A DNA stretch of 39,367 nucleotides, taken from positions 1 to 39,367 of the forward strand of contig JAAXZE010000075.1 in assembly GCA_012720075.1 (NCBI GenBank). Reading direction: 5' to 3'. The translations under genes were made by a program, and so were the position numbers. The notes beneath the pieces are model-generated. The model ran no database searches. It was given only the letters and a program-made list of their open reading frames with translations, and was not told where the DNA came from. The stretch comes from Clostridia bacterium (GTDB taxonomy: Bacteria; Bacillota; Peptococcia; Peptococcales; BICA1-8). Positions 1-39,367 of the stretch are shown here, piece by piece. Numbering within the stretch: the stretch's first letter is position 1; the number at the start of each line of letters is the position of its first letter.

Positions 1-33
1 ATTGTTTGAGCTAGCTTTTCGTTGATAATAAAT
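1..33. repeat. Partial copy (right-arm end) of the long inverted-repeat element seen at 28675-29048
   Basis: attgtttgagctagcttttcgttgataataaat is identical over 33 bp to 28981-29013; caacaagYtga follows in both copies. Confidence 0.85.
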
Positions 34-53
34 ATGGTTAAGCAACAAGTTGA

Positions 54-76
54 GGGATGCCCAAGGGCATCCCTTT
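54..76. terminator. Hairpin gggatgcccaagggcatcccttt downstream of the sdpI-like gene
   Basis: Perfect GGGATGCC/GGCATCCC stem next to an A/T-rich tract. Confidence 0.6.
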
Positions 77-94
77 AAAATTAACTGTTTCAGA

Positions 95-745
95 TTAACT
101 TTTTTCAATATTTTTGAAAACCAGATAGGAATAAACGGTGGTTATAATGGTTGGGATAAAAAGGCCGACCATTAGAACAATAAACCTGGCGGTATCTTGG
201 GTTAATACTACACCCACTAGGGCAAGAACTCCTCCGATTACCATGGCTTTCGAACCAAAGCGGTGGGTCTTGCGCCAAACTTCCTCGTTAGCCAGGGTCC
301 AGGGATAGCGAAAACCTACGAAATAATTATGTCTGACCCTGCCCATGATATTACCCATGACAATAAAGAGCAGGGCAACTCCTACCGATATCCAAAGTCC
401 CACGTCAACGGAATATCCCAAGGAAACGGCAGCGGTAATAAAAAACATAAACGTAAAGAAAATATGGGTAGCAAATCTAATCAAACGGTAAGAGCCGTGA
501 AATTTGTCATAGTTAGCTTTTTTGGGATCCAAATGAGGAAGGGCGAGAAAAAGGACATATAAGCCGATATTCATTAAAGGTAAAAAGAAAGTGCCAAATT
601 CTTTTGAACTATAATCATCAATTTCTCCTCTCATGTTCCAGTGGGTCGGTACCTGGTCGGGCATATATGGGTAAATTATTATTGCGGCTATTAGCTGAAT
701 TATCAGTATCAATAATAAGAACCATTCTTTTTTAAGGAATTTCAT
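95..745 (-). CDS. sdpI: SdpI-family (DUF1648/SdpI) membrane protein
   Basis: N-terminal VPTHWNMRGEID (DUF1648-like), multi-TM, MGRVRHNYFVGFRYPWTL...WRKTHRFG SdpI signature; overlaps upstream ArsR gene. Confidence 0.8.
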   Translation of the reverse strand: MKFLKKEWFLLLILIIQLIAAIIIYPYMPDQVPTHWNMRGEIDDYSSKEFGTFFLPLMNIGLYVLFLALPHLDPKKANYDKFHGSYRLIRFATHIFFTFMFFITAAVSLGYSVDVGLWISVGVALLFIVMGNIMGRVRHNYFVGFRYPWTLANEEVWRKTHRFGSKAMVIGGVLALVGVVLTQDTARFIVLMVGLFIPTIITTVYSYLVFKNIEKS

Positions 746-1026
746 GGGTTATCTACCTCCTTTTTGTCAATTAGTTTGAGAAAAAAGCTTAGCAGTTCCT
801 GAAATACGGTGGTATTTAAAGAATAAAGGATGTTTTGACCTTGCCGTTCATCAAGGATCAGATCGGCCTGTTTTAAAATATTTAAATGATGACTGATGCT
901 GGGTTTGGAAATATTAAAATAATCGGCAATTTCACCGGCGGTCATGTCTTTTTCCTTTAAAAGATTTAATATTTTCCGCCTATTAGGATCCGACAGGGCT
1001 TTAAAAACATTATTTTGATTAAGCAA
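742..1026 (-). CDS. sdpR: ArsR/SdpR-family winged-helix repressor
   Basis: FKALSDPNRRKILNLLKEKDMTAGEIADYFNISKPSISHHLNILKQADLI is ArsR-type wHTH; 4-nt overlap with sdpI-like gene. Confidence 0.85.
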   Translation of the reverse strand: MLNQNNVFKALSDPNRRKILNLLKEKDMTAGEIADYFNISKPSISHHLNILKQADLILDERQGQNILYSLNTTVFQELLSFFLKLIDKKEVDNP

Positions 1027-1059
1027 ATTTTCACCCCCGAAAAAATGATATTTAAATAA

Positions 1060-1075
1060 TTAGATAAACATCTAA
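1060..1075. promoter_or_regulatory. Candidate operator palindrome TTAGATAAACATCTAA
   Basis: 6-bp perfect inverted half-sites TTAGAT-AAAC-ATCTAA just upstream of the ArsR-family gene. Confidence 0.55.
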
Positions 1076-1125
1076 ATATCTAAGTATATAATACCACAAG
1101 GACAAATAATTTGTAAATAAAAAAT

Positions 1126-1148
1126 CCGAGCGAATTATTTTTGCTCGG
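1126..1148 (-). terminator. Hairpin CCGAGC...GCTCGG followed (minus strand) by a T-run; overlaps the small-ORF stop codon
   Basis: Minus strand reads ccgagcaaaaataattcgctcggatttttt. Confidence 0.6.
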
Positions 1149-1293
1149 ACTCATTCTCGGCGGGAGTTGGCGGGAAACAGTTAATACAGTCGATAGGGTC
1201 GGCGACCTCCATAGGAGTTTTGTCAAATAAATTTATTAAAGATATTTTTTCCCTTAAACTTGTTTTATTGCGCCAATTGCTTTTAAGCCCCAT
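1135..1293 (-). CDS. Small 52-aa peptide, MGLKSNWRNKTSLREKISLINLFDKTPMEVADPIDCINCFPPTPAENESEQK
   Basis: Strong Shine-Dalgarno (aggaggtg) 5' of ATG on minus strand; ORF closes inside its own terminator hairpin. Confidence 0.55.
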   Translation of the reverse strand: MGLKSNWRNKTSLREKISLINLFDKTPMEVADPIDCINCFPPTPAENESEQK

Positions 1294-1399
1294 AAAAGCA
1301 CCTCCTGATATTAGTGTGGTGAAAATTTGAATATTTATACTAATGGGAAAGGATTTATTTTTTTTAGAAAACAAAAAAATAAGAAAAGAAAAAAATATA

Positions 1400-1428
1400 T
1401 TGACTCTTATACTTTAGTAAGTTAAAAT
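1400..1428 (+). promoter_or_regulatory. SigA-type promoter TTGACT-17-TAAAAT for the amino-acid ABC operon
   Basis: -35 1400-1405, -10 1423-1428, 17-bp spacer, upstream of 1468. Confidence 0.6.
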
Positions 1429-1467
1429 AATGACATGATAAATAATAAAACCAGGGGGTTAATTGCG

Positions 1468-2331
1468 ATGCAAAAAAGAAGTTTCATTTGGGCATTGGTT
1501 ATATTCTTAACCTTTGCATTGGTAGTAACAGGTTGTGGTCCGAAGGAACAACCACAAAACCAGCAGTCCCAGGAAGAATCCAAACAAGAAGGCGAACCGG
1601 CCGGTGACGGCTCTTGGGAGAGAGTACAAAAAGCCGGTAAAATAGTTGCAGGATTGGACGATGCCTACCCGCCCATGGGTTTCCGTGATGAAAAAGGTCA
1701 ATTGATTGGTTTTGATATTGATATGGCCAAAGAAATCAGCAAGCGCATCGGCGTAGAAATAGAATGGATGCCTACAGAGTGGAACAGTGTTGTTGCTTCA
1801 TTGCTTTCTAAAAAATTTGATGTTATTATTTCCGGAATGAATATGTTTAAGGAACGGAGAGAAGTGGTGAATTTCGCCGGTCCATATGGAGTTGCTTCCC
1901 AGGTTATTTTGGTGAAAGTTGATAATAATGAGCCAATTGAAACATTGGATGATTTAAAAGGCAAGGTTATCGGCACTCAGCTGGGAAGTACCGGGGAAAA
2001 GGAAGCCAGGGCAGCAGGGTTTACAGATAATAATTTAAAGCTTTATGATAAATTTCCCCAAGCTTTTACCGATTTGGATAATGGGCGTGTTGAAGCAATA
2101 ATAATTGACGGCTTTGCTGCTCCCGAGTGGATTAAAACAGGAAAATACAAAAAAGTAGGCCAGGATATCGGTGTTAATGAAGATGATAATATCGGTATAG
2201 CAGTTCGCAAAGAATATAAAGAACATTTAGACAAACTGAACGAATCCATTGAATCCATGAAAGCAGACGGAACCTTGAGAGAAATTTCTATGAAATGGAT
2301 AGGTTATGACATAACAGAAGGGCTTGATTAA
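1468..2331 (+). CDS. Amino-acid ABC transporter substrate-binding lipoprotein
   Basis: Lipobox LVVTGC; periplasmic amino-acid-binding (SBP_bac_3) pattern; followed by permease and ATPase. Confidence 0.9.
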   Translation: MQKRSFIWALVIFLTFALVVTGCGPKEQPQNQQSQEESKQEGEPAGDGSWERVQKAGKIVAGLDDAYPPMGFRDEKGQLIGFDIDMAKEISKRIGVEIEWMPTEWNSVVASLLSKKFDVIISGMNMFKERREVVNFAGPYGVASQVILVKVDNNEPIETLDDLKGKVIGTQLGSTGEKEARAAGFTDNNLKLYDKFPQAFTDLDNGRVEAIIIDGFAAPEWIKTGKYKKVGQDIGVNEDDNIGIAVRKEYKEHLDKLNESIESMKADGTLREISMKWIGYDITEGLD

Positions 2332-2470
2332 TTTTAGTAAAACATTTAAGCTAATATAGGAAGTTTTTTAGGGGGGGATAATCATGTCCCCCCTTTTACC
2401 ATAAAATAAAATTGCTTTTGCTGATTTTTTATTTAATTAGGTTTAAGGCAAAAAAGGGGGATAAGAGTTA

Positions 2471-3145
2471 ATGATAAGTTTTGGATTTGTGTGGGATTGG
2501 GCTTTTACAGTAAAAATGCTACCCCTTTTAATCAAAGGCGCAGGTATGACGGTGACCTTGACCGCCTGTGCCATCACTTTTGGCACGATGATAGGGCTTA
2601 TTATTGCCTTTATGAAGATTATTAAAAATCCTGTATTAAATTTTATTGGTTCCATTTATACCTGGGTATTTCGAGGAATACCCCTTTTAGTACAATTGTT
2701 TATTGTTTATTATGCTTTGCCGATGGTAATCGGCCTTACCTTGGACCCTTTTCCGGCAGCGGTGATCAGTATCAGTCTTTGCGGTGGAGCCTATATTGCT
2801 GAAATCATCAGAGCCGGTATTCAATCCGTTGACAAAGGCCAGATGGAGGCGTCTTTGTCTTTGGGGATGACTTATTTTCAAGCCATGCGGAGAATAATTA
2901 TTCCTCAAACTTACCGGCGTTTAATTCCACCAATGGGAAATGAGTTTATAACCCTTTTGAAAGATACTGCTTTGGTTTCCACCATTTCCATGGTTGAATT
3001 GACCAGAACGGCTCAGATCTATGCCGCTTCCCATTTTAAACCTTTTGAAATGTTTATTACCGCCGGCGTTATTTATCTCTTTTTAACTACCTTTTTCACT
3101 TTGGTTTTTGGTAAACTGGAAAGTAAATTAGCTCAATCCGAGTAA
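2471..3145 (+). CDS. Polar amino-acid ABC transporter permease
   Basis: HisM/GlnP-type sequence [20 protein letters not shown]... [24 protein letters not shown]. Confidence 0.92.
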
Positions 3146-3158
3146 GGGGAGTAAAAGA

Positions 3159-3911
3159 ATGATTAAAATTGAAAACATATCCAAAAGTTTTGGCTCTTTA
3201 AAGGTGCTTAAAGACTTAAGCCTGGAAATAAAAGCCGGTGAAGTTGTGGTTGTAATCGGACCCAGCGGCTCGGGAAAAAGTACTTTATTAAGGTGCATGA
3301 ATTATTTGGAAAAGATTGATTCCGGCAAAATTTACATTGACGGAGAGCTTTTGGGTTTTAAAGAAGTCAACGGCAAGCTTGTCAAAGCACCGGCCAAGGA
3401 TATATATAAAATCCGGGAAAATATCGGAATGGTATTTCAGAGATTTAATCTCTTCCCCCATATGACGGTTTTAGAAAATATCATCGAAGCACCGGTATTG
3501 GTTAAAAAAATCAGCAAACAGGAAGCAACAGAACGGGCTTTGAAACTGTTAAGAAAAGTAGGCTTGGAAGAAAAAGCCAATTCCTACCCTTCCCAATTAT
3601 CGGGAGGGCAGCAGCAAAGGGTGGCTATTGCCAGGGCGCTGGCCATGGAACCTAAAATCATGCTTTTTGATGAGCCCACTTCAGCCCTGGACCCGGAACT
3701 GGTCGGCAAGGTATTGGCCGTTATGATGGACCTGGCCAAAGAGGGTATGACAATGGTTGTTGTAACCCACGAGATGGGCTTTGCCAGGGAAGTGGCCGAC
3801 CGGGTTCTTTTTATGGATGACGGAAGAATTGTTGAAGAGGGACCACCTTCACAAATATTCACCAATCCTCAACACCCCCGGACCAGAGGTTTTCTGGCTA
3901 AAATACTTTAA
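3159..3911 (+). CDS. Polar amino-acid ABC transporter ATP-binding protein
   Basis: Walker [25 protein letters not shown], Walker [14 protein letters not shown]. Confidence 0.95.
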
Positions 3912-3949
3912 AAAACTTTTGGTATTTTTGCTTTGGTTTTATGTTAAAT

Positions 3950-3972
3950 AGACACCCTTTGGTGTCTTTTTT
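3950..3972 (+). terminator. Rho-independent terminator agacaccctttggtgtctttttt
   Basis: GC stem followed by T-run. Confidence 0.8.
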
Positions 3973-4204
3973 GCCGCCTTTTTATAAACTGGAATAAATT
4001 CAGTTTTAAAAAAATGCTAAAATATTTTTGGGAGTGGAAATTTATTTAAATATTTGTTAATATTTTGACGAAAAAAAGAAAAGTATGGCAGGTATTTATC
4101 TAAATAAGTCGAATTAAATTATACAAAATTCTCTAAATTTTCCAAGGCTATTTTTTCAATTAAAATATGACAAAAGAAATGAATTTTTAAAAGAGGAGGA
4201 AAAT

Positions 4205-5386
4205 ATGGCCAAAGGTCTGAAAGTAATTACTGTTGGGAGCAGTCAAGTGGTGGCTGATGAGCTATTAGCGGTTGCCAACGAGGTATTTGGCAAAGATATA
4301 GACGGGAGGGCCTTAGGAATAGATAAATTGGCTGTAGGTACTGAAGCCGATTTGTTTTTGGCACTGCCTACTCGAATCAATGAGGCTGCCCAAAAAGTGC
4401 CTAGAGAGAAAATTGTGAGCCTGGAATTGGTTCCTAATTCAAAATTTTATGTCCAAATTGCCAAAATACAGCCTGGTGAAGAAGTAGTTATTTTTAACAA
4501 TAATACTGCTCAAGCAAACAAAATCAAAGAGTATTGTTTGGAACAGGGAGTAGATCATGTTCGTTTTAAGATAGTGCCTTATGACGAGGTAACCGAGGAA
4601 GATGTAATTGAAGCTTTGCGGGGTGCCAAGTACATAGCCGGCGCAGCTACCATAGTGGGTAGCGGCAATGCATTGGAAAAATATGGAAAATATCTGCGGC
4701 CTGATGTAATTATAATCCCGGCCTACAGGATTCCTACTTTCGATTCTACAAAGAAAATAATGGAGTACATAACGTTATTTTATTATCGGAAAATATCACG
4801 GCAGGTTTCGGAGATTTGCAATCAGCTTAATCAAGAGATCCAAAATATCGTTGCCATTACCGAAGAAGTTTCGGCAGCTATTGAGGTTTCTTCAACAACC
4901 GTTGTTAATGTAAGTGAAAAAATGAACGAAGAAGCCCAAAGGATAAATGATACCATAGTCGCATCGAAAAAATTAAAAGAAGCCACCGATAAAATTAGTT
5001 CCTTTGTGGAAACCATTAAGCACATATCGGGTCAAACCAATCTATTAGCCCTTAATGCGGCTATTGAGGCAGCCCGGGCCGGTGATCAGGGAAGAGGTTT
5101 CGCCGTTGTAGCCCAGGAAGTTAGAAAATTGGCAGAAGAAAGTCGTAAATCCGTTGAGACCATACGGGGTTTAATGGAAGAAATATATAGTGTAGTCGGA
5201 GAAATAGGACCTTCATTAGCTAAAATTACTGAGGATCTTCTAAATAACCGGGATAGCATCAACGGTATTGCTACTTCGGCGGTGGAAGAAAAAAAGGCCA
5301 TTGCATCCATTGAGGAAAATTTTGTCAATATCAGTTATACCAGTCAAACATTGCTTGAATCCATAAATAATTTGATTAAAGCCTGA
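4205..5386 (+). CDS. Soluble methyl-accepting chemotaxis-like protein with an N-terminal cytosolic sensor-like domain
   Basis: C-terminal hairpin [40 protein letters not shown]; no TM segment seen in N-terminal ~195 aa. Confidence 0.85.
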
Positions 5387-5499
5387 GAGATAAAAACGGT
5401 GCCGGTTTTACTTTTTGCCACATATTTGTGTTCTGAAAAACTTTTATTGACGAATAAAAGTTCATTAGTTATAATTATCATGATATTAATAACTGCATA

Positions 5500-5551
5500 A
5501 GAAACCTTCTACCTTTAAAATGGTCCCGTGAGGCCAAAAAGGAGCAAGGGG
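5500..5551 (+). promoter_or_regulatory. PyrR-type RNA binding loop upstream of the uracil permease
   Basis: ggtcccgtgaggcc fits the PyrR loop pattern (UCCNGNGAGG) with flanking aacctt..cctttaaaa / aaaaggag..aaggggtt stem. Confidence 0.7.
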
Positions 5552-5571
5552 TTAGGTATAAGTTGATTAAT

Positions 5572-5610
5572 ACCTCCTTATTGTGCTCTATCACGGTAAG
5601 GAGGTTTTTT
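5572..5610 (+). terminator. Attenuator terminator acctcctta...taaggaggttttttt-type
   Basis: 9-bp perfect stem 5572-5580/5597-5605 followed by T6, upstream of permease start. Confidence 0.75.
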
Positions 5611-5639
5611 ATGCGGCGAAAAAGAGGAGGAATAAAAAC

Positions 5640-6881
5640 ATGCGAGAAGTTCAAATTCATGAAAGGTTACCATTAACCAAGGCCATACCCCTGGGAATAC
5701 AGCATTTGTTTGCTATGACCGGCGCAACAATTCTTGTACCGTTACTTACCGGCCTTTCGCCAGCCGCAGCTCTGTTCTGTTCCGGACTAGGAACGGTAAT
5801 ATTCCTGCTCACCACACGCAGTCAAGTTCCTGCTTATCTTGGTTCATCCTTTGCTTTTATTGCCACTTTGACATTGTTTGTTAAAGATCAAGCTAATATT
5901 TCTTCGGCCATGACAGGTGTTTTATCCGTAGGTTTAGCTTATGTGCTCATCTTCTTTCTCTTGAGTATTTTCGGTCTTAACTGGATAAATAAAGTAATTC
6001 CTCCTGTAGTCGCAGGAAGCGTTGTTGCAATCATCGGATTAAGTTTGACCCCGGTAGCGGTATCTATGTCCTCCGAAAATTGGGTGTTAGCAATATTTAC
6101 ATTAGCGGTAGCAATTCTGGTTAGTATATATGGCAAAGGATTTTCAAAGATTGTGCCGGTTCTTTTGGCTATAGTTGCCGGATATATACTGGCTTTATTT
6201 ATGGGACAAGTTGATACAACGGCAATTGTCGAAGCTTTTGAAAAACCCTTTGCTTTGCCCTTCAATCATGTAGCTTCTTTCAGCATAGATTGGGTTGCCA
6301 TACTTGCTTTTGCTCCGCTGGCTCTCATCACTTTGATTGAAGACCTGGGCCATATGATGATCCTCTCCAATATTACCGGCAAAGACCTTAACCTAAACCC
6401 AGGTTTTGATAAAGTTGTCTTAGGCAATGGTTTGGCAACAGGAGCAGCCAGTATATTTGGCGGAGTACCGTTAACAACTTATGCGGAAAATATCGGGGTA
6501 TTAGCCATTACTAAGGTTTACAGCACATTCAATATCTGGATTGCAGCCATCTTTGCCATCTGCTTGAGCTTCTTCAATCCCCTACAGGCTGCGATTATGA
6601 GTATCCCAACTGCGGTCATGGGCGGTGTGGAAATTCTGTTGTTCGGTATGATTGGAGCAGCGGGCCTTCGCACACTGGTTGAAGCTAAAGTTGATTTTTC
6701 GAAAAACAAAAATCTTATTATTGCCTCAGTAATATTTGCCTTAGGTATCGGGGTTAGCAATCATGGTGTTATGTATGCTACTCTGGCAGGAATTTTCCTC
6801 AATCTCATTTTAAAAGATGAAAAAGAAGAAATTGAACCGGCTTCCGCTGTAGAATATGCTAACGAAAGTGCAGCGAAATAA
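5640..6881 (+). CDS. uraA: Uracil/xanthine permease (NCS2), likely uracil permease
   Basis: LGIQHLFAMTGATILVPLLTGLSPAAALFCSGLGT, FAPLALITLIEDLGHM; PyrR attenuator upstream; start reset to 5640. Confidence 0.9.
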   Translation: MREVQIHERLPLTKAIPLGIQHLFAMTGATILVPLLTGLSPAAALFCSGLGTVIFLLTTRSQVPAYLGSSFAFIATLTLFVKDQANISSAMTGVLSVGLAYVLIFFLLSIFGLNWINKVIPPVVAGSVVAIIGLSLTPVAVSMSSENWVLAIFTLAVAILVSIYGKGFSKIVPVLLAIVAGYILALFMGQVDTTAIVEAFEKPFALPFNHVASFSIDWVAILAFAPLALITLIEDLGHMMILSNITGKDLNLNPGFDKVVLGNGLATGAASIFGGVPLTTYAENIGVLAITKVYSTFNIWIAAIFAICLSFFNPLQAAIMSIPTAVMGGVEILLFGMIGAAGLRTLVEAKVDFSKNKNLIIASVIFALGIGVSNHGVMYATLAGIFLNLILKDEKEEIEPASAVEYANESAAK

Positions 6882-6980
6882 TCAATAAACTGCGAAGATG
6901 CCAAAAGCATAAAATAAATTTGAATTGAACGAAATAAACCATAAACCAAAGATAAAAGTGATATTGGATAACGAGCTTAG

Positions 6981-7007
6981 AAACGGTGCCTCGGCACCGT
7001 TTTTTTA
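6981..7007 (+). terminator. Terminator aaacggtgcctcggcaccgttttttt
   Basis: Perfect stem and T-run. Confidence 0.85.
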
Positions 7008-7080
7008 CATATTTTTATTTTAATAACTATGGAAATTATAATATAATTAATCTTAATAAGAATGAGTAGGAGAAAGAGGC

Positions 7081-7977
7081 TTGCCAGTGGAGAGTATAAA
7101 AATAAAAGCTTATGCCAAAATTAATTTAATCCTTGATGTCTTGAAAAAAAGGCCTGACGGGTATCATGAAGTGGCGATGATTATGCAGGCTATAAGTCTG
7201 CATGATGTAATCGCAATAAAGCCAGGTAAAGGAATAACGGTAAGGGCCAATGATCCACTGGTTCCCCTGGATGAACGAAATTTAGCCTATAAGGCTGCTG
7301 AGATGGTTATACAAAGATATCCCCAGGTCGACGGCGTGGAAATTAATATTGAAAAGAACATTCCCGTTGAAGCCGGCCTGGCGGGTGGAAGCACCGACGG
7401 GGCAGCGGTAATTGTGGGAATGGATCGGCTTTTTAAGTTGAATATGGATTTGGAAGAAATGCTGGAGCTGGGCGCCCTTTTGGGCTCTGACGTGCCTTTT
7501 TGTATTTCCGGTGTTACTGCTTTGGCCAAGGGTAGGGGGGAAATAATTGAAAAAGCCCCCCTTTGTCCCAGACTATGGGTGGTATTGGTCAAACCTCCTT
7601 TTGGGGTCAAAACGGCCCAAGTGTATAAAAATCTTAATCTTGATGAGGCGATTAAACATCCCCAAATTGATAAATATCTGGAAGCCTTGGCCAAGGGCGA
7701 TGTTTCTTACCTAGTAAACAACATTGAAAACGTTCTTGAGTACAGTACTTTCAAACTTTATCCTGAGGTACGGGATTTAAAGGAGAGCTTAGTTGCCAAA
7801 GGAGCGCAAAAGGCCTTAATGTCGGGAAGCGGACCTACCGTTTTTGCTTTATTCAAGTGTCTTGATGAAGCTCGGAGTTTTGCTGACAAATTAAAAAAAG
7901 AAGGGGAAAATAAGGTTTTGTTGGCCTATACTCTAAATGAACAGGAGTTTAAAGAAAGGGTGAAACATTATGGATAA
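7081..7977 (+). CDS. ispE: 4-diphosphocytidyl-2-C-methyl-D-erythritol kinase
   Basis: AYAKINLILDVLKKRPDGYHEV; PVEAGLAGGSTDGAAV GHMP motif; TTG start. Confidence 0.93.
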   Translation: MPVESIKIKAYAKINLILDVLKKRPDGYHEVAMIMQAISLHDVIAIKPGKGITVRANDPLVPLDERNLAYKAAEMVIQRYPQVDGVEINIEKNIPVEAGLAGGSTDGAAVIVGMDRLFKLNMDLEEMLELGALLGSDVPFCISGVTALAKGRGEIIEKAPLCPRLWVVLVKPPFGVKTAQVYKNLNLDEAIKHPQIDKYLEALAKGDVSYLVNNIENVLEYSTFKLYPEVRDLKESLVAKGAQKALMSGSGPTVFALFKCLDEARSFADKLKKEGENKVLLAYTLNEQEFKERVKHYG

Positions 7978-8668
7978 GAAAAACAGAAGGTTAATTCCGG
8001 TTAAATTAGACGGCTATAAACCTTTAAGGGAAATTGTTTTTGAAACATTGCGGGATGCCATTATTAATCAAGTACTGCGTCCCGGTGAAAGGTTGATGGA
8101 AATCCAGTTGGCAGAAGAATTGGGAGTCAGCAGAACTCCGGTCCGGGAAGCCATTAGAAAGCTGGAGTTGGAAGGTTTGGTTGTTATGCTTCCCCGCAGG
8201 GGAGCTTATGTTGCGGGTATTTCCATGAAAGACATATTAGAAGTATTTGAAGTGCGGGCAGCCCTGGAAGCTTTGGCAGCCAGCCTCGCCGCCGAGCGTA
8301 TTACCGATGAAGAACTTGATGAAATGGAACGGCAATTGGTAAAAGAAACTGAAGAAACTGAAGCCAATAATTTGCGTAATATCGTTGAAATAGACACTAC
8401 CTTCCATGACCTTTTGTATAAAGCAGCCCGCAATGAGCGCCTGGTTAATTTTGTAAATCTTTTACAGGAACAGTTGCATCGTTTCCGTTCAGCTTCTTTG
8501 GCTCGGCCGGGAAGAAGCAAAACAGCTTTGGAAGAACACAGAAAAATATTGGAGGCTATAGCTGCGCGGGATGCTAAATTGGCTGAGCGATTAGCCCGTG
8601 AACACATTGAAAACGCCGAACAAGCCATGTTGTTATCTTTGGAAAAACAAGGGTTATACTATGAATAA
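7970..8668 (+). CDS. GntR/FadR-family transcriptional regulator
   Basis: GntR wHTH LRPGERLMEIQLAEELGVSRTPVREAIRKLELEGLV plus FCD domain. Confidence 0.92.
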   Translation: MDKKNRRLIPVKLDGYKPLREIVFETLRDAIINQVLRPGERLMEIQLAEELGVSRTPVREAIRKLELEGLVVMLPRRGAYVAGISMKDILEVFEVRAALEALAASLAAERITDEELDEMERQLVKETEETEANNLRNIVEIDTTFHDLLYKAARNERLVNFVNLLQEQLHRFRSASLARPGRSKTALEEHRKILEAIAARDAKLAERLAREHIENAEQAMLLSLEKQGLYYE

Positions 8669-8696
8669 TAGGAAATAATGGAAGGGAGTCCTTGTT

Positions 8697-9482
8697 TTGA
8701 CAAGAGCTATAGTTTTGGCCGGCAGTTTAAATAACGGCGCCCTTAAAGAATGCAGTTCCGCTAGTACCGAAGCTTTTATTAAAATCGGTAAAAAATACAT
8801 GGTCGAGTATGTTGTAGAAGCTTTAGAGGAAGCGGAAGAGGTGGGGCAAATCGTTATTTCAGGTCCAAAGAAGGAACTGCTAGATTTGTTTAAGGAGAAG
8901 AGAAGGCTTTGTATTGTTGAAGGCGGACCTACAATAATAAAAAGTCTGTTAAATGCTCTGGAAAATTTAGATGTTAAAGATGAAAGCCGTATTCTTATAG
9001 TAACATCGGACATACCACTTATTACCGGCTCCATAATCGATGATTTTCTCAAAAGGTGTTCGGGTGAAGAAGGAGATGTAATATATCCCATTATTTCAAA
9101 ATCGTTAAATCAAATAAAGTTTCCCGGAGTAGAGAGGACCTATGTAAAACTAAGGGACGGAATTTATACCGGCGGTAACATCTTTTTGGTAAATCCCCGA
9201 ATCATCAAACCCTGTGCTTTAAAAGCCGAAGAGGTAGTAATGCTTAGAAAAAGTCCTCTAAAGCTGGCTAATTATATAGGTTTTAAATATCTTTTTAAGT
9301 ATGTATTTGGTCGTCTTTCTCTTAAAGATGCCGAAGAAAGGGTTTTTCAGCTCTTTAATATTAAAGGTAAAGCTATTCCCATTTCCTTCCCTGAAATCGG
9401 GGTGGATGTGGATAAACCCAGTGATTTAAAATTAGTTGAAAGCATACTCATTGGGTACGAAGAAAACTCAAATTGCGGTTAA
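8697..9482 (+). CDS. MobA-like NTP transferase domain protein
   Basis: TRAIVLAGS... KYMVEYVVEAL; TSDIPLITGSIIDDFL nucleotidyltransferase pattern; TTG start. Confidence 0.7.
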   Translation: MTRAIVLAGSLNNGALKECSSASTEAFIKIGKKYMVEYVVEALEEAEEVGQIVISGPKKELLDLFKEKRRLCIVEGGPTIIKSLLNALENLDVKDESRILIVTSDIPLITGSIIDDFLKRCSGEEGDVIYPIISKSLNQIKFPGVERTYVKLRDGIYTGGNIFLVNPRIIKPCALKAEEVVMLRKSPLKLANYIGFKYLFKYVFGRLSLKDAEERVFQLFNIKGKAIPISFPEIGVDVDKPSDLKLVESILIGYEENSNCG

Positions 9483-9776
9483 TATGTATAGTAACGTGTC
9501 ATTGTGTCGCTGTAATATTGATGTAAGGTTGGTTTCCGGACCAGCCTTTTTTGATGTTTATTAATGCTTCGTTAATAAATATTAATTGGCTCGGCTGTCA
9601 CGGCGTTGTGTTCGGGCCGGCATAATGTAGAGGAGAATTTATTTTCTGCTAAAAGGATTCATTGCATGTAAGCCTTGACGCAAACGGACTTTTCTTTATA
9701 ATTAAAAACAAGTGAATGAATTTATGAAATAACCTTTAAATATTCGGAAATAACAAGAAAATAATAAAAAATAGAG

Positions 9777-10595
9777 GTGAAAAAGGTGGAAAAGTGGCGT
9801 AGAAGTGAACGAATGGTCTTAATAACTAAAATGCTTTTGGAAAACCCACAACAACTGTTTACCCTGGGCTTTTTTGCTGATTATTTTCAAGCGGCGAAAT
9901 CCAGCATTAGTGAAGATTTAAGCATTATTAAGGAAACTTTGCAGAAAACCGGACAAGGCAGCCTGGAAACGGTTGCAGGGGCTGCCGGCGGAGTAAAATT
10001 TTTGCCTTATAATAGTTTTGAAATCGAGAACGAGTTTTTAGATGAATTGGTCTCCATGCTGTCAAACCCGGAAAGGATATTGCCGGGCGGTTACCTATAT
10101 ATGACCGATGTTATTTTTAATCCAATCATTGCCTCTAAAATCGGCGCCATTTTTGCCCACCGTTTTCAAGGGAGAAACCCCGATTATATCGTAACCGTGG
10201 AAACGAAAGGTATTCCTTTGGCTTTAATGACCGCTAAGGCCTTTAACGTGCCGCTGGTGATTATCCGAGACGGCAGCAGGGTTACGGAAGGCTCTGCTGT
10301 CAGTATTAACTACGTGTCCGGTTCCACCAAAAAAATAGGTACCATGTCTCTGGCCCGCAGGGCTTTGCCAACGGGAGCCAAGGTTATTCTAATTGATGAT
10401 TTTATGAAAGCCGGAGGGACAGCCAAAGGCATGATGGAAATGATGAAAGAATTTAAAGCAGAGGTATTGGGGATGGGCGTGCTGGTAGATACCAAAGAAC
10501 CCGAGAAAAAACTGGTTGATGATTATTTGGGGTTGTTAGAGCTGGTAGAATTGGATGAGAAGAACGGAAGAATAGAAATAATTTCAAAAAATTAA
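9777..10595 (+). CDS. purR: Pur operon repressor PurR
   Basis: KVEKWRRSERMVLITKMLLENPQ; PRPP motif VILIDDFMKAGGTAKGM. Confidence 0.93.
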   Translation: MKKVEKWRRSERMVLITKMLLENPQQLFTLGFFADYFQAAKSSISEDLSIIKETLQKTGQGSLETVAGAAGGVKFLPYNSFEIENEFLDELVSMLSNPERILPGGYLYMTDVIFNPIIASKIGAIFAHRFQGRNPDYIVTVETKGIPLALMTAKAFNVPLVIIRDGSRVTEGSAVSINYVSGSTKKIGTMSLARRALPTGAKVILIDDFMKAGGTAKGMMEMMKEFKAEVLGMGVLVDTKEPEKKLVDDYLGLLELVELDEKNGRIEIISKN

Positions 10596-10645
10596 ATCCG
10601 GAGGTATAAAATCTATAATTATTGGTAATTTTCTTATACTAAAGA

Positions 10646-10670
10646 AGGAATTTCCAAATTAATGCCGAAT
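10646..10670 (+). promoter_or_regulatory. SigH-type promoter upstream of spoVG (AGGAATTT-13-GAAT)
   Basis: -35 10646-10653, -10 GAAT 10667-10670, 13-bp spacer; spoVG is a classical SigH target in B. subtilis. Confidence 0.6.
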
Positions 10671-10720
10671 ATGGTCATTGATGTCAAAATGTTCCGCATA
10701 TCAGGAAGGTGGTGAAGCAA

Positions 10721-10975
10721 TTGAATATTACAGATGTACGGATTAGAAAAATAAATCTGGACGGCAGGATGAAGGCTATAGTTTCCGTTACCTTCGATGA
10801 TGCCTTCGTTGTGCATGATGTAAAGGTTGTTGAGGGTCAAAAAGGTTTATTTGTAGCAATGCCCAGTAAGAAAATGCCTGATGGAGAATTCAGAGACATT
10901 GCCCATCCAATTTCTTCATCTGCAAGGGACGTTATTCAGAGTGCGGTCTTAAAGGCCTATGAAGAAGCTATCTAA
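10721..10975 (+). CDS. spoVG: Septation/sporulation regulator SpoVG
   Basis: [62 protein letters not shown]. Confidence 0.96.
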
Positions 10976-10992
10976 AGAGGAACTCTACCCCA

Positions 10993-11021
10993 AAGGAGCG
11001 GGGACGAGCTCCTTTTTTTTT
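10993..11021 (+). terminator. Terminator aaggagcggggacgagctccttttttttt
   Basis: Stem-loop with T9. Confidence 0.8.
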
Positions 11022-11167
11022 GACCCTTAGGGAAGTTTAAATATTACTTGGTGCAAACCAAGTTTTCTTTATTTTTGGGTTTTGAAAAAGGGTCTCTTTT
11101 CAGTGGAGATTTTAATGAATATATGGTACTATTAATAGCGAAAAATTTGGGTTAAGGAGGCTATTAA

Positions 11168-12196
11168 ATGAACAGTACAGCAATTGTCCTGGCAGCCGGG
11201 CAAGGAACCAGAATGAAATCTAAAATTCCCAAGGTTCTTCACGGGGTAGTTGGTAAACCAATGCTGGGCCATGTGCTGGATGCATTGACGGAAGCCGGTA
11301 TAAAAAGAAAAATTGTGGTTTTGGGTCATGGAGCTCCAAAAATTGAACAATGGTTGCCGGCGGATGTGGAGGTAGTTTATCAACGGCAGCAGTTAGGGAC
11401 AGGACACGCTGTATTACAGGCCAAGGAACTATTAAAAGATACTACCGGCCCTGTTTTGGTAGTATGTGGTGATACACCGTTACTTAGGGCTTCCACTTTA
11501 AAAAGTTTATTGGCTGTACATACTGAGGCAGATGCCAAAATTACCGTTTTAACGGCCAATGTTGCCAATCCCAAGGGTTATGGCCGAATTATCAGAGAAA
11601 ACAACAAAATTAAAGCTATCGTGGAGGAAAAGGATGCCTCCCCCGAGGAAAAAGCAATAACCGAGATTAACACAGGTTCATATTGTTTTCAAGGGGATTT
11701 TTTAGGGGAGTATTTAGATAAATTAAACAATGAAAACGCCCAAGGTGAATATTACCTGACCGATCTAATAAAACTTGCCGTTCAAGACAATCTAAAGGTA
11801 GAGGCTTTTCTCTTAGAGGATATAAAAGAAAGTTTAGGAATAAATAATCGTATCCAGCTGGCGGAAGCGGAACAAATTTTCAGAATGCGTATTTTAGAGG
11901 ATTTAATGCTGGCGGGAGTAACTATTATTGATCCACATTCCACTTATATTCAATCAACGGTTCAGGTTGGAATGGATACCGTCATTTACCCCGGAACTAT
12001 TCTGGAAGGACAAACTACCATTGGTGAAAACTGTGTAATAGGACCGGGAGTAAGGATTACCGATAGCATTATCGGCAACCATTGCCAAATCCAAAATTCC
12101 GTTCTCGTTGAAAGTAAAGTTGATATCGGTTGCCGAATAGGTCCTTTTGCTTACTTGAGAGCAGTTTCTGTCTCTGAGGATAATTACAATACATAA
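11168..12196 (+). CDS. glmU: GlmU-like UDP-GlcNAc pyrophosphorylase, C-terminally truncated (342 aa)
   Basis: [26 protein letters not shown]; hexapeptide repeats start, but sequence diverges after RIGPFAYLR and stops. Confidence 0.85.
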
Positions 12197-12215
12197 GGAA
12201 AATTTAGGAGGTTTT

Positions 12216-13169
12216 TTGAAAATGTCAAAGAGATTTAAGAACTTAAAGATCCTGACCGGTAATGCCAACCCCAAGTTGGCAGAAGAAATAGCTGAATATA
12301 TGGGGTTAGAGCTGGGCTTTTGCAAAGTGGGGCGTTTTAGTGACGGCGAAATAAATATGACCATTGATGAGAGTGTTCGCGGTGCCGATGTTTTTATTAT
12401 TCAACCTACCTGCACCCCCGTTAATGATAACCTGATGGAGCTTTTAATTATGATTGATGCTTGCCGGAGGGCATCAGCCCGCAGAATTACCGCAGTATTG
12501 CCTTATTATGGCTATGCCAGACAAGACAGAAAAGCCAGGGCCCGTGATCCCATCACGGCTAAATTGGTGGCTAATTTAATTGTTCAGGCCGGTGCCAGAA
12601 GAGTTTTGACCATGGACTTACATGCCGGCCAAATTCAAGGCTTTTTTGATATTCCTGTTGACCATTTGCTGGGAGTGCCTATTTTGGCCGAGTATTATAA
12701 AAATAAAGGGTTGGAAGATGTGGTTGTAGTATCTCCCGATATGGGGGGAGTTACCAGAGCCAGGAACCTGGCGGAAAGGATTGGGGCTCCACTGGCCATT
12801 ATTGATAAAAGGAGACCTATGCCTAATGTCTCTGAGGTTATGAACATTATCGGAGATATTGAAGGCAAAAACGTAATTATGACTGATGATATAATAGATA
12901 CCGCAGGAACCATTACCAACGGTGCCGAAGCATTGATGGAACGGGGGGCCAAGTCCGTTTATGCCTGTTGTACCCACCCTGTCCTTTCGGGGCCGGCCAT
13001 AACCCGTCTGGAAAAATCCCCCATTACCGAGTTGGTGGCAACCAATACCATACCTCTAACTGAAGACAAAAAAATGGACAAGCTGAAGATCCTTTCGGTT
13101 GCTCCTATTATGGGTGAAGCAATTATTCGGATTCATGAGGACCTGTCGGTTAGCAAGCTGTTTGACTGA
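12216..13169 (+). CDS. prs: Ribose-phosphate pyrophosphokinase
   Basis: [51 protein letters not shown]. Confidence 0.96.
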
Positions 13170-13287
13170 TTTCTCTTTGCATTTGCCTGTACCGACCCAT
13201 AGTTTTCCAATTTGATAACGTTAAGCTAAGTTTTTGTTTTTCTTTCCTTTTTCTGGTTATACTAATTATGAGAAAGGGAGTGGAAAA

Positions 13288-13899
13288 ATGAAAACAATTA
13301 CTTTGGAAGCTGCGATTAGAGATATTTCTCTCAGTAAGGGAAGACTGAATCAAATGAGGAATGAGGGGAATTTACCCGGGGTCGTTTACGGAGCAGGAAT
13401 AGGTTCCTTGCCAATCATAGTTTCCAAAAAGGAACTGACCAATATTTTGGGTTCTTATGGCTTAAGCGCTATCATTAATCTCCGGATAAACGGGCGGTCA
13501 GTACAGGCTATGGTCAAGGAAATCCAGCGCCATCCCCTTACAGGTGGTTATTGGCATGTGGACTTTAGTGAAATTTCTATGGATAAAAAGATAAGGACCG
13601 AGCTCCTAGTGCATTTTTCCGGCGAACCGGTAGGGGTTAAAGATGGCGGTGTCATTCAATACGGTGATACCACAGTGGAAATTGAATGCCTGCCCAAAGA
13701 TTTGCCGGAAAGATTCACTTTGGATATTTCTAATATGAAGATCGGGGATAAATTGACCGTTGCCGATTTAACCCCGCCGGAAGGCGTTAAAATTCTATCG
13801 GAGCCTGAGCAGGTATTAATTACTGTTATACCTCCTGCACTGGAAAAAGAGGATGAAGAGGAACAAGATAAGCCTGAGTCAGGGGCTGCCGAAGGATAA
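13288..13899 (+). CDS. ctc: 50S ribosomal protein L25 / general stress protein Ctc
   Basis: L25/TL5 pattern NEGNLPGVVYGAG; VKEIQRHPLTGGYWHVDF. Confidence 0.9.
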   Translation: MKTITLEAAIRDISLSKGRLNQMRNEGNLPGVVYGAGIGSLPIIVSKKELTNILGSYGLSAIINLRINGRSVQAMVKEIQRHPLTGGYWHVDFSEISMDKKIRTELLVHFSGEPVGVKDGGVIQYGDTTVEIECLPKDLPERFTLDISNMKIGDKLTVADLTPPEGVKILSEPEQVLITVIPPALEKEDEEEQDKPESGAAEG

Positions 13900-13943
13900 A
13901 ACAGAAACTCTCAACATTTAGCTGGGGGGATGAAGGGTTGTTC

Positions 13944-14501
13944 ATGATTGTAGGTCTTGGTAATCCCGGCAATTTGTATGAAAATACCCGCCACAATGTA
14001 GGGTTCTGGGTAATAGATAAAATTGCCGAAAAACTAAATGTAAAAGTTGATAAAAAAGTGGGCAAAGCCTTGGTGCAGACTTCTTTTTGGGATGGGAAAA
14101 AGGTTCTTTTGGTAAAGCCCCAGACCTATATGAATTTAAGCGGTGAAGCAGTTTTGGAGCTTCTCAATTATTACCAGGACCAAATAGAAGATTTGCTTGT
14201 CGTCCATGATGATTTGGACTTGCCCCCGGGACAACTGCGTTTTAAAAAGGGCGGCGGTACCGGAGGCCATAATGGCTTAAAATCCATTGTCCAGTGTCTT
14301 AATTCCCAAGATTTCGACCGTTTAAAAATAGGTATTGGCCGCCCTCAGCACCCCAATGTAAAAGATTTTGTCCTCACGGCTTTTTCCAAAGAAGAAAAAG
14401 CTGAGATTGATCTTAAAATCGAAAGGGCCGTTGAGGGAATTAAAGTTTGGTTGAGCGAAGGAATAGAAAAGGCAATGAATGGATTTAACCAAAAAACCTA
14501 A
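13944..14501 (+). CDS. pth: Peptidyl-tRNA hydrolase
   Basis: MIVGLGNPGNLYENTRHNVGF; VVHDDLDLPPGQLRFKKGGGTGGHNGLKSI. Confidence 0.97.
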   Translation: MIVGLGNPGNLYENTRHNVGFWVIDKIAEKLNVKVDKKVGKALVQTSFWDGKKVLLVKPQTYMNLSGEAVLELLNYYQDQIEDLLVVHDDLDLPPGQLRFKKGGGTGGHNGLKSIVQCLNSQDFDRLKIGIGRPQHPNVKDFVLTAFSKEEKAEIDLKIERAVEGIKVWLSEGIEKAMNGFNQKT

Positions 14502-14527
14502 AGACTGGCAATTAACGGAGTAACAAA

Positions 14528-14932
14528 ATGCTTGCTTCTTTTTTTTCAGGAACTTTGGCCGCTATAGCGGCCTGGTTTATTAATCGTTGGTTGGTGAACC
14601 GTTGGGGAGACCTGGCCGTTATGGGCATGGTTCCTATTATCGAAGAAGTATTAAAAACTTATGCTGCTATTCTTTTAGGAGCATCAATTTTTTATGCTCA
14701 TTTTGCTTTTGGTTTTCTGGAAGCAATCTGGGATATGAAGGTCAATAGCAATGGTTTTCTTCCTGCGGTATTTAGTTTAGTTACCCACAGCTTTTTTGGG
14801 TTTCTTACGATTATTATTTATAATTTAAGCGGGTTTTTTACCCTGGGAATTTGCCTGAGTATCATAGTTCATGGCTTATGGAATAGTTATATTATTAGAA
14901 TTAGTAAAGGAAGGAAGCTTAAAATGGGCTAA
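14528..14932 (+). CDS. Small membrane protein with PrsW-like protease motifs
   Basis: PIIEEVLK (EExxK), FGFLEA (FxxxE), HSFFG (HxxxG), HGLWN (HxxxN) within hydrophobic segments. Confidence 0.55.
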   Translation: MLASFFSGTLAAIAAWFINRWLVNRWGDLAVMGMVPIIEEVLKTYAAILLGASIFYAHFAFGFLEAIWDMKVNSNGFLPAVFSLVTHSFFGFLTIIIYNLSGFFTLGICLSIIVHGLWNSYIIRISKGRKLKMG

Positions 14933-15006
14933 TAAAAAGTGATGAAGTGGAGGTCCCCCCCTCTTGGGGGATGTCCGCTTTGCCCTATTTGCATCAGGAG
15001 GAGAGA

Positions 15007-18000
15007 ATGCAAAGAATACCACCCATTTTGTCCTTTATAAGTAAAGGGAACGCTTTTAATTTTATCTTCAACTCATTAGCTTTGGAAAACGAACATCTGA
15101 TTTACGGTTTAACGGGAGTACAAAAAACTATAGTCGGGGCGGCAATAGCTAATGAGAAAAACACAAACATGCTCATAATGTGTGACAGTCCCAAAAGGGC
15201 AAAGGAGGTCTGGGATGACCTTACCTATCTTTTGCCCCATTTTAACGTGCTTTATTTTCCGGCTTTGGAGGTAATTCCTTTTGAGGTTCTAGCTCAAAGC
15301 GCGGAGATACAAAGGCAGCGGCTTCAGGTTTTGGCCACCTTGGCTCAGGGTGAAAAACAGACAATTGTCATTGCTCCGGTGGATGCCGTGGTAAAAGCCT
15401 TAATTCCACCCCGGGAATTAAGGGAAGCGGTCTGGGATATAAAGCTGGGGGACCAAATTGATTTGCAAAAATTACTGGAATATTTAGTTCAATATGGCTA
15501 TGAGCGGGTTGATCAGGTTGAGGGACCGACTCAATTTAGCCTGCGGGGCGGAATTTTAGATGTATTTTCCGTTCTCTACCAACGGCCTATTAGGATGGAG
15601 TTTTTCGATGATGAAGTGGATTCCATCCGGTTTTTTGACCCGGCCAGCCAAAAATCTGTAGAGAAGATAAAGGAGATAAAACTGGTACCCGCTCGGGAGT
15701 TTTTTTTAAAGCCTGAAAAAATAGAGTCCGGGTTGGACCTTTTAGAAAAGGAGTTTGAACAGCAGAAGCAGAGATTAGCCAAGAGAAAAGACCGGAATGC
15801 CTTAGACAAATTAAATACCAAAGTAGGCGAGATTATCGAAAAGGTAAATAACGGTCTGTATTTCCCCGGTCTGGAGCAATATCAGCCTTATTTCTATCCC
15901 GAGCAAAGTTCTTTAATAGATTATTTTTCTCCTGATGATATTATTTGTCTGGATGAACCGGTCAGACTAAAAGAGACCATAGAACATCTGGAAAAAGAGC
16001 GGAACGCCACTTTCGCCGATTTGCTTGCCGCCGGTTCCGTTTTGCCCGGGCAAAGTAAATTTTATTTGGAATGGCAAAGACTTTTGGAAATATTGGAGAC
16101 AAGAAAAAGGGTTTATTTATCTCTATTGCCCAAGAAAGGCTTGCCGGGCAGTGTTGAAAATATAATCGGCATAGAGACAAAATCTCTGCCTCCCTTCTTT
16201 TCTAAAATACGGCTGTTAGCTGATGAAATCAAAGAATGGAAAAGAAAAAAATATGCCGTAATAATTCTCCTGACCTCCGAGGCTAAAGCCCAAAGATTAA
16301 GGCAGGCCCTATATGATTGCGGAGTGGAAGCTCCCTGGGTAGGGGAAGATTATGAACCGATGCAGGGGCAGGTCTATATCGGCCAGGGCAATTTAAGCTC
16401 AGGTTTTGAATTTATACGCTCCAAGTTAGTTGTAGTTTCAGAGACCGAAGTTTTTCAGCAGCCCAAAAAAAGACCGCCCAAAAGAATGTTTCAGCAGGGC
16501 GGAGAGAGAATTGGCCGTTTAGACGATTTAAAGGTAGGAGATTATGTCGTTCATGCCAGCCATGGGATCGGTCGGTATTTAGGTGTTGAGAAACTTAAAG
16601 TCGGTGATATTGAACGGGATTATTTAATTATTAAATATGCCGGTGAGGACCGCCTGTACGTACCCACCGACCAAATTGAGCTTTTACAAAAATACGTTGC
16701 CGGTGAAGGCACAACCCCCAAGGTTCATAAGTTAGGTGGTACCGAGTGGCAGAAAACAAAGCTTAAGGTAAAGGCTTCGGTAAAAAAACTGGCAGAAGGC
16801 CTTTTGGAGCTGTATGCCAAACGGCAGAGCATGCCGGGGTATGCCTTTAGTCCCGATGACAACTGGCAGAGGGAATTTGAGGATGCTTTTCCCTATAAAG
16901 AAACCCCGGACCAATTGAAAGCTATTGAGGAAGTAAAAAGGGATATGGAAAAAAATATCCCCATGGATAGGCTTATTTGCGGCGATGTTGGATATGGTAA
17001 AACTGAGGTTGCCATCCGGGCGGCTTTTAAGGCCGTTAACGATGGCAAACAAGTGGCAGTTCTTGTTCCTACTACTGTTTTGGCTCAACAGCACTATACA
17101 ACTTTCCGGGAACGTTTTGCCAATTATCCGGTAACCATTGAAGTGGTTAGCCGTTTTCGTAGCTCAGGAGAACAAAAAAAGATAATTGAAGGTGTAAAAG
17201 AGGGCACCGTTGACATTATTATCGGCACTCACAGGCTTTTATCCAAGGATGTCCAATTCAAAGATTTGGGACTTTTGATAGTTGACGAAGAACAGCGTTT
17301 TGGCGTAACCCATAAGGAAAAATTAAAAAGGTTGAAAACTCAGGTAGATGTTCTGACTTTATCGGCAACACCTATTCCCAGAACCCTTTATATGTCATTG
17401 GTTGGTATCAGGGATATGAGTGTAATCGAAACACCGCCGGAAGACCGGTATCCTATTCAGACTTATGTAGTTGAATACAGTCCGGAGTTGATCAAAGACG
17501 CAATTCGGCGGGAATTGGGTCGGGGCGGTCAAGTTTTTTATGTTCATAACAGGGTTGAAGATATTGAAAAGGTAGCGGAAACCGTCAGGATGCTGGTTCC
17601 TGAGGCCAGAATAGGCGTAGGGCATGGGCAAATGAAGGAAAGTCATTTGGAGAAGATTATGATGGAATTTATGGAGCAGGAACTGGATGTTCTGGTTTGC
17701 ACTACCATCATTGAAACGGGCCTGGATATTTCCAATGTTAATACCTTGCTTGTTGATGATGCCGATAAGATGGGTTTGGCCCAGCTCTATCAATTGCGGG
17801 GTCGGGTTGGGCGAACAAATCGGGTAGCCTATGCTTATCTTATGTATAAAAAAGATAAGACCCTTAGTCCTTTGGCCGAAAAACGTTTGCATGCCATAAG
17901 GGAATTCACCGAATTGGGCTCCGGTTTTAAAATCGCCATGCGAGACCTGGAAATCCGGGGAGCCGGAAATCTCTTGGGACCGGAACAGCACGGTCATGTT

Positions 18001-18552
18001 GCCTCGGTAGGTTTTGATATGTATTGTCGTCTTTTAGAAGAAGCAGTCCGGGAGTTAAAAGGGGAGAAAAGAGAGCCTATTATTGAAGTTGAAGTTGATT
18101 TGCAGGTTAGTTCCTTTATACCTGATTATTACATCCCAGATGCTTCAACCAAATTGGAATTTTATCAACGAATTAGGATGATAAAAAACCTGAAGGCTAT
18201 TGAAATTTTGGAAGAAGAGATGGAAGATCGTTTTGGAGATCCTCCTCTTGAGACCAGAAATCTATTATACATTGCCCGGTTAAAAGTACTGGCGGCTCAG
18301 GCCGGGGTAAAATCCTTAAAACAAAAAGACGGTTTAATTTCTATTATTTTTGCCGGCGATCCCGGTTTACAAGGGCAGGAATTGTTGGATTTGGCTCAAA
18401 AATTCCGGAGGAAGCTGACTTTTTCCTTGGATAATGATTTGATAATAAAAATGAATGTAACCAGGCTAAGTTCTGCTCAATGTTTAGAACTGCTGGAAAA
18501 AATCTTGTTGGAAATATCAACCCTTGTTTCAAATCAGAAAAATTTGTTATAA
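15007..18552 (+). CDS. mfd: Transcription-repair coupling factor
   Basis: CarD-like KVGDYVVHASHGIGRYLGVE; helicase motifs GDVGYGKTEVAIRA, VDEEQRFG, RGRVGR; start reset to 15007. Confidence 0.97.
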   Translation: MQRIPPILSFISKGNAFNFIFNSLALENEHLIYGLTGVQKTIVGAAIANEKNTNMLIMCDSPKRAKEVWDDLTYLLPHFNVLYFPALEVIPFEVLAQSAEIQRQRLQVLATLAQGEKQTIVIAPVDAVVKALIPPRELREAVWDIKLGDQIDLQKLLEYLVQYGYERVDQVEGPTQFSLRGGILDVFSVLYQRPIRMEFFDDEVDSIRFFDPASQKSVEKIKEIKLVPAREFFLKPEKIESGLDLLEKEFEQQKQRLAKRKDRNALDKLNTKVGEIIEKVNNGLYFPGLEQYQPYFYPEQSSLIDYFSPDDIICLDEPVRLKETIEHLEKERNATFADLLAAGSVLPGQSKFYLEWQRLLEILETRKRVYLSLLPKKGLPGSVENIIGIETKSLPPFFSKIRLLADEIKEWKRKKYAVIILLTSEAKAQRLRQALYDCGVEAPWVGEDYEPMQGQVYIGQGNLSSGFEFIRSKLVVVSETEVFQQPKKRPPKRMFQQGGERIGRLDDLKVGDYVVHASHGIGRYLGVEKLKVGDIERDYLIIKYAGEDRLYVPTDQIELLQKYVAGEGTTPKVHKLGGTEWQKTKLKVKASVKKLAEGLLELYAKRQSMPGYAFSPDDNWQREFEDAFPYKETPDQLKAIEEVKRDMEKNIPMDRLICGDVGYGKTEVAIRAAFKAVNDGKQVAVLVPTTVLAQQHYTTFRERFANYPVTIEVVSRFRSSGEQKKIIEGVKEGTVDIIIGTHRLLSKDVQFKDLGLLIVDEEQRFGVTHKEKLKRLKTQVDVLTLSATPIPRTLYMSLVGIRDMSVIETPPEDRYPIQTYVVEYSPELIKDAIRRELGRGGQVFYVHNRVEDIEKVAETVRMLVPEARIGVGHGQMKESHLEKIMMEFMEQELDVLVCTTIIETGLDISNVNTLLVDDADKMGLAQLYQLRGRVGRTNRVAYAYLMYKKDKTLSPLAEKRLHAIREFTELGSGFKIAMRDLEIRGAGNLLGPEQHGHVASVGFDMYCRLLEEAVRELKGEKREPIIEVEVDLQVSSFIPDYYIPDASTKLEFYQRIRMIKNLKAIEILEEEMEDRFGDPPLETRNLLYIARLKVLAAQAGVKSLKQKDGLISIIFAGDPGLQGQELLDLAQKFRRKLTFSLDNDLIIKMNVTRLSSAQCLELLEKILLEISTLVSNQKNLL

Positions 18553-18599
18553 TGATTTGTATGACCGGGCAAAGACATTTATTAGTTAGGAGTGATCCC

Positions 18600-19664
18600 G
18601 TGAAAAAGAGAATCCTGTCCTTTATTTTAGTAATATTAATAATTTTTACCGTAGTTGGCTGCAATAATCAAGGTAACGACGACTATGTGGCCAAGGTTAA
18701 CGGTCAGGTTATTACCAAAAAAGATTTTCAAGAAAGGCTTAATCAGGTAGCCGCCATAAACGGCTTTGACTTGGAAGACCCGCAAATGGCTGTTTACAAG
18801 GAAATGTTTGAACTGCAAACCTTAGACGGTATGATTGATGAGCTTCTTTTATTGACTGAGGCTAAAAACCGTAATTTGCAAGTAAAAAAAGAGGATCTTG
18901 AAGCCCAAATAGCTGCCCTGAAATCACAGTTTTCCTCAGATAAAGAATATGCGGCTTATTTAAAAGATTTTATGAATATGACTCCTAAGGATTTTGAAAA
19001 AATCTTAGAAGATTCCCTTTTGGTACAAGCGTTGTTTGAGGACGTAACAAAGGACATTAATTCTACCGATGTGGACTTGGAAAATTATTATAACGAAAAT
19101 AAAGAAGCCTTTTACCAAGAGGAACAAATCAGAGCCAGACATATCCTGGTGAAAACTAAAGAAGAGGCTCAGGAAATTATTAGGCTGATAACCGAGGAAA
19201 ACCAGGATATGGCTGAGTTGGCTGTTTTAAAATCCATTGAAGATGCTGCAAAAACAACCAAAGGCGACTTAGGTTATTTCGGTCGGGGTAGAATGGTTAA
19301 GCCTTTTGAAGACGCTGCCTTTGCCTTGGAAGTTGGTGAAATTACCAGGGAGCCTGTGGAAACTACCTTTGGTTGGCATGTTATCCGGGTTGAGGATAAA
19401 AAACCGGCCTATCAGCAGACCTTTGAAGAAGTAAAGGCTGATTTGGAAGAGGGCTTTATAAATGAAGCTAAAAATAATACTTTTATGGAGTTTATGACAG
19501 AAATCAGAGAAAAAGCCCAAATTGAAAATAAACTGCAAGAAGAAATAGAAGCCAAAATGAAAAAAGCGGCGGAAGAGCAAGAATCAGAAAATGGCACTGA
19601 TGAAAGTGATGTAGAAAATAGCTCTGAAACTGAAAAAGATGATAATTCTAAAGACGAGAACTGA
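18600..19664 (+). CDS. Peptidylprolyl isomerase lipoprotein (SurA_N/PrsA-like)
   Basis: Lipobox VVGC; VNGQVITKKDFQERLNQ; parvulin domain IRARHILVKTKEEA...GDLGYFGRGRMV; GTG start. Confidence 0.88.
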   Translation: MKKRILSFILVILIIFTVVGCNNQGNDDYVAKVNGQVITKKDFQERLNQVAAINGFDLEDPQMAVYKEMFELQTLDGMIDELLLLTEAKNRNLQVKKEDLEAQIAALKSQFSSDKEYAAYLKDFMNMTPKDFEKILEDSLLVQALFEDVTKDINSTDVDLENYYNENKEAFYQEEQIRARHILVKTKEEAQEIIRLITEENQDMAELAVLKSIEDAAKTTKGDLGYFGRGRMVKPFEDAAFALEVGEITREPVETTFGWHVIRVEDKKPAYQQTFEEVKADLEEGFINEAKNNTFMEFMTEIREKAQIENKLQEEIEAKMKKAAEEQESENGTDESDVENSSETEKDDNSKDEN

Positions 19665-19677
19665 AGCAAATAGAAAA

Positions 19678-19701
19678 AGAAACCGTTTGGTTTCTTTTTT
19701 T
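19678..19701 (+). terminator. Terminator aagaaaccgtttggtttcttttttt
   Basis: Stem with T-run. Confidence 0.75.
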
Positions 19702-19823
19702 GCTTTTTAAGTGTTATCTGTTCTCTGTAGACCTGTAATCGACCCATGTATATTTTTTCTTTAATTACAAATACTTCAACTGCAGGGCAATGTTAACTTT
19801 TCATAATAAGCCATGGGAAAAAA

Positions 19824-19854
19824 TGAATAATTAGTATCCTTTGGCTATATACTA
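19824..19854 (+). promoter_or_regulatory. SigG/SigF-like promoter TGAATA-18-TATACTA upstream of spoVT
   Basis: Close to SigG consensus; spoVT is SigG-dependent in B. subtilis. Confidence 0.45.
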
Positions 19855-19908
19855 TCACTGAAAGGTTTTACCTTGCCCATCATCTTAAAAGGAGGGAAGG
19901 AAGGTTTA

Positions 19909-20472
19909 ATGAAAGCAACCGGAATTGTACGGCGTATAGATGACTTAGGACGAGTTGTAATTCCCAAGGAAATTAGGAGAACGCTTCGTATCCGTGAGGG
20001 AGATCCTTTAGAAATTTTTGTTGATCGGGAAGGCGAAGTAATTTTGAAGAAATATTCCCCAATCGGAGAACTGGGGGAGTTTGCAAAAGAGTATGCTGAC
20101 TCTTTGTATGAGGCTATGGGACATATTGCTTGTATTGCCGATAGAGATCAGATAATTGCTGTAGCGGGAGGACCCAAAAAAGAGTTTTTAAATAAATCGG
20201 TCGGCTCCGTTATTTAACGAATAATGGAAGAAAGAAAAGCGGTAATGATCAATGACCCGGAAAACCATCCGTATTTTAAAGGCAGGGAAGGCGAAGAAAT
20301 TGGTATTGAAAGCAAATTTACAGCAGAAGTGATTGCGCCGATAATTGCGGAAGGTGATCCTATAGGAGCCGTTATTATAGGCACCAGAGAGCCAAATGTG
20401 AAAATGTCTGATCTTGAATTAAAATTAGCGGAAACAGCGGCCTCATTTTTAGCCAAACAAATGGAACAATAA
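19909..20472 (+). pseudogene. spoVT: SpoVT stage V sporulation regulator interrupted by in-frame TAA at 20215-20217
   Basis: MKATGIVRRIDDLGRVVIPKEIRRTLRIREGDPLEIFVDR...LNKSVGSVI*RIMEERKAV...AETAASFLAKQMEQ in one reading frame. Confidence 0.85.
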
Positions 20473-20475
20473 AGC

Positions 20476-20501
20476 GGTGGTCAAAAGAGACCACCTTTTT
20501 T
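20476..20501 (+). terminator. Terminator ggtggtcaaaagagaccacctttttt
   Basis: Stem with T-run after spoVT. Confidence 0.8.
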
Positions 20502-20567
20502 ATTTGCTATTTTGGACCGGCTAAGCTAATATAAAAGTTGGAATTTGGAATAGAGGAGACCTAAAAC

Positions 20568-22175
20568 GTGGAGCAAAAATCATTTTTCAAGGGAGCTTTA
20601 ATTTTAAGCATTGCAGGTATAATCAGTAAATTTTTAGGGGCTGTTTATCGCATTCCCTTGGCCCGCCTGGTGGGTGATGAGGGCATGGGTTTGTATCAAA
20701 TGGCCTATCCTTTCTATACTCTAATCTTGGCGGTTTCAACTGCCGGAATACCATTGGCCATTTCCAAACTGGTAGCGGAGCGAAGCAATAGAAAGGACGG
20801 GGCAGGAATTCAAAAAGTTTTTAAATTATCTATGGGCCTCCTTTTGGCAGTGGGATTGTTAGGGGCAATTGGCTTATATACCACTGCCCAATATATAGCG
20901 GAAAATATATTGAATGAACCAAGGGCGGCTCTTTGTTTAAAAGCCATAGCTCCTGCCATTTTATTTACATCGGCCATGGCCACTTTTCGGGGGTACTTTC
21001 AAGGCTTTCAAAGTATGACGCCTACTGCTTTATCCCAAATTACGGAGCAATTAATAAGAGTGACTACCGTTTTTATAGCGGCTTATTATCTTCTCCCCTT
21101 TGGCGTGGAATATGCTGCCGCCGGCGCTACTTTCGGGGCTGCTACCGGAGGTTTGGCGGCCTTAATTTTATTAGGCGGAATTTATTTTTGGAAAAAAAGA
21201 AAAAGGCCCTTTATGGATTGGTCCAAGACACCCAATAATACGGAGGAAAGCAACCGGGATTTGATTAAACAAATTCTTTCCCTGGCTGTTCCTATTTCTA
21301 TCGGGGGATTGGTCCTGCCTTTAATGCAAACTATGGATGCTTTTCTGGTACCCGGCCGATTGCAGGCTGCCGGTTTTTCAACGGCTGAAGCAACCGGTCT
21401 TTATGGACAGTTGTCGGGAATGGCAGGCGCCATAATTAATTTGCCTTTTATTATTACTACGGCGTTAGCTGCCAGTCTGGTCCCTGCGATAGCCCATTCC
21501 ATAGCTTCCGGAAAGGCTGATGCCGTCAAAGGTCAATTCAGTACGGCCATGCTTTTGGCCTTAATTATAGTTCTGCCTGCATCGGTAGGACTGCTGGTTC
21601 TGGCGGAGCCTATATGCGTGCTCCTTTATGATGAGCCTGCAGCCGGCATAGCCTTGGCTTGGCTGGCTCCAACGGTTTTGGCCGTAGGTCTTTTCCAGAC
21701 GTCAACCGGTGCCCTGCAGGGCATGGGCAGAGCCGTTGCTCCGGTAATCAGTCTACTTTGGGCAGTAATTATTAAAGGTATTTTAACCTATACTTTAACT
21801 GTGATTCCCTCTCTGGGTATCAGAGGGGCGGCCATTGGAACCGTTGTCGGTTTTTTGGCGGCGTCTTTTAGAAATATATTTGTTATCAGTAAAATCATCA
21901 ATTTCGATTGGTTTAGGTTTAAAGATCATTTTTTAAAACCGGTGGTTTCAGTTATAGCCATGGGTTTAGTGGTTATACTTAGTTTTAAAGGTATGATTGC
22001 CCTGGGAATTAAGGAAGAATTAACTACTCTGGCAGTAATCACGGTAGGAGCAGGTATATATTTTTTAGTATTAATCCTTATTGGTGGTATTAAAGCCGGA
22101 GATATTCGACGGATACCCAAAATAGGACCTCCATTGGCCGGCTTTTTGGAAAGGTTGCATTTGGCCAGGGATTAG
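20568..22175 (+). CDS. spoVB: SpoVB/MurJ-like MATE-superfamily polysaccharide flippase
   Basis: GALILSIAGIISKFLGAVYRIPLARLVGDEGMGLYQMAYPFYTL; position after spoVT; GTG start. Confidence 0.88.
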   Translation: MEQKSFFKGALILSIAGIISKFLGAVYRIPLARLVGDEGMGLYQMAYPFYTLILAVSTAGIPLAISKLVAERSNRKDGAGIQKVFKLSMGLLLAVGLLGAIGLYTTAQYIAENILNEPRAALCLKAIAPAILFTSAMATFRGYFQGFQSMTPTALSQITEQLIRVTTVFIAAYYLLPFGVEYAAAGATFGAATGGLAALILLGGIYFWKKRKRPFMDWSKTPNNTEESNRDLIKQILSLAVPISIGGLVLPLMQTMDAFLVPGRLQAAGFSTAEATGLYGQLSGMAGAIINLPFIITTALAASLVPAIAHSIASGKADAVKGQFSTAMLLALIIVLPASVGLLVLAEPICVLLYDEPAAGIALAWLAPTVLAVGLFQTSTGALQGMGRAVAPVISLLWAVIIKGILTYTLTVIPSLGIRGAAIGTVVGFLAASFRNIFVISKIINFDWFRFKDHFLKPVVSVIAMGLVVILSFKGMIALGIKEELTTLAVITVGAGIYFLVLILIGGIKAGDIRRIPKIGPPLAGFLERLHLARD

Positions 22176-22199
22176 TTTAGGAAGGGATGGTTGTAAAAA

Positions 22200-23672
22200 A
22201 TGGCTAAAATAATCATCGTAGGCCTTGGACCGGGTTCGGAAGCGGGAATAAGCATGGGAACTTTGGAAAAATTGAAATCGGGCAAACCCGTATATTTTCG
22301 TACCTTGAAACATCCTGTAATTGAAAAAATTAAAGACTGGGGCATTACTTTTCAAGGTTTGGATCATTTTTACGAGAGTTCTCAGTTTGAAATGGTTTAT
22401 CAGCGGATAGTGGATTTTTTACTGAAAGAAGCCAAAGAAAAAGGAGAAATAATTTATGGTGTTCCCGGTAGTCCCCAGGTAGCGGAGGATACCGTGGCCA
22501 GGCTTAAAAAAGAAGGGCCTGCCCATAATGTTGAAATTGAGGTGTTGCCGGCTTTAAGTTTTTTGGATGTCTTGTTACCTTTGTTAAACATTGACCCCAT
22601 TGAAGGGCTGCAAATCGCCAATGGTTTGGAAACAGTGGGAGATATAAGCACCGACCGAGGGTTAATTGTCTGTCAGGTATATAACCGGCTGATAGCTTCT
22701 CAGGTAAAACTTAACCTTATGGAATATTACCCCGACGAGGTTTTGGTAAAAGTGGTCCGAGCTGCAGGAGTACCCGGTCTGGAAAGGATTGCTGAGGTTC
22801 CTTTATATGAGATTGACCATCTGGATTGGATTGATTACCTTACCACATTGTATATACCGCCCTGCCCCGGTATGAAACAAAGAACAAAAGCCCAATTTCC
22901 TTTAGACCCTCTCGTAGAAATAATGGACAGGCTTTTGGCCCCTGACGGTTGTCCCTGGGACCGAAAGCAAACTTACAATAGCTTAAAAAGGTATGTTCTG
23001 GAGGAAGCTTATGAGGTGGTGGAAGCCATTGATGAGAAGGACATGCATAAACTCTGTGAAGAATTGGGAGACTTGTTATTGCAGGTTGTTTTCAACTCGG
23101 CTTTGGCGGCAAGGGATAAACAATTCGACATTAATGACGTTATAAATGGAATAACGGAGAAAATGATAAGGCGGCATCCCCATGTGTTTGGCAATGTTAC
23201 CGTTTCCGGAGCTCAAGAGGTATTAAAGAATTGGGAGGCCATTAAGAATCAGGAGAAAGGCCATGAACAATCCAAGAGCTTGCTGGGGACGGTGCCCAAA
23301 GACCTCCCCTCCCTCATGCATGCCTATAAAGTTCAAGAAAAGGCGGCAAAAGTAGGATTTGACTGGCCGGATATTCAAGGGGCATGGGAAAAGCTTGAGG
23401 AAGAACTTACCGAATTGCGTAGAGCTTTGGAGGGGAAGGGAAAAGTTTATGAAGAACTGGGTGATTTGTTATTTGCCGTTGTCAATGTAGCCAGGTTTTT
23501 GGATGTTAACCCTGAAGAGGCATTGGCGGCCGCCGTTCGGAAATTTCGTCTGCGATTTTCTTACATAGAAAATAAAATTGCTGAAAATGGTAAGACTATA
23601 AAGGATTATTCTCTGGAACAACTTGATAATTGGTGGGAGGAAGCTAAAGTTATCATAAAAAATAGGAAATAA
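22200..23672 (+). CDS. mazG: Bifunctional tetrapyrrole methylase-like / MazG nucleotide pyrophosphohydrolase (YabN-like)
   Basis: N-term [19 protein letters not shown]; Maz[28 protein letters not shown]. Confidence 0.93.
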
Positions 23673-23767
23673 TTTATTTTAAATGGAATTTTTTGCAGGA
23701 TTTTAGCGCTGTTACCACGAATATTGGAGAACGTGAGAAAAACTCATTTAGTAGGAGGGAATCATTA

Positions 23768-24043
23768 ATGAATAAGACTGAGTTAGTTAGCAGTGTAGCA
23801 GAAAAAGCAGGATTAACCAAGAAAGATGCAGAAAAAGCTGTAAACGCCTTATTTGCTTCTGTGGAAGAAGCATTGGCAAAGGGGGAAAAAGTGCAACTGG
23901 TTGGCTTTGGTACTTTTGAAGTAAGAGAGCGCAAAGCTCGTACCGGTCGCAACCCGCAAACAGGCGCAGAAATCCAAATCCCTGCAGCTAAAGTGCCTGC
24001 ATTTAAAGCTGGTAAATCCTTAAAACAAGCAGTAGAAAAATAG
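23768..24043 (+). CDS. hup: HU-family DNA-binding protein
   Basis: [49 protein letters not shown]. Confidence 0.97.
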
Positions 24044-24049
24044 TAGGAA

Positions 24050-24080
24050 AAAATCAGGTTCTCAGGAACCTGATTTTTTT
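24050..24080 (+). terminator. Terminator aaatcaggttctcaggaacctgattttttt
   Basis: Perfect stem with T-run. Confidence 0.85.
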
Positions 24081-24098
24081 CAAGGAGGTTTTTCTTTT

Positions 24099-24338
24099 GT
24101 GCGTTTAGACAAATTTTTAAAGGTTTCCAGGATAATTAAAAGGAGAACCTTGGCCAAAGAGGTTTGTGACGGTGGCAGGGTAAAAATAAACGGTAATATT
24201 GCCAAAGCCGGTTCTACGGTTAAAGTCGGTGATATCCTGGAAATAGCCTTTGGCGAAAGGACTAACCGTTATGAAATCCTCAAGGTTGAGGAAAATGTCA
24301 GAGCGGAAGCCGCAAAAGAGATGTATCGGGAAATTTAG
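24099..24338 (+). CDS. S4-domain RNA-binding protein (YabO/HslR-like)
   Basis: MRLDKFLKVSRIIKRRTLAKEVCDGGRVKINGNIAKAGSTVKVGD. Confidence 0.93.
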   Translation: MRLDKFLKVSRIIKRRTLAKEVCDGGRVKINGNIAKAGSTVKVGDILEIAFGERTNRYEILKVEENVRAEAAKEMYREI

Positions 24339-24426
24339 AACTGTTAGCGGGCAATGGATATAATCATGAATATTTTGCTTCCTCCGGTTTGATACTAAAT
24401 TTACTACCGAGTGAGGAGGCTTTTTT

Positions 24427-25371
24427 ATGTTTAAAAAAAGGATGGTATATTTTCTGATAGTCAGTTTTATCCTTTTCAGTGCCCTGGCCTGTAATACCCC
24501 ACAGAAAAAGCCTGCTAAGCCACCGGAACCTGCTAAAGAAGAGCCGGAAATAAGTTTATATGTTGCGGAGACAGGGGAGATCAAAAAGATAAAATTAGAG
24601 GAATATATTAAGGGTGTAGTTGCCGCTGAAATGGACGTAAACTGGCCTATTGAGGCTTTGGCTGCCCAGGCCATTCTGGCCCGCACCTTTACCCTGGAAA
24701 AAATTGAGGAAGGTGGGGTAAAGGCCCGGGGTACCGATGCTTCTACCAATATCGAGGAATTTCAGGCTTATGACCAGGAAAAGATAAATGAAAATGTGAT
24801 AAAAGCCGTTGAAATGACCAGAGGAGAAGTTGTTAAGTATCGGGGGGAATTGATTAAAGCGTGGTTCCATGCCGATGGTGGAGGAAAAACAGCTGCTTCT
24901 GCGGAAGAAGGATTGGGTTATAACAAGGAGCCTACTCCTTACATTAAGAGTGTTGAGGACCCGGGAATAAATATTACCGTAGAAGAAAATAAGAGCTGGC
25001 AGGTATCTTTCCCTGTTGATACGCTGCGGAATGCTGTTCAACAGGTGACCGGCAGGAATCCTTCCCAGATTAATTCAGTGGAAATAGCGGAAAAAGGTCC
25101 TTCTGGCCGGGCTACTAAGATAAAAGTTGGAGATGTCCTGGTAAGCGGCCCTGGTCTTCGGTTGGCTTTGGGCAGTGATAAGATGCGTTCCACCTTCTTA
25201 ACAGGAATAAGTATCCAGGGTGGACAAGTGGTCATTACGGGTAAAGGTTATGGCCACGGAGTGGGCATGAGTCAATGGGGTGCCAGAGCCCTGGCGGAAC
25301 AGGGCAAAAGCCCGGAGGAAATAGTAAGTTATTTCTTTAGAGATGTGGAGATTGTAAAGGAATATAAGTAA
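24427..25371 (+). CDS. SpoIID/LytB-domain lipoprotein
   Basis: Signal/lipobox LACN; LEEYIKGVVAAEMDVNWPIEALAAQAILARTFTL; GKGYGHGVGMSQWGARALAEQGKSPEEIVSYFF. Confidence 0.9.
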   Translation: MFKKRMVYFLIVSFILFSALACNTPQKKPAKPPEPAKEEPEISLYVAETGEIKKIKLEEYIKGVVAAEMDVNWPIEALAAQAILARTFTLEKIEEGGVKARGTDASTNIEEFQAYDQEKINENVIKAVEMTRGEVVKYRGELIKAWFHADGGGKTAASAEEGLGYNKEPTPYIKSVEDPGINITVEENKSWQVSFPVDTLRNAVQQVTGRNPSQINSVEIAEKGPSGRATKIKVGDVLVSGPGLRLALGSDKMRSTFLTGISIQGGQVVITGKGYGHGVGMSQWGARALAEQGKSPEEIVSYFFRDVEIVKEYK

Positions 25372-25377
25372 AAACAG

Positions 25378-25410
25378 GCGACCGTGAATTTAATCCGGTC
25401 GCTATTTTTA
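25378..25410 (+). terminator. Terminator gcgaccgtgaatttaatccggtcgctattttta
   Basis: Stem followed by T-rich tract. Confidence 0.65.
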
Positions 25411-25486
25411 TTGACTAATTGGTAATTAATCTCCTTTTTTCTGCATATCTTTTAGCAAGGAATCCATATTTCAAAGGAGGGTTAGA

Positions 25487-25774
25487 ATGATGGAAGATAA
25501 ACGGGGTGAGTACACCTTAAGTTTAGTAAATAGAGAGATGTTGCAAATTAACGGTGTAAATAATGTTGTTTCTTATGATGAGGCTGAGATTTTAATTCAA
25601 ACGGTTTTGGGGGTATTGGTGGTTAAAGGTGAGGGGCTGCATATCACCAACCTGAACCTGGAGGACGGTAAACTGGCCGTGGAAGGCTATATTAATAAAC
25701 TCGAATACCAGGAGGACAAAGGCGCTAAACTTCGGGATAAAAGCAAGGGGATATTCTCCAAATTGATTCGTTAG
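25487..25774 (+). CDS. yabP: Sporulation protein YabP
   Basis: LSLVNREMLQINGVNNVVSYDEAEILIQTVLGVLVVKGEGLHITNLNLEDGKLAVEGYI. Confidence 0.93.
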   Translation: MMEDKRGEYTLSLVNREMLQINGVNNVVSYDEAEILIQTVLGVLVVKGEGLHITNLNLEDGKLAVEGYINKLEYQEDKGAKLRDKSKGIFSKLIR

Positions 25775-25830
25775 GGAAAACTTATCCGGGCACCCATTTA
25801 ATCCTGATAAGACAAAGGTAAGGTGTAAAA

Positions 25831-26334
25831 ATGCAGTCCATCTTCGATCAGTTGTTTGCCTTTTTGGTTACCATAGGGATCGGCTTTTTAGCCGGTATTC
25901 TTTTTGATATTTATCGTGTGCTCCGCCTTTTGTGGGCCCCCAGAAAGCTGGGGACCTTTATTGGAGATATTTTGTTTTGGCTTATAATGACTTTTGTTGT
26001 CTTTTCATTGCTGCTAGTAGGCAACTGGGGTGAATTGCGGATCTATGTATTTATTGGCATATCCGTCGGGGTTTATCTTTATATGCGTTTTCTAAGCAAA
26101 AAGTGGCAAAAAATTATAAGGCATATTTTTATTTTTGCTTTTAAAATATTGACCGGTCTTGGGAAGCTTATTAGCTGGCCGATAAAAATGGTTATGAAGA
26201 TATTGATTATTCCTATAGGTTTTTTAATTGCAGGGCTGAACTCCGTAATGATTTTAGTTAAAAAGGGGTTAAAGGCTGTTGCCAGTAAAATAAAAATCAA
26301 AAAAAATGCTGACGATGATGAAGAAAAAATATAA
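25831..26334 (+). CDS. yabQ: Spore cortex biosynthesis protein YabQ
   Basis: Multi-TM protein with GFLAGILFDIYRVLR, immediately after yabP. Confidence 0.88.
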   Translation: MQSIFDQLFAFLVTIGIGFLAGILFDIYRVLRLLWAPRKLGTFIGDILFWLIMTFVVFSLLLVGNWGELRIYVFIGISVGVYLYMRFLSKKWQKIIRHIFIFAFKILTGLGKLISWPIKMVMKILIIPIGFLIAGLNSVMILVKKGLKAVASKIKIKKNADDDEEKI

Positions 26335-26405
26335 ATTGCTTTAGGAAGAAGAAGGAATTAATTATTTGGAGGAGAATAAAGAGAAATAATAATTTTGTAC
26401 AAATT

Positions 26406-26438
26406 TTGTCCACAGTTTGTGGATAAGCCTGGGGATAA
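26406..26438. promoter_or_regulatory. Cluster of three DnaA-box-like 9-mers at 12-bp spacing
   Basis: TTGTCCACA (26406, + strand, 1 mismatch), TGTGGATAA (26418, perfect TTATCCACA on -), TGGGGATAA (26430, TTATCCCCA on -, 1 mismatch). Confidence 0.55.
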
Positions 26439-26461
26439 ATACCAGAAAATGGTGAAGAGGT

Positions 26462-26680
26462 ATGAAAATGGAATTAAGGGGCATGGAAAAGCTAAGCTTC
26501 CGCGAGCGACAGGTTGTTACCTTGAAAGAAACGGGCTGTTCCAATGAAGAAGTTGCCAAAAGATTAGGTCTTAGTGCCAGTACAGTTGCTACATTATATA
26601 ACAGGGCCCGCAATAAAGGTTATGAAGTGGTAATAATTGTTCCCGGCTCTGTTTTGGGATTAATGGAGGATGAAGAATGA
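26462..26680 (+). CDS. Small HTH protein (LuxR/sigma-70 region 4-like)
   Basis: LSFRERQVVTLKETGCSNEEVAKRLGLSASTVATLYNRARNKG. Confidence 0.8.
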   Translation: MKMELRGMEKLSFRERQVVTLKETGCSNEEVAKRLGLSASTVATLYNRARNKGYEVVIIVPGSVLGLMEDEE

Positions 26681-27033
26681 TGAATTCATCGCAAAAGGTA
26701 GCCAGTCTGTATAAAATCCAGCGGGAAAAAAGAAAACTTAATAAAAAAAGGAAATTTGCTTTTCCCAAACTTAGCAGGCTGCTTATTTATGGTCTCTTGG
26801 CTTATCTTGTTTTTACCTTTTCCCACGGCTTTTATCAAGCCTATCATTTAAAACAGGAAATCAAGGTTTTGGAAGCCAAGCTTTCCAAGGTAAAAGAGGA
26901 CAATATGACCTTAGAACAGGAACTGGAATACAGCCAGACTCCTGAGGCTATAGAAAAGATTGCCAGGGAAAAATTGGGGCTTATTAAGCCCGGGGAAACA
27001 GTAATTTTGCGGGCCAGGGAGGCCCAGCAATAA
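26677..27033 (+). CDS. divIC: Septum formation initiator DivIC/FtsB family
   Basis: Single TM then coiled coil; EYSQTPEAIEKIAREKLGLIKPGETVI. Confidence 0.9.
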   Translation: MMNSSQKVASLYKIQREKRKLNKKRKFAFPKLSRLLIYGLLAYLVFTFSHGFYQAYHLKQEIKVLEAKLSKVKEDNMTLEQELEYSQTPEAIEKIAREKLGLIKPGETVILRAREAQQ

Positions 27034-27191
27034 AGAACGGTCAACCGGTTTTCAGAATAAGTTAGCGGGAGCCAAACCTTATTGGGCGGATAAAGGAAAC
27101 TTATGGTCAACAATAATTGGCATCTTGACATTTCTCCTTCCGGCTGGATATAATGGATTATCGAAATAATAGGGGAGGATTTAATTTTAGT

Positions 27192-27542
27192 ATGTCCATT
27201 GCGAAAGGGCAAATAGTTGAAGGTGTTGTCACAGGGATTACCAAATTTGGAGCATTTGTTGAACTTCCTGGAGGAGTCACGGGTTTAGTTCACATTTCCG
27301 AGGTTGCTGATAGCTATGTCAAAGAGGTCGGTGATTATCTTAAAGAAAAGGATAAAGTAAAGGTTAAGGTAATAAACATCGATCCCAACGGTAAAATCGG
27401 TTTATCTATTCGGCAAGCCAAGGTTAAACCTGATATTTCTTTTGAAGAAAAGCTTAGCAAGTTTCTTAAGGACAGTGATGAAAAAATAGCTTCTCTTAAT
27501 AAGAACTTAAATTCCAAAAGGAGAAGTGGAAATAGATATTAG
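27192..27542 (+). CDS. S1-domain RNA-binding protein (YabR-like)
   Basis: AKGQIVEGVVTGITKFGAFVELPGGVTGLVHISEVADSYVKEVGDYLKEKDKVKVKVI. Confidence 0.93.
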   Translation: MSIAKGQIVEGVVTGITKFGAFVELPGGVTGLVHISEVADSYVKEVGDYLKEKDKVKVKVINIDPNGKIGLSIRQAKVKPDISFEEKLSKFLKDSDEKIASLNKNLNSKRRSGNRY

Positions 27543-27547
27543 ACTAG

Positions 27548-27573
27548 AAAGCACCCCTTTAGGGTGCTTTTTT
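27548..27573 (+). terminator. Terminator aaagcaccccttt agggtgctttttt
   Basis: Stem with T-run. Confidence 0.8.
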
Positions 27574-27599
27574 GGTATGCTCGATTCTGGGAGGGAATT

Positions 27600-28487
27600 A
27601 TGATGCTTAATGCAGCTATAGATATCGGTACCAATAGTACAAGGCTGTTAATAGCCCGTTGTGAGCAGGACGGGATTTTTCCGGTGTATACCCAGTTGGA
27701 AACAACTCGTATAGGCCAAGGGGTGGGAGCTACCGGCTATATCAGTTCATTAGCTTTATCCCGGACGTTGAAATGCTTGGAAGTTTATATGGAAAAATGT
27801 CGGCAGTATAAGGTCCAAAAGGTGAGGATTGTAGCCACCAGCGCAGTCAGAGATGCCCTTAATAAAAAAGAAGTGGCTCAAAAGATATACGACATAACGG
27901 GTATAGAACCGGAGATTTTATCGGGGGAAAAGGAAGCGAAACTAAGTTATTTAGGTGCAATTGCTGATTTTGAGCCCCAATCGACAGAAAGACAAAAGGT
28001 GGTTTTGGATATCGGCGGAGGCAGCACCGAATTAATTTATTCCCAGGGCAAAGTTGTAAAAGCAAAAAGTGTAAATTTGGGGGCTGTTCGACTTTTTGAA
28101 AATCCCGATTTGCTTAAAGATATGTCTAAAATGCTTTATCAACTAATTCCGGAAAACCTGGTACAAAACTCCTTTTTAATAGGTGTGGGCGGGACGGTAA
28201 CATCCCTTGTGGCAATTAAATTAGGATTGGAAAAGTATGATCCTAATCTGGTCCATGGAAGTTTATTGAGCCTGGAAGATGTTAAAAATATTGGAAAAAT
28301 GCTAAAGAGCCTGAGCTTGACTGAACGGCAAAAGGTAAAGGGACTGCAACCGGAGCGGGCCGATATCATACCTTTCGGCATTATGATTTTAGAAAAAGTG
28401 ATGGAACTTTTAAAAGCTCCGGAGATTAGAGTAAGTGAAAAGGATATTTTATATGGTATGCTAAAAACCTTGGATGGGGAATGCTAA
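27600..28487 (+). CDS. Ppx/GppA-family phosphatase
   Basis: AAIDIGTNSTRLLIARC; VVLDIGGGSTELIY; VGGTVTSLVAIKLGLEKYDPNLVHG. Confidence 0.93.
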   Translation: MMLNAAIDIGTNSTRLLIARCEQDGIFPVYTQLETTRIGQGVGATGYISSLALSRTLKCLEVYMEKCRQYKVQKVRIVATSAVRDALNKKEVAQKIYDITGIEPEILSGEKEAKLSYLGAIADFEPQSTERQKVVLDIGGGSTELIYSQGKVVKAKSVNLGAVRLFENPDLLKDMSKMLYQLIPENLVQNSFLIGVGGTVTSLVAIKLGLEKYDPNLVHGSLLSLEDVKNIGKMLKSLSLTERQKVKGLQPERADIIPFGIMILEKVMELLKAPEIRVSEKDILYGMLKTLDGEC

Positions 28488-28519
28488 TCTTAAACCGGAA
28501 TATTAAGGGAGGGTGTGTT

Positions 28520-28672
28520 ATGAGGTCAGACAATGTGGAAAAAAGCTATAAATGCAGCCAATGTGGGATGATGTTTACCGATCACGATAACAATTTAGAG
28601 TGTCCCTTTTGTCATCATCACTGTCAACCTGGTGAATGCGAAATAGTGTATGCGTCAAATGAAGATTACTAA
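28520..28672 (+). CDS. Small Zn-ribbon/rubredoxin-like protein
   Basis: YKCSQCGMMFTDHDNNLECPFCHHHCQPGEC: two CxxC knuckles. Confidence 0.65.
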   Translation: MRSDNVEKSYKCSQCGMMFTDHDNNLECPFCHHHCQPGECEIVYASNEDY

Positions 28673-28674
28673 TA

Positions 28675-29048
28675 AACGGCTTTTGCCGTTCTGACTGTCG
28701 ACAAAGTTATTAAAAGCTATTAATTAAAATGCAGCGAAAAGGCTAAGAGATTTATTATCAAGAGAAAAGCATTAGCGAGATTGAATAAAAAGAACGCAGG
28801 CGGCTGAGGAATAGAATTATCAATTGTTTGACCCGGCACTTAATTTAAACTATCAATTTTGTATCTTTTAAATAAAAATAATGAATAAAAATAAAAGAAT
28901 AATTAAGAACGTAACTATATTTTCAATTAAGTGCCGGGGAGTTTTGATAATTCCCGAAGCCACCGAGTTCATTCCTTATAATTGTTTGAGCTAGCTTTTC
29001 GTTGATAATAAATTTGTTTTGTCAACAAGCTGAACGGCTTTTGCCGTT
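28675..29048. repeat. ~375-bp long imperfect inverted repeat with an A/T-rich loop, bounded by AACGGCTTTTGCCGTT at both ends
   Basis: Ends 28675-28690 and 29033-29048; gactgtcgacaaag / ttttgtcaacaagc; atttattatcaa 28750-ish / ttgataataaat 29002-29013; cccggcacttaatt 28832-28845 / aattaagtgccggg 28925-28938. Confidence 0.8.
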
Positions 29049-29117
29049 ATTTTTTTGTCACTGATTTGGGGTCCTTTTCATATCATATTATGGATTAATG
29101 AAAAGGAGTGTGAAAAA

Positions 29118-30395
29118 ATGTACCGCCCTGATCATTTGCAAAATATTGCTTATGTCTGGAGTAATACCGAAGGCTTAGTGGGTGATGACATAACCTTTTT
29201 AGTGGCAAGGGCTCTGATTAAATTAGAACAAGAAAGGCAAGGGATAGAAAAAGTTGTTGAAATCAGCGGAAGGAATGTAATTGACGCTGTTTCATGGTAC
29301 GAATATCCTAGAACGGTCCAAGGCCAATTATTAGTGGATTTGCATTTGGAATCAGCCGGTAAAGGAGAAAAAACCAAGTTTTATAAACTGGCTTTGCCTT
29401 ATCGAGCACCTATTAAATCTTTTCGGTTAGGAGAATTAAACCCCGAAGTAAAATTTGTGCATGCCAAGAAAATGGGGGGCGATAGTCTTTTAATAGAGGG
29501 GATAATTTGTCTAACCTGTTTGGGATATTTGCCTTGGCGGGGGAAAAAAAGTAATATAGGCGGTGCTTTTACAGATAGCAGCATAATAAAGCTGAATAGT
29601 TTATTGCCGGAAATAAAGGAAATGGTTTGCACTCAAATAAAGTTCAATCCCTTTGGTTATAGCATAAAGGATAATATTTTAAGTCTCAGAGGTTGGAAAG
29701 AAATCCATCTAATGTATATTGCCCAGGAAAGTAGAGGGGAAAGGATAGTGGTCACCCATCAAAACGAGCCTTTTGCCAAAGAAATAGAATTGAACGGTGA
29801 TCTGCGCTCTTTAAGCTATTGGGAAATTAATAATGAAAAAACGGAAAATTATGTCTTAGGGTCCAGGGAAGTTAAAGTGGTAGGCAATTTCCGGATTTCG
29901 GGCCAATCGGTGCCGGGAATGCCGGCAAACAGCCAGACCGGTGAAATACTAAAAAGCATCAAAGAAATGACCAAGATTATAAAAAATAAGCAAAAAAACA
30001 CCCCGGAAGGAAAATTAAATGAAGACAGAAAAACTGAGGAACTTATAAATAATCCTCCGGAGGAAATGAGGGAAGAGCCCATGGTTAGTCTGCCGGAGAA
30101 CTCGATAGATGAAATTGAGCGGGCTTCTGAGAGCGAAACTCCCGAAAGGGAAGCACCCCAGGCAACCGAGGAAGAAATTAGCGCTGAAAGGGAGCAGGAA
30201 TCGTCTCCGGAAGAGGAAAAGGAAGCAGTACCTCTAGTACCTCTGCTGTTGGAGGAAAAGAAAGAAAAAGTAATTGAAAAAGATTTAGAAGAAGAAAAAA
30301 CGGAGCTTACTTCGGATAATAAAGAAGGCACTATAATACCACGGCAATCCAAAAGGGAAAAGCTAAGTAAATATATGCGACCCTTAAAAAGTTGA
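29118..30395 (+). CDS. Uncharacterised protein with globular N-terminus and highly acidic Glu/Lys-rich C-terminal tail
   Basis: Good RBS (aaaggagtg) before MYRPDHLQNIAYVWSN; tail EEEISAEREQESSPEEEKEAVP... Confidence 0.75.
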   Translation: MYRPDHLQNIAYVWSNTEGLVGDDITFLVARALIKLEQERQGIEKVVEISGRNVIDAVSWYEYPRTVQGQLLVDLHLESAGKGEKTKFYKLALPYRAPIKSFRLGELNPEVKFVHAKKMGGDSLLIEGIICLTCLGYLPWRGKKSNIGGAFTDSSIIKLNSLLPEIKEMVCTQIKFNPFGYSIKDNILSLRGWKEIHLMYIAQESRGERIVVTHQNEPFAKEIELNGDLRSLSYWEINNEKTENYVLGSREVKVVGNFRISGQSVPGMPANSQTGEILKSIKEMTKIIKNKQKNTPEGKLNEDRKTEELINNPPEEMREEPMVSLPENSIDEIERASESETPEREAPQATEEEISAEREQESSPEEEKEAVPLVPLLLEEKKEKVIEKDLEEEKTELTSDNKEGTIIPRQSKREKLSKYMRPLKS

Positions 30396-30420
30396 GTTTG
30401 TTAGTGTGTGAGTGTAAGAT

Positions 30421-30453
30421 TAATTGAGAATTGAGAATGGAGAGTTGAGAATT
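30421..30453 (-). repeat. Intergenic repeat module taattgagaattgagaatggagagttgagaatt
   Basis: 32/33 match to reverse complement of 37580-37612. Confidence 0.85.
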
Positions 30454-30532
30454 ATTTTTAAGGTATCTATTCTGTGACGTTCAATTCCCTTTCTAGTTCT
30501 TCCAACATTGCAACTTTTCCATTACGAAAACT

Positions 30533-30593
30533 GATGTCACGATGATACGATGTCGCGTTTAACCTTAACCTAGCGCAGTGAAACCTTAACCTG
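30533..30593 (-). repeat. Intergenic repeat modules (gatgtcacgatgatacgatgtc; ggttaaggtttcactgcgctaggttaaggtt on minus strand)
   Basis: Reverse complement resembles 37397-37432 and 37515-37535. Confidence 0.7.
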
Positions 30594-30917
30594 TTTTTGT
30601 ATAACTGTAGAACGGCAGAACAGTAGCACTGTAGTTTCGGAGCAAAGCTCCTAAATATAAACTTTTTTCGACACGGTTAAAGGGAGGTTAATGCCTTCCT
30701 TTTTCATTTGCAAGCAGAAACGCTTTGCGGTGGGATTAAAAAAAATCCATAAGGCATAAGAAATGATGACATTATTTTTACCGTTTCTCAAACCCGAAAA
30801 CCGGAACTAATAAATGGTCCGTTTTTTTAAAGTAATACTTCAAGATATTTCAAAGGTTAAAATTTTGTAGCTGTTGTAAATCTATGGGGTAAAGTTTCTA
30901 AAAATTACCTACCTCTT

Positions 30918-30950
30918 TTGACAAAATATTCCAACAACATGAATTATAAT
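30918..30950 (+). promoter_or_regulatory. Spo0A/SigA-type promoter upstream of spoIIE: TTGACA-21-TATAAT
   Basis: -35 30918-30923, -10 30945-30950, unusual 21-bp spacer as in B. subtilis spoIIE; 0A-box-like TTTGACAAAA over the -35. Confidence 0.7.
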
Positions 30951-30989
30951 ATAGGTCAGCACTATCTGTTTGCAAAAGAGGGTGGAGCA

Positions 30990-33326
30990 ATGTTAGGCAA
31001 ATTGGCGACAAAACAACAAAAGGCTACGGTAACTATAACCGGGGGTTTTAGGTGGGAAAATATTGTCTTTGGGGTAATGGGTTGTGTTCTGTCGCAAGCG
31101 GTAATAATGGGGGAAATACGACCTTTTGGGCCGGCTTTATTAGGGGCTGTCTCGGTTTGGGATAAGCAAAAACGATGGTGGGTTTTGGCCGGTACCATTT
31201 TAGGCACTTTGTTGACCGGCGACGGAATGGCGATGATCTCCAATATTTTAGTATATTTTCTCATTTTCGGTGCTCTCTATAAAATCTTTTTGGTAAATCA
31301 CCAGCAATGGCTCATTGTGTCCGGATTGGTTATGGCCATTGTTTTAATAACAAAAGGTATTTTTATTATATTTGGACAAGGCCCCCTTTACGGATGGGTT
31401 GCCACGGCTTTTGAAAGTTTATTTGCCGGTTTAATTACCATGGTTACTTTGACCAGTTTAGGCGCCTGGGAAAAAAGGAATCAAAACATCCAACTGGCAA
31501 TTGAAGATAAAATCAGCTGTTTTGTAATGGGTTTGGGTGTTCTTTTGGGATTAAGTGATTTATACTTGGCGTCTCTCAATATCCAAAGTTTTGTGTCAAG
31601 AACGGCCGTATTATTAGGAGCCTTTTACGGTGGCCCGGGAGGGGCGGCGGCTATTGGGACATTGGTAGGCTTAGTTCCCAGCATGGGCGGTAAAATAAGT
31701 ACTGCCAGCATCGGTTTTTATGCCTTAGCCGGTTTATTGGGCGGTATTTTTAAAGGCCTGGGAAGACTGGGTATTTTAATTGGTTTTGCCTTGGGCAATT
31801 TAATGCTTTCAATGTATTTTTTCGGTCAGGAAGAGGTGGTCCTTTCCTTATTGGAAACTACACTGGCCGGTGCGGTTTTTTTGTTAATTCCACAGAAATA
31901 CCTGGTTGTTGAAAAAGAAGTCCTTGCTGCTCATTATCCACCTGGTATAGAAGAAGGCGCAAGGAAATTAGAACATATGGCCCAGGTATTTAACGAGCTT
32001 AGTAAAGCTTTTGTTCCCGTTACTGCCGTTTTAGAAGAGGATGGGCAGGAAAAAAACCCCTTAACTCTAATGTTGCATGAAGTTTCCGGTCAGGTTTGTC
32101 AGCGTTGCGTCCATAGCTCAACGTGCTGGGACAAGGATTTCCCAAAAACTTACCGTTCCATGGTGGACGTATTTTCTAAAGCTGAAGCAACCAATCGCAT
32201 CGCAGAACACTATTTTTCACTGGATATTCAAAGGAGGTGCATGCGACTCAGGGAGTTAAGCACCGCTTTAATGTACCAATTAAAACTTTATAAACAAGAA
32301 AAAAAATATCAGGACAAGCTTATCAGTTCCCAGCAGTTGGTAGCCCAGCAGCTGGCCGGAATGGCTGAGATGGTTAAAGGTTTTGCCCAGGAATTAAGAT
32401 TAAGAGAAACAAAGGATGAGGAGCTGGCTCAATACCTAAAAGAATATCTGGTGGATGATAATATAAAAGTCCAGAATATTAATGTAATTGAAACAACCGG
32501 GGGAGATAAGGAAATTATCATAGTCCAAAAGGCATGCCCTGAGCAAAACTGGTGCCACCAGTTTATCGCTCCTAAAGTTTCGCAAATTTTGGACCGCACT
32601 TATACAGTAAGAGAAACCCATTGTCCAACGGCCGGCAATAAAACCTGTACTTATCATTTGAATCCTAATAAAACCTATTCAGTTACTACCGGTGTTGCCA
32701 TGGCTATCAAAGAAGGCAGCCATGTATCCGGCGATTCCTGGACTTTTATCAATCTTGCCAACCGCAAATTTGTCATGGTTTTAAGCGACGGCATGGGCGC
32801 CGGACCTAGAGCTTCCCGGGAAAGCGCCACTGCCATCAATCTTTTGGAACAGCTCTTGGGAGCCGGGTTGAGCATAAAAATGGCTGTCGATACCGTCAAT
32901 TCGGTATTGTATTTGCGGTCGGGCGAAGAAATCTTTACCACCATAGATTTGACGGTTATCAACGAAGTTACTGGAACAGCGGAATTTATCAAAGTTGGGG
33001 CGTCCCCCTCCTTCATTAAAAGGCGAACCCAGGTTCAAGCTGTGAAGGCCAAAACTCTACCGGTCGGAGTTTTCCAACAGGTTGAAGCGGAAACTTTTGT
33101 TTGTCCCGTACAGGTAGGGGATCTGATTATTAATATGAGTGACGGTGTATTTGAAGTTATAGACGGCAATATCGATGATTGGTGCCGGGTTATTCAGGCT
33201 TTACCCCAGGAAGACCCACAAAACATAGCCAATTACCTGATAGAACTGGCCCGAAATACCTTGCAAGGGAAAATTAAGGATGATTTGACGGTTTTAGTGG
33301 CCCGTATTGATTATAAAGCGGATTAA
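30990..33326 (+). CDS. spoIIE: Stage II sporulation protein E (PP2C phosphatase)
   Basis: Multi-TM N-terminus; VMVLSDGMGAGPRASRESATAINLLEQLL PP2C core; start reset to 30990, downstream of promoter. Confidence 0.95.
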   Translation: MLGKLATKQQKATVTITGGFRWENIVFGVMGCVLSQAVIMGEIRPFGPALLGAVSVWDKQKRWWVLAGTILGTLLTGDGMAMISNILVYFLIFGALYKIFLVNHQQWLIVSGLVMAIVLITKGIFIIFGQGPLYGWVATAFESLFAGLITMVTLTSLGAWEKRNQNIQLAIEDKISCFVMGLGVLLGLSDLYLASLNIQSFVSRTAVLLGAFYGGPGGAAAIGTLVGLVPSMGGKISTASIGFYALAGLLGGIFKGLGRLGILIGFALGNLMLSMYFFGQEEVVLSLLETTLAGAVFLLIPQKYLVVEKEVLAAHYPPGIEEGARKLEHMAQVFNELSKAFVPVTAVLEEDGQEKNPLTLMLHEVSGQVCQRCVHSSTCWDKDFPKTYRSMVDVFSKAEATNRIAEHYFSLDIQRRCMRLRELSTALMYQLKLYKQEKKYQDKLISSQQLVAQQLAGMAEMVKGFAQELRLRETKDEELAQYLKEYLVDDNIKVQNINVIETTGGDKEIIIVQKACPEQNWCHQFIAPKVSQILDRTYTVRETHCPTAGNKTCTYHLNPNKTYSVTTGVAMAIKEGSHVSGDSWTFINLANRKFVMVLSDGMGAGPRASRESATAINLLEQLLGAGLSIKMAVDTVNSVLYLRSGEEIFTTIDLTVINEVTGTAEFIKVGASPSFIKRRTQVQAVKAKTLPVGVFQQVEAETFVCPVQVGDLIINMSDGVFEVIDGNIDDWCRVIQALPQEDPQNIANYLIELARNTLQGKIKDDLTVLVARIDYKAD

Positions 33327-33360
33327 ATGGTGAAAATTTAAGCAGGAGAAATGTAAAAGG

Positions 33361-33387
33361 CTACAGAAATAATCTGTAGTCTTTTTT
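33361..33387 (+). terminator. Terminator ctacagaaataatctgtagtctttttt
   Basis: Perfect CTACAGA/TCTGTAG stem with T-run. Confidence 0.8.
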
Positions 33388-33425
33388 AATCATAATCTTA
33401 ACCTGAGTATACTGAGGGAGAAAAA

Positions 33426-34820
33426 ATGGCCGATTTGTTGTCACAGGTAAAAAAGACAATTGAAGAGTATAAGATGCTCTCTTTTAATGATGTGGTTGTT
33501 GTAGGGGTATCAGGAGGGCCTGATTCCATTGCCCTGTTACATATTCTTTATTCTTTGAAGGAGCAATATGGGTTAACCTTGTGTGTCGTCCACCTGAACC
33601 ACATGCTGAGGGGAGAAGAGGCTCGAAAAGAGGCACAATTTGTTGCAGATTTGGCAGAAAAGTGGTGTTTAGACTACAGAATTTTAGAAAGGGATATTGC
33701 TAAAATTAGTAAAGAAAAGGGACTTTCCACCGAGGAAGCGGGTCACAAAGTACGGCATGAAATTTTTCGGCAGATTGGTCAGGAAATCGGAGCTAATAAG
33801 CTGGCTTTGGGCCACCATGCCGACGACCGGGCGGAAACGGTATTGATTCATTTGCTTCAGGGTACCGGGTTGGAGGGTTTAGCAGCAATGCCTCCAAAAG
33901 GGGATTGGATAATCAGACCTCTGGCCAAAAGTTTCAAAAAAGATATTATAAAGTACTGCCAAGTTAATAATTTAGAGTATTTTTGGGACCAAAGCAATGA
34001 ACAGCTTATTTTTTTACGCAATAAAGTCAGGCTCAATCTCTTGCCTTATCTCAAAAAAGAATTTAATCCTCAAATTATCGAAAGCTTATTAAGGTTGGAG
34101 GATATAATTGTACTGGAAAATCAGTATTTGGATCTGGAAAGCAGCAAAGGATTTGATAAGATTCTAATTATAAGAGAGCATGGAAAAATTGTTTTGAATA
34201 AAGAAAAATTATTTCAGGAACATCTGGCCATTCAGCGGAGAGTTATTCGCAAGGCTTATAATTTATTGCGGCCTGAGGAACAGGGCTTGAGTTTTGGCCA
34301 TGTGGAGGATATTTTAAATTTAGCCAGGACCAAGCAGGGGTCAAAACAATTAAATTTGCCCCAAGGTATTGTCCTTAAATCTGTATACAATCGGCTGGAA
34401 TTAATAGATTCTCGGCTTAGGACGGAAAAAGAAACGGAGTTTTACAGTTTGCAATGGGATGTTCCCGGAACTATCCAACTGCCAGATAATCAAGTATTAA
34501 AGGCATCCTTTACAGAAGCCAAACCGGAGTTTGCTCAAGGCTTTTGGGAGGTTGTTTTGGACGGTGAAAAAATTGTGCCGCCTTTAATTGTTCGGCGAAG
34601 AAAGCCGGGCGACCGAATTAGACCTTTAGGGATGGCCGGAACCAAAAAGGTTAAGGATATCTTTATTGAACGGAAGATTCCCAAGGAAATAAGGGATGCT
34701 GTGCCGGTAGTTTGCTCAGGGAAGGACATTGTTTGGCTGCCGGGAATTACAATTAATGAGGGCTACAAAGCGGGTCCCAATACCAAAATTTTTTTAAAGT
34801 TAGAGATAGACAAAAAATGA
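33426..34820 (+). CDS. tilS: tRNA(Ile)-lysidine synthase
   Basis: VVVGVSGGPDSIALLHIL PP-loop; VVHLNHMLRGEEA; C-terminal RRRKPGDRIRPLGMAGTKKVKDIFIERKIPKEIRD. Confidence 0.95.
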   Translation: MADLLSQVKKTIEEYKMLSFNDVVVVGVSGGPDSIALLHILYSLKEQYGLTLCVVHLNHMLRGEEARKEAQFVADLAEKWCLDYRILERDIAKISKEKGLSTEEAGHKVRHEIFRQIGQEIGANKLALGHHADDRAETVLIHLLQGTGLEGLAAMPPKGDWIIRPLAKSFKKDIIKYCQVNNLEYFWDQSNEQLIFLRNKVRLNLLPYLKKEFNPQIIESLLRLEDIIVLENQYLDLESSKGFDKILIIREHGKIVLNKEKLFQEHLAIQRRVIRKAYNLLRPEEQGLSFGHVEDILNLARTKQGSKQLNLPQGIVLKSVYNRLELIDSRLRTEKETEFYSLQWDVPGTIQLPDNQVLKASFTEAKPEFAQGFWEVVLDGEKIVPPLIVRRRKPGDRIRPLGMAGTKKVKDIFIERKIPKEIRDAVPVVCSGKDIVWLPGITINEGYKAGPNTKIFLKLEIDKK

Positions 34821-34930
34821 ATATGTTTGAAAAATTAGGCGTATTATGGTAAAGTATATGGGTATAAATATTCTAGCTGTACTGTACCCATTTTGCTCCG
34901 GTTTTGACAGATTTGAGAGGAGGTAAATTT

Positions 34931-36886
34931 TTGAATCGGATTTTTAAGAACTTGGCTATTTACCTTTTAATAGTTCTAATAGCAGTTTCAGTTCTGCGGA
35001 TGACCAATACCCCGCCAGTTCAGGAAAAGGTTTTTGAAAACTTCACGGAATTTTATGAGGCTGTGGAAAAAGGCAAAGTTAAAAGCGTAGATATAATTAC
35101 CTATGAGCAATTCCAGGAATTATCTGGTGTTACCTCAGACGGTAAGAAATTTTCTTTGGAAGCCCCCAAAGACTACGATATGCTGATAGATAGATTGCTG
35201 GCCAATAATGTGAAAGTAAATCAATTACGCACGCCGTCTCAACCTTGGTGGATTTCGGTGTTGTCTACTTTATTGCCTGTCCTTCTATTAATCGGTGTCT
35301 TTTTCTTTATGATGCAGCAGACTCAAGGCGGCGGCGGTCGGGTGATGCAATTTGGTAAAAGCCGAGCCAAACTTCATACAGATGACAAAACGCGGGTTAC
35401 TTTTGCTGACGTAGCCGGTGCCGATGAAGTTAAAGAGGAATTAGAGGAAGTAGTAGAATTTTTAAAATACCCTAAAAAGTTTACTGAATTAGGTGCCAAA
35501 ATTCCCAAGGGTGTTTTATTGTACGGGCCCCCCGGGACCGGAAAAACGTTGTTGGCCAGAGCGGTTGCAGGTGAAGCAGGAGTACCTTTTTTTAGTATAA
35601 GTGGTTCAGATTTCGTAGAAATGTTTGTAGGGGTTGTTGCCGCAAGGGTTAGAGATTTATTTGAGCAAGCCAAAAAAAATGCCCCCTGCATAGTTTTCGT
35701 TGATGAAATCGATGCCGTTGGCCGTCAGAGAGGAGCCGGCTTAGGCGGCGGTCATGACGAGCGGGAACAAACCCTTAACCAATTGCTGGTATAGATGGAT
35801 GGTTTTAATGTAAACGAAGGCATTATTATTATTGCTGCAACCAACAGGCCGGATATTCTAGATCCAGCATTGTTGAGACCGGGGCGTTTTGACCGGCAGA
35901 TTACCGTTGATAGGCCCGATGTTAAAGGTCGGGAAGATATTTTGAAGGTCCATGTAAGGGGTAAACCCCTGGCTGAAAATGTGGATTTAGCCGTCTTAGC
36001 CAGGGGAACGCCGGGCTTTACCGGAGCAGATTTGGCTAACCTGGTTAATGAAGCTGCCCTTTTGGCGGCTCGGCGAGGGAAAAAAACCATAGGTATGACC
36101 GAGATGGAACAAGCCATTGAAAGGGTAATTGCGGGGCCGGAGAAAAAGTCCAGGGTCATCAGCGAGTTTGAGAAAAAAATTGTTTCTTATCACGAGGCCG
36201 GCCATGCTTTGTTGGCCGAACTTTTGCCCCATTGTGACCCTCTGCATAAAGTGTCTATTATCCCCAGAGGAAGAGCGGGCGGTTACACCCTCCTGTTGCC
36301 CAGAGAGGACCGGAATTACATGACTCGGTCTCAGCTGTTAGACCAAATAACCATGATGTTGGGCGGAAGGGTTGCCGAGGCCATTGTTTTAAACGAAATA
36401 AGCACCGGAGCTCAAAATGATTTGGAAAGAGCTACTTCAACAGTCAGGAAAATGATTACCGAATGGGGTATGTCCGATGAGTTGGGGCCTATCACCTTTG
36501 GCAACAGGCAAGAGCAGGTTTTCTTAGGCCGCGATATAGCCAGGGACCGCAATTATAGTGAAGCCGTTGCTTTTGCTATAGATAAAGAAGTACGGAGGAT
36601 TATGGAAGAGGCTTATGAAAGAGCCGAAAAGCTCCTCAAAGAAAATATTGATAAACTGCATTTGATTGCTCAGACCTTAATGGAAAAAGAGGTTATCGAG
36701 GCCGACGAGTTTGCTGAACTAATGAAAAAGGTAACCCATTCGACCAAAAGAGACGGTGATGAGGCTACTCCCCAGGATACCATCAAATATGATGAAGAGG
36801 TAATAAATCTTCATAATGAAGAACCGGAGGAACCCACCATTAAAATTACTTTTAGGAGTGATTATAAATGGAACAAACCTTTGTAA
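34931..36886 (+). pseudogene. ftsH: ATP-dependent zinc metalloprotease FtsH interrupted by in-frame TAG at 35792-35794
   Basis: [24 protein letters not shown] ... [40 protein letters not shown]...HEAGH in one frame; split by a single stop. Confidence 0.9.
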
Positions 36887-37317
36887 TGATTAAGCCCGAT
36901 GGGGTACAAAGGGGTTTAGTGGGTGAAATTATCGCCAGGTTTGAAAAAAAAGGGTTAAAAATAAAAGGTTTAAAATTAATTAAGGTAAGTGAAGAACAGG
37001 CCGCTGCCCACTATCAGGAGCACCAGGGTAAACCTTTTTACCCCGGTTTAATAAACTACGTTACCAGTGGGCCCGTTGTGGTAATGGTCGTAGAAGGCGT
37101 CAATGCCGTAAAGGAAGTCCGAAAACTAAACGGTGCTACAAATCCTTTAGAAGCTTTGCCGGGGACAATTAGAGGAGATTTTGCCCAGGATATCGGCAGG
37201 AATGTGGTTCATGGCTCAGACAGTGCTGAAAGTGCTCAAAGGGAAATCAACATTTATTTTCAACCCGATGAGATTTGTGATTATGACTATCTACCTTCCC
37301 GGTGGCTTTATGAATAA
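36868..37317 (+). CDS. ndk: Nucleoside diphosphate kinase
   Basis: [46 protein letters not shown]. Confidence 0.97.
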
Positions 37318-37320
37318 TAA

Positions 37321-37346
37321 AAACATCTCCTTCGGGGGATGTTTTT
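37321..37346 (+). terminator. Terminator aaacatctccttcgggggatgtttttt
   Basis: Stem with T-run after ndk. Confidence 0.85.
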
Positions 37347-37364
37347 TGGTATGAAAGAACCGTG

Positions 37365-37612
37365 CCATCGTGTCACCGTGACATCGTGATATCGAAAGGT
37401 TGAGGTTTCGCTTCGCTAGGTTAAGGTTGAGTTTCTTATAGTGCTCCAGTTCTGCAGCAAAGAAGATAAAAGATTAAGATTACGCCAACTTCGTTGGCTA
37501 GCTTATTAAAGTGGCATTGTGTCATCGTGACATCGATTTTCAGATGGAAGAGTTGGAAAGGAACATATAATAGATAAAAAATTCTCAATTCTCCATTCTC
37601 AATTCTCAATTA
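37365..37612 (+). repeat. Composite intergenic repeat region (gtgacatcg / aggttaaggtt / aattctcaattctccattctcaattctcaatta modules)
   Basis: Modules recur in inverted orientation at 30421-30593. Confidence 0.75.
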
Positions 37613-37633
37613 ATTATTTAGGGAGGGAAAAAC

Positions 37634-38875
37634 ATGACTAAATCATTAGCCGCCGGACATGCCCGGGGCAAGAACGAATCTGACAATATTTTTGCCATTA
37701 ATGCTGCCGCCAAAGCTAAGGCTCAATTAGTAGGGGAAAAAAATATCGTCAATGCATCCATTGGGGCTTTATTGGACGACAAAGGTGAACTGATTACTTT
37801 GCCAACGGTCGAAAAAACTATACATAGTTTGGATTTTAAGGATACCGCTAATTATGCGCCCATTGCCGGGCTCCCCGATTTTATTGAAGCGGCCATTGAC
37901 GTTGTATTCGGGCAGTATAAGCCTGACGCATATATTCAGGGCGTTGCAACCCCAGGAGGCAGCGGCGCTATCCATCATGCCATTTGGAACTATACTGAGC
38001 CTGGCGATACTTTTTTGACCAGTGATTGGTTCTGGGGCCCGTATAAAACAATGGCCCGGGAGATGGGCCGCAAAATGGACACTTTTGTTACTTTTAACGA
38101 AAAAGGCTGTTTTAATATTAAAGCCTGTTTGGAAAAGGTTCGGGAGCTGGCCAAAACTCAAAAAAATGTCCTCTTAATAATAAACTCCCCTGCCCATAAT
38201 CCTACCGGCTATAGTTTGACCGATGAAGAATGGGAGAAGCTGGTGGAAGGGTTAAAACAATTAGCGGAAAAAGGTATCAATAACATTATTCTCTTTGTAG
38301 ACATTGCTTATATAGATTTTGCACCTCCAGGGAGCAGAAAATTCTTTAAGCTTTTCAGCAACTTACCGGCAGCTTTTTTGGTTATTATAGGTTTCAGCAT
38401 GTCCAAGGGCTATACTATGTATGGCTATCGTACCGGGTGCATGTTGGGAATAAGTTCTGATGAAGATATAGCCCAGGAATTTTATGACATTAACCAGTAC
38501 TCTAACCGTGGAACCTGGTCTAACGGTACCCGGGCAGGAATGCTCTGCCTTGCTAAATTATTGAAAGATCCAAAGCTCATGGAACAGGTTTTTAAAGAAA
38601 GGGAGGAGTATAGAATAAGTTTGGACAACAGGGCAAAAACCTTCCTCGCTGAAGCCAAAAGGGTAGGCTTGGAGGTGTGTCCTTATCATTCGGGATTTTT
38701 TATTACCGTTCCTAGCACCAGGGCCGAAGAAATTGCTCTAAAACTTCAGGATGATAATATCTTTGTCGTACCGATAGGCAGAGGGTTGAGGATTGCCGTT
38801 TGTGCCGTCGGGGAAGAAAAAATAGTCGGTATGGCGGCTAAGATTAAAGAAGCTAAAGATTTATTAGGAGGTTAA
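37634..38875 (+). CDS. PLP-dependent class I/II aminotransferase (aromatic aminotransferase-like)
   Basis: NSPAHNPTGYSLTDEEWEKL; SMSKGYTMYGYRTG with PLP lysine. Confidence 0.88.
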   Translation: MTKSLAAGHARGKNESDNIFAINAAAKAKAQLVGEKNIVNASIGALLDDKGELITLPTVEKTIHSLDFKDTANYAPIAGLPDFIEAAIDVVFGQYKPDAYIQGVATPGGSGAIHHAIWNYTEPGDTFLTSDWFWGPYKTMAREMGRKMDTFVTFNEKGCFNIKACLEKVRELAKTQKNVLLIINSPAHNPTGYSLTDEEWEKLVEGLKQLAEKGINNIILFVDIAYIDFAPPGSRKFFKLFSNLPAAFLVIIGFSMSKGYTMYGYRTGCMLGISSDEDIAQEFYDINQYSNRGTWSNGTRAGMLCLAKLLKDPKLMEQVFKEREEYRISLDNRAKTFLAEAKRVGLEVCPYHSGFFITVPSTRAEEIALKLQDDNIFVVPIGRGLRIAVCAVGEEKIVGMAAKIKEAKDLLGG

Positions 38876-38879
38876 GAAC

Positions 38880-39287
38880 ATGGATTTTAATATTGCCGTT
38901 GGTTTGGAAGGGGAAGCTCAAGAACTGGTTACCCAGGAAAAAACCGCCAAGAAATATGGCAGCGGCGGCCTTGATGTATATGCCACTCCGGCCATGGTTG
39001 GTTTGATGGAAAATGCCAGTCTAAAGGCGGTAGACCCCCGGCTGCCCGAGGGTTTTGCAACGGTCGGGATTAGTTTGGATGTTAAACATCTGGCGGCAAC
39101 CCCTATTGGTATGAATGTTAGGGCTAAGGCTGTTTTGCAGGAAGTCAACAATAAAAAGTTAACTTTTTTTGTTCAGGCTTTTGACGAAAAGGAACTGATC
39201 GGCGAAGGAACTCATATACGTTATATAATTCAAATCGATAAATTTTTGGATCGTACTCAAAGCAAATTAGTCAAGGATAATCCTTAA
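38880..39287 (+). CDS. Thioesterase, FlK-like hotdog family
   Basis: VYATPAMVGLMENASLKAV..TVGISLDVKHLAATPIGMNV fits the FlK-type hotdog pattern. Confidence 0.75.
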   Translation: MDFNIAVGLEGEAQELVTQEKTAKKYGSGGLDVYATPAMVGLMENASLKAVDPRLPEGFATVGISLDVKHLAATPIGMNVRAKAVLQEVNNKKLTFFVQAFDEKELIGEGTHIRYIIQIDKFLDRTQSKLVKDNP

Positions 39288-39367
39288 TGGTTATTTTAAA
39301 AATTTTCCCTTTACTATTAATGTTTTGTTTATTAAAATAAAAGAGTAATCAACGGGAGCATAAAAGC

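Follow-up and report, generated by a model that had tools for sequence, protein, structure and literature searches.

What is the intergenic segment of about 375 bp at positions 28675–29048 of the window, by which we mean the whole 39,367-nucleotide stretch of Clostridia bacterium DNA that was analyzed? A sequence-only reading had described it as folding back on itself and had offered three guesses: a MITE or other non-autonomous transposon, a structured non-coding RNA of large size, or a terminator-like element built on a long hairpin. The source genome (G000) is a draft of 2.64 Mb in 206 contigs. We consider it very probable that the segment holds a MITE of an IS1182-family insertion sequence (IS), mobilized in trans and duplicating hairpins, which carries a captured rod-like structure of many phyla and has been amplified in this genome.

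The fold-back itself was borne out. A 406-nt stretch folds at −62 kcal/mol, compared to −36.8 ± 4.3 in dinucleotide shuffles (z = −5.8; none of 100 as good). The inner inverted repeats that had been pointed out are present, at 28832–28853/28917–28938 and 28745–28761/29002–29018, around the expected A/T-rich loop, whose length is refined from ~75 to ~79 nt (28846–28924). As had also been said, no ORF of at least 100 aa lies within 28675–29048. The supposed palindromic ends of the element are real as sequence and misplaced as ends. The palindrome AACGGCTTTTGCCGTT is an exact direct repeat on the two sides (16/16), and both repeats lie outside the element, because similarity between copies stops at the element ends and the flanks differ from copy to copy. 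The segment is a 342-bp element with one copy of AACGGCTTTTGCCGTT on each side, the two copies being identical. The arms tgtcgacaaag/ttttgtcaaca, which the first reading had paired, are better described as insertion-sequence terminal inverted repeats. The features are as follows.

28675..28690, no strand: left copy of the putatively duplicated target stem-loop AACGGCTTTTGCCGTT; elsewhere in the genome the element has different stem-loops at this place
28691..28706, forward: left terminal inverted repeat CTGACTGTCGACAAAG, common to other copies and to the IS left end (C62, C109 of G000; G003:C109)
28691..29032, forward: whole MITE, 342 bp; ~40 aligned copies, mostly 85–97% identical, with edges placed where the flanks change between copies
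28750..29013, forward: conserved structured core, from the match to covariance model R1 and covariation
28750..28761, forward: basal helix P1, 5′ arm, pairing with 29002–29013 (fold, R1 match, covariation)
28792..28795, forward: helix P2, 5′ arm GAAC, pairing with GTTC at 28967–28970 (covariation, by eye from sequence)
28799..28809, forward: helix P3, 5′ arm GGCGGCTGAGG, pairing with 28953–28964 (covariation)
28814..28823, forward: helix P4, 5′ arm GAATTATCAA, pairing with 28944–28953 (covariation)
28824..28831, forward: apical motif, 5′ part TTGTTTGA (family consensus CTGTTTGA; R1 match, cross-phylum motif)
28832..28938, forward: apical hairpin CCCGGCACTTAATT/AATTAAGTGCCGGG with the A/T-rich loop (inverted repeats, R1 match), standing where other family members have a short GC-loop-GC cap
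28939..28943, forward: apical motif, 3′ part GAGTT (R1 match, cross-phylum motif)
29017..29032, forward: right terminal inverted repeat TTTTGTCAACAAGCTG; the right end GTTTGTCAACAAGCTG has 57 genome matches at ≤2 mismatches, its reversed control pattern 2
29033..29048, forward: right copy of the putatively duplicated stem-loop, followed by ATTTTTTTG (29049–29057), an intact terminator-like site
1..52, forward: 3′ end of another copy, inside which the window contig starts (R1 match at 1–33, sequence), followed by stem-loop AGGGATGCCCAAGGGCATCCCT at 53–74

The element is repeated throughout its own genome. About 50 copies are present, 85–97% identical; at least 40 were scored, mostly within that range, and many contigs end inside one. 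In the copy alignment similarity spans CTGACTGTCGACAAAG to TTTGTCAACAAGCTG and then stops, and a short variant of ~176 bp exists (L061). Plasmid records held no DNA similar to the element. Copy number, terminal repeats and target duplication bear out the MITE guess. The combination that the sequence-only reading had named as telling against it, a single copy with neither conservation nor covariation, is contradicted on each of the three counts, the last two by the core described below.

The ends identify the likely parent. The pair CTGACTGTCGACAAAG..TTTTGTCAACAAGCTG matches an IS, probably of the IS1182 family, that is fragmentary in this genome and intact in G003, a relative of the same family. 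In G000 the terminal repeats are common to the element and to a transposase-bearing IS whose transposase gene is incomplete in the assembly: the contig ends C62 and C109 show the element's left end followed by the start ATGCTGAAGAAGAAAAACCGTAAAATATTGAATCA, and contigs C165 and C110 show the right end with a coding C-terminus. At C62/C165 the element's terminal repeats enclose a coding body with the N-terminus MLKKKNRKILN and the C-terminus VEEKMGYVTTCIAFFCKYFRENFKIVYL. These two contigs are most simply the two sides of one insertion, since both carry the stem-loop TGACAGCATTAGCTGTCC. In the intact IS of G003, which lies between two different hairpins, the left end is laid out in the same way (CAGACTGTCGACAAAG..TGTCGGCAGTCTTTTTTT); the transposase of this IS begins MLKKKNR, scores 453 bits against the NCBIfam IS1182 model NF033551 (cut-off 270) and contains the Pfam domains DUF772 and DDE_Tnp_1_6. 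A decayed IS with a similar left end, also between hairpins, was found in G034, where the frame resembles the G003 transposase by eye. The lack of any PF13751 match in the own genome is explained by the draft assembly, which does not contain the IS body. The short IS termini had no match in NCBIfam, and the 28-residue C-terminal fragment matched only its two own-genome copies among 46 class genomes. With the body absent, the IS1182 assignment rests on the ends, the short termini and the G003 relative; on this sequence evidence the element is very probably a MITE of an IS1182-family IS.

What lies between the ends differs from the usual cargo. Elements in G003 and in G007 (same order) have the same helices with different sequences; helix P2, for example, reads GAGC/GCTC or AAGC/GCTT in G007. 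The G007 copies are without IS ends, and helix P1 continues into their flanks. The three G007 elements alone show two-sided changes in 13 of 52 pairs, and the covariance model R1, built from these three only, matches the window core (28750–29013) with E = 1.9e-20 and 81.8 bits. R1 matches were found in 4 of 46 class genomes. An alignment of 28 elements, which takes in Alkalibaculum, Lachnospiraceae, Anaerococcus and Bacteroides, answers the earlier call for a search for compensatory changes: 47 of 49 pairs have two-sided changes. In this alignment 90.4% of cells pair, a percentage inflated by fitting to the model, and the covariation score of 0.607 is far above the controls (0.186 shuffled, ≤0.12 slid). 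We infer that the core predates the MITE, as a pre-existing rod that was captured between IS ends.

The same architecture recurs far outside the class. In Bacteroidota, Pseudomonadota, Bacillota and other groups the core's apical motif, CTGTTTGAGC-(loop)-GCGAGTT, sits on top of stems that covary. Searched as CTGTTTGAGCGN{1,3}AGCGAGTT, it occurs in at least 120 genome-contig stretches from these three phyla, Patescibacteria, Nitrospinota and others, and in 12 viral contigs. Sequence outside the searched motif pairs at ≥9/10 positions in 68% of 111 hits, compared to 4% with mismatched flanks, and 89 different stems stand behind the motif. R1 aligns over its full length (1–166) to several of these rods. 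The number of rods per genome ranged from 1 to 143 in the 16 genomes checked. In the 77 cases where both neighbors were scored as genes the rods are intergenic, and all gene orientations are represented; 8 others are inside a long ORF; neighbor clustering of 109 cross-phylum loci gave no recurrent partner gene, just common ABC transporters and reductases. In G062, G069 and G060 the rods often occur as inverted pairs, 200–400 nt apart, and in many copies from Bacteroidota, Variovorax and Haemophilus a TTTTGGTTACTTTT..AAAAGTAAC hairpin follows the rod. The family was met neither in Rfam nor in the open literature that was searched: Rfam 15 gave no covariance-model match at gathering score or E ≤ 1, the motif string was met in the literature only incidentally, in papers unrelated by title, and word searches for structured intergenic repeats returned no description. 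We lean modestly toward the view that the core belongs to an uncatalogued cross-phylum family of covarying rods, 100–250 nt long and capped by CTGTTTGAGC-(GNA)-GCGAGTT, which spreads horizontally and was here taken up and multiplied by an IS1182-like transposon that duplicates hairpins. The cargo leads to a structured element of many phyla, whose covariation is very strong and whose apical motif hardly varies. If the core works as either RNA or single-stranded DNA, the protein that partners it and the way it spreads are testable.

These data also bear on the strongest of the alternatives, that we are dealing mainly with a family of functional structured RNA (or structured single-stranded DNA), to whose function the IS1182 ends are incidental here. 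Covariation of the core in genomes that have no terminal repeats, in G007 and across phyla, speaks for it, as do the paired stems beneath the apical motif; to that extent the earlier guess of a large structured RNA stands. G-U outnumbers A-C cells 81 to 19 in the model-fitted alignment, a skew biased toward G-U because the fitting model counts G-U as a pair, and the unfitted comparison of G-T with A-C gave 42 to 27 (p = 0.09, not significant). The commonest cap among the rods, GC-GNA-GC, is an unusually stable mini-hairpin as DNA; it favors DNA weakly, because the first search pattern forced part of the cap. Against a mainly functional reading, transposition accounts for the ~50 near-identical copies, their terminal repeats and their duplicated hairpins, no promoter-like excess was seen around the window copy, and no Rfam family matches. 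We regard this alternative as possible and clearly the less probable of the two.

An improbable alternative is that the core is a REP/REPIN-like repeat moved on single strands by a RAYT or other Y1 (IS200-like) transposase. Like REPs and REPINs, the rods are palindromic intergenic repeats found in many phyla, and the stable DNA cap would suit such a route. Unlike them, the rod is much longer, covaries, has another conserved motif and has no linked tyrosine transposase: the apical motif was near none of 30 Y1_Tnp loci, and among 18 carrier genomes searched, five (G007, G065, G066, G067 and G075) have the element and gave no match to Y1_Tnp.

We return to the MITE and to where it inserts. Stem-loops border the element directly at 81% of left junctions and 80% of right ones, compared to 15–17% in shuffled flanks. 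They are usually terminator-like and differ from one copy to the next. Among 17 two-ended copies, 9 reach a left/right identity score of at least 9, whereas the best of 272 mismatched left/right controls scored 7; the matches are 16/16 in the window copy, 17/17 in L004, 20/20 in L006 and 25/27 in L008. Among one-ended left junctions, 8 of 14 have a matching right junction on another contig, as with AAGTGGTTAGGGAAACCTAACCACTT (26/26). The duplicated unit is a complete hairpin of variable length, 16–29 bp. Hairpin flanks that are identical on both sides in about half of the testable copies therefore suggest that the IS inserts at hairpins and duplicates the whole hairpin, and this reading of the junction sequences fits duplication of an entire terminator hairpin on insertion. 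Two copies, L003 and L070, are without hairpins and have short direct repeats instead (ATAAATC, ATATA). Other exceptions are L002, L010 and L012, two-ended copies with two different hairpins, L009, with one hairpin only, and L061, with the same stem on both sides and differing loops; recombination between element copies is a likely cause. In L061, L011 and L021/L058 duplicated hairpins keep the stem and differ in the loop, perhaps beyond random decay.

The sequence-only reading had called for empty sites, and one comparison, which crosses genera, provides an element-free locus. G004 (same family, other genus) retains the neighboring genes and does not have the element between them; just one terminator hairpin precedes the downstream gene. 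The same intergenic region (L313, G004:C58) holds, before the downstream gene, an unrelated repeat-like sequence with GTGACCAGTGAC and TGATGCATC repeats.

The mixed junctions invite a further reading, in which the flanking hairpins come from cassette-like recombination of hairpin-ended units and are not duplicated targets. The different hairpins of L002, L010 and L012 and the shared stem with different loops of L061 would suit it. Stem and loop together match in the 9 two-ended copies, beyond every mismatched control, and in the 8 one-ended junctions, and the direct repeats of L003 and L070 resemble ordinary target duplications; on balance we find this reading improbable. Least probable is that the element is just a bidirectional terminator with a long hairpin, serving the genes on either side. 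The terminator-like right palindrome with its T-run (the sole such site in 28480–29140) and the similar hairpins of other copies speak for it, and for the flanks the terminator guess holds in part. These hairpins lie outside the repeated element and vary between copies, and at the syntenic locus G004 shows a terminator hairpin of its own without such an element; as a whole explanation it is ruled out by the copy and boundary data.

Insertion at terminators has precedents. Group IIC introns insert at terminator hairpins, as our element appears to; unlike them, it has DNA-transposon ends and a duplicated hairpin, and Rfam group II intron models gave no gathering-score match in the window and none at E ≤ 1 in eight element-bearing loci. 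Bacterial IS-derived MITEs are likewise short, non-coding, intergenic and multi-copy, with the terminal inverted repeats of an IS of the same genome. The present element differs from them in that the duplicated target is a complete hairpin of 16–29 bp and the cargo is a conserved structure, not an internally deleted IS. The closest comparison is with IS1272 and TnSha1 of the IS1182 family, whose targets are stem-loops, in most cases terminators, chosen without preference for any primary sequence; IS1272 deletes (replaces) the target stem-loop, without target duplication (PMC4923244, PMC5678879). The stem-loop target is shared, and so, probably, is the transposase family of the relevant IS. Replacement of the stem-loop was not what we found: here it is duplicated, which fits 'pathway b' of Wan et al. 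2017, where stem-loop duplication was drawn only as a hypothetical alternative. Our junctions offer natural evidence for IS1182-type insertion with a complete terminator hairpin duplicated, which the papers found had only drawn as a model, and how a DDE transposase reads a cruciform becomes directly testable.

We propose the following course of events. A full-length IS would supply the transposase in trans, and the enzyme would recognize the imperfect repeats CTGACTGTCGACAAAG on the left and TTTTGTCAACAAGCTG on the right. Strand transfer would occur at both feet of a terminator stem-loop in its extruded form. Because the element is joined at both feet, gap repair would then duplicate the entire stem-loop, AACGGCTTTTGCCGTT here and other hairpins elsewhere. 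The upstream gene would be parted from its own terminator for the same reason, and a full terminator would survive past the element. The pre-existing structured rod would at some point have been captured between IS ends and then amplified in this genome.

Three coding frames elsewhere in the window deserve mention. The ftsH gene (34904–36886) has a single in-frame TAG at ~35792–35794, where glutamate is expected (LNQLLV*MDGF), the remaining frame being open; a spoVT-like frame (19873–20560) has a single in-frame TAA ending at 20217, again where glutamate is expected (GSVI*RIMEERKAV). That a single window has two such changes from Glu to stop points to sequence errors or decay. GlmU is usually longer than 342 aa, the length of a glmU-like ORF (11168–12196) directly before prs, which may be truncated at its C-terminus.
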